Positions 1 through 64,000 of a DNA stretch of 64,000 nucleotides are shown piece by piece. Source of the stretch: Hyphomicrobiales bacterium (GTDB taxonomy: Bacteria > Pseudomonadota > Alphaproteobacteria > Rhizobiales > Beijerinckiaceae); assembly GCA_019075905.1 (NCBI GenBank), contig JAGXAM010000002.1, positions 62,001-126,000 on the forward strand, given 5' to 3'. Every line of letters starts with the position of its first letter. Position 1 is the stretch's first letter. Below the pieces are notes generated by a model. The model was not told where the DNA came from, did not search any database, and worked only from the letters and a program-made list of their open reading frames with translations. The position numbers and the translations under genes were made by a program.

Positions 1-947
1 TGGAACGGCCCGAAAGCGATGCGGATCAGCCGCGTCACCGCCAGGCCCAGATGCTCCAGCACCCGCTTGATCTCGCGGTTTTTGCCCTCACGCAATGCCA
101 TGGTCATCCAGACATTGGCACCCTGCGCGCTGTCGAGCTTCGCCTCGATGCTCTGGTAATCGACGCCATCAATGGTGATGCCATGCCGCAGCGCATCCAG
201 CGCCGGTTGCTCGATCGAACCATTGGCCCGCACCCGGTAGCGCCGGATCCAGCCGGTCGCCGGCAGTTCCAGCACCCGCGCCAGACCGCCGTCATTGGTC
301 AGCAGCAGCAGGCCTTCGGTGTTGATATCCAGCCGCCCGACCGAAACCACCCGCGGCAAGGTCTGCTCGGCACCGATCGGCACCACATCGGCCAGATGCG
401 CAAATACTGTCGGACGCCCCTCCGGATCACGATCGGTCGTGACGAGGCCGCGCGGCTTGTGAAACGCAAACAGCCTGGTGCGCTCGCGCGCCGGCAGCGC
501 CACACCATCGACGGTGATCTGGTCACCGGGTGCCACATTGAAGGCCGGGCTGTCGAGGACCTTGCCATTCACGGCCACCCGCCCCTGCGCGATCCAACCC
601 TCGGCATCGCGGCGCGAACAAAGGCCGGCGCGGGCCATGACCTTGGCGATTCGCTGGGCTTCCCCGGTCGGCTTGGGCGCCGGCTTCGGTGCCGGAGCCG
701 GTTTCGGCCCGGTCGGCTGCGGCGGGCGGATCGGCTTCCTGCCATCCTTGCCGCCGCCCTCGCCGCCATAGGCGCGCGCCGGGGCATAGCGCTTGGCCGC
801 GCCCTCGCCACCTTGCGGACGGCCCTTGCCCTCCTTGCCGCGCGCTGGCTTGCTGCCCTGATGATCACGGCCGCGTGCCGCTCCGCTCCCGGCACCCTTG
901 GTGCGACGACCTTCCGGCCCGGGGCCGCGATATGATTGCTTATCCAT
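1..947 (-). CDS. 23S rRNA pseudouridine synthase, RsuA/RluB family (3' end beyond window)
   Basis: Reading the minus strand from ATG 945-947 gives an uninterrupted frame that runs off the left window edge (315 codons visible). Residues 1 to about 95 are a low-complexity Gly/Lys/Arg/Pro-rich extension. An S4-type RNA-binding segment (RIAKVMARAGLCSRRDAEGW) follows, then the RsuA/RluB catalytic core with VGRLDINTEGLLLLTNDG, in which Asp of GRLD is the family nucleophile, and the late motif EGKNREIKRVLEHLGL. The family isomerises uridine to pseudouridine in 16S or 23S rRNA. RluB is more likely than RsuA because of the long basic tail, but the exact target base cannot be told. It is divergent from tadA. 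Confidence 0.9.
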   Translation of the reverse strand, partial: MDKQSYRGPGPEGRRTKGAGSGAARGRDHQGSKPARGKEGKGRPQGGEGAAKRYAPARAYGGEGGGKDGRKPIRPPQPTGPKPAPAPKPAPKPTGEAQRIAKVMARAGLCSRRDAEGWIAQGRVAVNGKVLDSPAFNVAPGDQITVDGVALPARERTRLFAFHKPRGLVTTDRDPEGRPTVFAHLADVVPIGAEQTLPRVVSVGRLDINTEGLLLLTNDGGLARVLELPATGWIRRYRVRANGSIEQPALDALRHGITIDGVDYQSIEAKLDSAQGANVWMTMALREGKNREIKRVLEHLGLAVTRLIRIAFGPF

Positions 948-991
948 GCCGCGATTGATAGCAGAGACTTCGGCCTTTGGGGAGAGCATTG

Positions 992-1444
992 ATGCAGGAC
1001 GAGACCCTTGACCCGATGTCCCGCGCGCTGGAAGCGGCCAGGGCGGCCGGGGCTTGCGGCGAGGTGCCGGTCGGCGCGGTGCTGGTCGCTGCCGGTCGCA
1101 TCATCGCCGCTGCCGGCAATGCCACGCGTAACCCGCCCGACCCCACCGGCCATGCCGAAATCCGTGTCATCAGAGATGGCGCGCTGCTGCTCGGCCAGGA
1201 GCGCCTGACCGATTGCGATCTCTATGTGACACTGGAGCCCTGCGCCATGTGCGCCGGCGCCATCTCGTTCGCGCGAATCAGGCGACTTTATTATGGCGCT
1301 GCCGATCCGAAAGGCGGTGCCGTGGACAATGGGCCGAGGTTCTTTGCTAGCCCGGTCTGCCACCACGCGCCGGAGGTCTATTCCGGCTTTCAGGAACGGG
1401 CTGCCGCAGCCCTGCTGAGCGATTTTTTTGCGGCAAGACGATGA
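992..1444 (+). CDS. tadA: tRNA-specific adenosine deaminase TadA
   Basis: A 150-residue protein with the zinc-dependent cytidine/adenosine deaminase signature: HAE at residues 54-56 (His zinc ligand, Glu proton shuttle) and PCAMC at 83-87 (two Cys zinc ligands). TadA converts A34 to inosine in the tRNA-Arg(ACG) anticodon and is normally essential. ATG 992 was chosen over the upstream in-frame TTG 977 because GGGGAGAG at 979-986 sits at ribosome-binding distance and the protein then has the usual TadA length. The neighbouring divergent pseudouridine synthase is a common partner in alphaproteobacteria. Confidence 0.95.
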   Translation: MQDETLDPMSRALEAARAAGACGEVPVGAVLVAAGRIIAAAGNATRNPPDPTGHAEIRVIRDGALLLGQERLTDCDLYVTLEPCAMCAGAISFARIRRLYYGAADPKGGAVDNGPRFFASPVCHHAPEVYSGFQERAAAALLSDFFAARR

Positions 1445-1459
1445 ACGAGGCCGATTATC

Positions 1460-1945
1460 ATGAGTGATCTCAGGTTTCTGGACGATCCCGGGCTCTATGT
1501 GCTGACGCCGGCCAGCCATCCGCACTTGCACTGGGTCTATACGGCCCTGGTGACGATTGGCCCGGTTGAGGAGGTCGGCCAGCGCCCCGAAGGCCTGCAA
1601 CGCGTCATCCCTATCACCGGCGGAAAGTTCCGCGGGCCGCGCCTGCAAGGCAGCATCATCCCCGGCGGCATGGACTGGAACCTGCACCGCTCGGATGGCA
1701 CCTCGCTTGTCGAAGCAAGCTATTTCATGCGCAGCGATGACGGCGTGGTGATCAAAATCACCAATGGCGGCGTCAATATCCGCCCGGAACCCGGCGCGCC
1801 GCGCCTGCGCCCTTCCTTCACCACACCGGTGTTCGCCGCGCCGGAAGGTCGTTACGCCTTTCTCAACCAGGGCGTCTTTGTCGGCACACTCGAACCCGTG
1901 CCGGGAGAAAACGCCGTGCGCATAGGGGTTTTTCAGCTTGTCTGA
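1460..1945 (+). CDS. DUF3237 (UPF0311) family protein
   Basis: A 161-residue protein beginning at ATG 1460, 15 bases after tadA and so possibly cotranscribed. The whole length resembles DUF3237 proteins: the core FRGPRLQGSIIPGGMDWN is followed by YFMRSDDGVVIKITNGG and a C-terminal GVFVGTLEP segment. There is no signal peptide or membrane segment. The family folds as a beta-barrel of unknown function and often lies near catabolic or redox genes. No catalytic residues can be assigned. I recognise the family but not a function. Confidence 0.85.
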   Translation: MSDLRFLDDPGLYVLTPASHPHLHWVYTALVTIGPVEEVGQRPEGLQRVIPITGGKFRGPRLQGSIIPGGMDWNLHRSDGTSLVEASYFMRSDDGVVIKITNGGVNIRPEPGAPRLRPSFTTPVFAAPEGRYAFLNQGVFVGTLEPVPGENAVRIGVFQLV

Positions 1946-2021
1946 TGCCATCCCCATGTCGAATTGCGCTGGCGTTCGATTTGCGGCAGACATTCGCCGG
2001 TTTTGAAGGGGATCAACTTCC

Positions 2022-4700
2022 ATGACACAATGGGTTTTCAAGTTTGGCAATGGCACGGCCGAAGGCCGTTCTTCAATGCGCGACCTGCTTGGTGGCAAGG
2101 GTGCCAATCTTGCGGAAATGGCCTCGCTCGGCCTGCCGGTGCCTCCCGGCTTCACGATTTCCACAGCTGCATGCACGCATTTTTACGCCCATGAGCGCAG
2201 CCATCCCACCGAACTCCAGGCCCAGGTCGAGGCCGCCATGGCGGAAGTCGGCACCCTTGCCGGCCGCAAATTCGGCGATGCCACCAACCCGCTGCTGGTT
2301 TCGGTGCGCTCGGGCGCGCGCGCTTCCATGCCCGGCATGATGGATACCGTGCTCAATCTCGGCCTCAATGACACCACCGTTCTGGCGCTGGCCGCCGGCT
2401 CCGGCGATGCTCGCTTTGCCTGGGACAGCTACCGCCGCTTCATACAGATGTATTGCAATGTCGTGCTCGACATCGACCATCACAATTTCGAGGATATTCT
2501 CGAAGACTACAAATCCATGCACGGGCATGATCTAGATACCGATCTCGATGCCGATGACTGGAGCAAGGTCGTCGCCCTCTACAAGGACAAGGTCGTGGCC
2601 GTCACCGGCAAGCCTTTCCCGCAGGATCCACATGCCCAGCTTTGGGGGGCGATCGATGCGGTGTTTTCAAGCTGGATGAACCAGCGCGCTATCACCTACC
2701 GCAAGCTCAACGACATTCCGGCGAGCTGGGGAACGGCCGTGAATGTGCAGGCCATGGTGTTCGGCAATATGGGCGAGACCTCCGCCACCGGCGTCGCCTT
2801 CACCCGCAATCCCTCGACGGGAACCAAAGAGCTTTATGGCGAGTTTCTGGTCAATGCCCAGGGCGAGGACGTGGTGGCTGGTATCAGGACGCCGCAAAAC
2901 CTCACCGAAGCGGCGCGCATCGGCGCCCATTCCGACAAGCCGTCGCTGGAAGTGCTGATGCCGCAGGCCTTCAACGAATTTGTCGCCACCACGCAAAAGC
3001 TCGAACGCCATTACCGCGACATGCAGGACATGGAATTCACCATCGAGCGCGGCAAATTATGGATGTTGCAGACCCGTGGCGGCAAACGCACTGCCAGGGC
3101 CGCCATCCGCATGGCCGTCGATATGGCCGAAGAAGGGCTGATTTCGCGCGATGAGGCGGTCGGGCGCATTGATCCTGGCGCGCTCGATCAATTGCTGCAT
3201 CCAACCCTCGATCCCGATGCCAAGCGCAACCTCATCGCCACCGGCCTGCCAGCCTCGCCGGGCGCTGCCTGCGGCGAAATCTGCTTTACGTCAGATGAGG
3301 CCGAGGCGCTGAAGACCGCTGGCCACAAGGTGATTCTGGTGCGGGTCGAAACTTCGCCCGAAGATATCCACGGCATGCACGCCTCGGAAGGCATTCTCAC
3401 CACCCGTGGCGGCATGACCTCGCACGCCGCCGTGGTGGCGCGTGGCATGGGCAAGCCCTGCGTTTCCGGCGCTGGCGCGATCCGCGTCGATTATGCCACC
3501 GCCACCATGCAGGCCGGCGGCCAAACCTTCCGCAAGGGCGATATCATCACCCTCGATGGTGCCACCGGCCAGGTGCTGGCCGGCGCCGTCCCCATGCGCC
3601 AGCCCGAACTTTCCGACGAATTTGCCACACTGATGCAATGGGCCGATGGCGCCCGTCGCCTGAAGGTGCGCGCCAATGCCGAAACCCCCGCCGATGCGCG
3701 CATGGCACGGCAATTTGGTGCCGAAGGCATCGGCCTCTGCCGCACCGAACACATGTTCTTTGAGGCCGACCGCATCATTGCCGTACGCGAGATGATTCTG
3801 GCGGACAGCGAGGCCGGGCGGCGCGCCGCTCTGGCGAAATTGCTGCCCTACCAGCGCGATGATTTCACGCAATTGTTCGAGATCATGGCCGGCCTGCCGG
3901 TCACGATCCGCCTGCTTGACCCGCCCCTGCACGAATTCCTGCCGCAGACCGAGGCTGAAATTGCCGAAGTCGCCGCAGCCTTGCGCGTCAGCAGCGAGCA
4001 GCTGGAGCGCCGTGCCGCCGAATTGCATGAATTCAACCCGATGCTCGGGTTCCGCGGCGTGCGCCTTGCCATTGCCTTCCCGGAAATTGCCGAAATGCAG
4101 GCACGGGCGATTTTTGAAGGCGCGGTCGCTGCCGGCAAAAGCACCGGCGCACCGGTGGCGGTGGAAATCATGGTGCCGCTGGTGATGACGCGCGCCGAAC
4201 TCGATGATGTCAAGGCGCGCATCACCGCCATGGCCGCGAAGGTCGCCGAAGAGACCGGGGTCGAGGTGAACCATCACATCGGCACCATGATCGAGCTGCC
4301 GCGCGCCGCGCTGATGGCCGGTGACATCGCCCAAAGTGCCGAGTTTTTCTCTTTTGGTACCAATGATTTGACGCAGACCACGCTCGGCATTTCCCGCGAC
4401 GATGCCGCCTCGTTCCTCGGCGCCTATGTCGCCAAGGGCATTCTTGCCCAGGATCCGTTCGTGACGCTCGACCAGGAGGGTGTCGGCCAACTCGTGCGCC
4501 TTGCCGCCGAGCGCGGCCGCGCCGTGCGGCCAGGCATGAAGCTGGGGATTTGTGGCGAACATGGCGGCGATCCGGCCTCGATCCGCTTTTGCGAGCAGAC
4601 CGGGCTGGATTACGTTTCCTGCTCGCCCTTCCGCGTGCCGATCGCCCGCCTGGCCGCCGCCCAGGCCGCCCTTGGACGCAAGGCCGAAGGCCAGGCCTGA
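2022..4700 (+). CDS. ppdK: Pyruvate, phosphate dikinase
   Basis: An 892-residue cytoplasmic enzyme interconverting pyruvate, ATP and Pi with PEP, AMP and PPi. The order is the usual one: N-terminal ATP-grasp domain (GGKGANLAEMASLGLPVPPG near the start; SVRSGARASMPGMMDTVLNL), central phosphohistidine domain with TTRGGMTSHAAVVARGMGKP (catalytic His about residue 468), and a C-terminal PEP/pyruvate TIM barrel with KLGICGEHGGDP (catalytic Cys about 844). Length and motifs are complete. ATG 2022 is preceded by GAAGGGG at an appropriate distance. In alphaproteobacteria the enzyme mostly serves gluconeogenesis from organic acids, which fits the acid-uptake operons elsewhere in the window. Confidence 0.97.
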   Translation: MTQWVFKFGNGTAEGRSSMRDLLGGKGANLAEMASLGLPVPPGFTISTAACTHFYAHERSHPTELQAQVEAAMAEVGTLAGRKFGDATNPLLVSVRSGARASMPGMMDTVLNLGLNDTTVLALAAGSGDARFAWDSYRRFIQMYCNVVLDIDHHNFEDILEDYKSMHGHDLDTDLDADDWSKVVALYKDKVVAVTGKPFPQDPHAQLWGAIDAVFSSWMNQRAITYRKLNDIPASWGTAVNVQAMVFGNMGETSATGVAFTRNPSTGTKELYGEFLVNAQGEDVVAGIRTPQNLTEAARIGAHSDKPSLEVLMPQAFNEFVATTQKLERHYRDMQDMEFTIERGKLWMLQTRGGKRTARAAIRMAVDMAEEGLISRDEAVGRIDPGALDQLLHPTLDPDAKRNLIATGLPASPGAACGEICFTSDEAEALKTAGHKVILVRVETSPEDIHGMHASEGILTTRGGMTSHAAVVARGMGKPCVSGAGAIRVDYATATMQAGGQTFRKGDIITLDGATGQVLAGAVPMRQPELSDEFATLMQWADGARRLKVRANAETPADARMARQFGAEGIGLCRTEHMFFEADRIIAVREMILADSEAGRRAALAKLLPYQRDDFTQLFEIMAGLPVTIRLLDPPLHEFLPQTEAEIAEVAAALRVSSEQLERRAAELHEFNPMLGFRGVRLAIAFPEIAEMQARAIFEGAVAAGKSTGAPVAVEIMVPLVMTRAELDDVKARITAMAAKVAEETGVEVNHHIGTMIELPRAALMAGDIAQSAEFFSFGTNDLTQTTLGISRDDAASFLGAYVAKGILAQDPFVTLDQEGVGQLVRLAAERGRAVRPGMKLGICGEHGGDPASIRFCEQTGLDYVSCSPFRVPIARLAAAQAALGRKAEGQA

Positions 4701-4759
4701 GGCGGCGAGGTCGGCCAGGCGGCGTCGCCTTGACCGACCGTTTAAATTGACATGAGAGA

Positions 4760-4781
4760 GGGCTTTCATGACCGAAAGCCC
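4760..4781 (+). terminator. Possible ppdK terminator hairpin
   Basis: A perfect 8-bp inverted repeat, GGGCTTTC / GAAAGCCC, with a 6-base loop lies 60 bases after the ppdK stop. The sequence that follows is C-rich rather than a clean T-run, so intrinsic termination is only plausible. Confidence 0.4.
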
Positions 4782-5273
4782 GCTCGCCCCCTTCTGATTC
4801 GACCGCTTTCCTGCCGAGATCATGGCCCATGCGCCCTGATTCCACGACCGATTTCCGCTCGGCTTTCGCAATGTCGAACATCTGTTGGCGGCGCCAGCGC
4901 CTTTGAGGATGTAGATGCGCTTGGCTTCGCAGACGTGCCCGCAATATGAAGCTCTGAGCCTTGGTGTGGCAAGCGCGACTCCAATCGCCATGCTGTCGGC
5001 TGCACCCGGCGCATAAACACCTCAAAATATTGCCGAAAATGGCGGTGGCCCAGATCAGCTGCGCCACGCCGCAGGACATGCTCAATCTGACACAGTGCCA
5101 TTGAAGTTCACGGAACATAAGTACAATTATCAAATTATATTCACAAAGCTGTTATGCACATCTACGATCAAAATAAAGTCATCATAAGAACATTACTTGT
5201 GAACACACCCAATCTGAAATTGCTATAAATAAAACGGCAGAAGACAACCGTCAACAATTTCTGGATTCATCAA
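4782..5273. other. Intergenic region, no supported gene; 3' half markedly AT-rich
   Basis: No frame here shows recognisable protein sequence, and the short open frames on both strands look random. From about 5105 to 5265 the DNA turns strongly AT-rich, with TATAAA near 5224, in contrast to the roughly 63-65% GC surroundings. This is either the promoter region of the lipase/phasin genes or a junction of acquired DNA. Confidence 0.5.
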
Positions 5274-6386
5274 GTGACAAATTCTTTCGCAAAAGCGCTC
5301 AAGGCGCAGCTCGGACGCATTGTGCTGGTTTTCCAGGGTGGTGGCGCGCTGGGCGCTTACCAGGTCGGTGTTTATGAAGCGCTGCATGCGGCTGGCATAG
5401 AGCCCGATTGGGTTATCGGCACCTCGATCGGCGCCATCAATGGGGCGTTGATCGCTGGCTCGAAGGTGGATGAGCGTCTCGAGCGGCTCGAAGCCTTTTG
5501 GCGCCGGGTGGAGATCAATGGTTTTGGCGGTCTGTTCCAGGCGGTGCCTGGCGCGGGCGCATTCATGTCCAACTTCGCAACGCTTTCAGGTGGGCTTTCT
5601 GGATTTTTCGCCCCGAACCTGCTCGCATTCACAAGCCCGTTCTCCGCTCTGGCAGCTGAAGAGGCGGGTTATTATTCGACCTCGCCTTTGCGAGCAACCC
5701 TGCAGGAGCTGGTTGACGAAGACGTTCTGAACGCAGGGGCGCCCCGCCTGACCGTCGGCGCCGCGAATGTAGCGACCGGCGAAATGCGCTACTTTGACAG
5801 TCGTCAGGAGCAACTGGGCCTCGCACATATTCTGGCTTCCGGGGCATTGCCGCCTGCGTTTCCAGCTGTTCGCGTCGGCGAGGAACTTTTTTGGGATGGC
5901 GGCATTCTGTCGAACACGCCCGTTGAGGCGGTGTTTGATGACAACCCGCGGCAAAATTCCCTGATCTTCTCGGTCCACATTTGGAACCCGCATGGTCCCG
6001 AACCGCGCACGTTGTGGGATGTGATGAGTCGACAGAAGGACATTCAATATGCCAGTCGCACACTGTCTCATATAGAGAGGCAGAAGCAGTTACACCGGCT
6101 CCGTCACATCATCACTGAGATTGCTGGATATCTGCCCGAAGACGCCTTGAAAGACGGGCGCGTGCGGAAACTGAAATCTTTTGGCTGCGCTACGCGCATG
6201 CATGTCGTGCGCCTCGTCGCCGCGCCGCTCCCGGGCGAGGATCACACCAAGGATATCGACTTCACCCGCGAGGGCATCGCTGCGCGGCGGCGCGCGGGCC
6301 GGGAGGACGCGGAACGCGCCCTTGATGCTCAACCATGGAACGGCGAATTCGATCCGATGGAAGGGTTCATTCTTCATGAGGTCTAG
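5274..6386 (+). CDS. Patatin-like phospholipase, DUF3734-type C-terminus
   Basis: A 370-residue protein with a GTG start at 5274. The patatin Ser-Asp dyad is intact: oxyanion-hole glycine loop QGGGALGAYQ (residues 21-30), nucleophile elbow GTSIG (Ser51) and WDGGILSNTP (Asp208). The C-terminal third (after about residue 250, with RQKDIQYASRTLSHIERQK) resembles the DUF3734 extension found in alphaproteobacterial patatins. No signal peptide is visible, so it is cytoplasmic or granule-associated. A phasin follows 76 bases downstream, suggesting a role at polyhydroxyalkanoate granules or their lipid shell; that is inference. No strong Shine-Dalgarno precedes the GTG. Confidence 0.88.
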   Translation: MTNSFAKALKAQLGRIVLVFQGGGALGAYQVGVYEALHAAGIEPDWVIGTSIGAINGALIAGSKVDERLERLEAFWRRVEINGFGGLFQAVPGAGAFMSNFATLSGGLSGFFAPNLLAFTSPFSALAAEEAGYYSTSPLRATLQELVDEDVLNAGAPRLTVGAANVATGEMRYFDSRQEQLGLAHILASGALPPAFPAVRVGEELFWDGGILSNTPVEAVFDDNPRQNSLIFSVHIWNPHGPEPRTLWDVMSRQKDIQYASRTLSHIERQKQLHRLRHIITEIAGYLPEDALKDGRVRKLKSFGCATRMHVVRLVAAPLPGEDHTKDIDFTREGIAARRRAGREDAERALDAQPWNGEFDPMEGFILHEV

Positions 6387-6462
6387 AGCCAAGCTGAAGA
6401 GTGGCGATGGATCAGGACGTCTTCGCCGGGCAGTCGCAATAAAACAGAAGGGAGTCAGCAAA

Positions 6463-6804
6463 ATGAACGTCATGGATAGTGCAATGGACTTCGCCCGCAA
6501 ACAGGCGAAAGCAACCGCTGATGCCGCGCAGGCGCTTAACACCTGCTGGAGCGCGCTGTTGGGGGCGTCAGTTGAATTCGTCAAATCCGGCGCGGAGCGC
6601 AACGGCGAATATTCCAGGGGTATGGCGGCGGCGCGCTCTCTCGAAGAGATGACGGAGATTCAAGCCACTTTCGTGCGCGCAGCGTTGAACGCCTATGGCG
6701 ACATGGCGACGAAAGTCGTCGAAGCGCAAATGCTGGCCGCCAGACAATGTAACACCGTGATGATCGCGGCGTTGCACATGCCGAAAAGCGATAAATCGGC
6801 ATGA
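6463..6804 (+). CDS. Phasin-family granule-associated protein
   Basis: A 113-residue, Ala-rich, probably all-helical protein (MDFARKQAKATADAAQAL, then EEMTEIQATFVRAALNAYGD) typical of short alphaproteobacterial phasins that coat polyhydroxyalkanoate granules. ATG 6463 is preceded by GAAGGGA (6447-6453). A longer in-frame extension back to 6181 overlaps the lipase gene and is not needed. It has no signal peptide and no cysteine cluster. Its position directly after the patatin gene supports a shared granule role. Confidence 0.8.
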   Translation: MNVMDSAMDFARKQAKATADAAQALNTCWSALLGASVEFVKSGAERNGEYSRGMAAARSLEEMTEIQATFVRAALNAYGDMATKVVEAQMLAARQCNTVMIAALHMPKSDKSA

Positions 6805-6846
6805 TCCTGAAACGGGCTGTCAGCCCTTCGACTGAGGAGTGAAACC

Positions 6847-7335
6847 ATGAAATATTCATTGATTGCCGTAATAACGGGCATTGTCACAGCAGCGACCTTG
6901 AGCTTGACCGGTCCTTGTCTGGCGTCTGCTGTGTGTCCCAAGGACAAGATGGGCGTCAATATTCGACCCCAGAATAGCACGCCCGGCAAAGGGGTGACTG
7001 ACAAAGTATTGGGCCAGATAGATCTTTCCAAAGAACCGATAGCTGTCGCCGGTCGCCTGTTTCGTCTGCGCAAGCTTGTCATTCAACCCGGAGGCGTGGT
7101 GCCGTGGCATAGCCACATGGACCGACCCGCGATCATCATTATCACGAAAGGTACCATTGTTGAGTATGCGAGCAATTGTTCCGTTCCAATCGTTCATCAC
7201 ACTGGCGATGTGACCGAAGAAACCCACATGGTTTCGCATTGGTGGCGGAACGAGACGAAGAAGCCGGTCGAGCTCTACGCCACCGATCTTTTCCCCACCA
7301 AAATGATGGGCACGCCCGAACAACACGAGATGTAA
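6847..7335 (+). CDS. Secreted cupin-domain protein
   Basis: A 162-residue protein with a cleavable Sec signal peptide (residues 1 to about 27, ending CLASA) followed by one cupin barrel. Cupin motif 1 appears as PGGVVPWHSHMDRPAIIII with His88 and His90 as metal ligands. Motif 2 is weaker (HHTGDVTEETHMVSHWWRN). The start is supported by GAGGAGTG just upstream. Exported single-domain cupins of this kind are mostly uncharacterised; no substrate can be assigned. It lies between a phasin and an MFS transporter on the same strand. Confidence 0.75.
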   Translation: MKYSLIAVITGIVTAATLSLTGPCLASAVCPKDKMGVNIRPQNSTPGKGVTDKVLGQIDLSKEPIAVAGRLFRLRKLVIQPGGVVPWHSHMDRPAIIIITKGTIVEYASNCSVPIVHHTGDVTEETHMVSHWWRNETKKPVELYATDLFPTKMMGTPEQHEM

Positions 7336-7409
7336 CGGGAAGGCAACTTCCCGGTGCATTCGGCGCGCTCCCACGCTCAATGGCGCGGAGCGCGTCGAAC
7401 AACTGAATT

Positions 7410-8567
7410 ATGAGACCCGCTATGACCCGTCGTGACTCGCATCTTGCTGTCGCAGCGATGGCGTTTTTCACGCTGGTGGATCTGTTTGCGACGCAAGCAA
7501 TCCTGCCTGCCCTCGCTGGGCTATACAGCGCATCGCCGCAGGCGGTTGGTTTCGCCGTCAATGCGAGCACTATCGGCATGGCTGTGGCAAGCCTCGCCGT
7601 CGCCGGTTTCGCGTCCCGCGTCAACAAGCGAAAGGTGATCGCGGCCAGCCTCACCGTCCTCGCTTTGCCCACGGCGGCTCTGGCGTTCGCGCCAAATCTT
7701 GCTGTGTTTGCGGCCCTCCGCGTGGCGCAAGGGCTTTGCATGGCGACGGCTTTCGCTCTCACTTTGGCCAATATCAGCGAACATTCGCCGCCAGACGACG
7801 TCGCCGGAGCCTTCGCGGCCTATGTTGCCGGAAATGTTGGCAGCAATCTGTTCGGACGATTGATGGCAGCCGCCTTTGTCGACCATCTTGGCGTAGCGGG
7901 GAACTTCCTCTGCTTCGCGGCGCTCAATCTCGTTGGCGCGGCGCTGGCGCTGCGGATGATCGAGGACGCGCCACCTTCCGGCTTGGCCTTGATGGCTTCC
8001 TGGCGGCGTCATCTCGGCCAAACGGAGCTCGTGGCGGCCTTTATTGTAGGTTTCTGCATCCTTTTCGCCTTCGTAGGCACATTCTCTTACGTCAATTTCG
8101 TGCTCGCCGGCCCCCGCTTTGGCTTGGGCATGATGCAGATCGGATTCGTCTACCTTGTCTTCGCGCCGTCGATTCTCACGACGACCTACGCCGGAGCGTT
8201 GGTGGCGCGGCTGGGGCCGCGCGGAGCAGAGTGGTCGGCGCTGGCCACCGCGATCGTGGGGGTTGCGCTCACCCTCGAAGGGTCGATCTTTGCGACAATG
8301 ATCGGCCTCGCGCTTGTCGGCGTCGGGACATTTCTGGCGCAGGCCGTCGCGACCGGTTTTGTGGGACGCGCCGCCAAGACCGATCGCGGGGGTGCGGGTG
8401 CGATCTATCTTGCAAGTTATTTTGCCGGTGGCTTGGCAGGGGCGGAAGTGTCCGGACGACTATTTGACACCTGGGGCTGGACGGCTTGCCAGCTTGGTGT
8501 TCTGGCGGCATTGCTGACCGCTGCCACTATGGCTGCCCGCTTCAAGATCAGTCCCGCGTTGGCCTAG
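7410..8567 (+). CDS. MFS transporter
   Basis: A 385-residue protein with about 12 hydrophobic segments and a typical MFS loop after helix 2 (GFASRVNKRKVIAAS). The opening (FFTLVDLFATQAILPALAGLYSAS) resembles the YnfM/drug:H+ antiporter branch. The substrate is unknown. It follows the cupin gene by 74 bases on the same strand. ATG 7425 (MTRRDSH) is an alternative start. Confidence 0.85.
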   Translation: MRPAMTRRDSHLAVAAMAFFTLVDLFATQAILPALAGLYSASPQAVGFAVNASTIGMAVASLAVAGFASRVNKRKVIAASLTVLALPTAALAFAPNLAVFAALRVAQGLCMATAFALTLANISEHSPPDDVAGAFAAYVAGNVGSNLFGRLMAAAFVDHLGVAGNFLCFAALNLVGAALALRMIEDAPPSGLALMASWRRHLGQTELVAAFIVGFCILFAFVGTFSYVNFVLAGPRFGLGMMQIGFVYLVFAPSILTTTYAGALVARLGPRGAEWSALATAIVGVALTLEGSIFATMIGLALVGVGTFLAQAVATGFVGRAAKTDRGGAGAIYLASYFAGGLAGAEVSGRLFDTWGWTACQLGVLAALLTAATMAARFKISPALA

Positions 8568-8647
8568 TTCGCCAGGACTCCGGTCAAGTTCAAGGAGAGC
8601 GAACATGGACATGACAGGCAATATTGCGATGTGAAACCACTGCTTGA

Positions 8648-8803
8648 ATCACACAAGGACAGGCCTGCCAACACGGTTTTTTTGCAAGGCCCGGGCTCAT
8701 CCGCAGCGTCAAGATTATTGCGAATGTCCGCGATCCGACGGGCAAGCCTTTTGCGGGTTTTCAGTCTGTGCTCATCAAGGAGATCGATTTGATCCGGCCT
8801 TAG
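8648..8803 (+). pseudogene. Possible C-terminal remnant of an unidentified gene
   Basis: An open frame without a start codon ends at TAG 8801. Its last 30 or so codons read like real protein (KIIANVRDPTGKPFAGFQSV, then LIKEIDLIRP), unlike the surrounding frames. The family is not recognised. It could be the tail of the gene whose start, with a strong ribosome-binding site, survives at 8605. Confidence 0.3.
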
Positions 8804-8940
8804 TCTGTGTTTCGGCGTCGCGGTTGGACGCCGGTCGGCGCTGGGATCACCGATGTCATGCCAATAAAATCAGGATCTTGGATTCGCGGGACTGGCCAGC
8901 AGCACTGCCATCGGAACCTGCACCACATCGCGGGACACGA

Positions 8941-9043
8941 TCATTGCGAGCGAAGCGAAGCAACTTGAGGGGGTTGCGGTCACCCTCGCCGCAGCCATCC
9001 CCGAGCCCCCCCGGGTTGCTTCGTCGCTGCGCTCCTCCCAATG
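8941..9043. repeat. Imperfect palindromic intergenic repeat
   Basis: The left arm begins TCATTGCGAGCGAAGCGAAG (8941-8964). The right arm (9014-9043) is its imperfect reverse complement, GTTGCTTCGTCGCTGCGCTC continuing to CAATGA. This matches the dispersed element found in many Bradyrhizobium and Rhodopseudomonas relatives, in which paired arms of this sequence flank a variable core. It should form a long hairpin in RNA or single-stranded DNA. Confidence 0.65.
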
Positions 9044-9084
9044 ACGGTGAAGGGGGTGCTCCTCGCCATGTCGGCGAAGGATTG

Positions 9085-9131
9085 CACTGACACTTGCTTA
9101 ATGCCCCCATTCGGACCTCTCGCATTGCGCC
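9085..9131. repeat. 47-bp direct repeat, copy 1 (left of the ATPase gene)
   Basis: Begins CACTGACACTTGCTTAATGC and continues through a CCCCCATTCGG core to CATTGCGCC. The copy at 11607-11653 is identical at 44 of 47 positions and in the same orientation. The two bracket the metal ATPase gene. Confidence 0.8.
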
Positions 9132-9221
9132 CCGCTTGCCGGGAGCGGGGGCGCTCGGCGGGGGGGGGCGGGATTCGACAGCGGCAATGGGGACATGAAA
9201 CATGTGTCACCATAATTCAGT

Positions 9222-11510
9222 TCAAACACTTGCCAGGTCGTAGAGATCATCCTCCTGCGCGCTGTGGAGCCTCACCAGAGACTCGATGGTCTCAATCAGG
9301 TGCTGGGCGTCACGGATGAAATAGACGTCAGCCTCTACGCCCGGTTCGGACATTTCGCGCGCAAGCCGCGACAGGAGCCGTGCGAGATGCCGAATTTCCC
9401 GGTGCGCGCGCCCCATCGCGGCCAGTCCGTGTGCAAGGGTCTGCGCCTGAACCAGGTTGGGATAAACCTCGCTCTCGTCGGCACGCTCGTGGGTGACGAT
9501 GTCGTCGGCGACAATGGCGTTGGCGTCGGCAACAAGCTTGCGCGCCGGCGGCCCGGTGGCGTCGTCAAGAGCGTCGGCGATCGCGCGAAGCCGGTCGAGA
9601 CTCCGGCCAAGCCGCTCATGCTCTCCCTGCAACCGCGACGCTTCGGCCCCCTCCAGCGGCCGGGCGGCGCGCGGCGCGCCTGAGGCGAGCGCGCGAAGCG
9701 CGTTCAGGATCACCGCCACGTCGATCAGTTCCTGCCCGACCGCCCCGGCGACCGGCGACAGGAATCCCAGCGCCGCCGCGGCCATGGCGGCACCCGACAG
9801 GCCCATGCCCGCGACAATGCTTTGCCGCGCGATACGCCGCGTGCGCTGGCCGATCGAAATTGCCTCTGCGACACGGTCGAGACGTTCGACAAGGATGACC
9901 ACATCGGCCGCTTCCGACGACGCGCTCGCTCCGCGCGCCCCAAGCGCGACCCCGACATGAGCCGCCGCAAGGGCCGGCGCGTCGTTAATGCCGTCGCCGA
10001 CCATCATGGTCATGTGCTGCTGCCGCTCCAGCACGACCGCGGCAACTTTCTCCTCCGGGGTCCGCTCGGCTAGCACAGCGTCAATGTTCAGCGCCGCGGC
10101 AATTGTTTCCGCCGTTTCCGCCCGATCGCCCGTCGCCATGACGATGCGCCGAACGCCCGCCGCCCTCAAAAGGTCGAGCGCGCGCGGCGTTTCCCGCCGC
10201 ATTTCGTCGGCAAGGAGCAGGGCCCCGGCCGGCGCGCCATCGATCGAGACGAAGACGCTGAGCGCCGAGCGCCACGCGGCGCGGCGCTGGGCCCGGATCG
10301 CCCAGGGCGGCGGCGATGCGGCGCCGAAAACGAACGCGCAGGAACCCGCGCGGACGGCGCGACCCTCGACCACGCCCTCCAGTCCCGAGCCCACCAGTTC
10401 GCGGACGTTAAGCGGCGGACTGAGAGAGAGCCCATTGGCCCGCGCGGCGTTCACAATGGCGGCGGCGACAGCATGGGCGGAGGCCTGTTCGAGCGAGGCG
10501 GTCAGGCGCAGGACTTCGTCGGCGCTCTGCGCTGGCGCGACTTCGCTCGCGGTGAGCCGCGCGCCGCCCACCGTCAGCGTTCCCGTCTTGTCGAACAAAA
10601 CCGTATGAATCTTTGCCAGCGCCTCCAGGGGCCCGCCTCCCTTGACCAGAACGCCCCGGCGCGCCGCCCGCGCGACGCCCGCGACAAAGGCGACCGGCGC
10701 GGCGAGGATCAGCGGGCACGGCGTCGCCACGACCAGCACTGCGAGCGCCCGTAGCGGGTCATGTGACCACAGCCACGCCGCGCCCGCGACGATCAGGGTC
10801 AGCGGCGTCAGGGCCGCCGCGTAATGATCGGCCATACGGATGAAGGGCGCCTTGGCCTGCTGTGCCGAGGCTGCGAGCTTTACAATGGCGGCATAGGTGC
10901 TGTCGCGCGAAAGCGCCGTGGTCTGCATCTCGAAAGCGTCGCCGGCGTTGATGGCGCCGCTGCGAACGGCCTCGCTGGCCTTGCGTACGACCGGCAGGGA
11001 TTCTCCGGTCAGGGCCGACTCGTCGAGCAAGACCTTGGAGTCGACTGCTATCCCGTCGATCGGCGTGATTTCGCCGGCACGCACAATGATCCGGTCGCCG
11101 ACCGCGACCTCTTCCACATTGACGTCCGTGATCGCGTCGCGGATGCGGCGATGAGCGATGCGCGGGGCGCGGTCGACCAGGCCTTTCAGGCTCCGCTCCG
11201 CCCGAGCGACCGCGTAGTCTTCCAGAACGGCGCCGCCGGAATACATCACGGCGATGACGATCGCCGCCAGCGGCTGGTCGAGCGCCAGGGCGCCGCTCAT
11301 GGACAGGAGCGCGATCGCATCGACGCCGAACTGCCTGTGCCAGAGATCGCGAACAATGGAAATCAGAAGCGAAAGGGTGACCGGGATGGTTCCCCCGAAC
11401 CAAACCCATGCCCCCATCCGCGGATCGCCAAGCCACACGACGCCTGCACCCACCGCCAATACGGCTATGGCTGACAGGAACAGCGCGCTTCGAAGGGTCG
11501 CCGTGGACAT
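9222..11510 (-). CDS. P1B-5 type metal ATPase with C-terminal hemerythrin domain (Nia-like)
   Basis: A 762-residue P-type ATPase. Visible motifs are TGES (168-171), the transmembrane metal-site motif TPCPL (263-267), phosphorylation site DKTGT (307-311) and GDGINDAP (505-512). It has no N-terminal heavy-metal domain or CxxC. After the last membrane helices, residues of about 630-755 form a hemerythrin-like four-helix domain with spaced His/Glu ligands (HERLGRSLDR, THERADESEVYP, HREIRHLARLL, HSAQEDDL). TPC plus a C-terminal hemerythrin domain defines subgroup P1B-5, whose studied member Nia of Sinorhizobium exports Ni and Fe. The usual SEHP nucleotide-binding motif reads SAHA here. ATG 11510 follows a good CCGGAGG. 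No metal regulator is adjacent. Confidence 0.88.
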   Translation of the reverse strand: MSTATLRSALFLSAIAVLAVGAGVVWLGDPRMGAWVWFGGTIPVTLSLLISIVRDLWHRQFGVDAIALLSMSGALALDQPLAAIVIAVMYSGGAVLEDYAVARAERSLKGLVDRAPRIAHRRIRDAITDVNVEEVAVGDRIIVRAGEITPIDGIAVDSKVLLDESALTGESLPVVRKASEAVRSGAINAGDAFEMQTTALSRDSTYAAIVKLAASAQQAKAPFIRMADHYAAALTPLTLIVAGAAWLWSHDPLRALAVLVVATPCPLILAAPVAFVAGVARAARRGVLVKGGGPLEALAKIHTVLFDKTGTLTVGGARLTASEVAPAQSADEVLRLTASLEQASAHAVAAAIVNAARANGLSLSPPLNVRELVGSGLEGVVEGRAVRAGSCAFVFGAASPPPWAIRAQRRAAWRSALSVFVSIDGAPAGALLLADEMRRETPRALDLLRAAGVRRIVMATGDRAETAETIAAALNIDAVLAERTPEEKVAAVVLERQQHMTMMVGDGINDAPALAAAHVGVALGARGASASSEAADVVILVERLDRVAEAISIGQRTRRIARQSIVAGMGLSGAAMAAAALGFLSPVAGAVGQELIDVAVILNALRALASGAPRAARPLEGAEASRLQGEHERLGRSLDRLRAIADALDDATGPPARKLVADANAIVADDIVTHERADESEVYPNLVQAQTLAHGLAAMGRAHREIRHLARLLSRLAREMSEPGVEADVYFIRDAQHLIETIESLVRLHSAQEDDLYDLASV

Positions 11511-11571
11511 TATACCGCCTCCGGTAAGGCGAGACGATATTAGAAGGCCGGAGCTGACTTTTCATTGACTT

Positions 11572-11589
11572 CGATCACTTGAATGATCG
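11572..11589. promoter_or_regulatory. Candidate operator upstream of the P1B-5 ATPase
   Basis: A perfect inverted repeat, CGATCA-N6-TGATCG, lies about 60 bases upstream of the ATPase start codon, with a TAATAT-like -10 between it and the gene on the minus strand. It could bind a metal- or oxygen-responsive repressor. No regulator gene is nearby. Confidence 0.35.
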
Positions 11590-11606
11590 CACGGAATTAC
11601 GAATTA

Positions 11607-11653
11607 CACTGACACTTGCTTAAAGCCCCCATTCGGATCTCTCGCCTTGCGCC
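11607..11653. repeat. 47-bp direct repeat, copy 2 (right of the ATPase gene)
   Basis: Begins CACTGACACTTGCTTAAAGC; 44 of 47 positions match copy 1 at 9085-9131 in the same orientation. It ends about 100 bases before the esterase stop codon, so it marks the right edge of the accessory stretch. Confidence 0.8.
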
Positions 11654-11749
11654 TCTTTTTCACCCTCAAGGCCCGCAATCAGCACATCAACCGGAGGTCA
11701 GCCGCTGATCGCTGACGCCGCGGCTGCCTCCCTCGCGCAGTGAAAGACC

Positions 11750-12643
11750 CTAGCCGTGCAGGCGCTGTTTCAAGTCTGCGCATAGCAGCTTTGCTGCCTT
11801 GAGCGAGGCTTGCGATATTTTCGTAAAGCTGAAAAACCCGTGGCTGAGGTCGGGAAACTCGCGGCAAATGAGATCATTGCCGGCGGCGCGCAGCTTGGCG
11901 GCATAGGCCTCATTGTCCTTGTAAAGGAAATCATATTTGCCAAAGCCGAGAATCGCCGGCGCCAGGCCTGCAAGGCTGGGCGCCAGCGCCGGCGAGGCCT
12001 TCCAGCTGCCGGAATTTTCCAGCGCCTTGCCGCCGAAATAATGCCGGTGCACCCGGTCTTCGCTGCGCTCGCGAAGATTGGTCGCCGGATAGATCAGCAA
12101 TTGCGCCCGCAGCGCAATGCGCTCATCGCGGCACATGATCGCCGCCACCGCCGCGAGATTGCCACCGGCGCTGTCACCTGCCACCGCGAATTTGCCCTTG
12201 TCGCCGCCATAATGGGCAATATTCATCCACACATGTCGGGTTGCGGCCAGCGCATCATCGACGCCGGCCGGAAACGGGTCTTCCGGCGCCAGCCGGTAGC
12301 CGACATTGATCACCGTCGCATCTGCCTCGTCGGCAATGCGCGCAGCATGGGCAGCATGTGTTTCAAGATCGCCGACGATCCAGCCGCCACCGTGGAAATA
12401 GACCACGGTCGCGGAACCACGGCCATGGGCCGGGCGCACCACCCGCAATTCCATCGCACCGCGCGGGCCATCACAAAGCTCGGTGGTGATCGATCCCACC
12501 TCAATGTCCGGGCGCGGATAGAAATTGGCCCGCAGATAATTGGCGCGGGCCCGCGCCTCCGTGCCGGAATCAGTGTCATACATATCCTTGACACCCGCCG
12601 CCTTGGCGCGCGCTTCCATATCAGCAATCTGCGGGTCGAGCAT
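11750..12643 (-). CDS. Alpha/beta hydrolase, hormone-sensitive lipase (HSL) family
   Basis: A 297-residue esterase with the HSL-family oxyanion motif HGGGW (84-88), nucleophile elbow GDSAGG (Ser158), Asp238 in GKYDFLY and His268 in LSHGF, so the triad is complete. No signal peptide is present. Such enzymes hydrolyse short-chain acyl or aryl esters. It ends the minus-strand block containing the ABC importer and starts 24 bases after the binding-protein gene, so it may be cotranscribed and act on the imported compound. Confidence 0.88.
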   Translation of the reverse strand: MLDPQIADMEARAKAAGVKDMYDTDSGTEARARANYLRANFYPRPDIEVGSITTELCDGPRGAMELRVVRPAHGRGSATVVYFHGGGWIVGDLETHAAHAARIADEADATVINVGYRLAPEDPFPAGVDDALAATRHVWMNIAHYGGDKGKFAVAGDSAGGNLAAVAAIMCRDERIALRAQLLIYPATNLRERSEDRVHRHYFGGKALENSGSWKASPALAPSLAGLAPAILGFGKYDFLYKDNEAYAAKLRAAGNDLICREFPDLSHGFFSFTKISQASLKAAKLLCADLKQRLHG

Positions 12644-12667
12644 GGCACCATCTCCCTAGGTTACAGA

Positions 12668-14203
12668 CTATTTTGCGGGCTTGAGGTCCATCAGGTCAAT
12701 CACCACCTCATGGCGCGGCTTGTGCGCGACAATCTTGTCGGAGACGAAATAGACCACATCGGTAGCTGCCAGAGGCACGAACCAGCCAAGCTCGACAACC
12801 CGCGCATAAACCTTCTGCCAGGCCGAGGCAGCCTTGTCCGAGGGCAGCGCCGAGGCCGCTGCAATCAGCGCCTCAAGCTTCGGGTCGGTGGAATGGAACG
12901 GATTCAGGCTGCCGTTGGGCATGAGCGTCTGAAATTTGGCAATATTCGGCGAATCGGAATTGGACGTGAAAATGATCGCCGACAGCTTCTTCTGAATCAG
13001 CGGGCCGATCAGCGCCCCGAAATTCTGCTTTTCGTCGATCGTCACCTTGACGCCAATCTTCTGGTATTGCCCGGCAAAGGCCTGCGCCAGCGTGGCGTTG
13101 AAAGTGTCGTGCGAATAGGAAATCGTCAGCGGAATACCATTGGGATAGCCCGCCGCCTTCAGCAAGGCCTTGGCCTTGGCAGGATCATAGGGATAACGCG
13201 CCTCAAGCGCATCATCATGGCCCATGAAACCCTTGCCCTGGATCTGGTCGGTAGGCAGCGCATAGGCCCCGAGCAGGGCCTTGCTGACCAGTTGCCGGTC
13301 AATGCCATAATTGAGCGCCTGCCGCACGCGTCGATGTTTCAGCGCCGGGTTGATGACGCCGTCGCGGTCCAGCACGAACATTCCCACCCATTGCACCGGG
13401 TCGGCGATGATGCGCAGGTTTTTCGGCAGGCCGGTATGGTTGGCATTGGCGGTGAGCGCGTCGCTGACCAGAAATTGCACCTGCCCTGCCTTCATCGCGG
13501 CAATGGCGGCATTGGCATCGGGAATGACATCAATGATGATCTTGCTGAAGCGGATGGCCGCCGGATCATAATAATATTTGTTGGGCACATAGGTGTAGCT
13601 CTTGCCGCTCACCGTCTGCGCCGGATCAAGCACATAGGCACCGGCACCATCGGTGGTGCTGCGCAGGCTGCCGACATCCTTGAGCGCCGCCGGGCCGATA
13701 ATATCGCCCGCCAGCCAGTAGGTATTGAAATTATAGAGCACATCCGGGTTGCCGGTTGAAAAATTCAGCTTCACCTCAGTCGGGCCCAGGACATCAATCG
13801 AGGTCAGGCTGGCGAGATTGACCGAAAACGGGCCTTTCTTGTTGACCCAATAATTGATCGAATTTTTCACCGCCTGCGCCGTGACCGGCGTGCCGTCACT
13901 GAATTTGGCATTGGCGCGCAGGGTGAAGGTCACGGATTTGAAATCCGGCGATACCACCCATTTGGTGGCAAGGGCGGGCACGAAAGTACCATCGGGCCGC
14001 GTGCGCACCAGCGGTTCATAGGCAGGCATCAGCATGGTGCCGGCGCGGCCATTGCCACTGATCGAGGGATCGAGCCCCAGCGGCGCAAAGGCGGTACCAA
14101 CGGTCAGCACCGGCTTGGCGGCGGCATAGGCCGGCACCTGCCATGAACCGGCAAGGGCAGCGGCGCCGACGATACCGGCGGTGATGGCGAGAAGCTTTTT
14201 CAT
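12668..14203 (-). CDS. ABC transporter substrate-binding protein, peptide/nickel (SBP family 5)
   Basis: A 511-residue periplasmic protein. ATG 14203 gives a signal peptide (MKKLLAITAGIVGAAALAGS, cleavage near AYAAA) and is preceded by GGGAGA. Family-5 hallmarks include an early GTAFAPLGLDPSIS segment, KFSDGTPVTAQAVKNSINYW and RRVRQALNYGIDRQLVSKAL. It is the solute receptor for the importer encoded at 14262-17823. The ligand could be a peptide, a glycoside or another organic solute; sequence does not decide. Confidence 0.9.
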   Translation of the reverse strand: MKKLLAITAGIVGAAALAGSWQVPAYAAAKPVLTVGTAFAPLGLDPSISGNGRAGTMLMPAYEPLVRTRPDGTFVPALATKWVVSPDFKSVTFTLRANAKFSDGTPVTAQAVKNSINYWVNKKGPFSVNLASLTSIDVLGPTEVKLNFSTGNPDVLYNFNTYWLAGDIIGPAALKDVGSLRSTTDGAGAYVLDPAQTVSGKSYTYVPNKYYYDPAAIRFSKIIIDVIPDANAAIAAMKAGQVQFLVSDALTANANHTGLPKNLRIIADPVQWVGMFVLDRDGVINPALKHRRVRQALNYGIDRQLVSKALLGAYALPTDQIQGKGFMGHDDALEARYPYDPAKAKALLKAAGYPNGIPLTISYSHDTFNATLAQAFAGQYQKIGVKVTIDEKQNFGALIGPLIQKKLSAIIFTSNSDSPNIAKFQTLMPNGSLNPFHSTDPKLEALIAAASALPSDKAASAWQKVYARVVELGWFVPLAATDVVYFVSDKIVAHKPRHEVVIDLMDLKPAK

Positions 14204-14261
14204 GATGATCTCTCCCTTGAATTGATGCCAAAGCGTCAAATGTTATTATTGGTAACTATCA

Positions 14262-15107
14262 TCAGGGCTCCGGCCGCCAAGTCAAGTCTCCCATGCGCCT
14301 TTGTTCTCGGTGCGCACGCTGGCGGGCAGGATCGGGGATCGGGGCGGCGGCCAGCAGCGCCCTGGTATAGGCATGCTGCGGGTTTTCATGCAGGCTTTCG
14401 GTCGCACCTTCCTCGACGATTTCACCACGATAAAGCACGATGGTCCGGCGCGAGACATGGCGCACGACGGTGAGGTCATGCGAGATGAACAGCAGGCTCA
14501 GGCCCATGTCGCGCTGCAATTGATTGAGCAGGTTCAGGACCTGTGCCTGTACCGACAGATCCAGCGCGCTCACCGGCTCATCGCAAATGATCAGCCGCGG
14601 CCGGGCGATGACGGCACGCGCAATGGCGATGCGCTGGCGTTGCCCGCCGGAAAACTGCGCCGGATAGCGGCTGGCCGTGTCAGCCGGCATGCCGACCTTG
14701 TGCAGAATATCGGCGACCCGGGCGGCGACAGCGGCGCGCGTCAGCCCGGCTTCACCGAGCAGAGGCTCGGCCAGGGTCTGGCCAATGCTGCGCACCGGGT
14801 TGAGCGAACCATAGGGATCCTGAAAAACCACCTGGATATCACGCCCAAGCGCCCGCCGCCGGGCGCGGTCGGCATGGGTGATATCCTCGCCATCAAAAAT
14901 GATCCTGCCGGTCTGCGCTCTGGTCTGGCCGAGAATGACGCGCCCGATGGTGGTCTTGCCTGAGCCTGATTCGCCAACGAGGCCAACGGTCTCACCGGGC
15001 GCGACGCTCAGATTGACCCCCTTCAGCGCCTCAAACCGCCGCCCGCCCTTGAGCAGGTAGGTGACGCCGAGGTCTTTCACCGTCAGCAGCGGCGCGACAT
15101 CGTTCAT
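14262..15107 (-). CDS. ABC transporter ATP-binding protein, oligopeptide (DppF/OppF) type
   Basis: A 281-residue ATPase with Walker A GESGSGKTT, signature FSGGQRQRIAIARAV, Walker B LIICDEPVSALD and a C-terminal OppF-like tail. ATG 15107 overlaps the stop codon of the upstream permease/ATPase gene by four bases (ATGA), which fixes the start. It pairs with the ATPase half of the upstream fusion protein to energise the importer. Confidence 0.92.
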   Translation of the reverse strand: MNDVAPLLTVKDLGVTYLLKGGRRFEALKGVNLSVAPGETVGLVGESGSGKTTIGRVILGQTRAQTGRIIFDGEDITHADRARRRALGRDIQVVFQDPYGSLNPVRSIGQTLAEPLLGEAGLTRAAVAARVADILHKVGMPADTASRYPAQFSGGQRQRIAIARAVIARPRLIICDEPVSALDLSVQAQVLNLLNQLQRDMGLSLLFISHDLTVVRHVSRRTIVLYRGEIVEEGATESLHENPQHAYTRALLAAAPIPDPARQRAHREQRRMGDLTWRPEP

Positions 15108-16888
15108 GGGACCAGAGCCTGCTGTTGCCACACATCCGCCACCGTCGGCAATTCCGTGCCCGGCAACGCATTATGCGGGTTCGCCCGCAACAGTGCCGCC
15201 GTATAGGCGTGCTGCGGTGCGCTGAAAATCTGCGCCACCGGCGCGGTTTCGATGCAGGTGCCACGATAGAGCACCAGCGCCCGGTCGCAAATATCGGCCA
15301 CGACGCCCCAGTCGTGCGTCACCAGCAGCATCGCCATATGGCTGGATGCCGCCAGCCCGCGCATCAGATCGAGGATCTCGGCCTGCACCGTCACATCCAG
15401 CGCCGTGGTCGGCTCGTCGGCAATCAGGACTAACGGCCGCAGCGCCAGCGCCCTGGCGATGCCGACACGCTGCGCCATGCCGCCGGAAATCTGGTGCGGA
15501 TAGCGCCGCGCCACATCTTCGGGATCGTTGATCTTGACCTCGCGCAGCAGTTCGATCGCGCGGGCCCTGGCGGCACCGCGTGACAGCCCGCCGCGCGCCC
15601 GCAACACTTCGGTGAGATGCGTGCCAATGGTGAAACAAGGATCAAGCGCTGCCATCGGCTCCTGAAAAATCATGCCGAGCACCTTGCCGCGCAACACGCT
15701 CAAATGGCGCGGATCGCTTAGGTCATAGCTCTTGCCCGCAACCAGCATCTGCCCAGAGGAAACCACGGTGCCGGACGGCAGCAGGCCGATGGTCGCCAGC
15801 ACCGAGAGCGTCTTGCCGGACCCCGATTCGCCAACAATGCCAAGCGTTTCGCCGGCCATGAGATCGAAATCCAGCCCATTGACCAGCGGCTGCTCTCGTC
15901 CCTGCGCATGAATCACCAGGCCACGCAGACTCAGCACGGCTTCGAGATCAGGCGCACGCCGCGGCCCGGACAGCGATACGGCAGTGCCGCCCGCCGCCGC
16001 AACCTTGCCGGCGCCACGCTGCATCCAGCGCTCGGCCAAGGCATCGCGCAAGCCATCGCCGATCAGCGCGAAGGCCAGCACCGTCAGGGCGACGGTCACG
16101 CCGGGCGGCACCAGCATGAAGGCATCATTGTTCAGCACGCTGGAGGCATCAAAGATCATCCCGCCCCAGCTCGGCGCCGGCGGCGGCACGCCAAGGCCCA
16201 GAAAGCTGATGCCGGTCTGGATCAGCACTACCACCGCGGCAAACAGCGACAATTGCACGATGATGGTGCCCGCGATCCGGGCGATGACATGGCGGGTGAT
16301 GATGGCAAAATCGCTGAGGCCGGCAATGCGCGCCGCCTCGATGTAAAGTTCGCTGCCAACCGCCAGGGTGGCGCTGCGCACCACGCGGATAATGCCGACC
16401 GAGCCAAGCAGGCCGACGCTGATCATGGCCGCAAACATGCTGTTGTGAAATATCGACAGGATCGACAAGAGCACGACGATAGCAGGCAGTGACATCACCA
16501 GATCCACCGCTTGCACAATCAGGCGATCATATCTGCCGCGATAAAATCCGGCGGTGACGCCGATGCCTACGCCAAGAAGCCCGGCCACCGCCAGCGCCTC
16601 GACAATGCCGGTCAAGGCCGGAAGGCCGCCATAAAGCAGGCGGCTCAACAGGTCGCGCCCCAGCGCGTCCGTGCCAAGCCAATGCGCTGGCGTCGGCCCC
16701 TGGCGCATCGCCAGCAGGTCCTGGTCGAGCGGATCATAGGGCGCGATCAAGCGCGCCAGCAGCGAGGCGATCAGGACGAGGCTGAGCCAGAGCAGCGCCA
16801 GCGCTGCCAACGGGCGCCCGAGCAAGCGCCGCAGCAAGGACGCCGGCGCCGCCGCGGGCAGCGCGCCGCTGGCAGCTTGCAGGCTCAT
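15104..16888 (-). CDS. Fused DppC-type permease and DppD-type ATPase
   Basis: A 594-residue fusion. Residues 1 to about 290 are a DppC-like permease (HWLGTDALGRDLLSRLLYGG and EAARIAGLSDFAIITRHVIA, the EAA loop). Residues from about 318 are an ABC ATPase with Walker A GESGSGKT, signature ISGGMAQRVGIARALALRP and Walker B LIADEPTTALDVT. Separate genes are the rule, but this fused form is known in proteobacterial dipeptide/nickel importers. It overlaps its neighbours by four bases on both sides, so all three importer genes are translationally coupled. Confidence 0.92.
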   Translation of the reverse strand: MSLQAASGALPAAAPASLLRRLLGRPLAALALLWLSLVLIASLLARLIAPYDPLDQDLLAMRQGPTPAHWLGTDALGRDLLSRLLYGGLPALTGIVEALAVAGLLGVGIGVTAGFYRGRYDRLIVQAVDLVMSLPAIVVLLSILSIFHNSMFAAMISVGLLGSVGIIRVVRSATLAVGSELYIEAARIAGLSDFAIITRHVIARIAGTIIVQLSLFAAVVVLIQTGISFLGLGVPPPAPSWGGMIFDASSVLNNDAFMLVPPGVTVALTVLAFALIGDGLRDALAERWMQRGAGKVAAAGGTAVSLSGPRRAPDLEAVLSLRGLVIHAQGREQPLVNGLDFDLMAGETLGIVGESGSGKTLSVLATIGLLPSGTVVSSGQMLVAGKSYDLSDPRHLSVLRGKVLGMIFQEPMAALDPCFTIGTHLTEVLRARGGLSRGAARARAIELLREVKINDPEDVARRYPHQISGGMAQRVGIARALALRPLVLIADEPTTALDVTVQAEILDLMRGLAASSHMAMLLVTHDWGVVADICDRALVLYRGTCIETAPVAQIFSAPQHAYTAALLRANPHNALPGTELPTVADVWQQQALVP

Positions 16889-17823
16889 GTCCGCACCTTG
16901 GGGTTAAGCCAGCCATAGCTGACATCGACCGCCAGATTGATGGCGATGACGATCAGCGTGAAATAGAGTGTTGCGCCTTGCAAAAGCGCAATGTCGCTGT
17001 TGGTGGCGGCCTCGACGGCGAGGCTGCCAAGCCCCGGCAGCACGAAGATGCGCTCGACGAACACCGTCGAGCCCAGCGCGCTGATCATCACCAGACCAAT
17101 GACCGTCACCACCGGCAAGGCAGCATTGCGCAGGCCGTGTTTCCAGATGACGCTGGTCTCCGACAGGCCGCTGGCCCGCAGCGCCCTGATAAAATCACGC
17201 CCCATGACCTCGCCCATGGCATCACGGGTTTGCTTGGCAATGCTGGTGATCGAATGCAGCGCCACCGCCAGAACCGGCAGAACGAGGCTCATGAGCCACA
17301 GCCGCGGGCTGGCAAAGATGCTGGTATAGCCGATGGCCGGCAGCCATTCGAGCTTGACGGCAAAAACCTCGATGAGAATCAGGGCCACCCAAAACGAGGG
17401 AAAGGCAAGCCCGGCGATCGACAATATGTCGATGGTGCGCCCGACGATGCCGCCGCGCAGTGCGCTCAGCGCCCCCAGCAGCAGCCCGGCGCTGACGCAG
17501 ACGATCAGCACCCCGACGACAATTGACAAGGTGACACCAAGCCGCTGGTTCAGCAGATTGACCACCCTCTCGCCCGAAAAATACGATGTCCCGAGGTCGC
17601 CATGCAGGGCGCGCCACAGCCAGTGACCATATTGCTGCATCACCGGCTGATCCAGCCCGAGCTTGTGGCGCAGCGCCAGATAGGCCTTGAGGCTGGTCTG
17701 CCCCTGCGGCAGGGTTGCCGCGACATCACCCGGCGCGAAACTGTCCAGAACATAGGTCAGCAGCGTCACCGCCAGCAGCAACGGGATCGATACCAGCAAC
17801 CGATGCAAAATCAGGCGGATCAT
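16885..17823 (-). CDS. ABC transporter permease, DppB/OppB type
   Basis: A 312-residue membrane protein with about six helices and the DppB EAA loop (GRDFIRALRASGLSETSVIW). ATG 17823 (MIRLILHRLLVSIPLLLAVT) is preferred over the upstream start at 17871, which adds a hydrophilic extension untypical of the family. It is the first gene of the importer operon (permease, fused permease/ATPase, ATPase, binding protein, esterase); its promoter must lie in 17824-17931. Confidence 0.92.
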   Translation of the reverse strand: MIRLILHRLLVSIPLLLAVTLLTYVLDSFAPGDVAATLPQGQTSLKAYLALRHKLGLDQPVMQQYGHWLWRALHGDLGTSYFSGERVVNLLNQRLGVTLSIVVGVLIVCVSAGLLLGALSALRGGIVGRTIDILSIAGLAFPSFWVALILIEVFAVKLEWLPAIGYTSIFASPRLWLMSLVLPVLAVALHSITSIAKQTRDAMGEVMGRDFIRALRASGLSETSVIWKHGLRNAALPVVTVIGLVMISALGSTVFVERIFVLPGLGSLAVEAATNSDIALLQGATLYFTLIVIAINLAVDVSYGWLNPKVRT

Positions 17824-17931
17824 GTCCTGCTTCCGGGGGCACGCAGGATCTGCGCCTGATGAATTCATCATTGCCGGATGCCAGGCGTCAAGTTTGGCTG
17901 GCGAACAACCAAATGCCGATCATAATAAATA

Positions 17932-17968
17932 GGGCGCAGCCCAAGGGGGAAAACCCCGGGGCTGCGCC
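17932..17968 (-). terminator. Intrinsic terminator of the 82-residue exported protein gene
   Basis: Stem arms GGCGCAGCCC (17933-17942) and GGGCTGCGCC (17959-17968) enclose a smaller GGGG/CCCC hairpin. On the minus strand the stem is followed by CTATTTATTATG, a T-rich tail suited to rho-independent termination. Confidence 0.65.
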
Positions 17969-18013
17969 AAACTTAAGCGGTCAATGCGACGTCAGAGGCG
18001 TCGATGCCACCGT

Positions 18014-18262
18014 TCAGTTGCCCTTGCCTGAGCCGGCATCGGCATGATTGTAGGCCGGAACGTTGGCGGTGTTGTAATAAACAGCAACATAACGCCCCAG
18101 AGAATCGGTCCGCGTTGCAGCAGCCTGGCTATAAGGAGCCGAAGTCTGCGCGCCGGGAGTCTTGAACATCCCGTCGTGATTGAAGGTACCCTCAGCGAAA
18201 GCTGACGAAGACGCAAGAACAACTGCAACAGCAGCGGCGGCGAGTGAGAAAGTCTTTACCAT
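18014..18262 (-). CDS. Small exported protein of unknown function
   Basis: An 82-residue protein with a clear Sec signal peptide (MVKTFSLAAAAVAVVLASSS, cleavage after AFA) leaving about 59 mature residues rich in Ala, Thr, Tyr and Asn, without cysteine. The mature part (SLGRYVAVYYNTANVPAYNH) matches no family I know. It is monocistronic, with an AT-rich upstream region and its own terminator at 17932-17968, suggesting regular expression. Confidence 0.7.
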   Translation of the reverse strand: MVKTFSLAAAAVAVVLASSSAFAEGTFNHDGMFKTPGAQTSAPYSQAAATRTDSLGRYVAVYYNTANVPAYNHADAGSGKGN

Positions 18263-18652
18263 GATTTAACTCCATCTTGTGAGCAGCTCAAGTTTGCTTG
18301 GCTGCGATGGGTGAAATCTAGGCCCGGCTTCCGGCCTGCGCTAGGGCCCGACAGCGACACCAGTCATGCGTATTTATCATGGCTTTCAGTCTTGAATTTT
18401 TCATACCGCCGACATCGAACTGAAACATAAATGCATTGCTTAGCCAAATTACCATTAAAATCAGTTAGATAAGAAACTATGGCGAAAATTTGCATTTGTG
18501 CACATTACCGCGATCATGATGTTAATCAATGCGAAATAACATGATCGTGAACGCCATAATTCGCATTCCGGCACGTTCCGCGCGGGCAAAATCGCACCGC
18601 GACGCACCCTGAGGTTACGCAAATCAGTCCTCGCCAGGGCCAGAAGCTCGAA
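18263..18652. other. Intergenic region, 390 bp, AT-rich, no gene seen
   Basis: No coding frame or RNA gene is recognisable. The stretch 18360-18560 is AT-rich for this genome and must contain the promoter of the exported-protein gene. It also separates that gene from the trpF end upstream. Confidence 0.5.
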
Positions 18653-19294
18653 TCAACCGGCGCTCACGCCGCGCGCCGCCTGCACGAAGGCGTCAATTTT
18701 GCCGACATCCTTGACACCGGGCGCTGATTCGACCCCCGATGACACGTCAACGCCGCGCGCCCTCGTCACCTGCAGGGCCTCGGCGACATTGCCGGGATGC
18801 AGGCCGCCCGACAACAGCCACGGCCGCTCAAGGACGCTGTCCGCGAGGATCGACCAGTCGAAGGCGAGGCCATTGCCGCCTGGCAGCACCGCCCCCTTTG
18901 GCGGCTTGGCATCGAGCAGCAGCATGTCGGCATCGTCATAAGCGCGTGCCACCGCAAGATCCTCGCTGGCGGCGATCTTGAGCGCCTTGATCACTTTCAC
19001 ACCCATGCGGCGACGGATATCCGCGACCCGCCGGGGTGTCTCATCGCCATGCAATTGCAGATAATCGGGCTTGAGCGCGGCGATGACGGCGCTGATCGCC
19101 TCATCGGCGGCATCCACCAGCAGCGCCACCTTGATAATGCGCCCCGCCGCCTGTTGCCCCAGCGCAGCAGCGTCAGCCAGCGACAGGTGGCGCGGGCTTG
19201 GCGCGAAAAACACGAAGCCCGCCATATCCGCTCCAGCAGCTATGGTGGCTTCAAGAGTTTGCGGCGTTTTCAGGCCGCAGATTTTCACGTGCAT
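18653..19294 (-). CDS. trpF: Phosphoribosylanthranilate isomerase
   Basis: A 213-residue TIM-barrel enzyme of tryptophan synthesis, converting PRA to CdRP. Family motifs: KICGLKTPQTLEA at the start (catalytic Cys7 of ICG), DYLQLHGDE in the middle, LLDAKPPKG and the C-terminal GVDVSSGVESAPGVKD phosphate-binding segment (catalytic Asp in the GVDVSSGVE strand). ATG 19294 is chosen because KICGL must stand at the extreme N-terminus. It lies two bases after pheA, in an operon kdsB-pheA-trpF. In many rhizobia trpF instead precedes trpB, so this placement is a little unusual. Confidence 0.94.
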   Translation of the reverse strand: MHVKICGLKTPQTLEATIAAGADMAGFVFFAPSPRHLSLADAAALGQQAAGRIIKVALLVDAADEAISAVIAALKPDYLQLHGDETPRRVADIRRRMGVKVIKALKIAASEDLAVARAYDDADMLLLDAKPPKGAVLPGGNGLAFDWSILADSVLERPWLLSGGLHPGNVAEALQVTRARGVDVSSGVESAPGVKDVGKIDAFVQAARGVSAG

Positions 19295-19296
19295 TT

Positions 19297-20130
19297 TCAC
19301 GCGCGCCAGGCCGCGACCGGATAGGTGCCGAGCATGCGCAATTCGGCGCAAAAGAAGCTCAGTTCCTCCAGCGCCCGCGCCAAAGCCGGATCATCGGGAT
19401 GGCCCTCGACATCGGCAAGAAACTGCGTAGCGGTGAATTCACCATTGACCATATAGCTTTCGAGCTTGGTCATATTGACGCCATTGGTAGCAAAGCCGCC
19501 CAGCGCCTTGTAAAGCGCCGCCGGCACGTTGCGCACCCGGAACAGGAATGTGGTCAGCACCATGCCGCTGCCGCGTTCGGCGATGCGCGGCGTTTTTGAC
19601 AGGATGACGAAGCGGGTGGTGTTATGGGCCGCATCTTCGACATTCTCCGCCAGCACCTGCAGCCCGTAAATGTCACCGGCAAGGCTGGTCGCCAGCGAGG
19701 CGCGGGTCTTGTCGCCCGAATCACGCACTTCACGCGCTGATCCCGCCGTATCACTGGCGACATGCGCCACCAGCCCGAGCCGCCGGATGATGTCCCGACA
19801 CTGGCCGAGCGCATGAATATGGCTGTGCACGGTTTTCAGATCCTCGATCCGCGTCCCCTTGATCGCCAGCAGCTGAAAATGGATCGGCAGAAAATACTCG
19901 CCGATAATGTGCAATTCGGTCTTCGGGATCAGATGGTGGATATCGGCGACGCGTCCCGCCAGCGAATTTTCGATGGGGATCATGCCCAGCGCCGCCGTGC
20001 CATCGGCAATCGCCGCCAGCGCATCCTCGAAGGTCGCGCAGGGCAAGGGCTCGTAATCGGGGCATGCTTCCATGCAGGCAATATGGGAATTGGCCCCCGG
20101 CTCGCCCTGATAGGCGATTTTCATGCTCAT
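19297..20130 (-). CDS. pheA: Prephenate dehydratase
   Basis: A 277-residue monofunctional enzyme making phenylpyruvate for phenylalanine. The catalytic domain runs from [20 protein letters not shown] to [16 protein letters not shown], including the TRF catalytic motif. The C-terminal ACT domain ([22 protein letters not shown]) binds phenylalanine for feedback inhibition. There is no chorismate mutase domain. ATG 20130 overlaps the kdsB stop by four bases, and ATG 20124 (MKIAYQG) is an alternative. Confidence 0.95.
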
Positions 20131-20879
20131 TGTTTGGTCTTTCCAGAATGCGGCGCGAGCAGGGCGCGTGCCCGTTCGAGATCATGGGGCGTGTCTACGC
20201 CCAAAGGCACGCCGTCGACAACCATGGCGTCGATCCGCATGCCGGCTTCAAGCGCGCGCAACTGCTCCAGCTTCTCGCGCTTTTCCAACGGCGAGGGCGG
20301 CAAGGCGACGAACCGCTGCAGCGCTGCCCGCCGATAGGCATAAAGCCCGATATGATGATAGAGCGGGCCCTCGCCCCAGGGCGCGATGGCGCGCGTGAAA
20401 TACAAGGCCCGAAACCGCCGTTCGCCCGCCGCGCTTCCCACCACTTTCACCACATTGGGATCATCGCGCTCCTCGGGGCGGGTGATCTGCGCACAAAGCG
20501 TCGCAATATCCACATGGGAATCGGCCAGCGGCACCACAGCGCTGCGCAAGGCCAGAGGATCCAGTGTCGGCAGATCGCCCTGCACATTGATCATGACGTC
20601 ATAATTGCCCTGCGCATCAAAAGCGCCCAGCGCCTCAGCAATCCGGTCTGATCCGGAGGCATGCTCGCGCTGCGACAGGAAAGCTGCGCCGCCCGCTGCC
20701 TGAATGGCTGTGACGATTCTTGCGTCATCGGCGGCCACCAGAACCGGCCCGAGCTCAGCCTCCATCGCTCGCCGCCAGACATGGACGATCATCGGCACGC
20801 CATGAATATCGGCGAGGGGCTTGCCCGGCAGGCGTGTTGCTGTCATGCGTGCTGGTATGAGAATGGCAATGCGGGACAT
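20127..20879 (-). CDS. kdsB: 3-deoxy-manno-octulosonate cytidylyltransferase
   Basis: A 250-residue enzyme activating Kdo as CMP-Kdo for lipopolysaccharide inner core. It shows the N-terminal nucleotide-binding motif [20 protein letters not shown], then [14 protein letters not shown], and the late [10 protein letters not shown] and [12 protein letters not shown] segments. ATG 20879 places the IPAR motif near the N-terminus as usual. kdsB-pheA divergent from a cytochrome c gene is a conserved arrangement in Hyphomicrobiales. Confidence 0.95.
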
Positions 20880-21009
20880 GTTTGCTCGCGGCGTCAAAAG
20901 GTAGCAGGATTGTTCCCTTATACGGGTTGCCAAAAATGCGGCAATGCCTGTAAAGGGCGAATGGGTGAGACTAGGCCGTAATGGCTCTAAACTGAATGGC
21001 GGGGCTTTC

Positions 21010-21780
21010 ATGGATTCGTTTGAATTCAACAAATTTGCAGGCAGCATTCTGGGGACGCTGCTCTTCGTGATGGGCCTTGGCATCGTATCGCGCGCCATTT
21101 ACGCCAATCCGGCGCCGGCGCTCGGCAAACAGGGCTATGCGCTGCCGAGTGGCGCCCCCAAGGCTGTCGCCAAGGCCAAGGCCGTTGTCGTGCCCTTGCC
21201 GGTGCTGCTCGCCAAGGCCGATCCCAAGCGCGGCGCTGCTGATGTGAAAGTTTGCGAGGCCTGCCACAACATCGCCAAGGGTGCCGGCATCAAGATCGGC
21301 CCGAATCTGTGGGATGTGGTCGGTCGCGCCAAGGGCTCGTTCCCCGGCTTCGATTATTCTGCCGGCATGAAAAAGAAGGGCGGGAACTGGACCCTGGCCG
21401 ATATCAATGAGTTTATCACCAATCCCAAGGCCTATATTGACGGCACCAAAATGACCTACCCGGGTCAGCCAGACGCCGCCAAACGCGCTGATATTCTGGC
21501 TTTCCTGAACACCCAGAGCGATCATCCCGCCCCGCTCCCGGCCGTCGAGGCTGCCAAGCCTGCCGCGGCCCCCGCCGCAGCAACCCCCGCGGCGGCTCCG
21601 GCTGGGGCCAAGGCACCGGCTGCAACGCCAGCTCCGGCGGCGGCACCAGCTGCAACGGCAGCACCAGCTGCGGCTCCCGCCCCGGCGGCAGCACCTGCTG
21701 CGGCTCCGGCTCCGGCCGCGGCGCCTGCTCCCGCGGCAGCACCATCCGCAGCCCCGGCCGCGGCTCCTGCTGCAAAATAA
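21010..21780 (+). CDS. Membrane-anchored class I cytochrome c (CycM-like)
   Basis: A 256-residue protein starting at ATG 21010. An uncleaved N-terminal anchor (about residues 10-30) precedes one class I cytochrome c domain: heme motif [17 protein letters not shown] and the Met ligand in GTKMTYPG. The last 80 or so residues are almost only Ala and Pro with a final Lys. In rhizobia CycM carries electrons to the aa3 oxidase. The Ala/Pro tail is not part of the heme domain and its length probably varies between strains. Confidence 0.9.
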
Positions 21781-21824
21781 AGCTGTGAAGCGGGTCAGGC
21801 CGCCGCGCCTGATCCGCTCAGCTT
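21780..21824. terminator. Bidirectional terminator between the cytochrome c and moeB genes
   Basis: A long hairpin with inner arms AGCGGGTCAGGC / GCCTGATCCGCT (one G-T pair) around loop CGCCGC, and outer arms AAGCTG / CAGCTT with a 3-base bulge. It joins two convergent genes and overlaps the last codons of moeB. On the minus strand it is followed by TATTTTGC, so termination of moeB transcripts looks strongest. Confidence 0.65.
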
Positions 21825-22574
21825 GTTGGCCGGATCCCAGCTATAGCCCAGCGTCTCGAAACGCAGGTCGCGCAGGTCCATCATCAGCAGCTTGCCAGTG
21901 AGCCCGGTGGCAAAACCGGTGATTTCGCGGATCACCTCAAGCGCCATCATCGCCCCGACCAGCCCCGTCAAGGCCCCAAGCACGCCCGCCTCGGCGCAGG
22001 CCGGCACCGTGCCGGCTGGCGGCGCCTCCGGAAACAGGCAGCGATAGGTAGGGTTCGGCCGTCCGTCGGCACCGGTCTGGAACGGCCGCAGGGTCGTCAG
22101 GGTCGCATCATAAGTGCCCACAGCAGCGCTCACCAGCGGCCGCCTCTCGTAATAGCAGGCGTCGGACACGGCATAGCGCGTGGAAAAATTATCGGAACCA
22201 TCAGCGATAATGTCATAGCCGCGCACCAGATCGCGGGCATTGGCGTCATCGAGCCGCACCTGATACCCGGTCACCGCGACATGCGGATTGAGCCGGGCAA
22301 CGGCATCGCGGGCGCTGTCGATCTTGGCGCGACCAAGATCGGTCGTGCCATGCAGCACCTGGCGCTGCAAATTGGAGAGCGACACGGTATCGTCATCGAC
22401 AATGCCAATGTGTCCAACCCCCGCCGCCGCCAGATACTGGATCAGCGGCGATCCCAGCCCCCCGGCGCCGATGACCAGGACGCGGGCACTTGCCAGCTTT
22501 TGCTGGCCGGGCCCGCCAATGCCGGCAAGCACGATGTGGCGCGCATAGCGCTCCAGTTCCTCTGGGCTGAACAT
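21795..22574 (-). CDS. moeB: Adenylyltransferase of the MoeB/ThiF/HesA family
   Basis: A 259-residue E1-like enzyme that adenylates the C-terminal Gly of MoaD or ThiS. Visible features: ARHIVLAGIGGPGQQKL, Rossmann motif VIGAGGLGSPL, the ATP-site SNLQRQVLHGTTDLGRAK and DGSDNFSTRY, and GTVPACAEAGVLGALTG near the C-terminus. The paired CxxC zinc ligands of E. coli MoeB are not visible (only single Cys in YRCLFPEAPP and PACAEAG). MoeB is favoured because the organism needs molybdopterin for its CO dehydrogenase; a ThiF role is possible. Confidence 0.85.
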   Translation of the reverse strand: MFSPEELERYARHIVLAGIGGPGQQKLASARVLVIGAGGLGSPLIQYLAAAGVGHIGIVDDDTVSLSNLQRQVLHGTTDLGRAKIDSARDAVARLNPHVAVTGYQVRLDDANARDLVRGYDIIADGSDNFSTRYAVSDACYYERRPLVSAAVGTYDATLTTLRPFQTGADGRPNPTYRCLFPEAPPAGTVPACAEAGVLGALTGLVGAMMALEVIREITGFATGLTGKLLMMDLRDLRFETLGYSWDPANKLSGSGAAA

Positions 22575-22713
22575 AAGGTTACGGCACCTTTCATGCGGCG
22601 CGCCGGCGTGCGAGCGCAGCCTTCCGTCTTGGCAAGCGCTCTGTTAACACATGCGCCAGGTTTTGTCGGCACCCATCCCGTTGCGGGTGTGGATCGCAAG
22701 GGAGATCGTGGCG

Positions 22714-23589
22714 ATGGCATCGAGAGACATGCGGCATTTATGGATTTTCGGCGGCATCCTGAGCCTCGGTGCCCTTTTCGCCCTGTTCCAGCATCATCAG
22801 GGCACCCTGTTGCTGGTGCTGCTTGCCATCCTATTGGCGCCATTTGTGATTCTGGCTCTGATGGTCGGCTATTTCATGCTGCCGCCCCCGCCGGACGACA
22901 TCATCCCCGAGGACAAGCGCCCGGCCCGCCTTGGCCGCGCCTGGATGTGGTTCGCCGCCATGGCCGCCGCGGCGGTGTTCTTCCTGATGTTCCCGCATCT
23001 CGATATGAGCGTCGCCGAGGGCTATTACCTTGGCCACAATCAGTTTATCGGCACGACCGAGCTCGGCAAGTTCGGCCGCGCTTTCGGCAATGTCACGCCG
23101 TTTCTCGTGCTCGCCTATATTGTGTTTGCCTGGGTTGCGGCGCGGTTTGGCCGGCCCTGGGCCTATCGCCCCTCCGGCCGCGATGCCGCCTTTGTTGTGC
23201 TCGCCATGGCGCTCGGCCCCGGTCTGCTAGTCAATCTGGCGATGAAGGATCATCTCCACCGCCCGCGTCCGGTGCAGGTGCAGCAACTGGGCGGCATGTG
23301 GGCCTTCAAGCCGTTTTATGAATTCAACGGCCAGTGCCATCGTAATTGCTCATTCCCCTCGGGCGAAGGCTCGGAAGCCTTTTTCATGCTGGCGCCGGCT
23401 AGTCTGGTGCCGCCGCCCTTGCGGGGCGAGGCTGTAGCGGCTGCGGTCGCCTTTGGCCTGTTCACCAGCCTGCTGCGCCTGTCCTTTGGCGGACACTTTC
23501 TCTCCGACATCACTTTTGCCGCCATCATCACCTGGGGCCTGATCATGCTGCTGCGCTGGGTTCTTTACGAACGCCGACCCTTTGGCTGA
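22714..23589 (+). CDS. PAP2-family membrane phosphatase
   Basis: A 291-residue protein with about six membrane segments and the lipid phosphatase triad: KDHLHRPRP (KX6RP), FPSGEGSE in the second position, and RLSFGGHFLSD (RX5HX3D). The second motif has Glu where the classical PSGH has His. A related SGE variant occurs in alphaproteobacterial lipid A-type phosphatases as far as I recall. Likely substrates are lipid A, undecaprenyl pyrophosphate or phosphatidylglycerophosphate. ATG 22714 has GGGAGA at good spacing; the frame extends upstream but without support. Confidence 0.85.
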   Translation: MASRDMRHLWIFGGILSLGALFALFQHHQGTLLLVLLAILLAPFVILALMVGYFMLPPPPDDIIPEDKRPARLGRAWMWFAAMAAAAVFFLMFPHLDMSVAEGYYLGHNQFIGTTELGKFGRAFGNVTPFLVLAYIVFAWVAARFGRPWAYRPSGRDAAFVVLAMALGPGLLVNLAMKDHLHRPRPVQVQQLGGMWAFKPFYEFNGQCHRNCSFPSGEGSEAFFMLAPASLVPPPLRGEAVAAAVAFGLFTSLLRLSFGGHFLSDITFAAIITWGLIMLLRWVLYERRPFG

Positions 23590-23786
23590 GCGGCGCGACC
23601 AACATGGTTAATCCATTGGCTGCAAGCGTCCCGAAAGCGCACAGGTCGCTGTCCAATCGTTAAGAAAAGCCCAGAATTCATTGATTTTACCAACAAATTT
23701 GCAAACGGCCTTTCAACAAATGTTAAACGCAACAGCGTAGCGTGGGGGTGTGAATTGTTGTTCCGTGCGTAACCGAGTAGGCCCCC

Positions 23787-24062
23787 ATGGTTGAAGCCTT
23801 GCGTCCCCGTGTCAAATATGTGATCGGCCCCGATGGCAGTCCGCTGACCATCACCGATCTTCCGCCCACCGGCACCAAGCGCTGGGTCATCCGCCGCAAG
23901 GCCGAAGTGGTGGCGGCGGTGCGCGGTGGTCTGCTGTCGCTGGAAGAGGCCTGTTCACGCTACACACTGACGGTGGATGAATTCCTCAGCTGGCAGGTAT
24001 CGATCGACCAGTTCGGCCTCGCCGGGCTCCGCACCACGCGCATCCAGCAATATCGCCAGTAA
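23787..24062 (+). CDS. sciP: SciP-type CtrA inhibitor (DUF1153)
   Basis: A 91-residue protein with the near-invariant alphaproteobacterial sequence KYVIGPDGSPLT, TKRWVIRRKAEVVAAVRGGL and YTLTVDEFLSW. In Caulobacter SciP is a small helix-turn-helix protein that binds CtrA and blocks transcription of CtrA targets in G1 phase. The 197-bp upstream region is AT-rich with several TTAA-containing tracts, but I do not find a full TTAA-N7-TTAA CtrA box. It is monocistronic. Confidence 0.92.
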   Translation: MVEALRPRVKYVIGPDGSPLTITDLPPTGTKRWVIRRKAEVVAAVRGGLLSLEEACSRYTLTVDEFLSWQVSIDQFGLAGLRTTRIQQYRQ

Positions 24063-24102
24063 CAGCCCGGGCACCGCACTGGCGGCGCCCTTTCGCACGT
24101 CC

Positions 24103-24945
24103 CTAGAGAGTAGCCTCGATCAGCCGGCGCAGTTGCGGCGTCACTTCCGGCTTGACGCCGAACCAGTGATGGAACGCCGGCGGCGCCTGGTTCAACAGCA
24201 TGCCGAGGCCATCGACCCCCTTGTTGCCCCGCGCCCGCGCCGCCTTGAGCAAGGGCGTTTCCAGCGGCACATAGACAGCATCGCAGACCAGTGCCGACGT
24301 GTTCAGCGCGTCGAGCCGCAATTCCAGCGGCGGTTCGCCGACCATGCCGAGGCTGGTGGTGTTGACGACCAGCGCCGCACCATCCAGCGCTTCATGGCGC
24401 TGCTCCCAGTCGCAAATATCAAATTTGCCTTCGAGACCCGCCACCAGCGTTTCGGCCGCCTTGCGGGTGCGGTTGACGAGGCGGATGCGCGGCGTCCCCT
24501 CGGCCAGCAGCGTGGCGATAATGGCACGGGCCGCGCCACCAGCCCCGAGCACGACCGCAGCACCGCTAGCAGCTGAAAACTGCGGCTCGGCCTCGCGCAG
24601 GCTCTCGGCAAAGCCAAAACCATCATAATTATAGCCGCTGAGCGAGCCATCTGCCTCGACGACGACGCAGTTCATCGCCCCGATTTCGCGCGCCTGCGGC
24701 GAGACCCGGTCCATCACCGCCATGGCTGCGACCTTGTGGGGAATGGTTAGATTGCAACCGCGAAAACCCAGCGCCGGCAAGGCCCGCAGCGCCTTTTCCA
24801 GCCGCTCCGGGCTGATGGGCAACGGCAGATAGGCAGCCTTCAGCCCGAATTCGGCAATCCAGTGGCCGTGGATGGCCGGCGAGCGCGAGTGCATCACCGG
24901 CGCCCCCATAATGCCGGCGAGCGGAAATGATTCGTGGTTGCTCAT
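24103..24945 (-). CDS. aroE: Shikimate dehydrogenase
   Basis: A 280-residue NADP-dependent enzyme reducing 3-dehydroshikimate. It shows substrate-site SRSPAIHGHW, NLTIPHK with catalytic Lys71, NYDGFGF with Asp108, the nucleotide-binding GAGGAAR (134-140) and NRTRKAAETL. The length is standard. The downstream neighbour upstream in transcription, a GlcG-like protein gene, ends 3 bases before it, so both are probably one transcript. Confidence 0.95.
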   Translation of the reverse strand: MSNHESFPLAGIMGAPVMHSRSPAIHGHWIAEFGLKAAYLPLPISPERLEKALRALPALGFRGCNLTIPHKVAAMAVMDRVSPQAREIGAMNCVVVEADGSLSGYNYDGFGFAESLREAEPQFSAASGAAVVLGAGGAARAIIATLLAEGTPRIRLVNRTRKAAETLVAGLEGKFDICDWEQRHEALDGAALVVNTTSLGMVGEPPLELRLDALNTSALVCDAVYVPLETPLLKAARARGNKGVDGLGMLLNQAPPAFHHWFGVKPEVTPQLRRLIEATL

Positions 24946-24948
24946 GGT

Positions 24949-25359
24949 TCAGGCCCCCGATGCAGCGACAAGCGCCGCAAGACCGAGACGCGCGAAGTCT
25001 TCATCCTCGTCCTCGCTGAGGCCACTGACACCGATCGCGCCGCAAATCACCCCGTTCAGCACCACCGGCAGACCGCCGGCAAAACCTGTCAGACGGGAAT
25101 CACCGAAATAAACGAAAGCCCCGCCGGCGCTGTAGCGCTCGCCCAGCACCCGTGTCGCCCGGTTGAGCCGCGCCGCCGTATAGGCCTTGTTCTGGGCTAT
25201 GGTGATGGACGCGAGCAGGCCGCTCGCCATGCGCGCAAATGCCAGCAACTCGCCATGCCGGTCACACACCGCCACAACCACCGCCTTGCCGCGTTCCGCT
25301 GCGGCCTCGGTCACGGCTTCCAATGCGGCCTGGGCCTGCGCCAAAGTCAGCTCACTCAT
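24949..25359 (-). CDS. GlcG/HbpS-family (DUF336) protein
   Basis: A 136-residue soluble protein with the family pattern: LTLAQAQAALEAVTEAA at the N-terminus, VAVCDRHGELLAFARMASG, an IAQNKAYTAARL segment and the glycine-rich end FAGGLPVVLNGVICGAIGVS. HbpS members bind heme; GlcG has no settled role. ATG 25359 removes an upstream extension and fits the family start. It is followed after three bases by aroE. Confidence 0.85.
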   Translation of the reverse strand: MSELTLAQAQAALEAVTEAAAERGKAVVVAVCDRHGELLAFARMASGLLASITIAQNKAYTAARLNRATRVLGERYSAGGAFVYFGDSRLTGFAGGLPVVLNGVICGAIGVSGLSEDEDEDFARLGLAALVAASGA

Positions 25360-25496
25360 GTCATCGCCCCTCGCTTTGTGCATGTCGTGGGCTTCCCTAA
25401 CAAAGCCAGGCGGCCGCGCATAGGCGCATTGTGCCGATTTCCTTTGGACATCAGCGGATTTGGTCTATAGCAAACCACGCCAAACGTGAGGTCGTC

Positions 25497-26195
25497 ATGA
25501 CGGATACAGCTTTTCCCGAAAGCCTGATGCGGGGCTATGAATCCTTCCTTGGCCACCGGTTTTCCGCCGAGCAGCAACGCTTTCGCGGGCTGGCGGAGGC
25601 CGGCCAGAAGCCGGAGGTGATGCTGATCGGCTGCTGCGATTCGCGCGTTTCGCCCGAAGTCATCTTCGATGCCGGGCCGGGCGAGATCTTCGTGGTGCGC
25701 AATGTAGCCAATCTGGTGCCGCCCTATCTGCCCAATGATGATTTGCACGGCACCTCCGCCGCGCTCGAATTTGGCGTCATGGGGCTGCGCGTCGCCCATG
25801 TCGTGGTCATGGGCCACGCCTCCTGCGGCGGCATCAGAAGCTATGTCGAAACCGACGCCGACCCCTATCAGCGACCTCTTTCCCCCGGCGATTTCATCGG
25901 CAAATGGATGAGCCTGATCGCCCCCGCCTTCGCCAGTTTAGGCCCCAGACGTGCCGATGAGACGGTCGCCGCCTATGCTGATCGCCTCGGGCATCTTGCC
26001 GTCATTCAGAGCCTCGCCAACCTGCGCTCGTTTCCTTGTGTGGAAACGCTGGAAAAGAAGGGCCGCCTGCATCTGCACGGCGCATTTTTTGGCATAGCCG
26101 ACGGCCGCCTGCAGGTGCTCGATGAGGCTACCGGCATGTTCCATCCGGTTGCCGAAGCCGCCTTCAATGCCGTCATGGCGCAACCGCATTTCTGA
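25497..26195 (+). CDS. Beta-class carbonic anhydrase
   Basis: A 232-residue zinc enzyme interconverting CO2 and bicarbonate. Zinc ligands Cys47, His107 and Cys110 lie in GCCDSRV and MGHASCGG, and the Asp48/Arg50 dyad is present. ATG 25497 is chosen over an upstream frame extension without family similarity. It is a single gene between two oppositely directed transcription units. Beta carbonic anhydrases supply bicarbonate for carboxylases at ambient CO2. Confidence 0.95.
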   Translation: MTDTAFPESLMRGYESFLGHRFSAEQQRFRGLAEAGQKPEVMLIGCCDSRVSPEVIFDAGPGEIFVVRNVANLVPPYLPNDDLHGTSAALEFGVMGLRVAHVVVMGHASCGGIRSYVETDADPYQRPLSPGDFIGKWMSLIAPAFASLGPRRADETVAAYADRLGHLAVIQSLANLRSFPCVETLEKKGRLHLHGAFFGIADGRLQVLDEATGMFHPVAEAAFNAVMAQPHF

Positions 26196-26219
26196 AACGC
26201 GCGGCAGCGGCGCTCCGCC

Positions 26220-27038
26220 TCAGACGATGTTGGCGCCATGGGTGTTCTGGCTCGGATCCTTCCAGAAGCTGTCGCCGCTCACCCGGTTGAATAATTCCGG
26301 CGGCAAGACCGTCCGGCGCGGCGCGGCGGCAGCGATCCTGCTGCCGACCGCATGCAAGCCGGGCGTGCCCAGATAATTATCGAAATCGCTGACATCAAAC
26401 GCGATATTTTCAAAATCATGCTTGAAAGCGGGCAGGCCAAGAAAGCTGTAAATCGCCTCCAGCGCCCGCGCCGGCCGCTGCGTGAGGGTTTCATAGGTCA
26501 CCAGCAGCAGGCGGCTGGCATCGCTGCCATAATAGGCCTGCCGCAATCCGGTCCAGGCGAAACCGACAAGGCCGTTCGAGCGGTTGAGCGCCTCGAACCG
26601 GTCATAGACGGTGCCGGACGCCTCGAAACCGAAAATCCTCGAGGGCATCAAGGCATTGCGCTGGATCAGCCGCTCGAAGGAATCATAGATCCACGGCATG
26701 TCGCGCACGCAGCAAATGATCTTGCCGTCAGGATAAATCTGCCGCAGCGTCGGGAATTTCGAGCACCAGATGCGGTTGGTATCGAGCACCGTCTTGTGGG
26801 GGTGGATGTCGTCATAATAGCCCTGGATGAGGCCGCGCAGCACCGCCTTGCGGCGGGCATCATCAATGAACACCGAGCCCTCGTTGGCACCGCTCATCTC
26901 GCGCAGGGCGCCCAGCACCAGCGCCCCTACCGGACTGGTGACGCCGGCATGCACTTTCGGGTTCTGCCGCAGCAGCGCCGATAGCAAGGTCGAGCCCGAG
27001 CGCGGCAGGCCAGAAATGAAATGGATGCCATTTTTCAT
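26220..27038 (-). CDS. Sulfotransferase-family protein
   Basis: A 272-residue protein with the 5'-phosphosulfate-binding loop near the start (GLPRSGSTLLSALL) and a downstream CVRDMPWIYDSFERLI segment equivalent to the 3'-phosphate-binding region. It has no signal peptide or membrane helix. Cytoplasmic sulfotransferases of this type use PAPS to sulfate lipids, glycans or small molecules; the acceptor is unknown. It lies 88 bases after the GlxA-type regulator gene on the same strand. Confidence 0.82.
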   Translation of the reverse strand: MKNGIHFISGLPRSGSTLLSALLRQNPKVHAGVTSPVGALVLGALREMSGANEGSVFIDDARRKAVLRGLIQGYYDDIHPHKTVLDTNRIWCSKFPTLRQIYPDGKIICCVRDMPWIYDSFERLIQRNALMPSRIFGFEASGTVYDRFEALNRSNGLVGFAWTGLRQAYYGSDASRLLLVTYETLTQRPARALEAIYSFLGLPAFKHDFENIAFDVSDFDNYLGTPGLHAVGSRIAAAAPRRTVLPPELFNRVSGDSFWKDPSQNTHGANIV

Positions 27039-27126
27039 CACGTCGCTCCCCATCCGGATAGCGCAGCACTAGCTTTCGCCCACCCGACAGGCAACATGGA
27101 ATTTCGACATCACCAACGGCTCAGAT

Positions 27127-28173
27127 TCATGATCGGCGATCACCGCGCTGATCAGAAGGACAGGTGCGAACTGTCGCTCCTGCCCGCCGTAGCGCCGATG
27201 ACGGCGTGGTTCCCGTAGCTCCGAGCCGCACCCAGGCTCTTCGCAACTGTGCCTCGGAGGTGAAGCCGGCCAAGGCTGCGGCCTGTCCCACCCGGGCACC
27301 GGCGCGCAACGCTGCTTCCGCCGTGTTGAGACGAATGCGTTGCAGATAGTGCAACGGCGTGATGCCCGCTTGCAGCGCAAACAGGCGGCCAAGATGACGC
27401 GGCGACACGCAGGCAATTTTTGCCATCGAAGCGAGAGTCCAATCGCCCTGTGGCTGGCGGCATATGGCATCCTGGAGCCGATGGAGTTGCAGATGGAGAT
27501 GTCCGCGATGCGCAAGAAACGGCGATAGTTCAGGATCAGCCGGACCGCGGCGCAAGGCCACCGCCATAATTTCCGCGACACGCGCGGCCACCAGGCTGCC
27601 GCAATGTTCGGCAATCCGGTGCAGCATCAGATCAACGCCCGTCGTGACCCCCGCACTGGTGTGAATCGCCTTGCCGGCGATGAACACGCGATTGGCCACC
27701 ACCCGGCAGCGCGGCGCGACTGTCCGCAGCTCTTCAAGGTGATGGTGGTGCGTTGTAGCCTCCAGACCATCGAGGAGGCCGGCATGCGCGGCCAGAATGC
27801 TGCCCGCGCAAACGCAGACCAGTTCGCAATACCCAGGGACCAGCCGGATGTCCCGCAACCAGCCGAGCAGTCTGCGCGCCGCTGGTGTCGAAACATTAAC
27901 GCTGGGGCCAGGCTGCCCCAGCAACACAATCCAGACCGGCGGGTTGGCGTCGCCGGACAGGCTGGGCAGCGGCGCGATCTCGCACAGCCGCACACCAACC
28001 GATGTCGGTGGATTTGGCTCGGGGCCGACGAACTCCAGCTTGAAGGCGGGCGCGCGTCCCTGTTCGGCCAGCACGCCATTGGCGATGCGCAGCGCTTCGG
28101 CCGGGCCAGCCCAATCGAGCGCCAGACTGTCCGGCAGCACGACGAAAAGGACGCGCACAGCCGAATTATCCAT
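27127..28173 (-). CDS. GlxA-family AraC-type transcriptional regulator
   Basis: A 348-residue regulator. Residues 1 to about 190 form a DJ-1/PfpI-like domain (VRVLFVVLPDSLALDWAGPA; CVCAGSILAAHAGLLDG). The C-terminal 100 residues are an AraC/XylS double helix-turn-helix (MAKIACVSPRHLGRLFALQA, then AALAGFTSEAQLRRAW). ATG 28173 overlaps the upstream isochorismatase-like gene by 8 bp, so the pair is coupled. GlxA-type regulators usually control amine or amide catabolism. The effector is unknown. Confidence 0.9.
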   Translation of the reverse strand: MDNSAVRVLFVVLPDSLALDWAGPAEALRIANGVLAEQGRAPAFKLEFVGPEPNPPTSVGVRLCEIAPLPSLSGDANPPVWIVLLGQPGPSVNVSTPAARRLLGWLRDIRLVPGYCELVCVCAGSILAAHAGLLDGLEATTHHHHLEELRTVAPRCRVVANRVFIAGKAIHTSAGVTTGVDLMLHRIAEHCGSLVAARVAEIMAVALRRGPADPELSPFLAHRGHLHLQLHRLQDAICRQPQGDWTLASMAKIACVSPRHLGRLFALQAGITPLHYLQRIRLNTAEAALRAGARVGQAAALAGFTSEAQLRRAWVRLGATGTTPSSALRRAGATVRTCPSDQRGDRRS

Positions 28174-28732
28174 GCTCCCTCGCGCGGTGTAGCGCCTCTT
28201 CCGGCGTGCAGAGTGTCGCGAAGCGACCGCGCAGCACGGTCTCGGTGCGCCGGACGATGTCATCAGCCCGCAATATGCCACCATCGGGCATATCCATGTC
28301 GAAGGTCAAGGTCGCCGCACTCACGTAATCCACTTCCCAGCCAAGATCAGAAGCGTGGCGCGTGGTGGTCTCGCAACATTGTTCGGTGCGAATGCCGCCG
28401 ACGAGGATGCGGCTGATGTTGTTTCGCACCAGCCAAACATCCAGCCCGGTGCCAACCAGCGCGCTGTGACGCGACTTCAAGAACTGAGCCGCCGCCTGAA
28501 AGGTCGCAAGTCCATCAAGCGGCCTGACATGGCCGGAAACCTGCGCGAATGGATTATCCACTTGTTCGGGGCCGTCGCTGTGAAAAATGCGCACGATGGG
28601 GATTCGGCGCGCCTCGCAACCGTGGATCAGCGCATTCTGCGCGGCGAGGAAAGGCTCAAGATTTTCGGTCGAAAAATACGGACGCTGGCGGAAAGATTCC
28701 TGGACATCAATCACCAGAAGACATGAGGACAT
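28166..28732 (-). CDS. Isochorismatase-like cysteine hydrolase
   Basis: A 188-residue protein of the isochorismatase/nicotinamidase fold. Asp of LLVIDVQESF and the catalytic Cys in GGIRTEQCCETTTRHASDLG are visible; the middle Lys position is less clear (FLKSRHSALVGTGLD). ATG 28732 has an excellent AAGGAGAA upstream. It overlaps the GlxA-type regulator gene, which probably controls it. The substrate is likely an amide or carbamoyl compound. Confidence 0.86.
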   Translation of the reverse strand: MSSCLLVIDVQESFRQRPYFSTENLEPFLAAQNALIHGCEARRIPIVRIFHSDGPEQVDNPFAQVSGHVRPLDGLATFQAAAQFLKSRHSALVGTGLDVWLVRNNISRILVGGIRTEQCCETTTRHASDLGWEVDYVSAATLTFDMDMPDGGILRADDIVRRTETVLRGRFATLCTPEEALHRAREHG

Positions 28733-28884
28733 GCTGTTCTCCTTCACCAGGGAAGTCTGGATAATGAGAGGTTTTTCACGATTTTGCGCCTCGCATCCGG
28801 ACAGGAAACTAGCAAATCAAGACATAAGCCACCATGGTCACGAATACGCGGAACATTCGCGAAGCGGACCTTTGAAATGGCCGC

Positions 28885-29778
28885 TCAGGCAGCATGCAGC
28901 AGGACGGCTATGCCGGCCATCAGCAGGGCGATGCCCAGGCCCTCGCGCCGATCAACGCCCTGGCGGAACAGTCGCCGTGAGATGATCTGGGCGAAAATCA
29001 CTTCGACCATGGCCAGGGTGCGCACATTGGTGGCGCTGGTCAGGGCAAAGCCGAAAAACCAGAACAACGAGGCCAGCGCCCCGAGAAACCCGGCCATCAA
29101 CGCCAGGCGCCATGCGGAGGCAAGCCGCGTCAGCGATGCCCGGTCGCGCCAGCTCGACCACAGCAGGATCATCACGCTCTGCAGGGCCAGCGCCAGCGCC
29201 AGGCCGGTCGCCGCCGCCATGAACGGCGAGCGCGCATTGAGCCGCAAAATTCCCTGCTGGAACAACAAGGCCGACAGCGCAAAAAACGCGGCGGACGCGA
29301 TACCGAGCAAGGCCGGGCGCAAGCTTTGTTCGGTGCGGGTCTTGGGCCAGCTCATCAGCAGCACGCCGCAGGTTGCCATGCCGATCGCCGCCGCCGTCGC
29401 CAGGCTGAGCTTCTGGCTGAGGAACACCAGGCTGAACAGCGCCACCAGCACTGGCTCGGTCTTGGTATAGGCAATGGTCACCACAAAGGATTTCTGTTTC
29501 ATCGCCCGCAGCATCAGCGCCGTCGCGAGGATTTGCGTCAGCCCGCCTGCCACCATGAACAGCAGGCTGGCGCCCTGTGGCATGGGCAGGGGCTGCCCGG
29601 AAGCCAGCCGCAGCGCGATCAGCAAGCCCGCTGCAAACGGCAGCCCGAACAGGAACCGCGCATAGGTGGCGCCCAATGTGCCGGCCAGCGGCGTCAGATG
29701 CCGTTGCAGGGCATTGCGCCCGGTCTGCGCCGCGGTGGCGGCAAGGGTCGCCAGCGGCCAGAGTTCAGCAAGTGCCAC
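28885..29778 (-). CDS. EamA/DMT-superfamily transporter
   Basis: A 297-residue membrane protein with about ten helices in two EamA repeats (first: YARFLFGLPFAAGLLIAL; second: ALLGIASAAFFALSALLFQQ). GTG 29778 is used as start, supported by AAGGAC nine bases upstream. Family members export amino acids, sugars or metabolites. It is divergent from the IclR gene; whether the IclR palindrome also affects it is unknown. Confidence 0.85.
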   Translation of the reverse strand: MALAELWPLATLAATAAQTGRNALQRHLTPLAGTLGATYARFLFGLPFAAGLLIALRLASGQPLPMPQGASLLFMVAGGLTQILATALMLRAMKQKSFVVTIAYTKTEPVLVALFSLVFLSQKLSLATAAAIGMATCGVLLMSWPKTRTEQSLRPALLGIASAAFFALSALLFQQGILRLNARSPFMAAATGLALALALQSVMILLWSSWRDRASLTRLASAWRLALMAGFLGALASLFWFFGFALTSATNVRTLAMVEVIFAQIISRRLFRQGVDRREGLGIALLMAGIAVLLHAA

Positions 29779-29909
29779 GCGCTGGAAGTCCTTGTCGTCC
29801 GAAAGACCGGCAGCGGCGATGCGCCACCGTCAGGCCCAACTCATAGCTGCCCGCCGCCACGAAGGGAAGCCGGTCGCCCCGTCTGCCCACATCACCGCAA
29901 TTTTACCTC

Positions 29910-29939
29910 TTGACAGCAAGGGCTTGCAGCAGCTATTTT
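29910..29939 (+). promoter_or_regulatory. Sigma70-like promoter of the iclR-tarD operon
   Basis: Perfect -35 TTGACA (29910-29915), 18-base spacer, -10 TATTTT (29934-29939). The predicted transcription start falls inside the palindrome at 29946-29961, about 45 bases before the IclR start codon. Confidence 0.6.
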
Positions 29940-29945
29940 ATTCTT

Positions 29946-29961
29946 GCGAATAATTATTCGC
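29946..29961. promoter_or_regulatory. Perfect 16-bp palindrome, probable IclR operator
   Basis: GCGAATAATTATTCGC is fully self-complementary and begins 6 bases after the -10 hexamer, so a bound dimer would block initiation. IclR-family dimers use palindromes of this size. The gene that follows is an IclR regulator, so autorepression and control of the whole operon are expected. Confidence 0.65.
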
Positions 29962-29991
29962 GATCCGAACTTTCTTTATCGGGCAGGATCG

Positions 29992-30822
29992 ATGGATTCG
30001 GCAGTCAAGACCATGACGGACAAAAACCGGGTCAACGCGCTCGCCAAGGGCCTGCGCGTGCTGGAAGCCTTTTCCGCCGAGGCCCCCGAACTCACCCTTG
30101 CCGAAGTCGCCCGCCTCGCCGGGCTCGACAATGCCACCGCCTTCCGCATGCTCAACACGCTGATGGAGGCTGGCTATATCGACAAGGTCGGCACCACCCG
30201 CCGGTTCCGCCTGACGCTGAAATGTCTCGATCTCGGCTTCAGCGCCATTGCCCGCAGCGATCTGCGCCAGCTGGCGCGCCCGGTGCTGCGCGGCCTCGTC
30301 GGCCCGATGATCGAGGCGGCCTCGGTCGGCGTCCTCGATGGCGCCGATGTGGTTTATGTCGAGCGTGTCCAGGCCGGGCTCGTGCGGCTGGGCGTCGATA
30401 TCCGCACCGGCAGCCGGGTGCCGGCCTATGCCACCGCCATCGGCCAGGCCATCCTTTCCTGCCTGGCTCCGGCCCAGCAACGCGCTGTGCTGCATGAGCG
30501 CCCGTTGCAGGTGCTCACCCCCTACACCATCGTCGATGAAGAGGCGCTGCTGGCGCGCCTGGCGCTGGTCAAAACGCGCGGCTACGCCCTTTCCGATCAG
30601 GAAACCGTGCTTGGCCTGCGCGTGCTCGCCAGCCCGCTGCTCGATGTCGATGGCGTGCCGATCGGCGCGCTCAGCGTCGCCTGCCCCGGTTTTGGCGGCA
30701 CGATCGACAGCTTCGAGACCACAGCGGCAGCACCGGTCATGGCCGCTGCCGCCACCCTGTCGCGCGCCTTGCAGGCGGCCGGCAATTTTGCACCCCCGCT
30801 TACCGTTCAACCAGCATCCTGA
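29992..30822 (+). CDS. IclR-family transcriptional regulator
   Basis: A 276-residue regulator. The N-terminal winged helix (LAKGLRVLEAFSAEAPELTL, then LAGLDNATAFRMLNTLMEAG) is followed by the IclR effector domain (VYVERVQAGLVRLGVDIRTG, YATAIGQAILSCL, RGYALSDQETVLGLRVLASP). ATG 29992 follows a CAGGA motif; ATG 30013 (MTDKNRVN) is possible. The gene heads the operon ending in tarD and is separated from the next gene by 9 bases. The effector is probably tartrate or a metabolite of it (inference). Confidence 0.92.
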   Translation: MDSAVKTMTDKNRVNALAKGLRVLEAFSAEAPELTLAEVARLAGLDNATAFRMLNTLMEAGYIDKVGTTRRFRLTLKCLDLGFSAIARSDLRQLARPVLRGLVGPMIEAASVGVLDGADVVYVERVQAGLVRLGVDIRTGSRVPAYATAIGQAILSCLAPAQQRAVLHERPLQVLTPYTIVDEEALLARLALVKTRGYALSDQETVLGLRVLASPLLDVDGVPIGALSVACPGFGGTIDSFETTAAAPVMAAAATLSRALQAAGNFAPPLTVQPAS

Positions 30823-30831
30823 GGAAAGCCA

Positions 30832-31797
30832 TTGTCACAATCTGCATCACTCACCTGCAAGCCGATGAATTTTCATGGTCTCATCCCGGCCATGGCCGTG
30901 CCCTTCCGGCCGGATTATTCCATCGATGAAGAAGAGCTTGAGCGCTTTGCCGTATGGCTGGCGCGCCAGCGCGGCGTCGTCGCCATGATGACGAATGGTC
31001 ATACCGGCGAGGTGTTCTCGCTGACCCCGCGCGAGCGCACTGAAGTCACCCGCATTGCGGCACGTGCCACCCGCGGCCTGTGCCCGGTGATTTCCTCGGT
31101 GGTCTGCGAAGGCATCGAGGACGGCAAGGAACAGGCGCTGGCCGCCAAGGAAGCCGGGGCCCAGGGCCTCGACATCATGCCGCCGCATCATTGGCTGCGC
31201 TTTGGGTTCCGCAAGAGCCACGTGCTGGCCTATTTCACCGCCATCGGCGAGGCCACCGGCCTGCCGTTGATCGTGCATGTCTATCCGGCCTGGACCCGCT
31301 CCTCCTTCTCCTCCGAGTTGCTGGCCGAACTAGCGGCCTTGCCCTTCGTGCAGGCTTTCAAGGTCGGCACCCGCGAGATGAACAAATATGCCCGCGACCT
31401 CGCCGCCATCCGCGCCGTGGCGCCGCAAAAGGCGCTGCTGACCTGCCATGACGAATATCTGCTCGCCTCGATGGTGCAGGGCGTCGATGGCGCGCTGGTC
31501 GGCTTTGCCTCGGTCATTCCCGGCCTGATCGCGGATCTGCTCGATGCGGTGAAACTTGGCGATCTCAAGCGCGCCCAGGCGCTGCAAGCCCAGATCGACC
31601 CGCTGAAAGAGGCGGTTTATGGCGGAGGCGAGCCCACCGGCGAGGCCCATGCCAATATGAAGGCCGCCATGGTCGCCGCCGGCATCTTCAAGGATGGCCG
31701 CGTGCGCCCGCCGACCCAGGCCCCCGATGCGGCAGAACTTGCTGCCATCGCCCGGGCCGTGGCCGGTGCCGGGCTCAAGTCCCGCGCTGCGGCCTGA
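30832..31797 (+). CDS. Dihydrodipicolinate synthase/N-acetylneuraminate lyase family aldolase
   Basis: A 321-residue class I aldolase of the DapA superfamily. The Schiff-base Lys177 lies in QAFKVGTRE, Tyr151 in VHVYPAW, and TNGHTGE replaces the GTTGE substrate loop. TTG 30832 follows GAGGAAAGCC at good spacing; ATG 30865 (MNFHGLIP) is the alternative. The loop change and catabolic setting exclude a DapA role in lysine synthesis. It more likely cleaves or dehydrates a hydroxy acid related to the tarD substrate; the exact reaction is unknown. Confidence 0.85.
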   Translation: MSQSASLTCKPMNFHGLIPAMAVPFRPDYSIDEEELERFAVWLARQRGVVAMMTNGHTGEVFSLTPRERTEVTRIAARATRGLCPVISSVVCEGIEDGKEQALAAKEAGAQGLDIMPPHHWLRFGFRKSHVLAYFTAIGEATGLPLIVHVYPAWTRSSFSSELLAELAALPFVQAFKVGTREMNKYARDLAAIRAVAPQKALLTCHDEYLLASMVQGVDGALVGFASVIPGLIADLLDAVKLGDLKRAQALQAQIDPLKEAVYGGGEPTGEAHANMKAAMVAAGIFKDGRVRPPTQAPDAAELAAIARAVAGAGLKSRAAA

Positions 31798-31810
31798 AGG
31801 GGCGATGCCA

Positions 31811-32641
31811 ATGGCCACGCTCGCAACCTCGCAACCCAGTGCCTCCGCCGGGTCGGCAGACGAAACCTCGCAGCCGCTCATTGCCTTGCGCGGCGTCGCC
31901 AAAACCTACTCATCGCAGCGCCACGGGGCGCTGCGGGCGCTCGATCCGATCGATCTTGATCTTGCCGATGGTGATTTCATCTGCGTCGTCGGCCCTTCGG
32001 GCTGCGGCAAGTCCACCATGCTGCGCCTGCTGGCCGGCCTCGACGTGCCGACCGAGGGCCGCATCAGGCTCGGCGACAAGACCATCAACGGCCCCTCGGC
32101 CGATGTCGGTGTGGTGTTTCAGGCCGCAAACCTGCTGCCTTGGATGAATGTGCGCGACAATATTGCCCTGCCGCTGCGGGTCGGTGGTCGTCAAAAAGTG
32201 CCGGAAGCGCGCATTGACGCCCTGCTGGAAATGACCGGCCTGAGCGAATTTGCCGGGCGCTTTCCCTATGAACTGTCGGGTGGCATGCAGCAACGGGCCG
32301 GCATTTGCCGCGCCCTCGCCCGTGACCCGCGCATTCTGCTGATGGATGAACCCTTCGGCGCCCTCGACGCCTTGACGCGCGAGCGCATGAATTCGGAATT
32401 GCAGCGCCTGTGGATGGAAGCCCGCAAGACCGTGCTGCTCATCACCCATTCCATTTCCGAAGCGATCTTTTTGGCCGACAAGGTGGTGGTCATGTCGCCG
32501 CGCCCCGGCCGCATTCTTGAGTGTCTCGACGTGCCGATCCCGCGTCCGCGCAGCTACGACACCCTGGTCACCCACCCTGTATATGCCGGACTGGCCCGCG
32601 AAATCCGCGCCCGTCTGACCCAAGCGGAGGCCCGCCCGTGA
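31811..32641 (+). CDS. ABC transporter ATP-binding protein, nitrate/taurine (NMT1/TauB) type
   Basis: A 276-residue ATPase with Walker A GPSGCGKST, the family segment VFQAANLLPWMNVRDNIALP, signature LSGGMQQRAGICRAL and Walker B ILLMDEPFGALD. ATG 31811 is 8 bases after AAGGGG; ATG 31805 is too close to it. The last four bases form a GTGA overlap with the permease gene. It powers the importer encoded by the next two genes. Confidence 0.93.
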   Translation: MATLATSQPSASAGSADETSQPLIALRGVAKTYSSQRHGALRALDPIDLDLADGDFICVVGPSGCGKSTMLRLLAGLDVPTEGRIRLGDKTINGPSADVGVVFQAANLLPWMNVRDNIALPLRVGGRQKVPEARIDALLEMTGLSEFAGRFPYELSGGMQQRAGICRALARDPRILLMDEPFGALDALTRERMNSELQRLWMEARKTVLLITHSISEAIFLADKVVVMSPRPGRILECLDVPIPRPRSYDTLVTHPVYAGLAREIRARLTQAEARP

Positions 32642-33474
32642 GCAGCATCGCCGCCCCCGCCAAGAGCGCCCTGCCCCGCAGCCGCAACGTGCCCTCTTCT
32701 GTCATCACCCTCGGCGGCCTCGTCGCCCTCATCGCGCTCTGGCAATTCGCGGTCACGCGGCTGCATCTGCCGGCCTATATCCTGCCCGCCCCGCTCGCGG
32801 TGCTGAAAGCGCTGTGGACCGGCATTGCCGTTGCGCCTTCGAGCCCCCTGGGCTGGTATCTGCCGCTGTGGAGCACCTTGCGCAACGCCACCTTCGGCTT
32901 TGTCATCGGCTCGGGCTTCGGCCTTGCCGCCGGCTCCGGGATGGCCGAAAGCGCCGTAATCGAGCGCCTGCTCATGCCCTATGCCTTTGCCTTGCAATGC
33001 CTGCCCAAGGTCGCCATCGCGCCCCTGATTGTCATTTGGTTCGGCTTTGGTGACGGCTCGAAAATCGCCGTCGCCGCCCTGCTCGCCTTCTTCCCGGTGA
33101 TGATCAACAGTTTTACCGGACTGCGCGCCATCGAACCCGAGCGGCTCGATCTCATGAAAGCCCTGTCGGCGACGCGCCTTGAAACCTATCGGCTCGTCAA
33201 ATTGCCCAATGCTGCACCCTTCATTTTCGCCGGTCTCGATATGGCGGTGGTCTATGCCCTGCTCGGCACCATCGTCGCCGAATTCCTCGGCGCGCAGCGC
33301 GGCATGGGCGTGGTGATCACGCAGGCGGAAGCGGTCACGGATGTTGCCGGCGTCTTTGCCGCGCTCATCATTCTGGGAGCACTCGGCATGGTGCTGCACT
33401 CACTGGTGCGCCTTGCCGAAAAACGTGTGGTGCACTGGTCCGACAGAGGCCAAAATCAAGGAGGTAGGGCATGA
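32638..33474 (+). CDS. ABC transporter permease, TauC/SsuC type
   Basis: A 278-residue inner membrane permease with about six helices and the cytoplasmic coupling loop ALSATRLETYRLVKLPNAAP. The GTG start overlaps the ATPase stop codon by four bases, and the stop overlaps the binding-protein start by four bases, showing tight translational coupling across the three genes. Confidence 0.92.
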   Translation: MSSIAAPAKSALPRSRNVPSSVITLGGLVALIALWQFAVTRLHLPAYILPAPLAVLKALWTGIAVAPSSPLGWYLPLWSTLRNATFGFVIGSGFGLAAGSGMAESAVIERLLMPYAFALQCLPKVAIAPLIVIWFGFGDGSKIAVAALLAFFPVMINSFTGLRAIEPERLDLMKALSATRLETYRLVKLPNAAPFIFAGLDMAVVYALLGTIVAEFLGAQRGMGVVITQAEAVTDVAGVFAALIILGALGMVLHSLVRLAEKRVVHWSDRGQNQGGRA

Positions 33475-34550
33475 ACTATATCCATAATGTTACAAGGCGC
33501 GATCTGGCGCGCGGCTCCGGGGCTATGGCGGCGATGCTGGCAGCACCGCGGGCCTTCGCCGCGGGCTTGCAGCCGCTGCGATTTGGTATCGGCCTCAAAG
33601 CCATCAATGCCGCAGTCATCAACACCGTCATCGGCGAGGCACTGGGCTACAACAAGGCCGAGGGCTTCACCCTGCAACCCAAGGCGCTGGGCAATAATGC
33701 CAACGTCCAGGTCGCCATCGACCGTGGTGATGTCGATATCGGCATTGGCGTGCCCGCCTTTGAACTGCCCTTGCTCGCCAAGAAGCAATGGCCCGATGAC
33801 GTCAATTTTTATGAATATACCTATCCCTACAAGTGGGATGTGGCCGTGCTGCCGGATTCAAAAATCGCCAGCTATGAGGACCTCAAGGGCAAGAAAATCG
33901 GCATTACCGGCTTTGGTGGCACGGAATATCCCATCACCAGCACGGTGCTGAAATCACTCGGCATCAGCCCGTCGACCGATGTCAAATGGGTCGCGGTTGG
34001 CCAGGGTGTTGCCGCCGGTGTCGCCCTCAAGCGCGGCGCCATCGACGCTTTGGCCTATTTTGATGTCGGTTTTGGCGGCATCGAGGCTGCCGGCATTGCC
34101 CTGAAATTCCTGCCGCGCCCGGCCAAGATCCCGCTGATCGGTGGCCAGTTTCTCACCGCAAAGCGCAGCCTGCTGAAATCCAACCGCAAGCTCCTCATTG
34201 GCTTTGGACGCTCGGTGGCCAAGGCCTCGACCTTCATTCTCGCCAATCCGGCAGCCGGCGCCGGGGTGTTCATCAAAATGTTCCCGGAAGCTGCGCCGCG
34301 CGGCGCCAGCAATGAGCAGGCCGTCAAGGCGGTGCTCACCAGCATCGGCCGCCGCATCAAGCTCTACAACCCGCCCTATGCCGGTGCGGCCATGGGCAGC
34401 ATCAATCCGCACGAATTCACCGTTGAGGCTCATCTCGACAAGCTTGCTGTCAGCCATGTCAGCCCGCTTTTCACCAATGAGCTGATCGCCGAGATCAACG
34501 ATTTTGATCACAAGGCGATTGCAGCGGCAGCAACCAACTGGAAGCCATGA
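33471..34550 (+). CDS. ABC transporter substrate-binding protein, NMT1/TauA-like
   Basis: A 359-residue periplasmic receptor. The N-terminus has a twin-arginine-like motif (TRRDLARGSGAMAAMLAAPR) with cleavage likely after AFA. The mature part begins QPLRFGIGLKAINAAVINTV and includes AIDRGDVDIGIGVPAFELPL and LKGKKIGITGFGG, typical of NMT1/TauA-like receptors. Because the operon contains tarD, the ligand is probably tartrate or a similar hydroxy-dicarboxylate rather than a sulfonate (inference). Confidence 0.9.
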   Translation: MNYIHNVTRRDLARGSGAMAAMLAAPRAFAAGLQPLRFGIGLKAINAAVINTVIGEALGYNKAEGFTLQPKALGNNANVQVAIDRGDVDIGIGVPAFELPLLAKKQWPDDVNFYEYTYPYKWDVAVLPDSKIASYEDLKGKKIGITGFGGTEYPITSTVLKSLGISPSTDVKWVAVGQGVAAGVALKRGAIDALAYFDVGFGGIEAAGIALKFLPRPAKIPLIGGQFLTAKRSLLKSNRKLLIGFGRSVAKASTFILANPAAGAGVFIKMFPEAAPRGASNEQAVKAVLTSIGRRIKLYNPPYAGAAMGSINPHEFTVEAHLDKLAVSHVSPLFTNELIAEINDFDHKAIAAAATNWKP

Positions 34551-35227
34551 AACCTCCTGTTGCGCTTGTTACCGGCACGAGTTCGGGCATTGGCGCCGCC
34601 ATATGCCGAACTCTGCTGGATCAGGGCTTCCGGGTGCACGGCCTCGACCGTGCGCCCGCGAAGCTGGATCACGCCAGCTTCCATCCCGTCGCGGTTGAAC
34701 TCGACGACAGCGACGCCCTGCGCCAGGCGGTGGCCGGCATCGATAGCGTCGATGTTCTGGTTCATGCCGCCGGATTCATGCGGGTTGCCACGCTCGGCGC
34801 CGGCGACATGCAGGCCGCCGCCTCCATGTGGGCGGTGCATGTGGCGGCAGCCATGGCGCTCGCCGAGCATTTTGCACCGGCCATGCGTGCTGGCGGGCGC
34901 ATCGTGCTGATCGGGAGCCGCACGGCATCGGGGGCAGCCGGACGCGGCGCCTATGCTGCCAGCAAGGCCGCCCTCACCGGTCTTGCCCGCTCATGGGCCA
35001 AGGAGCTGGCGCCGCGCGGCATCACTGTCAACATCGTCGCTCCGGGCGCCACCGACACGCCCATGCTGGCCGATCCTCAACGCGGCCATGTGCCGCCGCA
35101 AAAGCCGCCGATCGGCCGTTTCATCGCGCCTGAAGAAGTGGCGGCCCTCGCCGCCTTCCTGATTTCCCCCGCCGCCTCCGCCATCACCGGCCAGACCATC
35201 CTCATCTGCGGCGGCGCCTCGCTCTGA
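34547..35227 (+). CDS. Short-chain dehydrogenase/reductase
   Basis: A 226-residue SDR with the classical cofactor motif TGTSSGIG near the N-terminus, an Asp after strand 2 (GLDRAP) suggesting NAD preference, and YAASK as the catalytic Tyr/Lys. The active-site Ser sits in LIGSRTASG. It overlaps the binding-protein gene by four bases (ATGA) and lies 19 bases before tarD. It may oxidise a hydroxy acid in the same route; no substrate is provable. Confidence 0.9.
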   Translation: MKPPVALVTGTSSGIGAAICRTLLDQGFRVHGLDRAPAKLDHASFHPVAVELDDSDALRQAVAGIDSVDVLVHAAGFMRVATLGAGDMQAAASMWAVHVAAAMALAEHFAPAMRAGGRIVLIGSRTASGAAGRGAYAASKAALTGLARSWAKELAPRGITVNIVAPGATDTPMLADPQRGHVPPQKPPIGRFIAPEEVAALAAFLISPAASAITGQTILICGGASL

Positions 35228-35246
35228 ACCCGACAAAGGACGATCC

Positions 35247-36416
35247 ATGTCACTGCGCATCACCGCCATCCATGAGCTGACATTCCCGCTCGCCTCGCCC
35301 ATCCGCAATGCCTATATCGATTTTTCGAAAATGACCGCGAGCATGGTGGCTGTGGTCACCAATGTCACGCGCCATGGCGCGCCGGTCGTGGGCTACGGCT
35401 TCAATTCCAATGGTCGCTACGGCCAGGGCGGCCTGATCCGCGAACGCTTCCGCGATCGCATCCTGCAGGCGCCGCCCGCGAGCCTGCTTGATGCCACTGG
35501 CGACAATTTCGATCCCGACCGTCTATGGGCGGCGATGATGACCAACGAAAAGCCCGGTGGCCACGGCGAGCGCTCGGTCGCGGTCGGCACGCTCGACATG
35601 GCCATCTGGGATGCCGTGGCAAAAATCGCCGGCAAGCCCCTGTTCCGTCTGCTGGCCGAGCGCCACGGCCGCAAGGCTGATCCACGCGTCTTTGTCTATG
35701 CCGCCGGCGGCTATTACTATCCCGGCAAGGATCACGAGGCGCTGGTGCGCGAAATGCTCACTTACGTCGAGCGCGGCTATAATGTCGTCAAGATGAAAAT
35801 CGGCGGCGAAAGCCTGGCCGAGGATTGCGCGCGCATCGAGGCGGTGCTGAAGGCGATTTCCGGCCGGGCGCGCCTGGCGGTTGACGCCAACGGCCGCTTC
35901 GACCTCGAAACCGCCATCGCCTATGCCCGGGCCATGCAGGCCTATGACCTGTTCTGGTATGAAGAGGCCGGTGATCCGCTGGACTACCGGCTGCAGGCGA
36001 CGCTGGCCGATGTCTATCCCGCCGCCATGGCCACCGGCGAGAACCTGTTCAGCCATCAGGACGCCCGCAACCTGATTCGCTTCGGCGGCATGCGCCCGGA
36101 TCGCGATTTCCTGCAATTCGATTGCGCCTTGTCCTATGGTCTTTGCGAATACCAGCGCACGCTGGCCATGCTGGCTGATCATGGCTGGTCGTGGCGGCGC
36201 TGCATCCCGCACGGCGGCCACCAGATGTCGCTGATGATCGCAGCCGGCCTGGGCCTTGGCGGCAATGAATCCTATCCCGATGTTTTCCAGCCTTTTGGCG
36301 GCTTTCCTGACGGTGTTGCTGTCAAGGACGGCCATGTCACCCTGCCCGATTTGCCCGGCATCGGCTTCGAGCACAAGGCGGATTTGTTCAGCCAGTTGCG
36401 CAAGCTCACCGCCTGA
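35247..36416 (+). CDS. tarD: D-tartrate dehydratase (enolase superfamily, MR subgroup)
   Basis: A 389-residue TIM-barrel enzyme. The catalytic residues fall at the positions I recall for the characterised Bradyrhizobium TarD: KMK with Lys182 and Lys184 (general base), Asp213, Glu239 and Glu265 (Mg ligands), and His322 in IPHGGH (general acid). Other TarD-typical stretches are SPIRNAYIDFSKMT, NSNGRYGQGGLIRERF, NEKPGGHGERSVAVGT and FVYAAGGYYYPGK. The reaction dehydrates D-tartrate to oxaloacetate. Near full-length resemblance makes specificity for D-tartrate likely. It is the last gene of the IclR operon. Confidence 0.92.
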   Translation: MSLRITAIHELTFPLASPIRNAYIDFSKMTASMVAVVTNVTRHGAPVVGYGFNSNGRYGQGGLIRERFRDRILQAPPASLLDATGDNFDPDRLWAAMMTNEKPGGHGERSVAVGTLDMAIWDAVAKIAGKPLFRLLAERHGRKADPRVFVYAAGGYYYPGKDHEALVREMLTYVERGYNVVKMKIGGESLAEDCARIEAVLKAISGRARLAVDANGRFDLETAIAYARAMQAYDLFWYEEAGDPLDYRLQATLADVYPAAMATGENLFSHQDARNLIRFGGMRPDRDFLQFDCALSYGLCEYQRTLAMLADHGWSWRRCIPHGGHQMSLMIAAGLGLGGNESYPDVFQPFGGFPDGVAVKDGHVTLPDLPGIGFEHKADLFSQLRKLTA

Positions 36417-36428
36417 AACGTGCCAGCG

Positions 36429-36454
36429 CCGGGGTGCAGCATTGCCGCCCCCGG
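36429..36454 (+). terminator. Possible terminator after tarD
   Basis: Inverted arms CCGGGG and CCCCGG separated by 14 bases, followed by TTAATT, 12 bases after the tarD stop. The stem is short and the tail not a run of T, so this is tentative. Confidence 0.35.
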
Positions 36455-36512
36455 TTAATTGACAGTTCTCCAGGCTTCCCCATAAGTGGCATGAACAGCA
36501 AAGGTGCATGGA

Positions 36513-37265
36513 ATGACAGACAAGGTTGCTTTGGTTACCGGCGCGGCGCGCGGCATTGGCTTGGCAACAACGAAGCTGTTCATCGCCATGGGCTGGCGGG
36601 TGGCCATGGTTGATCGCGACCGCGAGGAACTCGGCACCGCATCATTGGGCATCAATGGCGCGACACCCTTCGTCGATGACATTTCCATCCCGGCCGACGT
36701 CGATGCCATGGTGCAGGCGGTAACCAAGACCTTCGGCCGGATCGATGCCGTGGTGAACAATGCCGGCGTCGCCGATTTCGGGCCGATTGAAGGCACCGAT
36801 TTCGCCCGCTGGCGGCGGGTGATGGAAACCAATCTCGATGGCGTGTTTCTGGTGACCCAGGCCTGCATTCCGGCGCTGAAACAGACACGCGGCGCGCTTG
36901 TCAACATCGCCTCGATTTCCGGCCTGCGCGCTTCGACTTTGCGCGTCGCCTATGGCACGTCCAAGGCCGCCGTAATCCAGCTGACCAAGCAGCAGGCCGC
37001 CGAACTCGGCGAATTTGGCATCCGCGCCAATTGCGTCTGCCCCGGCCCGGTGCGCACCAAACTGGCAATGGCGGTGCATTCGCCCGCCATCATCGCCGCC
37101 TATCACGATGCCATCCCGCTCAATCGCTATGGCAGCGAGCAGGAAATTGCCGAAGTCATCACTTTTCTGTGCTCGGAACGCGCTTCCTATGTCACCGGCC
37201 AGATCATCGCGGTTGACGGCGGCTTTGAAAGCACCGGCATCGGCCTGCCGGCGCTGCGCGGATGA
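36513..37265 (+). CDS. Short-chain dehydrogenase/reductase
   Basis: A 250-residue SDR with TGAARGIG, NNAGVAD, Ser in NIASISG and YGTSK, plus the C-terminal VTGQIIAVDGG. ATG 36513 is preceded by AAGGTG. It starts 96 bases after tarD on the same strand, so it may be read through from that operon or have its own promoter. It is a second candidate for oxidising a tartrate-pathway intermediate. It is distinct from the SDR at 34547 and not a recent duplicate. Confidence 0.88.
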   Translation: MTDKVALVTGAARGIGLATTKLFIAMGWRVAMVDRDREELGTASLGINGATPFVDDISIPADVDAMVQAVTKTFGRIDAVVNNAGVADFGPIEGTDFARWRRVMETNLDGVFLVTQACIPALKQTRGALVNIASISGLRASTLRVAYGTSKAAVIQLTKQQAAELGEFGIRANCVCPGPVRTKLAMAVHSPAIIAAYHDAIPLNRYGSEQEIAEVITFLCSERASYVTGQIIAVDGGFESTGIGLPALRG

Positions 37266-37295
37266 GGGCAGGCCGCAGCGCCGCGGCAGCCGCCT

Positions 37296-40214
<2,919 letters not shown>

Positions 40215-40346
40215 GATCATCCGATGGAAAGCTGGAGTTAACCCTTTATTTAGACCGTCACCCCCCTTTCGGCCATAGCATCCGCCAAAAAGCTTCTGTG
40301 CAAAAGCCCTGCCCTGCACGCATGGCAGCCGCAGCCCCGCGGCCTG

Positions 40347-41381
40347 TCACCGCGGCGGCGCCCCGCAGGATTTGCGGATCACCAGCCGCGCCGGACCAAT
40401 GATACTCTGCGTGGGCGCGGCGCCGCCCTCGATGATCTTTTTCAGCAGATCGGCGGCAGTGCCGCCCAAGCCCCGCGTATTGCAGGCAATTGTCGTGAGC
40501 GGCGGCGCGTTGAATTCCGCCTCGGCAATATCATCGAAGCCAACAATCGACACATCGCGCCCGGCTTCAAGGCCACGCTCGCGCAGCAATCCGATGGCGC
40601 CGATGGCGACCATATCATTATAGGCCATGGCCGCGGTCGGCGGCGCATCGCGGTCGAGCGCGGCGGCCAGACTGGCGGCACCACCCGCCCGCGTCGGCGG
40701 CCCCTCAATGATCAAGGCCGGGTCTGGCGCGATGCCGGCGCCCCGCAGCGCGGTTTGATAGCCCTCGATGCGCTCGCGCCGCGTCGTGAAATTTTCGAGC
40801 CCCCCGAGAAAGGCGATGCGCCTGTGCCCGAGTTGCAGCAGATATTCCACGGCAAGCCGCGCGCCGACGAAATTATCCTGCCCGACATAGGGCAGGTTGG
40901 AGCCCTCAAGCCGCCGCATGGTCGTCACCACCGGTGCGCGAAACCGCGCGGCATCGAGCATGTCGGCGACGCCGTGGCCCGCCACCGGGCTGATCACCAT
41001 GCCGGCCACGCCCTGCTCCTGTATGGAATGGATCAGCCGCGCCTGGCGCGCCACATTCTCGTTGGTATTGGCCAGCAGCGGCACGAAACCAGCCTGAAAA
41101 AACGCATCCTCAAGCCCGACCGCCAGTTCGGCAAACACCGGATTCATCAGATCATTGATGACCATGCCGACAAAATCGGTCCGCGCCGTCCGCAGATTGG
41201 CGGCGCTGCGGTTGTAGACATAGCCAAGCTCCGCCATGGCCGCATGGATCGCCTTGCGCGTCTCGCTGCGCACCGCCGGACTGCCTTTGAGCACCAGCGA
41301 CACCGTGGATTTCGATACCCCGGTATGACGGGCAATATCGATGATCGTCACGCGCCGACGCGACTGTTCCAGCACACCCAT
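40347..41381 (-). CDS. LacI-family transcriptional regulator
   Basis: A 344-residue repressor with an N-terminal LacI helix-turn-helix (VTIIDIARHTGVSKSTVSLV) and hinge LGYVYNRSAANLRT, followed by a periplasmic-binding-type effector domain (VGMVINDLMNPVFAELAVGL; SIVGFDDIAEAEFNAPPLTT). It is downstream of the SDR/PCC/acyl-CoA synthetase genes on the same strand and has a LacI-type operator in its own leader. It probably controls itself and possibly that pathway and the TRAP transporter. Confidence 0.92.
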   Translation of the reverse strand: MGVLEQSRRRVTIIDIARHTGVSKSTVSLVLKGSPAVRSETRKAIHAAMAELGYVYNRSAANLRTARTDFVGMVINDLMNPVFAELAVGLEDAFFQAGFVPLLANTNENVARQARLIHSIQEQGVAGMVISPVAGHGVADMLDAARFRAPVVTTMRRLEGSNLPYVGQDNFVGARLAVEYLLQLGHRRIAFLGGLENFTTRRERIEGYQTALRGAGIAPDPALIIEGPPTRAGGAASLAAALDRDAPPTAAMAYNDMVAIGAIGLLRERGLEAGRDVSIVGFDDIAEAEFNAPPLTTIACNTRGLGGTAADLLKKIIEGGAAPTQSIIGPARLVIRKSCGAPPR

Positions 41382-41429
41382 CTGCCTCGCACACCCCTGC
41401 CCCTGAGGGGCTCTATTGACGGCCCCTAT

Positions 41430-41445
41430 TTGTATCGTTCCACAA
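41430..41445. promoter_or_regulatory. Candidate LacI-family operator
   Basis: TTGTATCGTTCCACAA contains the core TGTATCGTTCCA, a hybrid of the half-sites TGTATCG and CGTTCCA common in LacI-family operators with a central CG. It lies about 50 bases upstream of the LacI start codon. Confidence 0.45.
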
Positions 41446-41494
41446 GTTGTTCATCCACGCAAGCGCCAGCTTTCAGCGACCAGGCGTGGCTCGG

Positions 41495-42292
41495 TCACAT
41501 GGCACGGGCGCTGAGGCCGCCATCGACCGGCAGGCATACGCCGGTAATATATTGCGCATGATCGGAAGCCAGAAAAACCGCCGCATGCGCCACATCCCAG
41601 CCTGAGCCCATACGCCCTGTCGGGCAAGCCGCATGGCGCGCCGCGACCATGCTCGCCGTATCGCTATATTGCGAGGATATCTGCTGGTAAATCAGCGGGG
41701 TATCCATCAACCCGGGCAGGATCGCATTAACCCTGATGCCCTTGCTGGCATATTGCAGCGCCAGCGCCACCGACGCCTGATTGACCGCCGCCTTGGTGGC
41801 ATAATAGGCAAAATACGGGTAGCCGACATATCGGATCGACGCCAGCGACGAAATATTGGTAATGACGCCGCGCCCGGCAGCTTCCATATGCGGCAGCACA
41901 TGCTTGCAGGCGAGATAAATGCTGGAGAGATTGAGCTCCAGCGAGTCGTGCCAATCGGCCTCGGACAGTTCCACCGGCCCGCCCATGCGGGTGACGCCGA
42001 CATTATTGTGCAGGATATCAATGCGCCCGCAGGTTTTGATACTGGCAGCAACGACGCGAGCCACATCGGCAGCTTTGGTGACATCTGCGGTATATTCGTC
42101 GGCCACGCCGCCCTCGGCGCGGATCAGGCCGGCCGCCTCGCTCGCCGCCGCCGCGACAATATCAACCGCAATGACGCGGGCCCCGGCCCTGGCATAGGCC
42201 ACCGCCGCCGCCTTGCCATTGCCCCAGCCCGGCCCCACCGACCCGGCACCCATCACCATCGCGACGCGCCCGGCCAACCGATCATCTTTCAT
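41495..42292 (-). CDS. Short-chain dehydrogenase/reductase
   Basis: A 265-residue SDR. The cofactor motif is unusual, MGAGSVGPGWGNGKAAA, in place of TGxxxGIG, with Asp in VIAVDIV indicating NAD. HNNVGV replaces NNAG, and NISSLASIRYVGYPYFAYYA carries the catalytic Ser and Tyr with Lys in ATKAA. It overlaps the PCC-domain gene by four bases. The altered glycine motif is typical of a subset of catabolic SDRs with long loops. Confidence 0.88.
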   Translation of the reverse strand: MKDDRLAGRVAMVMGAGSVGPGWGNGKAAAVAYARAGARVIAVDIVAAAASEAAGLIRAEGGVADEYTADVTKAADVARVVAASIKTCGRIDILHNNVGVTRMGGPVELSEADWHDSLELNLSSIYLACKHVLPHMEAAGRGVITNISSLASIRYVGYPYFAYYATKAAVNQASVALALQYASKGIRVNAILPGLMDTPLIYQQISSQYSDTASMVAARHAACPTGRMGSGWDVAHAAVFLASDHAQYITGVCLPVDGGLSARAM

Positions 42293-43137
42293 GTCACATT
42301 CCCCTGGCTCACGGCTTCAAGCACCAGTTCCATGGTCATGAGCACCGGATTGTCGCCGCCTTGCAGCACGCCGCTGGAAAGATTGCCTTCAAAATCGACA
42401 AGCTCGATGTCGATATGCGCCGCTTCGCCGCTGAGCCTGCCGGCGCGGATCGCCATTTCCGTCGCAAAAGGCCAGCTGATACGGCCATCGGCGTAATGGG
42501 CACCGATCAGGCTGCCGACACCGCCATGCAGGCGGGCGCCAGCCATGCCGTGCTGGCGGCAATAGTCCAGAAGCGCCCCGGCAAGATCCTGATTGGGCCG
42601 GAGCCGCAATGCATGAAACGGCGCCGATGCAACCCCCTTGCCGCGCGGCTCGAACAGGATGAAGCCGGTCTCCTCATCGGCCACAGCCTCGAAGGCTGCA
42701 TCAAAAAGCCCGGTCGCCGTCACGGCCAGCGGTGCGGCGAGGCGGGTCTCTTCCGGCAGGATATGCCCGCCATTGCAACGCCCGTCCGCCTCTTGCCAGA
42801 AGGCGTGACAATGAAAGAACGGTTGCCCGTGCCGCCAGCCGAAGGTGAGCGCGCCTGATTGCAAGGTGGTCAGGCCGGCAGGCCGGGACGGCGCGCTGTA
42901 GAAGGCGGCATGATCGGGCGTCGCCGACAGCGCCGGCATGACATAGGCCATGGGCCCGAGCATCCCTGCGCCAAAGCGCAAGACCCCGCTTTGGCACCCC
43001 TCGGCGGCAAAGGCTGCCGCAACGGCATCGAGCAGCCGCAGACCCTGCGGCAGCACCGCGTCAAAATTCACACCGCGCGTCACCACTGCCACATGGCGCT
43101 CCCGGGCAGGCGGGCCTGGCTGAAGAATATGTCTCAT
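42289..43137 (-). CDS. PCC/DUF296-domain protein
   Basis: A 282-residue protein whose middle and C-terminal parts each resemble the PCC (DUF296) fold: PFFHCHAFWQEADGRCNGGH followed by ILPEETRLAAP, and ARLHGGVGSLIGAHYADGR. The His-Cys-His and HGGVGS segments could bind metal or nucleotide. Related genes lie beside acyl-CoA synthetases in proteobacterial degradation clusters, but no function is proven. It is coupled by four-base overlaps to both neighbours. Confidence 0.7.
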   Translation of the reverse strand: MRHILQPGPPARERHVAVVTRGVNFDAVLPQGLRLLDAVAAAFAAEGCQSGVLRFGAGMLGPMAYVMPALSATPDHAAFYSAPSRPAGLTTLQSGALTFGWRHGQPFFHCHAFWQEADGRCNGGHILPEETRLAAPLAVTATGLFDAAFEAVADEETGFILFEPRGKGVASAPFHALRLRPNQDLAGALLDYCRQHGMAGARLHGGVGSLIGAHYADGRISWPFATEMAIRAGRLSGEAAHIDIELVDFEGNLSSGVLQGGDNPVLMTMELVLEAVSQGNVT

Positions 43138-44765
43138 GCCGGCTCAGACTTTGACGCGAGCCAATCTGGTTCGGCCTCGATCTTCTCGCGGATCAGCCGT
43201 TTTGGCACCTTGCCATAGCAAGATTTCGGCAAGGCCTCCCAGAACAAAAACCGCCTCGGCACTTTGTAGCGCGCCATTTTATCAGCGAGAAAAGCCGCCA
43301 GATCGGCCTCGCTGACCTGCGCTCCCGCACGCCGCACGCAGACAGCCACCCCGACCTCGCCCCATTTGGCATCGGGCAGGCCGAGTACCGCCACCTCGTT
43401 GATGTCAGGATGGCTAAGAATTTTTTCCTCGATCTCGCGCGGATAAATATTCGAGCCCCCGGAAATATACATGTCTGATGCGCGCCCGGTGATGAACAAA
43501 AACCCCTGCTCATCCATGTGGCCAAGGTCGCCGGTGCGAAACCAGCCGTTGCGGAAGGCTTTGGCATTGGCTTCGGGGTTGTTGTAATAGCCGGCAAACA
43601 TGGCCGGGCCGATGACGCAGATTTCGCCGGTCACCCCGGGCGCCTGTTCCTCGCCTGCCTCGTTCTGGATCGATATCTGCATGCCGGTGCGCTCGAAGCC
43701 GCAGGTGCCGAGCCGCGTATTGGCGCCATCAGCCTCATCATGCAGCGCCGCCGGCAGCACCGTGATCGCCCCGGTGACCTCGCCAAGCCCGAAATATTGC
43801 ACCAGCACCTTGCCGAATTTGCCCAGCGCGAATTTCTGGTCCTCGCGATACATGGGCGCGCCGGCGTAGATGATGAAGCGCAGGCTCGAATGATCATATT
43901 TGTCGGCAGCAGGATGTTCCGCCAGCATTTTCAGGATCGTCGGCACGGTGAAAAGATTGCTGACGCGATGAGTGGCGATCAGCCGGAAAGCCTCGTCAAT
44001 GTCAAAGCGATCCGACGCCAGGAGCACGGTTTTGGCACCGCGCGCCACCTGGTTGAGCTGGTGCACGCCAGCGCCATGCGACAGCGGCGCCACCACCAGA
44101 GAGGCATCGGCTTCATTCACCCCCGGCACCAGATCGCTGAGATGATTGTTGATGACAAAGGCCATCTGGCCATGGGTCAGCACCGCCGCCTTGGATCGCC
44201 CGGTCGTGCCCGACGTGAAAAAGAACCAGCAGGGATCGTCATAATCCACTGCGCAGTCGGCCGGATCGGCACCGAGGCTGGCGGCCACGAGCGGCGCCAG
44301 CGCGCGCTCGCCGGCAGCGCCGGGCCCGATGCGGCCGATCCAGCGCACATCGGCGACATGCCGGGCAATGGCTTCGGCATGGTCATCGAAGCCGGCATGG
44401 CAGAGCATTAGTTCAGCGCCTGAATCTTTCGCAAGTTCAACAACTTCGCCTGGCGTTAGACGAAAATTGGTCGGCACCCAAACCGCGCCAATGCGAAAGG
44501 TCGCAAACATCGATTCAAACATTTCGTTGCAATTGCTTGAATGCACCAGAATGCGCATGCCTTTGCATGCACCCTTGGAAATCAGCACCGCGGTCATGGC
44601 GGCGACGCGCGCCTCAAGCACGCTCCAGGTCAGCGCGACATCACCCCATTGAAACGCCACCCTGTCCGGAAAGCGCCGCGCATTCTGGCGCAACATATGT
44701 GCCAGATTCATCACCCGTCGGCTGACCGGCAAAGCACCGCCCTGTTGTGGCACCGGACCGGTCAT
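43134..44765 (-). CDS. Acyl-CoA synthetase (AMP-forming)
   Basis: A 543-residue adenylating ligase. Visible motifs: P-loop FFFTSGTTGRSKAAVLTHGQ, GLGEVTG, GWFRTGDLGHMDEQGFLFIT, SGGSNIYPREIEEKIL and the C-terminal lysine in LPKSCYGKVPKRLI. ATG 44765 has AAGGAAG upstream and gives the family start. It activates a carboxylic acid to its CoA thioester, probably the compound imported by the divergent TRAP system. The specific acid is not readable from sequence. Confidence 0.92.
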   Translation of the reverse strand: MTGPVPQQGGALPVSRRVMNLAHMLRQNARRFPDRVAFQWGDVALTWSVLEARVAAMTAVLISKGACKGMRILVHSSNCNEMFESMFATFRIGAVWVPTNFRLTPGEVVELAKDSGAELMLCHAGFDDHAEAIARHVADVRWIGRIGPGAAGERALAPLVAASLGADPADCAVDYDDPCWFFFTSGTTGRSKAAVLTHGQMAFVINNHLSDLVPGVNEADASLVVAPLSHGAGVHQLNQVARGAKTVLLASDRFDIDEAFRLIATHRVSNLFTVPTILKMLAEHPAADKYDHSSLRFIIYAGAPMYREDQKFALGKFGKVLVQYFGLGEVTGAITVLPAALHDEADGANTRLGTCGFERTGMQISIQNEAGEEQAPGVTGEICVIGPAMFAGYYNNPEANAKAFRNGWFRTGDLGHMDEQGFLFITGRASDMYISGGSNIYPREIEEKILSHPDINEVAVLGLPDAKWGEVGVAVCVRRAGAQVSEADLAAFLADKMARYKVPRRFLFWEALPKSCYGKVPKRLIREKIEAEPDWLASKSEPA

Positions 44766-44782
44766 GGGAAAGCTTCCTTGCG

Positions 44783-44812
44783 TTGACACTATTCGTCTAA
44801 TTTGCCATCTAT
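44783..44812 (+). promoter_or_regulatory. Possible promoter of the TRAP genes
   Basis: Perfect -35 TTGACA (44783-44788), 18-base spacer and a weak -10 ATCTAT (44807-44812). The predicted start lies about 12 bases before the palindrome at 44832-44859. Confidence 0.4.
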
Positions 44813-44831
44813 GTCTGACAAAGAAAAGCCA

Positions 44832-44859
44832 ATTCCGTTATGATGTCATGGCGGAATTT
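44832..44859. promoter_or_regulatory. 28-bp near-palindrome between the acyl-CoA synthetase and TRAP genes
   Basis: Outer arms AATTCCG (44832-44838) and CGGAATT (44853-44859) are perfect. Inner ATGA and TCAT are also paired, so 11 of 14 base pairs are symmetrical. It lies in the 127-bp divergent region, just downstream of the presumed TRAP promoter, and should be an operator for a dimeric regulator. Confidence 0.6.
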
Positions 44860-44892
44860 CTGGTAGAATTATTGTACTGAGGGAGCCCTGCC

Positions 44893-45906
44893 ATGCCGGT
44901 TTTATCGCGTCGTCACTTCAACAAGGCCGCTGGCGCGCTGGCCGTTTCCAGCTTCGCGATAGGCACCGCCAAGGCCGCGCAATTCACCTATAAATACGCC
45001 AATAACCTGCCGCTGGCGCATCCGATGAACAAGCGCGCCGCCGAGGCTGCCGCCGCGATCAAGAAGGAAACCGGCGGCCGGTTTGAACTGCAGATTTTCC
45101 CGTCGAGTCAGCTTGGCTCAGACACCGACACACTCGACCAGATCCGTTCCGGCGCCGTCGATTTCTTCACCCTTTCCGGCCTCATTCTCTCGACGCTGGT
45201 GCCGGTCGCCGCCATCAATGGCATCGGCTTTGCCTTCAAGGATTATCCGACCGTCTGGAAGGCCATGGATGGCGGGCTCGGCGCCTATGTGCGCGGCGAA
45301 ATCGCCAAATCCGGCTCAATCTTTGCCTTTGACACCATCTGGGACAATGGTTTCCGCCAGACCACGACCTCCAGCAAGCCTATTGTGACCCCGGCCGATC
45401 TGGTCAATCTGAAAATCCGTGTCCCGCCGGCGGCGCTCTGGACGTCGATGTACAAGGCCTTTGGCGCTGCGCCGACCACCATCAATTTCAACGAAGTCTA
45501 TACGTCGCTGCAGTCCAAGGTGGTGGATGGCGAGGAAAACCCGCTGGCGATCGTCGATACCGCCAAGCTCTACGAGGTGCAGAAATACTGCTCTCTCACC
45601 AATCACATGTGGGACGGCTTCTGGTTCCTCGCCAACAGCGCCAACTGGAAGGCGCTGCCGCCCGATATCCAGGCCATTGTCACCAAGCACATCAATGCCG
45701 CAGGCCTCGCCGAGCGCACCGACGTTGCCGCCCTGACCACCGGCCTGCAAAAGAGCCTGACCGCCAAGGGTATGGTATTCAACACCGTTGACCCGGCGCC
45801 TTTCCGCGACAAGCTGAAATCGGCAGGTTTCTATAAGGATTGGCAGGGCAAGTTCGGCAAGGACGCCTGGTCGAAGCTGGAAGAAAGCGTCGGCACGCTC
45901 GGCTGA
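44893..45906 (+). CDS. TRAP transporter substrate-binding protein (DctP family)
   Basis: A 337-residue periplasmic receptor with a signal sequence (MPVLSRRHFNKAAGALAVSS, cleavage near GTAKA; a twin-arginine-like SRRHFNK). DctP hallmarks are PLAHPMNKRAAEAAAAI, SSQLGSDTDTLDQIRSGAVD, LKIRVPPAALWTSMYKAFGA and the Arg of KIRVP that pairs with the ligand carboxylate. TRAP systems of this type import organic acids using a sodium gradient. It precedes the membrane component by 9 bases. Confidence 0.93.
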   Translation: MPVLSRRHFNKAAGALAVSSFAIGTAKAAQFTYKYANNLPLAHPMNKRAAEAAAAIKKETGGRFELQIFPSSQLGSDTDTLDQIRSGAVDFFTLSGLILSTLVPVAAINGIGFAFKDYPTVWKAMDGGLGAYVRGEIAKSGSIFAFDTIWDNGFRQTTTSSKPIVTPADLVNLKIRVPPAALWTSMYKAFGAAPTTINFNEVYTSLQSKVVDGEENPLAIVDTAKLYEVQKYCSLTNHMWDGFWFLANSANWKALPPDIQAIVTKHINAAGLAERTDVAALTTGLQKSLTAKGMVFNTVDPAPFRDKLKSAGFYKDWQGKFGKDAWSKLEESVGTLG

Positions 45907-45915
45907 CCGCCTCCC

Positions 45916-47751
45916 ATGAGCGGGGAGCGGTCGGCGCTGCAGCACATCGAGAACGGCTGCGCCCGCGCGGTCGAAATCGCGGCGGGGCTGCTGGTCGCGG
46001 TCGAGGTGCTGGTGCTGCTTTCCGGCATCGTTGCGCGTGGTATCTTCGATCATCCGCTGATCTGGTCGGATGAACTGGCCGAAACCCTGTTCCTCTGGCT
46101 CGCCATGCTGGGAGCGACGCTGGCGCTGCAGCGTGGCCAGCATATGCGCATGACAGCGCTGGTGGCGCGCGCGCCGCAAGCGCATCGTGGCCTGTTCGAG
46201 GCTTTGGCTATGGCGGCCATGCTCGCCTTTTTGCTGCTGATCGCCTGGCCGGTCAAAACCTGGACGCTCGCCGCCATCGCCATCACCACGCCGGCCATGC
46301 AAATTTCCGGCGTCTGGCGGGCTGCCGCTTTCCCGGTCGGCATCGGCCTGATGATCGTGTTTTCGCTGCTGGCGCTGGCGCGCCGGGTTGCGCGGCGCGA
46401 TGCTCTCATCGCCCTCGGCGTGGTCGCCCTTGCCTGTCTCGGCCTCTGGCTGCTGCAGCCGCTGCTGGCGGGCCTCGGCAATCTCAATCTTCTGTTGTTT
46501 TTTGTCGGCATCGTCGGGCTTTGCGTTTTTTCCGGCGTGCCCATCGCCTTTGCCTTTGCGCTCGCCACCCTCGGCTATCTGGTGCTGACGACCAGGGTTC
46601 CGACCATGACCCTGGTCGGGCGCATGGACGAAGGCATGTCGCATCTGATCTTGCTGGCGGTGCCGTTGTTCGTGTTACTCGGCCAGCTCATCGAAATGAC
46701 CGGCATGGCCGCCGCCATGGTGCGCTTTCTCGCCAATCTCATCGGCCATTTGCGCGGCGGGCTCTCCTATGTGCTGATCGGCGCCATGTATCTGGTTTCA
46801 GGAATCTCCGGCGCCAAGGCCGCCGATATGGCCGCCGTCGCCCCCGCCCTGTTTCCGGAAATGATTGCCCGCGGCGCCGAACCCGGCGAGCTGGTGGCGC
46901 TGCTGGCCGCAACCGGAGCCCAGACCGAGACCATTCCGCCCTCGATCGTGCTGATCACCATCGGTTCGGTGGCCGGCGTCTCGATTGCCTCGCTCTTCAC
47001 CGGTGGCATGGTCCCCGGCCTGTTGCTGGCGATTGGCCTGTGCCTGGTCGTCGGCTTTCGCGCTCGCTCGGCCACCATCACCCTGCCGGAGAAGGCCGGC
47101 CGCAGCGTCATCTGGCGCAGCTTCATCAAGGCCCTACCGGCTCTCGCCCTGCCCATTCTGATCCGCTATGCAGTGGTGCGCGGCATTGCCACGGCCACCG
47201 AGGTTTCCACCATCGGCATCATCTATGCCGCCTTTGCCGGCCTGGTCATTTACCGGCAATTCGACTGGCGGCGGCTCATGCCGATCCTCGTCGATACGGC
47301 CGCCCTGTCGGGGGCGATCCTCATCATCATCGGCGCCGCCTCGGCCATGGCCTGGGGCCTTACGCAATCAGGCTTTTCAGCGCAGCTGGCGCAGTTCATG
47401 GCGCGCCTGCCGGGTGGCGCCACCGGCTTCATGGCGATTTCGATCATTGCCTTCGTCGTGCTCGGCAGCGTGCTGGAAGGCATTCCGGCGGTGGTCTTGT
47501 TCGGGCCGCTGCTGTTTCCGATTGCCCGGCATATGGGCATCAATGAAGTCCATTATGCCATGGTGGTGGTGCTCGCCATGGGGCTTGGCCTGTTTTCGCC
47601 GCCATTTGGCGTTGGCTATTACGCGGCCTGCGCCATCAGCAAGGTCAACCCGAATGCCGGCATCCGCCCGATCTGGGGCTATATGGCCGCCCTGCTCGCA
47701 GGCCTGGTGCTGGTCGCCGCCGTGCCCTGGTTCTCGACTGGTTTTCTCTGA
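45916..47751 (+). CDS. TRAP transporter fused small/large membrane subunit (DctQM)
   Basis: A 611-residue fusion. Residues 1 to about 160 are a DctQ-like four-helix small subunit (ARGIFDHPLIWSDELAETLF). The rest is DctM, with GLCVFSGVPIAFAFALATLG, SGISGAKAADMAAVAPALFP, ATGAQTETIPPSIVLITIGS and the C-terminal GLGLFSPPFGVGYYAACAI. Fusion of Q and M is common. With the preceding DctP it forms a complete importer. Confidence 0.94.
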   Translation: MSGERSALQHIENGCARAVEIAAGLLVAVEVLVLLSGIVARGIFDHPLIWSDELAETLFLWLAMLGATLALQRGQHMRMTALVARAPQAHRGLFEALAMAAMLAFLLLIAWPVKTWTLAAIAITTPAMQISGVWRAAAFPVGIGLMIVFSLLALARRVARRDALIALGVVALACLGLWLLQPLLAGLGNLNLLLFFVGIVGLCVFSGVPIAFAFALATLGYLVLTTRVPTMTLVGRMDEGMSHLILLAVPLFVLLGQLIEMTGMAAAMVRFLANLIGHLRGGLSYVLIGAMYLVSGISGAKAADMAAVAPALFPEMIARGAEPGELVALLAATGAQTETIPPSIVLITIGSVAGVSIASLFTGGMVPGLLLAIGLCLVVGFRARSATITLPEKAGRSVIWRSFIKALPALALPILIRYAVVRGIATATEVSTIGIIYAAFAGLVIYRQFDWRRLMPILVDTAALSGAILIIIGAASAMAWGLTQSGFSAQLAQFMARLPGGATGFMAISIIAFVVLGSVLEGIPAVVLFGPLLFPIARHMGINEVHYAMVVVLAMGLGLFSPPFGVGYYAACAISKVNPNAGIRPIWGYMAALLAGLVLVAAVPWFSTGFL

Positions 47752-47858
47752 GGCGGGGCCACATGGCCGCAATTTTGCTGGCAGGTGCCCCGGCCATCGC
47801 CTTCATGCTATCAACAGCACCCGACGGGCCATATTCAGGCCGTTTCCGGGAGATTGTG

Positions 47859-48065
47859 ATGAAACTCAGCGCGCGCAACCAGATCAAGGGCATCGTCAAG
47901 ACCATCAACCTCGGCACGACCACCGCACATGTCCAGATCGAGGTCGACGGTGTGATCATCACCTCATCGATAACCAATGAGGCGGTAAAGGACTTGAAAC
48001 TGAAAGTCGGCCAGGTCGCCTATGCGGTGATCAAGGCCTCCGATGTCATGATCGCCATCGACTGA
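47859..48065 (+). CDS. Molbindin-like TOBE-domain protein
   Basis: A 68-residue single TOBE/Mop domain (KLSARNQIKGIVKTINLGTT, then SITNEAVKDLKLKVGQVAYA and VIKASDVMIAID), like molbindins that bind molybdate. ATG 47859 follows GGGAGA; an upstream extension to 47763 has no similarity. It ends 9 bases before the convergent coxF stop. Storage of molybdate for the adjacent Mo-Cu CO dehydrogenase is an attractive inference. Confidence 0.87.
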   Translation: MKLSARNQIKGIVKTINLGTTTAHVQIEVDGVIITSSITNEAVKDLKLKVGQVAYAVIKASDVMIAID

Positions 48066-48074
48066 CCGGCGCGA

Positions 48075-48917
48075 TCAGCCGGCTTCAGGCTCGGGACTGC
48101 CAGCCCTTTGCGGCTGGCGGCGCCATGCCACCAGTTCGGCAAGGATCGACAGGGCGATTTCCTCCGGCGTGATCGCACCTATATCAAGACCTGCCGGCGC
48201 CTTGAGACCGGCGAGCTTGTCGGCACTGACCTTGTCCGCCAATTGCTCGCGCAGCCGCGCCGCCTTGCGCCGCGAGCCGACAAAGCCGACACGCTGGGCA
48301 TTGTGGTCGAGCGCCGCATTCAGGGCAGCAAGATCGCCCGCGCCCTGGGTCGCCACGATGATATAGCGCTCGCCCGGCGCCGGCGGCAGCTCAAACCCGG
48401 CATGAAAGGCGGTCCCCTCGGCAAATTGCCCGCGTTCCGCTTCCGGCGCGGCGACCGTCACCGCAAAATCGAATACGCCCGCCACGCTGGCCAGCGCCAC
48501 CGCAACCGGAGTCGCGCCCATGATCACCAGTTCCGGCCGTGGCAGATTGGGTTCGATGAAAATATCCATCGTGCCCTGGCTGGGGCACATATTGACGGCA
48601 TAAACCACGCCCGAGCGCGATTGCCCGCCCTCGACCCCAAGATCCTTCAGCAGGTCCTCGGGCTGGATCGACACCAGCCGCGGCCGCCCGTCGCGCAGGG
48701 CCTGGCGCGCGGCCCGCAGCACCGCGCCGCGCGCGCATCCCCCGCCGATCCAGCCGCCGACGATTTTGCCATCGGCCTCGATAATGGCCTTGGCGCCGGC
48801 CTTGGCCGCCGTCACCGCCACCGTGCGCACCACCGTGGCCAACACATAGGGACTGCGCGCATGCCGCAAATGCTGCACGAGATCATCAAAATCGATGAGT
48901 TTCTCCGGGCGGTTCAT
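48075..48917 (-). CDS. coxF: CoxF, XdhC-family Mo-enzyme maturation protein
   Basis: A 280-residue XdhC/CoxF homologue. The N-terminal half has the XdhC segment IGGGCARGAVLRAARQALRD and MDIFIEPN. The C-terminal half is a Rossmann-like domain (PELVIMGATPVAVALASVAG, RVGFVGSRRKAARLREQLAD, GLDIGAITPEEIALSILAEL). ATG 48917 overlaps the coxE stop by four bases; ATG 48932 is an alternative. XdhC proteins sulfurate or insert the Mo cofactor; CoxF belongs to the assembly of the CuSMoO2 site. Confidence 0.9.
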   Translation of the reverse strand: MNRPEKLIDFDDLVQHLRHARSPYVLATVVRTVAVTAAKAGAKAIIEADGKIVGGWIGGGCARGAVLRAARQALRDGRPRLVSIQPEDLLKDLGVEGGQSRSGVVYAVNMCPSQGTMDIFIEPNLPRPELVIMGATPVAVALASVAGVFDFAVTVAAPEAERGQFAEGTAFHAGFELPPAPGERYIIVATQGAGDLAALNAALDHNAQRVGFVGSRRKAARLREQLADKVSADKLAGLKAPAGLDIGAITPEEIALSILAELVAWRRQPQRAGSPEPEAG

Positions 48918-50098
48918 TGCATCGTCAACCATGGTTCGAGCGCCGCCAGACTTTCGAGCGAATGCGCGGCGGCAAAATGATCGATGAACGGCAGCGCCTC
49001 GCGCATGCCGCGCGCTTCCGGCGCATAATCCTTCCAGCCGATCAGCGGATTGAGCCACAGGATGCGGCGGCACCTTTGTCGCAAACGGCGCATTTCATGG
49101 GCCAGCGCGCCCGGCACCCCGGTGTCGAAGCCGTCCGAAAATATCATCACCAGCGTCCGCCCGCGCAGCGCCCGCCGCGCATGATAGCGGTTGAAATCAG
49201 CCAGACACCCAGCAATGCGCGTGCCCCCGCCCATGCCCTGCGCCACCAGCCCGAGCCGATCCAGCGCGCGTTGCAGGTCGCGATCCTTGAGCACGGCGCC
49301 GATATTGGCAATTTGCGTATGGAACACATAGGCTTCCGCCCTGCGAAAGGCATGGACGGCGCCGTGCATGAAGCGCGCGAACCAGGGCGTATAAAGCGCC
49401 ATCGATCCCGAGGCATCCATCAGCATCACCAGCCGCAAGGGCTTTGGCTTCTTAATGCGCCACACCTGCTGCAGCGGTTCGCCGCCCGAAGCAATACTGC
49501 GATGCAGCGTGCGGCGCAGATCAAGCTTCTGCCCGCGCCGCGCCAGCCGCAGGCGCCGGGTCAGCCTCGTGCGCATCAAGCGCGCCAGCCGCTGTGCCAG
49601 CGCCTGCGCCTTTTCAATGTCTTCAGCATCGGCAATGTGGCGGACATCGCGGCTCATCAAGGCCTGCGCCGACGAGGCATTGCGCCGCTGGCTGCGGCTG
49701 TCAGCGGGGTTGGCATCGTCCTGGGTGTCGGCGGGGTTGGCCTCATCGGCATCGCGCGCCTGCTGGTCTTGCGCTCCGGCAGCATCGCCGAGCCGGCGGC
49801 CGCGCTGCTGGCGTTCCGGCGGGGTGCCGACCAGCACACCGGCGATCCGCTGGCCGTGGCGCAGATAAAAGGCGTCGAACAGCCGGTCGAATTTCAGCCA
49901 GTCGTCATGATTGGCGCAGCACAGCGGCTTGAGCGCGCCGCGCAGCAAATGCGGCGAACCATTGGCCGGCGATGCCAGCAACAGCGCCGCATCCTGCGTC
50001 TCTTTCATGCCAATACGAAACGCATTGTCGCGCAGCAGCGCCATAAAGCCGCCGAGCTTCACGAGCCCGCTTTCGCCCGGGGAGGTGCCGCCGGTCAC
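48914..50098 (-). CDS. coxE: CoxE, VWA-domain maturation protein
   Basis: A 394-residue protein. The C-terminal von Willebrand A domain carries the MIDAS motif DASGS plus a Thr in GGGTRIAG and Asp in FSDGFDTG. The N-terminal half is the CoxE-specific region with an Asp/Ala/Gln-rich linker (about residues 100-145). The GTG start overlaps the coxD stop by four bases. With the MoxR-type ATPase CoxD it forms a chaperone pair needed for maturation of the CO dehydrogenase active site in A. carboxidovorans. Confidence 0.92.
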   Translation of the reverse strand: MTGGTSPGESGLVKLGGFMALLRDNAFRIGMKETQDAALLLASPANGSPHLLRGALKPLCCANHDDWLKFDRLFDAFYLRHGQRIAGVLVGTPPERQQRGRRLGDAAGAQDQQARDADEANPADTQDDANPADSRSQRRNASSAQALMSRDVRHIADAEDIEKAQALAQRLARLMRTRLTRRLRLARRGQKLDLRRTLHRSIASGGEPLQQVWRIKKPKPLRLVMLMDASGSMALYTPWFARFMHGAVHAFRRAEAYVFHTQIANIGAVLKDRDLQRALDRLGLVAQGMGGGTRIAGCLADFNRYHARRALRGRTLVMIFSDGFDTGVPGALAHEMRRLRQRCRRILWLNPLIGWKDYAPEARGMREALPFIDHFAAAHSLESLAALEPWLTMQ

Positions 50099-50979
50099 GC
50101 TACCGCCTCCAGTTTGCCGGTGAGTCGCGCCATCACCTCAAAGCTGATGGTGGCGCGGTCATCGCGGGTTTTCAACAGCGCCGCAAGACAGGCATAGGCC
50201 TCCTGCGGGCTTGCGCCCAGATCCTCGACCTTGAGGCCGATGAGACTGGCGGCCCAGTCCAGCGCCTCCGCCACCCCGGGGCGCTTGGCCAAATCTTCCT
50301 TGCGCAGGGCGGCGACGATTTCCGCGACCTGCCCGGCCAGTCGGGCGGTGATGCCCGGCAATCTGGTCATGAGAATGCGCGTTTCCCGGCTGATGTCGGG
50401 AAATTCCAGATAATGATAAAGACAGCGCCGTCGCAGCGCGTCGGAAATATCGCGCGTGCCGTTGGAGGTCAGGATGATCCGAGGCATGGTCACGGCCGAC
50501 AAGGTTCCAAGCTCGGGAATCGTCACCTGGAAATCCGACAGGAGTTCGAGCAGGAAGGCCTCGAATTCCTCGTCGGCCCGGTCGATTTCGTCGATCAGCA
50601 AGACCACGGGTTGCGGGCTGCGGATTGCCCGTAACAAGGGCCGCTCCAGCAGATAAGGCGCTGAAAAGACGTGCGCTTCCAGCGCATCAGCGGCACCCTG
50701 CCCCTCGCGCAGCCGGATCGCCAGCAACTGCTTCTGGTAGTTCCATTCATAAAGCGCGGCGTTTTGGTCAAGGCCCTCATAGCATTGCAGCCGGATCAGC
50801 TGGCATTCATGCAACTGCGCCAGTGCCTTGGCCACTTCGGTCTTGCCGACGCCCGCCTCGCCCTCGATCAGCAGCGGGCGCTGCAGATAATCCATCAGCC
50901 ACAGCACTGCCACGAGATCGGAATCGGCGATATAACCCACCGCTTCCAGTCTCGCAGCCATGGTCTCGCGCGTCAGCAT
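50095..50979 (-). CDS. coxD: CoxD, MoxR-type AAA+ ATPase
   Basis: A 294-residue ATPase with Walker A GEAGVGKT, Walker B VVLLIDEIDRAD, sensor-1 ILTSNGTRD and arginine-containing ALRRRCLYHYLEFP. In A. carboxidovorans CoxD is needed to build the [CuSMoO2] cluster. It is coupled to coxE (GTGA overlap) and starts 24 bases after coxL. Confidence 0.94.
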   Translation of the reverse strand: MLTRETMAARLEAVGYIADSDLVAVLWLMDYLQRPLLIEGEAGVGKTEVAKALAQLHECQLIRLQCYEGLDQNAALYEWNYQKQLLAIRLREGQGAADALEAHVFSAPYLLERPLLRAIRSPQPVVLLIDEIDRADEEFEAFLLELLSDFQVTIPELGTLSAVTMPRIILTSNGTRDISDALRRRCLYHYLEFPDISRETRILMTRLPGITARLAGQVAEIVAALRKEDLAKRPGVAEALDWAASLIGLKVEDLGASPQEAYACLAALLKTRDDRATISFEVMARLTGKLEAVA

Positions 50980-51003
50980 CAGCGAAGCTCCGCCTTGCTC
51001 CCG

Positions 51004-53424
51004 CTACCCGGTCACGCCGAGCTTTTCGGCAGCCTTCCACAACCGCCAGGCATCATGCGGCATCTGAATATGGGTCGAGCCAAGGAATGAAAACGCATCA
51101 TTGACGGCATTGGAGAATGCCGGCACGCCGCCGACATTCGGACTTTCACCCACGCCCTTGGCACCAATCGGGTGATGTGGCGACGGCGTCACCGTGTGGC
51201 CGGTCTCCCAATGCGGGGTTTCGACGGCGGTTGGCAGGAAGAAATCCATGAAGGAGGCTCCCATGACATTGCCCATGTCATCGTAGCGGATTTCCTGGCC
51301 CATGCTGATGGCGAAAGCCTCCGTGAGCCCACCATGCACCTGCCCTTCGATGATCATCGGGTTGATGCGCGTGCCGCAATCATCGAGCGCATAGAAGCGT
51401 CGGGTCTTGGCGACACCCGTATCAACGTCGATATCCATGACGCAAATATAGGCGCCGAACGGATAGGTCATATTCGGCGGATCATAATAGCTCACCGCTT
51501 CCAGCCCCGGTTCCATCCCCGGCGGCGGCGCGTGATAGGCGACCCAGGCAATATCTGTCATGGTCTTGAAGCGCTCGGGCACGCCTTTCACCTGGAACCG
51601 GTCGATATCGAAGGTCAGGTCGTCCTCATGGACTTCGAGCAGCCAGGCGGCGATCATCTGCGCCTTGGCCCTGATCTTGCGCGCCGCCATGGCAATCGCC
51701 GCCCCGGCCACCGGGGTCGAGCGCGAGCCATAGGTGCCAAGTCCGTAGGGCGCCGTGTCAGTATTGCCCTCCTCGACCATAATATCGCTGGCGGCAATGC
51801 CGATCTCGCTGGCAATGATCTGCGCCCAGGTGGTCTCATGGCCCTGACCGGTGCTCTTGGTTCCGACACGGGCAATGGCGCTGCCGGTGGGATGGATCCT
51901 GATTTCGCAGGAATCAAACATGGCAAGGCCGAGAATATCGCAATTCTTGGAAGGCCCGGCCCCGACGATTTCGGTAAAGAAGCACACGCCAATGCCCATG
52001 ATGCTGCGGGTCTCGCCGCGCTTGAAGGCCTCGCGCCTGGTCTTTTGCTCGGCGCGCAGCCCGGCATAATCGACCGCCGCCATCGCCTTGTTCAGCGCCG
52101 TCGCATAATCGCCGCTGTCATATTCCCAGCCGAGCGCCGATTGATAGGGGAATTGCTCGCGCCTGATGAAATTCTTCAGGCGCAATTCGGCCGGGTCCAT
52201 GCCGAGCTTCTGCGCCAGAATATCCATGCCGCGTTCGATGGCATAGGCCGCCTCGGTCACACGGAACGAGCAGCGATAGGCCACGCCGCCGGGGGCCTTG
52301 TTGGTATAGACGCCATCGACGCAAAGATGCGCCACCGGAAAATCATAAGAACCGGTGATGATATTGGAAAAGCCGGCGGGCCATTTGGACGGATCGGCGC
52401 AGGCATCAAAGGCACCATGATCCGCCAGAATATGCACCCTGAGGCCGGTGACCTTGCCGTCCCTGGTGGCGGCGATTTCCGTGCGCATGTGATAATCGCG
52501 GGCAAAGGAGGTGGTGGAGAGATTCTCCATCCGGTCCTCGACCCATTTGACCGGTCTGCCCGTGACAATCGACGCCACGACGGCACAGACATAGCCGGCA
52601 TAGGCGCCAACCTTGTTGCCAAAACCGCCACCGACATCCGGCGCGATCACGTGGATCTTGTGTTCGGGGAGTTTCGATATCAGCGACACCACGGTGCGGA
52701 TGACATGCGGTGCCTGAAACGTACCCCAGAGCGTCAACTCGCCCTTGATCTTGTCGAATGAGGCAAGGCACTGGCAGGTCTCGAGCGGCGAGGGATGGGT
52801 GCGGTGATAGGACAGCAACTCGTCGATCTTCACCTCGGCGCGGTTAAACGCCTCATCAGTCAGCGACTTGTCGCCCACCTGCCATTTGAAAATATGATTG
52901 TGGTGGTCGCGCTTGCCATGGGCACCCTCAGTCTTGCCGGCGAGATCCTCGCGCAGCACCGGTGCATCTGCTGCCATGGCCTTGAACGGATCGACAATGA
53001 CCGGCAATTCCTCGTAATCGGCTTCAACCAGTTCGACCCCGTCGGCCGCGGCCTGCAGGCTGGTCGCCACCACAAAGGCAATTTCCTGATTTTGAAACAG
53101 CACCTTGCCGTCAGCCAGCACCATCTGCACATCGCCCGCCAGCGTCGGCATCCAGGCGAGATTGACGGTTTTCAGGGTCTCGGCGGTGATTACCGCCACC
53201 ACACCGGGCACTTTCTCGGCCTTTGACGTGTCGATCTTCCTGATCCGCGCATGGGCATAGGACGAGCGCACCATGTCGCCATAGAGCATGGCCGGCAGCT
53301 TGATGTCATCGACATAGGTGCCGCGCCCCTGGGTGAAGCGCACATCCTCGACGCGCTTGCGCTTGCAGCCCATGCCTTCGAGCCGGGCCTCACGGGCTTC
53401 TCTGGTCGGGGTCATGTCGTTCAT
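51004..53424 (-). CDS. coxL: Carbon monoxide dehydrogenase large subunit, form I
   Basis: An 806-residue molybdopterin subunit oxidising CO to CO2. The form I active-site loop AYRCSFR is present with the Cu-bridging Cys385 (388 in A. carboxidovorans), and Glu760 stands in GAKGVGES (763 in the reference). Form II enzymes have AYRGAGR instead, so this is a true CO oxidiser by sequence. Molybdopterin-binding segments such as GGGFGNKVG and [11 protein letters not shown] are visible. ATG 53424 overlaps the coxS stop by four bases. Confidence 0.97.
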
Positions 53425-53921
53425 TGCGCTGCCTCCGCGATTGTCTCGCCGTTGAGCGTTGCTGCCGCGTGCTGAATGGCCTTGACGATGTTCTGGTAGC
53501 CGGTGCATCGGCAAAGGTTGCCGGCAATGCCCTGACGAATGTCATCCTCACTGGGGTGCGGATTTTCCTGCAACAGGCGCCAGGCGCGCAGGATCATGCC
53601 CGGCGTGCAATAGCCGCATTGCAGCCCGTGCATCTGCCGGAAGCTTTCCTGCAGCTGGTGCAGGGTGCCATTGGCCTCGGCCATGCCCTCGATGGTGCGG
53701 ATCTGCGCGCCTTCGGCCTGCACCGCAAACCGGGTGCAGGATTTCACCGAAACGCCGTCGAGATCGATGGTGCAGGCGCCGCAATGGCTGGTCTCGCAGC
53801 CAATATGCGTGCCTGTGAGGTTCAGCGTCTCGCGTATGAAATGCACCAGCAAGGTTCGTGGTTCGGCAAGGCCGCTGACCTCCTCGCCATTCACGGTCAT
53901 TGTCACATTGATCTTTGCCAT
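53421..53921 (-). CDS. coxS: Carbon monoxide dehydrogenase small [2Fe-2S] subunit
   Basis: A 166-residue iron-sulfur subunit. The plant-type cluster ligands lie in [16 protein letters not shown] with a following Cys, and the second cluster in [12 protein letters not shown] and [12 protein letters not shown]. It passes electrons from the Mo-Cu centre to the FAD in CoxM. The M-S-L gene order, with coxS between coxM and coxL, is the form I arrangement (form II operons are S-L-M). Confidence 0.96.
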
Positions 53922-53945
53922 GGCCCGCTTCTCCCGCTTGTCGTT

Positions 53946-54806
53946 TCAGGCAGCGCGCTGCTGCGCCCGGGCCAGCGCCCGCGCCAGCATGATGCCTGCC
54001 ATTTTGCGTCGATAATCCGCCGGGCCGCGCCCGTCGGCGGCCGGATCGGTGATGGCTTCAGCCGCAGCCACCGCCTTTTTCACGGCGTCAGCCTCCAGAC
54101 GGGTGCCGACCAGCAGCGCGGCGGCGTCCTTGGCCCAGAGCGGCGTCGGCGCCACATTGGTGAGGCCGATGGCGCAGCTCGTCACCTCGCCACTCCGCAG
54201 CGTCAGCGCCACGGCCGCAGCCGCGACCGCATAGTCCCCGACCTTGCGTTTCAGCTTCTCATAGGCCACGCCCTGGCCCGCCACCACCGGCACCTGGATC
54301 GCCGTGACGATCTCGCCGGCGGCCAGCGCCGTATCATAGGCGCCGCGATAAAATTCCCGCGCCTTGATCTGCCGCGCGCCCTTGGGACCCTGCACCATAT
54401 ATGTTGCATCAAGGCACATCATCACCGCGGGCATGTCATTGCCGGGATCGCCATTGGCGACATTGCCGCCCAGCGTGCCAAGCGCCCTTATTTGCGGATC
54501 AGCGATCTGTTGCGCGGCCTCAATCAGCAGCGGCGCCTTGACCTGTACCAGAGCAGAACCCAGCAGCGCCCTTTGCGTCACCATGGCCCCTATAACGAGC
54601 CCGTCCGGCTCCTCGCGCAGCACCGCCAGATCGGCAATTGCAGCAAGATCAACAAGATGCGAGGGCGACGCCAGGCGTTGCTTCATCATCGGAATCAGGC
54701 TGTGGCCGCCTGCCAGCGGGCGCGCTTCGTCGCCATGGGTGGCCAGCATGGCGATCGCGTCGCTCAGGGTTTTGGGACGCAGATATTCGAAAGCGCCGGG
54801 GATCAT
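53946..54806 (-). CDS. coxM: Carbon monoxide dehydrogenase medium (FAD) subunit
   Basis: A 286-residue flavoprotein. FAD motifs PLAGGHSLIPMMKQRL (AGGHS) and RALGTLGGNVANGDPGNDMP (TIGGN-like) are present, with the C-terminal CO-dehydrogenase flavoprotein domain. ATG 54806 follows CGGAG. The 123-bp gap before it holds three 20-bp spaced repeats (54883-54936) that probably control the operon. Confidence 0.96.
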   Translation of the reverse strand: MIPGAFEYLRPKTLSDAIAMLATHGDEARPLAGGHSLIPMMKQRLASPSHLVDLAAIADLAVLREEPDGLVIGAMVTQRALLGSALVQVKAPLLIEAAQQIADPQIRALGTLGGNVANGDPGNDMPAVMMCLDATYMVQGPKGARQIKAREFYRGAYDTALAAGEIVTAIQVPVVAGQGVAYEKLKRKVGDYAVAAAAVALTLRSGEVTSCAIGLTNVAPTPLWAKDAAALLVGTRLEADAVKKAVAAAEAITDPAADGRGPADYRRKMAGIMLARALARAQQRAA

Positions 54807-54882
54807 CACGAGAACTCCGCGATTGATTTAAGTCAATGCGGGGTAACTGACGCCATGGTGCAATGCACATTCAAGGCCCGCC

Positions 54883-54936
54883 GCACGAGGCCTCCCTCAA
54901 GCGCACGAGTTGCGTCGAATTTGCACGAATTACGTC
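54883..54936. promoter_or_regulatory. Three GCACGA repeats at 20-bp spacing upstream of coxM
   Basis: GCACGAG at 54883, GCACGAGTTGCGTC at 54903 and GCACGAATTACGTC at 54923 start exactly 20 bases apart, about two helical turns. The last two share 12 of 14 bases. LytTR proteins bind direct repeats with about this period, and the upstream gene coxC encodes a LytTR protein. The array ends at the coxC 3' end and lies 77-130 bases from the coxM start. Confidence 0.6.
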
Positions 54937-56051
54937 AGCAGCACTGACGCACTTGGTGCAGTTTCGCCGCTATCGCGGTCAGCCAAGCGTGACTTTACCG
55001 GTGCGATGCGGGCGCGCGCTACGGGTATTTTGCGATGCACCATGCAGCGCATGTCGAGGCGTGCGCTGTCGCCTGCGCGGCGCAGGCCCACCACATGCTC
55101 GACATTGACAATGAAAGAGCGATGAACGCGGACGAATTTTTTCTGGTTCAGCGCCGCCTCAAGCTGGCTGATCGGCAGCGGACAGAAATATTCATGCTGG
55201 GCATCGCTGATATAGGTGTAATGCGCATTGGCGCGGATGACGTGAACATCCTGCAGCGCCAGCACGATCCTGCGGCCATTCTGGTCAACCTGGATGGCAT
55301 CCATGCCGGGCACGGCCGGGGCTTTCGGCACTTCGGGCGCCAGCACTCCGTGGCGCGGCAGCAGCGACAGCAAGAATGCCGCTGAAATGGCAAAGGCCGC
55401 CAGCGCCACCAGCAGCGCCAGCGCACCAGCGCTCAGCGCCGCAGGCGGCGGCGGTGTCATGGCCGCCAGCGGATTCATGGTCATGCCGGCCACCGCCACA
55501 TAATGCATGCCCGCCACCGAAAACGCGAAAATCCCAGCCGCCGCCCACAACGGCGCACGATTATGCCCTTGCTGCATCACCCAGATCGCGAAGCTCGATC
55601 CGGCAATACCGATCAGCAGGCTCGCCGCCACAAACCCCGGCCGGTTGGCCATGATGACTCCGGAATCCAGCCCGGCCATGCCGACATAATGCATGGCGGC
55701 AATGCCAAGCCCCATCAGCAAGCCGCCGACCAGCACGCGGGCCGGGCGTTGCAGCGGCGCATGGATGGCATAGGTCGCCGGGCCGACCACCAGCGCGCAA
55801 ATCAGCAGCGACAGCAAGGTTGGCAGCGCCGTGAACCGGGGCGGCACCGCAAAGCGCAGCGCCAGCATGCCGATGAAATGCATCGCCCAGATGCCGGTCG
55901 CCAGCGACGCCGCCGCCCCCATCAACAACAGCCGGTCGCGGCTGTCACCATCGCCCGTGACCTGCGCTGTCAGGCGAAAGCCGACATAGCCGCCCTGCGC
56001 GGCAATCAGCACCGACAAGGCAACAAGCAACGGATCATAGGAAAATACCAT
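54930..56051 (-). CDS. coxC: CoxC-like MHYT/LytTR regulator
   Basis: A 373-residue membrane protein. Seven or so helices carry the MHYT pattern three times (WAMHFIGMLAL, AAMHYVGMAGL, AGMHYVAVAGM), a proposed metal- or gas-sensing module. The C-terminal 100 residues are a LytTR DNA-binding domain (VHVIRANAHYTYISDAQHEY; FVRVHRSFIVNVEHV). CoxC and CoxH of A. carboxidovorans have this architecture. ATG 56051 is chosen over a TTG upstream. It is first in the cox operon and divergent from sqr. Confidence 0.9.
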   Translation of the reverse strand: MVFSYDPLLVALSVLIAAQGGYVGFRLTAQVTGDGDSRDRLLLMGAAASLATGIWAMHFIGMLALRFAVPPRFTALPTLLSLLICALVVGPATYAIHAPLQRPARVLVGGLLMGLGIAAMHYVGMAGLDSGVIMANRPGFVAASLLIGIAGSSFAIWVMQQGHNRAPLWAAAGIFAFSVAGMHYVAVAGMTMNPLAAMTPPPPAALSAGALALLVALAAFAISAAFLLSLLPRHGVLAPEVPKAPAVPGMDAIQVDQNGRRIVLALQDVHVIRANAHYTYISDAQHEYFCPLPISQLEAALNQKKFVRVHRSFIVNVEHVVGLRRAGDSARLDMRCMVHRKIPVARARIAPVKSRLADRDSGETAPSASVLLT

Positions 56052-56210
56052 GAGCGGGCCTTTGGGCAAAACCGTCCGGTCGATATTAGCATTGTTCAGG
56101 CCTGAATCGATGCCTGATTTTCAGCAGATCAAACCAGCGCCCGAAACAGCGCGCCAGCGTGCCAGACCCCTGTTCGCGACACCCTTGATCCTGCGACGCT
56201 TTGACTTCAT

Positions 56211-56226
56211 ATTCGATATTGCGAAT
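56211..56226. promoter_or_regulatory. ATTC-N8-GAAT element, candidate SqrR/BigR operator
   Basis: ATTCGATATTGCGAAT fits the ATTC-N8-GAAT consensus I recall for the persulfide-sensing ArsR-type repressor SqrR. It lies 121 bases before the sqr start codon, directly after a TTGACT -35-like hexamer (56201-56206), so binding would block that promoter. No SqrR/BigR gene is in the window. Confidence 0.6.
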
Positions 56227-56346
56227 GTGTCCTGAATGCGATATCCCCTGGCCTTGTTGGGTCTGTCACAACAGGCAGCCAATGAAAATCCGCGACAAAT
56301 CGCGGATGGGAGGAAACCCGGGTCAAGGCAAGGGCAGGAGGACATC

Positions 56347-57633
56347 ATGGCAAGAATAGCAATTCTCGGTGCGGGGTTGGGGGGCACGATCCTCGCCTAT
56401 GAGCTGAAAGGCAAGCTCGGCAAGAATGATACGATGACGGTCATCAACAAGGGCTCGGTCTATAGTTTCGTGCCTTCGAACCCCTGGGTCGCCGTCGGTT
56501 GGCGCGCCCGCAAGGACATCACCGTCGATCTGAAACCGGTCATGGCCAAGCGCGGCATCGTGCTCAAGGACCAGGGCGCCAAGCGCGTCCACCCGGATCA
56601 GAACCAGGTCGAACTCACCGACGGTTCCGTCGTCGATTATGATTATCTGGTCATAGCCACCGGCCCGGATCTCGCCTTTGATGAAATCCCCGGGCTCGGG
56701 CCGCATGGCAATACCGATTCCGTCTGCGAGGTCGATCACGCCCTGAGTTCCAAGGCCAATTTTGATCGCCTTGTCGCCAATCCCGGGCCGGTCGTTGTCG
56801 GCGCCGCCCAGGGCGCGTCCTGCTTTGGCCCGGCCTATGAATATGTCCTGACCCTCGACACCGCACTGCGCCGCGCCCGGGTGCGCGATCGGGTGCCGAT
56901 GACATTCATCACGCCTGAGCCCTACGTCGGCCATCTCGGCCTGGATGGCGTCGGCGATACCAAGGGCATGGTCGAATCGGTGCTGCGCGACCATCACATC
57001 AAGTGGATCACCAATGCCCGCATCACAAGGGTCGAGCCCGGCAAGATGTTTGCCGAGGAAGTCAATGATGATGGCACCGTCAAGATGGCGCACGAACTGC
57101 CCTTCAACATGTCGATGATCCTGCCGCCGTTCCGCGGCGTGCCGGCGGTCTTTGGCCTCGAAGGACTGACCAACCCGCGCGGCTTCATCATCGTCGACAA
57201 GCACCAGCGCAATCCCAGATATCCCAATGTCTTCGCGCTCGGCGTCTGCGTGGCGATCCCGCCCATGGGCAAGACCCCGGTTCCGGTCGGTGTGCCCAAG
57301 ACCGGCTTCATGATCGAATCGATGTCGACGGCCATCACCGCCAATATCGACGCCCTGATCAAGGGCCGACCCGCCAATGCCGTCGCGACCTGGAATGCCA
57401 TCTGTCTCGCGGATTTCGGCGATTCCGGCCTGGCCTTCATCGCCCAGCCGCAGATCCCGCCGCGCAACGTCAACTGGTCGTCGGAGGGCAAGTGGGTGCA
57501 TCTGGCCAAGATCGGCTTCGAAAAATACTTTCTGCACAAGATCCGTCGCGGCCATGCCGAGACGTTTTACGAGAATCTCAGCCTGAAAATGCTGGGCATC
57601 GACAAACTGAAGCAAACCAGCATCCAACCCTGA
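56347..57633 (+). CDS. sqr: Sulfide:quinone oxidoreductase
   Basis: A 428-residue FAD flavoprotein. The N-terminal FAD motif ILGAGLGGTILAYELKGKLG and the second GPVVVGAAQGASCFGPAYEY are clear. Three Cys fall near the catalytic positions of SQR: Cys127 (SVCEVDH), Cys159 (GASCFGP), spaced 32 as in the Acidithiobacillus enzyme, and Cys353 (NAICLADF). It oxidises sulfide to polysulfide and reduces quinone at the inner membrane face. ATG 56347 follows AGGAGG; the upstream extension is unnecessary. Confidence 0.9.
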   Translation: MARIAILGAGLGGTILAYELKGKLGKNDTMTVINKGSVYSFVPSNPWVAVGWRARKDITVDLKPVMAKRGIVLKDQGAKRVHPDQNQVELTDGSVVDYDYLVIATGPDLAFDEIPGLGPHGNTDSVCEVDHALSSKANFDRLVANPGPVVVGAAQGASCFGPAYEYVLTLDTALRRARVRDRVPMTFITPEPYVGHLGLDGVGDTKGMVESVLRDHHIKWITNARITRVEPGKMFAEEVNDDGTVKMAHELPFNMSMILPPFRGVPAVFGLEGLTNPRGFIIVDKHQRNPRYPNVFALGVCVAIPPMGKTPVPVGVPKTGFMIESMSTAITANIDALIKGRPANAVATWNAICLADFGDSGLAFIAQPQIPPRNVNWSSEGKWVHLAKIGFEKYFLHKIRRGHAETFYENLSLKMLGIDKLKQTSIQP

Positions 57634-57677
57634 GCCCGGGAGGATGCCTGAGGCTCATCAACCCATGGAGTTCTGAA

Positions 57678-57881
57678 ATGACTGCTGACCGTGCCGTACT
57701 CGCGCTTGCCGGGTCTATGGTGCTGATCTCATTGCTGCTTGCGCATTGGGCATCGCCATGGTGGCTGTTGCTGACGGCGTTCGTCGGCCTCAATCTGCTG
57801 CAATCGGCCTTCACCGGCTTTTGCCCCGCGGCGATGATTTTCAGGCGCCTCGGATTCAAGAGCGGTTGCGCATTCAACTGA
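57678..57881 (+). CDS. DUF2892 (YgaP-like transmembrane) protein
   Basis: A 67-residue membrane protein with two helices and the DUF2892 end (SAFTGFCPAAMIFRRLGFKS). Such segments form the membrane part of YgaP rhodaneses and occur as single genes beside sqr and other sulfur genes. ATG 57678 lies 44 bases after the sqr stop. Cys in FTGFCP and near the C-terminus (SGCAF) are typical. A role in sulfide/persulfide handling is inferred from context. Confidence 0.85.
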   Translation: MTADRAVLALAGSMVLISLLLAHWASPWWLLLTAFVGLNLLQSAFTGFCPAAMIFRRLGFKSGCAFN

Positions 57882-57900
57882 TCTTGAGACTGGCTTTGTT

Positions 57901-57924
57901 CGACCCTGCAAGGTACGAGGGTCG
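57901..57924. other. Intergenic hairpin between the DUF2892 and RND adaptor genes
   Basis: Perfect 7-bp arms CGACCCT (57901-57907) and AGGGTCG (57918-57924) around a 10-base loop. There is no T-tract, so it may moderate rather than end transcription, or stabilise the upstream mRNA. Confidence 0.35.
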
Positions 57925-57977
57925 CACACACTTCATCCCGTCTGTATGACCAGACCCGATCGCAAATGATGGACTGA

Positions 57978-59027
57978 ATGATGCGCAAGAATTACTTTGC
58001 CAAAGGTCGGCTGGGTCTCAGTGCGGCCCTTGTGGTTCTCGCAGCCCAGATATCGGCCGCCAGGGCTGCCGATCTCAAGATTCAACTGCTGACGGTGCCT
58101 GATTACAAGGCAGTTTTCGGCCAGATCGAAAGCCGCAACGTGCTGCCCGCCCGCACCCGCATCGGCGGCACGCTGGCGACAGTAACAGTCACAGAGGGCA
58201 CGCTGGTCAAGAAGGGCGAGCAGATCGCGCTGGTCTCCGATCCAAAGATCGCCTTGCAAATCCAGGCGGCTGCCGCCTCGGTTCAGGCGGCCGCCTCGCA
58301 ACTGAACAATGCGCAAAAGCAATTTGACAGGGTCGACCAGCTCCTGAAACAGAAAATCAGCTCGCAGGCCGCCTATGATCAGGCCAAGACCCAGCTTCTG
58401 GTGGCCAAGAACCAGGTCGCCGTGGCGCAGGCCAACCAGAAGGTCCTGCAACAGAACGCCAAGGATGGTGCGGTTCTTTCTCCGGCTGAGGGCCGTGTCC
58501 TGACCGTGCCCGTGGCGGCAGGCTCGGTGATCCTGCCAGGCGAGGTCGTGGCCAATATTGCCAGCGGGCCGTATTTTCTGCGCCTGTCCCTGCCAGAAGC
58601 CGTGGCGCCGCGAATTCGCAAGGACATCAAGGTTTTGATTGGCTCACCCGGGCAACTTTCGCGCGTCAACCAGAACCTGTCCGGCATTGCCACCGGCACC
58701 GTCGTCAAGGTCTATCCGCAGATCAGCGGCGGCCGGGTTCTCGCCGATGTCAGTGTTGCCAATCTCGAAAGCTATTTCGTCAATGAGCGCACGCTGGTGT
58801 GGATTCCTATCGGCACCCGCAAGGTGATTGCGGTCCCGCAGGACGCGATCTCGCTGAAGAATGGCATTGATTATGTCCATATCAATGATGCCGGCAGCGC
58901 CATCGCCGTCGCCGTCATCCCTGGTGACGAGATTGCCGGCCCGGAAGGCCCGGAGCGCGAAATCCTCACCGGCCTGCACGAAGGCGATGTCGTGATTGTG
59001 CCGGGCGCTGGAAAGTCGGGACAATAA
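57978..59027 (+). CDS. RND efflux periplasmic adaptor (membrane fusion protein)
   Basis: A 349-residue adaptor with a signal peptide (to about residue 30, AARAADL). The lipoyl halves are split by a coiled coil (AAAASVQAAASQLNNAQKQF to QVAVAQANQKVLQ), followed by beta-barrel and membrane-proximal domains. It has no lipobox Cys. ATG 57978 and 57981 are alternative starts. It pairs with the RND pump two bases downstream. Confidence 0.92.
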   Translation: MMRKNYFAKGRLGLSAALVVLAAQISAARAADLKIQLLTVPDYKAVFGQIESRNVLPARTRIGGTLATVTVTEGTLVKKGEQIALVSDPKIALQIQAAAASVQAAASQLNNAQKQFDRVDQLLKQKISSQAAYDQAKTQLLVAKNQVAVAQANQKVLQQNAKDGAVLSPAEGRVLTVPVAAGSVILPGEVVANIASGPYFLRLSLPEAVAPRIRKDIKVLIGSPGQLSRVNQNLSGIATGTVVKVYPQISGGRVLADVSVANLESYFVNERTLVWIPIGTRKVIAVPQDAISLKNGIDYVHINDAGSAIAVAVIPGDEIAGPEGPEREILTGLHEGDVVIVPGAGKSGQ

Positions 59028-59029
59028 TC

Positions 59030-62000
59030 ATGAATCTTGGACTTGGACTTGCCGGACGACTGACACGGGCGTTTATCGTCTCCCCGTTGACCCCCCTTTT
59101 CCTGCTCGCCGCCATTGCCGTCGGGCTGCTGGCGCTGGCAACGCTGCCGCGCGAGGAAGATCCGCAAATTTCCGTGCCCATGGTCGATATCAGCGTGCCC
59201 GCCAATGGCCTCAAGGCGCGCGATGCGGTCAAGCTGGTCACTGAACCTCTGGAGACCATCGTCAAGAGCATTCCCGGCGTCGATCATGTCTATTCCGAAA
59301 CCGAGGACAATCGTGTCCTGGTGACGGCACGTTTCAAGGTTGGCACCAAGGAAGATTCCGCCTTCGTGCGGGTCAATGAAAAAGTGCGCGCCAATCTCGA
59401 CCGCTTGCCGGTCGGCATCCCGCAACCCATGATCGTCGTGCACGGCATTGATGATGTCGCGATTGTGGTGGTGACGCTGACACCGACCGAGAAGGCCAGC
59501 GCCAAATGGAACGAGAACGGCCTGACCCGCCTCGCCCGCGAACTTCAGGTCCAGATCGCGCAACTGCACAATATCGGCCTGACCTATATTGTCGGCGCCC
59601 AGCCTGAAGAAATTCATGTCGAGCCCGATCCCGAAAAGCTCATGCTTTATGGCGTGACGCTGCAGCAGCTCACCGCCAAGATACAGGGTGCCAACAGCGC
59701 TTTCCTCGCCGCCAAGGTCCGGCGCGACGGCAAGCAGGAGGATCTGATCGCCGGCCAGACGCTAAAGTCGCTGAACTCGATCCGCAATCTCCTGATCACC
59801 ACGCGCAACGGCCGGCCAGTCTATGTGCGCGACATTGCCAAGGTCGCGCTCGCCACCCACACCGCCGAATCCTACGTCACTGACATTCGCAGCATTGGCG
59901 GCAAGCTTCAGCGCCGCCCGGCAGTATCCCTCGCCATAGCCAAGCGCCCCGGCACCAACGCCGTTGTCATTGCCGACAGCATTACCCGGCGTCTCAATCA
60001 GCTGCACGGCGAGATTTTCCCGCGCGACGTCAACATGACGATCACGCGCAACTACGGCGATTCAGCCAATGCCAAGGCCAACGAGCTCCTGCTGCATCTG
60101 GCGATTGCGACAATATCCATCGTGTTGCTGGTCGGGTTCACCATTGGCCTGCGCCCGGCCTTCGTCGTGGCGATCGTCATCCCCACCACCATCCTGCTGA
60201 CGCTGTTTGCCTCGAAACTCATGGGCTACACGCTCAACCGCGTCAGCCTGTTCGCCCTGATTTTCTCCATCGGTATTCTGGTCGATGATGCCATTGTCGT
60301 CATCGAGAACATCACCCGCCATTGGGCCATGGATGATGGACGCTCGCGCATCGATGCCGCCGTCGAGGCCGTGGCGGAAGTCGGCAACCCGACCATTGTC
60401 GCAACCCTCACGGTGGTGGTGGCGCTGCTGCCGATGCTGTTCGTTTCCGGCATGATGGGCCCTTATATGAGCCCGATCCCGGCCAATGCTTCGGCCGCCA
60501 TGCTGTTTTCATTTTTTGTGGCCGTCGTGCTTACGCCTTGGCTGCTTATCAAATTTGCCGGCAAGCAGCCGGCCGGACATGGCCATGATCATGGTCACGC
60601 GCAATCCTGGCTGGCGCGCGGCTATGTGCGCATTGCCCGCCCGATTCTGGTATCGCGCCGCCGTTCGCTGATTTTCCTGATCCTTGTCGGCATCGCCACC
60701 CTCGGCTCGATGACGATGTTTTACACCGAGCAGGTCACGGTCAAGCTGCTGCCCTTCGACAACAAGAGCCATCTCGATGTCGTGCTGGATTTGCCGCGCG
60801 GGTCCTCGGTCGAGGACACCAACCGCAAATTGCAGCAGATTGTCGACCTTCTCGCCCCGGTCAAGGAAGTGGTCTCGTTCCAGACCTATGCCGGCACGGC
60901 ATCGCCCTATGATTTCAATGGCCTCGTTCGCCATTATTACCTGCGCAACGCCCCCCAGCAGGGCGACGTCATGGTCAACCTGCTGCCCAAGGATGACCGC
61001 TCACGCGCCAGCCATATCATCGCGCTGGCCATGCGCAAGCGCCTCGCCGCGCTGCATCTGCCGCGTGGTTCCGTGCTGAAACTGGTGGAATCGCCACCCG
61101 GGCCGCCGGTGCTCGCCACCATGATTGCCGAAATTTACGGGCCGACGGCTGCCATCCGCCGCGCTGTCGCCCGCAAGGTCCGGCAGGCCTTCCTGAGCGT
61201 GCCCTATATCGTCGATACCGACGACAGCTACGGCACACGCGCCGAGCGCGTTCGCATGTCGATCAATCAGGACAATCTCGAATATTACGGCGTCGAGCAA
61301 AGCGACGTCTACGCGACCATCAACGATCTCGATCAGGGTGTGCCGGTCGGCTATTCGGATCGCGGCATGGGCCGTCAGCCGATCCCCATCCGCATCACCA
61401 TGCCCAAGAGCCGCCAGACGGTGAGCCAATATTCTCTGGCAACGCCGGTGCCGGCCAACACCCTGCCGGGCAACCGCACCGTGGTAGAGCTCGGCGACGT
61501 CGTCAATGTCACGCAGGAAAAGGCCTCCTACCCGATTTACCGCCACAATGGCCGCCCCGCCGAAATGGTCATGGGCGAAATGGCCGGTGCCTATGAAGCG
61601 CCAATTTACGGCATGCTGGCCGTCGACAAGGCGATCGACAAAGCCAATTGGGGAACCTTGCCCAAGCCCATCATTTCCCTGCACGGGCGCCCGACCGACG
61701 AGGCCAAGCCGGTGCTGCTGTGGGACGGCGAATGGGATGTGACCTGGGTCACGTTCCGGGACATGGGCGCGGCCTTCATGGTGGCGCTGATCGGCATCTA
61801 TGTGCTGGTCGTGGCGCAATTTGGCTCGTTCAAGCTGCCGCTGGTGATTTTGACGCCGGTGCCGCTGACTTTCATCGGCATCATGCTCGGTCACTGGCTG
61901 TTCGACGCCCCCTTCACCGCAACCTCGATGATCGGCTTCATAGCCCTCGCCGGCATCATCGTCCGCAATTCGATCCTGCTGGTCGATTTCATCCGCAACA

Positions 62001-62278
62001 CCCGCGATCCGGCGCGGCCGCTGATTGACACATTGCTCGAAGCCGGGGCCATCAGGTTCAAGCCGATCCTGCTGACCGCCCTTGCCGCCATGATCGGCGC
62101 CGTGATGATCCTCACGGACCCGATCTTCCAGGGCCTTGCGATTTCGCTGCTGTTTGGTCTGACCTCGTCAACTGCGCTCACGGTGCTGGTCATTCCGGCG
62201 ATCTATATCGTGCTGCGTGGTGACAAGGCGAAACCCGCGCCGGAACCGCAAGCCCCCTCTGAACATGCAGGTGCCTGA
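59030..62278 (+). CDS. RND efflux pump inner membrane subunit
   Basis: A 1082-residue proton-driven RND permease with two large periplasmic loops and 12 helices. ISIGILVDDAIVVIEN is the HAE-type helix 4 motif with the proton-relay Asp pair, and IIVRNSILLVDFI is on helix 10-11. A His-rich stretch (GHGHDHGHAQS) lies in the cytoplasmic loop between the halves. It is nearest to the HAE1/AcrB-like branch, not clearly CusA. Placement after sqr-DUF2892 suggests export of a sulfur-related compound (inference). No outer membrane channel gene is adjacent. Confidence 0.93.
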   Translation: MNLGLGLAGRLTRAFIVSPLTPLFLLAAIAVGLLALATLPREEDPQISVPMVDISVPANGLKARDAVKLVTEPLETIVKSIPGVDHVYSETEDNRVLVTARFKVGTKEDSAFVRVNEKVRANLDRLPVGIPQPMIVVHGIDDVAIVVVTLTPTEKASAKWNENGLTRLARELQVQIAQLHNIGLTYIVGAQPEEIHVEPDPEKLMLYGVTLQQLTAKIQGANSAFLAAKVRRDGKQEDLIAGQTLKSLNSIRNLLITTRNGRPVYVRDIAKVALATHTAESYVTDIRSIGGKLQRRPAVSLAIAKRPGTNAVVIADSITRRLNQLHGEIFPRDVNMTITRNYGDSANAKANELLLHLAIATISIVLLVGFTIGLRPAFVVAIVIPTTILLTLFASKLMGYTLNRVSLFALIFSIGILVDDAIVVIENITRHWAMDDGRSRIDAAVEAVAEVGNPTIVATLTVVVALLPMLFVSGMMGPYMSPIPANASAAMLFSFFVAVVLTPWLLIKFAGKQPAGHGHDHGHAQSWLARGYVRIARPILVSRRRSLIFLILVGIATLGSMTMFYTEQVTVKLLPFDNKSHLDVVLDLPRGSSVEDTNRKLQQIVDLLAPVKEVVSFQTYAGTASPYDFNGLVRHYYLRNAPQQGDVMVNLLPKDDRSRASHIIALAMRKRLAALHLPRGSVLKLVESPPGPPVLATMIAEIYGPTAAIRRAVARKVRQAFLSVPYIVDTDDSYGTRAERVRMSINQDNLEYYGVEQSDVYATINDLDQGVPVGYSDRGMGRQPIPIRITMPKSRQTVSQYSLATPVPANTLPGNRTVVELGDVVNVTQEKASYPIYRHNGRPAEMVMGEMAGAYEAPIYGMLAVDKAIDKANWGTLPKPIISLHGRPTDEAKPVLLWDGEWDVTWVTFRDMGAAFMVALIGIYVLVVAQFGSFKLPLVILTPVPLTFIGIMLGHWLFDAPFTATSMIGFIALAGIIVRNSILLVDFIRNTRDPARPLIDTLLEAGAIRFKPILLTALAAMIGAVMILTDPIFQGLAISLLFGLTSSTALTVLVIPAIYIVLRGDKAKPAPEPQAPSEHAGA

Positions 62279-62291
62279 GGGTCTTTGATGC

Positions 62292-62324
62292 GGTGGCGCG
62301 CAGGGAAACCATGCCAGCGCCACC
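62292..62324 (+). terminator. Possible terminator after the RND pump gene
   Basis: Inverted arms GGTGGCGC (62292-62299) and GCGCCACC (62317-62324) with a 17-base loop, 13 bases after the stop. It lacks a T-run. Confidence 0.35.
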
Positions 62325-62454
62325 TCAAAATGCGTAATGCCGCCGGCACCAAGCCGTGATCAAGCGGCAATTTGCCTTGACATCGCCGCTCTGGACTGGT
62401 TCCAGATGGTATAATTTATTGATGATTCGCTATTTTTCTTACTGAGGGTCGACG

Positions 62455-63990
62455 GTGTTTCCCATTCCCGTTCCGAGGCTCGTGGCCAATACCGCTGAAT
62501 TTGAATTGCAACCCATGGTCAAACCGACCGGGTTTCGCGAATATGATGCGCGCTGGTTGTTTGGCGAGGAAATCAACCTGATGGGCGTGCAAGCGCTGGG
62601 CATGGGCCTCGGCACGCTGCTCCACGAGATGGGCGTGCGCCCGGAACTGGTGACCGGCCACGATTTTCGCGCCTATTCATCCTCGATCAAGCTGGCATTG
62701 GTCACCGGCTTGATGGCGAGCGGCGTCAAGGTTCATGACATCGGCCTCGCGCTCTCGCCCATGGCCTATTTCGCGCAATTTGCGCTCGATGTCCCGGCCG
62801 TGGCGATGGTGACGGCCTCGCATAATGACAATGGCTGGACCGGCGTCAAAATGGGTGCGAACCGCCCCGTGACCTTCGGGCCTGATGAAATGGCGCGCCT
62901 ACGCGATATCGTGCTGGCCGGCAAGTTTCGCATGGCCCCCAGCGGCAGCTATCATTTCGTGCCGGATTTCTTCAGGCTCTATGCCAAAGAGCTGACCAGC
63001 CGCCCGAAAATCTCGCGCAAGCTCAAGGTGGTGGCGGCATGTGGCAATGGCACGGCTGGCGCCTTTGCGCCGCAGGTGCTTGAGGCGCTCGGCTGCGAGG
63101 TCGTGCCGCTCGACACCCGGCTCGACTATACATTCCCGCACTACAACCCCAACCCCGAAGACATGCAGATGCTGCATGCCATGGCCGCCTGCGTGCGCCA
63201 GCATGGCGCCGATGTCGGCCTGGGCTTTGACGGCGATGGCGACCGCTGCGGCGTGGTGGACGAAACCGGCAACGAGATTTTTGCCGACAAGATCGGCGTC
63301 ATGCTGGCGCGCGATCTCGGCCGTCGCCACAAGGGCGCGACCTTTGTCGTCGATGTCAAATCCACCGGCCTCTATGCCACCGACCCGGAATTGCGCGCCC
63401 TGGGCGTCAAGACCGATTACTGGAAGACCGGCCATTCGCATATCAAGCGTCGGGTCGCCGATTTGCAGGCGCTCGCCGGCTTTGAGAAATCAGGGCATTT
63501 CTTTTTCAACGCCCCGCTCGGGCGCGGCTATGATGATGGCCTCGTGACTGCCATTCAGGTCATCGACATGCTGGATCGCAACCCCGGCCGCAGCCTGTCG
63601 CAGCTTTATGCCGCGCTGCCGCATACTTGGGGCTCACCGACCATGTCGCCGCATTGCGCCGACGAGGTCAAATATGGCGTGGTCGAGCGCTTTTCCGCAC
63701 GCATCAAGGCCCTGCAGGCGCAGGGGCTGCCGCTCGCCGGGCAACAGATCCGCGATATCGTCACCGTCAACGGCATGCGCGTCACCCTCGCCGATGGCAC
63801 CTGGGGTCTGGTGCGGGCATCCTCCAACAAGCCGGAACTAGTGGTGGTGGTGGAAAGCCCGGTATCGGAAGCAGGGCTTCATGCCATGTTCACCGCGCTT
63901 GACGTCATATTGCGCGAGAGCCCGGAGGTGGGCGCCTATAACCAGACGCTGAAACCGCTTGCCGGGGCAGCAGGCGCGGCTCACCTCTGA
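62455..63990 (+). CDS. Phosphomannomutase/phosphoglucomutase
   Basis: A 511-residue alpha-D-phosphohexomutase. The phosphoserine loop is TASHNDNGWTG, the metal loop GFDGDGDRCGVV, the sugar-binding motif GFEKSGHFFFN and the C-terminal phosphate-binding segment VRASSNKPELVVVVES. It supplies mannose-1-P or glucose-1-P for LPS, exopolysaccharide or alginate-like polymers. The GTG start at 62455 has GAGGG seven bases upstream and gives an N-terminal lead before PTGFREYDARWLFG. The stop is 10 bases from the window edge. Confidence 0.93.
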   Translation: MFPIPVPRLVANTAEFELQPMVKPTGFREYDARWLFGEEINLMGVQALGMGLGTLLHEMGVRPELVTGHDFRAYSSSIKLALVTGLMASGVKVHDIGLALSPMAYFAQFALDVPAVAMVTASHNDNGWTGVKMGANRPVTFGPDEMARLRDIVLAGKFRMAPSGSYHFVPDFFRLYAKELTSRPKISRKLKVVAACGNGTAGAFAPQVLEALGCEVVPLDTRLDYTFPHYNPNPEDMQMLHAMAACVRQHGADVGLGFDGDGDRCGVVDETGNEIFADKIGVMLARDLGRRHKGATFVVDVKSTGLYATDPELRALGVKTDYWKTGHSHIKRRVADLQALAGFEKSGHFFFNAPLGRGYDDGLVTAIQVIDMLDRNPGRSLSQLYAALPHTWGSPTMSPHCADEVKYGVVERFSARIKALQAQGLPLAGQQIRDIVTVNGMRVTLADGTWGLVRASSNKPELVVVVESPVSEAGLHAMFTALDVILRESPEVGAYNQTLKPLAGAAGAAHL

Positions 63991-64000
63991 GCCTCGAATA

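Follow-up and report, generated by a model that had tools for sequence, protein, structure and literature searches.

Three short direct repeats lie between coxC and coxM in the stretch of DNA analysed here (64,000 nucleotides, hereafter the window), and the question they raise is which protein reads them and to what effect. The cox genes stand on the minus strand in the order coxC, coxM, coxS, coxL. The first-pass annotation had called coxC the only LytTR gene nearby and had proposed the repeats as a CoxC/LytTR binding site; the coxC product is in fact the one LytTR match in the whole genome, with no second match that could be RcoM, the haem-PAS LytTR protein. In this study, we compare the repeats with published operators and with related loci. 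The array is very probably a CoxC operator of a coxM promoter, a reading in which we infer that this CoxC binds the array, that a promoter lies at its place and that coxM is repressed rather than activated. The features concerned are listed from coxC onwards.

54930-56069, minus strand: coxC, MHYT-LytTR regulator (open reading frame from TTG, seventh codon ATG; MHYT and LytTR domains)
54933-54949, no strand assigned: palindrome CGTCAG-N5-CTGACG, adjoining copy I, within the last coxC codons
54921-54932, minus strand: putative operator copy I, TAATTCGTGCAA, core TTCGTGCA at 54922-54929 (14.6 bits; overlaps the coxC stop codon)
54901-54912, minus strand: putative operator copy II, CAACTCGTGCGC, core CTCGTGCG at 54902-54909 (11.0 bits)
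54881-54892, minus strand: putative operator copy III, GGCCTCGTGCGG, core CTCGTGCG at 54882-54889 (4.6 bits, the weakest copy)
54869-54874, minus strand: TTGAAT, possible -35 hexamer without support from the consensus scan, 7 bp after copy III
53946-54806, minus strand: coxM, CO dehydrogenase medium subunit (ATG at 54806; GTG at 54809 possible)
53421-53921, minus strand: coxS, small subunit
51004-53412, minus strand: coxL, large subunit (above the cut-off of TIGR02416, NCBIfam, aerobic CO dehydrogenase)

Divergent from coxC, window positions 56236-62278 hold a pyridine nucleotide-disulphide oxidoreductase-like gene, followed by HlyD-type and AcrB-type efflux genes.

The word GCACGAG begins at 54883 and at 54903, and GCACGAA at 54923, a pitch of exactly 20 bp; the first-pass annotation had described these copies, and both the sequence and shuffles of it confirm them. 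The 14-bp repeat with 12 identities that it had seen in the last two copies (54903-54916 against 54923-54936) is borne out by direct reading. Its statement that coxC ends inside the last copy holds for the extended form of that copy and fails for the 7-bp form, which the stop codon (54930-54932) adjoins; copies II and III lie outside coxC. We add a direction, which had not been given: the sense of the array is that of the minus strand, towards coxM, where it reads TTCGTGCA-N12-CTCGTGCG-N12-CTCGTGCG, with both spacers 12 bp, and extends from -126 to -74 relative to the coxM ATG when counted by 12-mers. The word GCACGAR by itself occurs at chance frequency in the window (26 seen, 25.6 expected); the signal resides in the spacing. 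The pair GCACGA-N14-GCACGA was seen twice against 0.01 expected, a count reached in none of 100 shuffles. With up to 3 mismatches allowed, the triple has one match in the window, the array itself, against 0.16 expected, and 14 of 100 shuffles hold at least one match to this looser form. In the genome (2.88 Mb, 33 contigs) the exact triple occurs once and its reversed control never, and YTCGTGC-N13-YTCGTGC is confined to the coxC-coxM array. When 3 mismatches were allowed across the genome, the pattern had 313 matches and its reversed control 214, a contrast too small for this looser search to reveal further targets.

A target of this kind has been published. According to the main text of a 2024 paper (PMC11347149), CoxC of Afipia carboxidovorans OM5 recognises PcoxB through three TTNNNGCN repeats with a spacing of 18-21 bp and acts there as a repressor that is released by CO and for which copper is needed. 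The same text describes the RcoM1 sites of Paraburkholderia xenovorans as three 8-bp TTCNNGCA repeats with 12-13 bp spacers, and canonical LytTR sites as 9-bp repeats that come in pairs, 10-13 bp apart; it also states that binding upstream of the -35 element, with activation, is the mode of RcoM1 and of most LytTR regulators. Like the PcoxB operator, the window array consists of three TTNNNGC-like direct repeats spaced by about two helical turns, and its pitch of 20 + 20 bp falls within the range reported for PcoxB. Both belong to cox clusters that encode an MHYT-LytTR CoxC, whose gene adjoins the array in the window. The window array differs in lying between coxC and coxM rather than before coxB, and in that the first T, present in copy I, is absent from copies II and III: TTNNNGCN fits copy I, and the other two copies read CTCGTGCG, with a C that is the second commonest base at this position in related loci (frequency 0.19). 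The likeness to the RcoM1 sites lies in the spacers (12 + 12 bp) and in copy I, which alone of the three fits TTCNNGCA; RcoM1, however, is a soluble haem sensor and an activator, whereas the window's genome has CoxC as its sole LytTR match. Canonical LytTR sites share the direct repeats about two helical turns apart, but the window has three copies and another core word. The first-pass annotation had considered it new that an MHYT/LytTR Cox regulator should have a defined target on the DNA; for PcoxB such a target was already in print, and the novelty survives for the coxM site to the extent that PcoxM is absent from the main text of PMC11347149, whose supplement, like older OM5 papers and papers on RcoM sites and CO sensors, could mention a coxM array. 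OM5 itself has one in its coxC-coxM gap, TTCGTGCA-N12-TTGGTGAC-N12-CTGGTGCG (L033:6226-6277; 15.4, 8.4 and 6.2 bits, from a gap among the training loci), which also goes unmentioned in that main text.

Related cox operons were compared for repeats of this spacing. A CoxC search gave matches in 61 of 149 genomes, and an alignment of 21 CoxC proteins served to scan named genomes, from which the best 80 of 584 loci were taken. With the loci of the window itself and a plasmid record of OM5 added, the two scans supplied 113 loci, in 86 of which coxM directly follows coxC, with no coxM match in the other 27. Three of the 86 are this window, which leaves 84 distinct loci, and two near-duplicates were dropped, the sole reduction of kinship among them, to give 82 (81 without the window); 59 of these are named records, from the best 80 of 584, and 23 come from other genomes. 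The loci were split at 57% CoxM identity to the window, a proxy for clade rather than a tree, into group A (38 loci, at least 57%) and group B (the other 43). Paralogue controls were 33 upstream regions of CoxM-like genes, 3 from the window's genome and 30 from 80 of 88 related genomes without a CoxC match, among the matches listed. CoxM identity is at least 48.8% across the 82 coxC-linked coxM genes, and in these relatives the presence of CoxC seems to go with this type of coxM. Two operons that are form I by their CoxL have CoxM at 46.5% and 37.6% and lack the array pair (6.0 and -1.6 bits), so CoxM identity is no clean mark of form I. CoxM-like genes were also seen in 59 of the 80 related genomes without a CoxC match, at no more than 45% identity among the matches listed.

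Conservation was assessed without any motif by counting, for each lag, the pairs of 8-base stretches with at least 7 identities in the 81 coxC-coxM gaps that exclude the window. Lag 20 gave 155 pairs (shuffle mean 7.9, maximum 22) and lag 21 gave 201 (mean 8.4, maximum 22), together 356 against about 16 in shuffles; lag 40 gave 35 against 8.9. When the gaps were widened by 10 bp, lags 20 and 21 held 365 pairs, about 16 times the 22.3 of two average other lags. The array in the coxC-coxM gap is strongly conserved. Counts at lags 20 and 21 in the paralogue controls equalled those elsewhere (22 against 22.5). The last 300 bp of coxC (48 against 27.9), the first 300 bp of coxM (59 against 34.5) and the 300 bp upstream of coxC (52 against 36.6) show a slight excess.

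A matrix of the repeat, with consensus CATTTCGTGCA(A/G), gave concordant results. The full matrix was built from the same gaps that it scores, and held-out groups enter only in the cross test of A against B. With the 38 group-A loci as training set, 41 of the 43 remaining gaps scored higher than every one of the 275 controls; with the 43 group-B loci as training set, 35 of the 38 group-A gaps did so. The window scored 26.5 and 26.8 bits under these held-out matrices, against control maxima of 9.8 and 11.0. With the full matrix, a pair of at least 20 bits at lag 20 or 21 is present in 74 of 81 gaps, the scored gaps being the training gaps, and in none of the controls (0/81, 0/81, 0/80 and 0/33). 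When lags of 19 to 22 are allowed, 77 of the 82 gaps, the window included, hold such a pair; the five without one are L071, L052, L039, L015 and L021. The region 300 bp upstream of coxC has no array at 20 bits (0/80), so the PcoxB layout is not general. The strict published word, TTNNNGC, forms pairs in just 35 of the 81 gaps and triples in 7 of them. The median distance from the start of copy I to coxM is 136 bp; a third copy of at least 4 bits follows downstream in 40 of the 77 loci, against 1/77 at each of two control offsets, and a copy 19-21 bp ahead of copy I is found in 0/77. Across the 682 kb of the 82 loci, the full matrix finds 122 pairs of at least 18 bits within the gaps and on the same strand as coxM, and 5 that fall outside the gaps or on the opposite strand. 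One of these 5 (21.1 bits) is formed by the first two published PcoxB repeats, which stand outside the training set; the third PcoxB repeat of OM5 scores just 2.0 bits with the full matrix. Within the window, the pair of copies I and II is strong (25.6 bits), and that of II and III (15.6 bits) stands barely above the best other pairs of the 64 kb (14.8 and 14.5). Pairs of at least 12 bits comprise these two and four scattered ones (12.6 to 14.8), and the same scan found no array upstream of coxC. The first-pass reading of a CoxC/LytTR site thus gains comparative support: the 20/21-bp repeats are conserved between coxC and coxM, so that the lack of conservation which the annotation had named as grounds for refutation is not observed, and their consensus matches the proven PcoxB operator. 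Counting against the operator reading are the five gaps without a 20-bit pair, the modest yield of the strict word, the weakness of copy III in the window and of the third PcoxB repeat in OM5, the lack of a promoter-like site (54700-55100) and the absence of the array upstream of coxC.

Beside copy I lies a palindrome. Group-A loci that have a 20-bit pair number 36, counting the window, and the columns ahead of copy I in them read T-N2-GTCAG-N5-CTGAC-G; the centre is not conserved. The pattern T-N2-GTCAG-N5-CTGAC-N2-A, read off the same loci in which it is counted, matches at 9 or more of 12 positions at a single register in 27 of these 36, with a mean match of 9.56 there against 2.83 at other registers; in group B it stands at that register in 1 of 41. 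The core GTCA-N7-TGAC is exact in 16/36 group-A loci, always at the one position, and in 0/41 of group B. The palindrome lies wholly after the coxC stop codon in 25 of the 36. It is absent before the PcoxB repeats of OM5, as read from the sequence, and for this reason and its rarity in group B, CoxC binding should not need it. In the window's genome the exact palindrome occurs once, with 10 further places at one mismatch.

Several other explanations were weighed. That the repeats arose by chance, or as a side effect of codon choice in the last part of coxC, could draw on the unremarkable frequency of the single word and on the slight lag excess in the coding controls; copies II and III, however, lie outside coxC, the 20-bp pair is unique to the array in the genome and the gap excess is far larger, and the lag test, the shuffles and the held-out matrices refute this explanation, whose probability is next to nothing. 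An RNA element, a hairpin or terminator between coxC and coxM, is very improbable. The palindrome could fold into a 6-bp stem with a 5-base loop, but no Rfam family reaches its gathering score (two chance-level matches fall far below it), no terminator-like site was seen, and of the cells formed by 36 loci and 5 pairs, 42 are broken, against 9 changed on both sides and 6 on one side that are still paired. As changes in the arms mostly break pairing, a protein site on DNA is the likelier interpretation of the palindrome. Sequence by itself leaves room for a non-LytTR protein that reads the array in place of CoxC. We give this little credence: the array adjoins coxC in 77/82 gaps at 20 bits and is absent from 33/33 regions upstream of CoxM-like paralogues, CoxC is the sole LytTR match in the genome, and the word equals that of CoxC and RcoM1.

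Two further explanations concern what CoxC would do at coxM and whether it acts alone there. It is possible, on a tentative view that falls short of even chances, that the coxM control region is composite, the CoxC array being fused at an invariant register to a palindrome read by a second dimeric regulator. The fixed register in group A and the exact core at a single position speak for such a site; its near absence from group B, its absence before the PcoxB repeats of OM5, and the derivation of the pattern from the loci counted, speak against it. CbbR sites have the form TNA-N7-TNA. CbbR, a LysR-type regulator, was considered as the reader of the palindrome, whose TCA-N7-TGA fits that form, but this lacks support: no shared site appeared near RuBisCO, with GTCA-N7-TGAC absent from the 8.5-kb stretch around it. 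That RuBisCO has a divergent LysR-type gene nearby (L165, G000:C29:90500-99000), and given its presence the genome may fix CO2 made from CO. Activation of coxM by CoxC from the same array, as by RcoM1 at its own promoters, is unlikely, though it deserves more weight than another reader or an RNA element. It accords with the TTGAAT close behind the third copy in both the window and OM5, which would place the array upstream of a -35 element, where RcoM1 and most LytTR regulators are reported to activate (PMC11347149, main text), and with the weak arrays of equal pitch that stand some 126-129 bp ahead of coxM in two loci with an RcoM-like gene. Against it, CoxC is described as a repressor at PcoxB in that text, 10 of 41 group-B loci have TTGA within their third copy, as if the copy overlapped the -35 element, and TTGAAT has no support from the promoter scan. 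Repression with release by CO, carried over from PcoxB, is nevertheless less sure than the operator reading itself: a consensus scan of 54700-55100 found no promoter-like site, and the place of TTGAAT after the third copy in the window and OM5 contrasts with that of TTGA inside it in those group-B loci.

If the array is the CoxC operator of a coxM promoter, the membrane-bound CO sensor would control coxMSL through its LytTR domain, with LytTR domains seated on successive copies along one face of the helix and copies I and II supplying most of the binding. If CoxC behaves as at PcoxB in A. carboxidovorans, it would keep the coxM promoter down without CO, and would let go once CO meets the copper-dependent MHYT domain. 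The kind of site is ordinary; what is new is the conservation of the operator at coxM and the palindrome. So far a single promoter of a single strain, the CoxC target would come to include a site ahead of the structural CO dehydrogenase genes, conserved in 77 of the 82 gaps; this suggests that the general target of CoxC is not PcoxB. With its fixed position relative to copy I, the palindrome is a possible second input into aerobic CO oxidation, and a composite region, if real, would join CO sensing to a second signal in one of the groups of loci that bear CoxC. The matrix and coordinates are now available for bench tests.

A LytTR gene that is taken for RcoM-like by its size and place is present in Paraburkholderia aromaticivorans and in Caballeronia sp. 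SBC2; Pfam and NCBIfam give only LytTR-type families for it. A pair of the same pitch lies 126 bp before coxM in the former (19.4 bits; best other pair in that locus 13.4) and 129 bp before it in the latter (13.7 bits, no better than another pair in that locus). This thin evidence hints that one DNA site may serve two kinds of CO sensor, and because a weaker array occurs at the same pitch and place before coxM in these loci, the LytTR array may predate its sensor.

A perfect FNR/FixK-like palindrome, TTGACTTAAATCAA, lies just before coxM (54823-54836, minus strand). One such box in the window is close to what chance would give (0.15 expected), and it was dropped as a shared feature, a perfect box being found in 1 of 82 gaps, that of the window. 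One locus (L020) holds two separate 20/21-bp TTCGTGC pairs in its coxC-coxM gap, some 550 and 134 bp ahead of coxM. Two others (L012 and L013) have strong pairs (25.5 and 24.1 bits) on the opposite strand, about 1.5 and 2.0 kb before coxM and upstream of the gap, which are perhaps operators of divergent genes.
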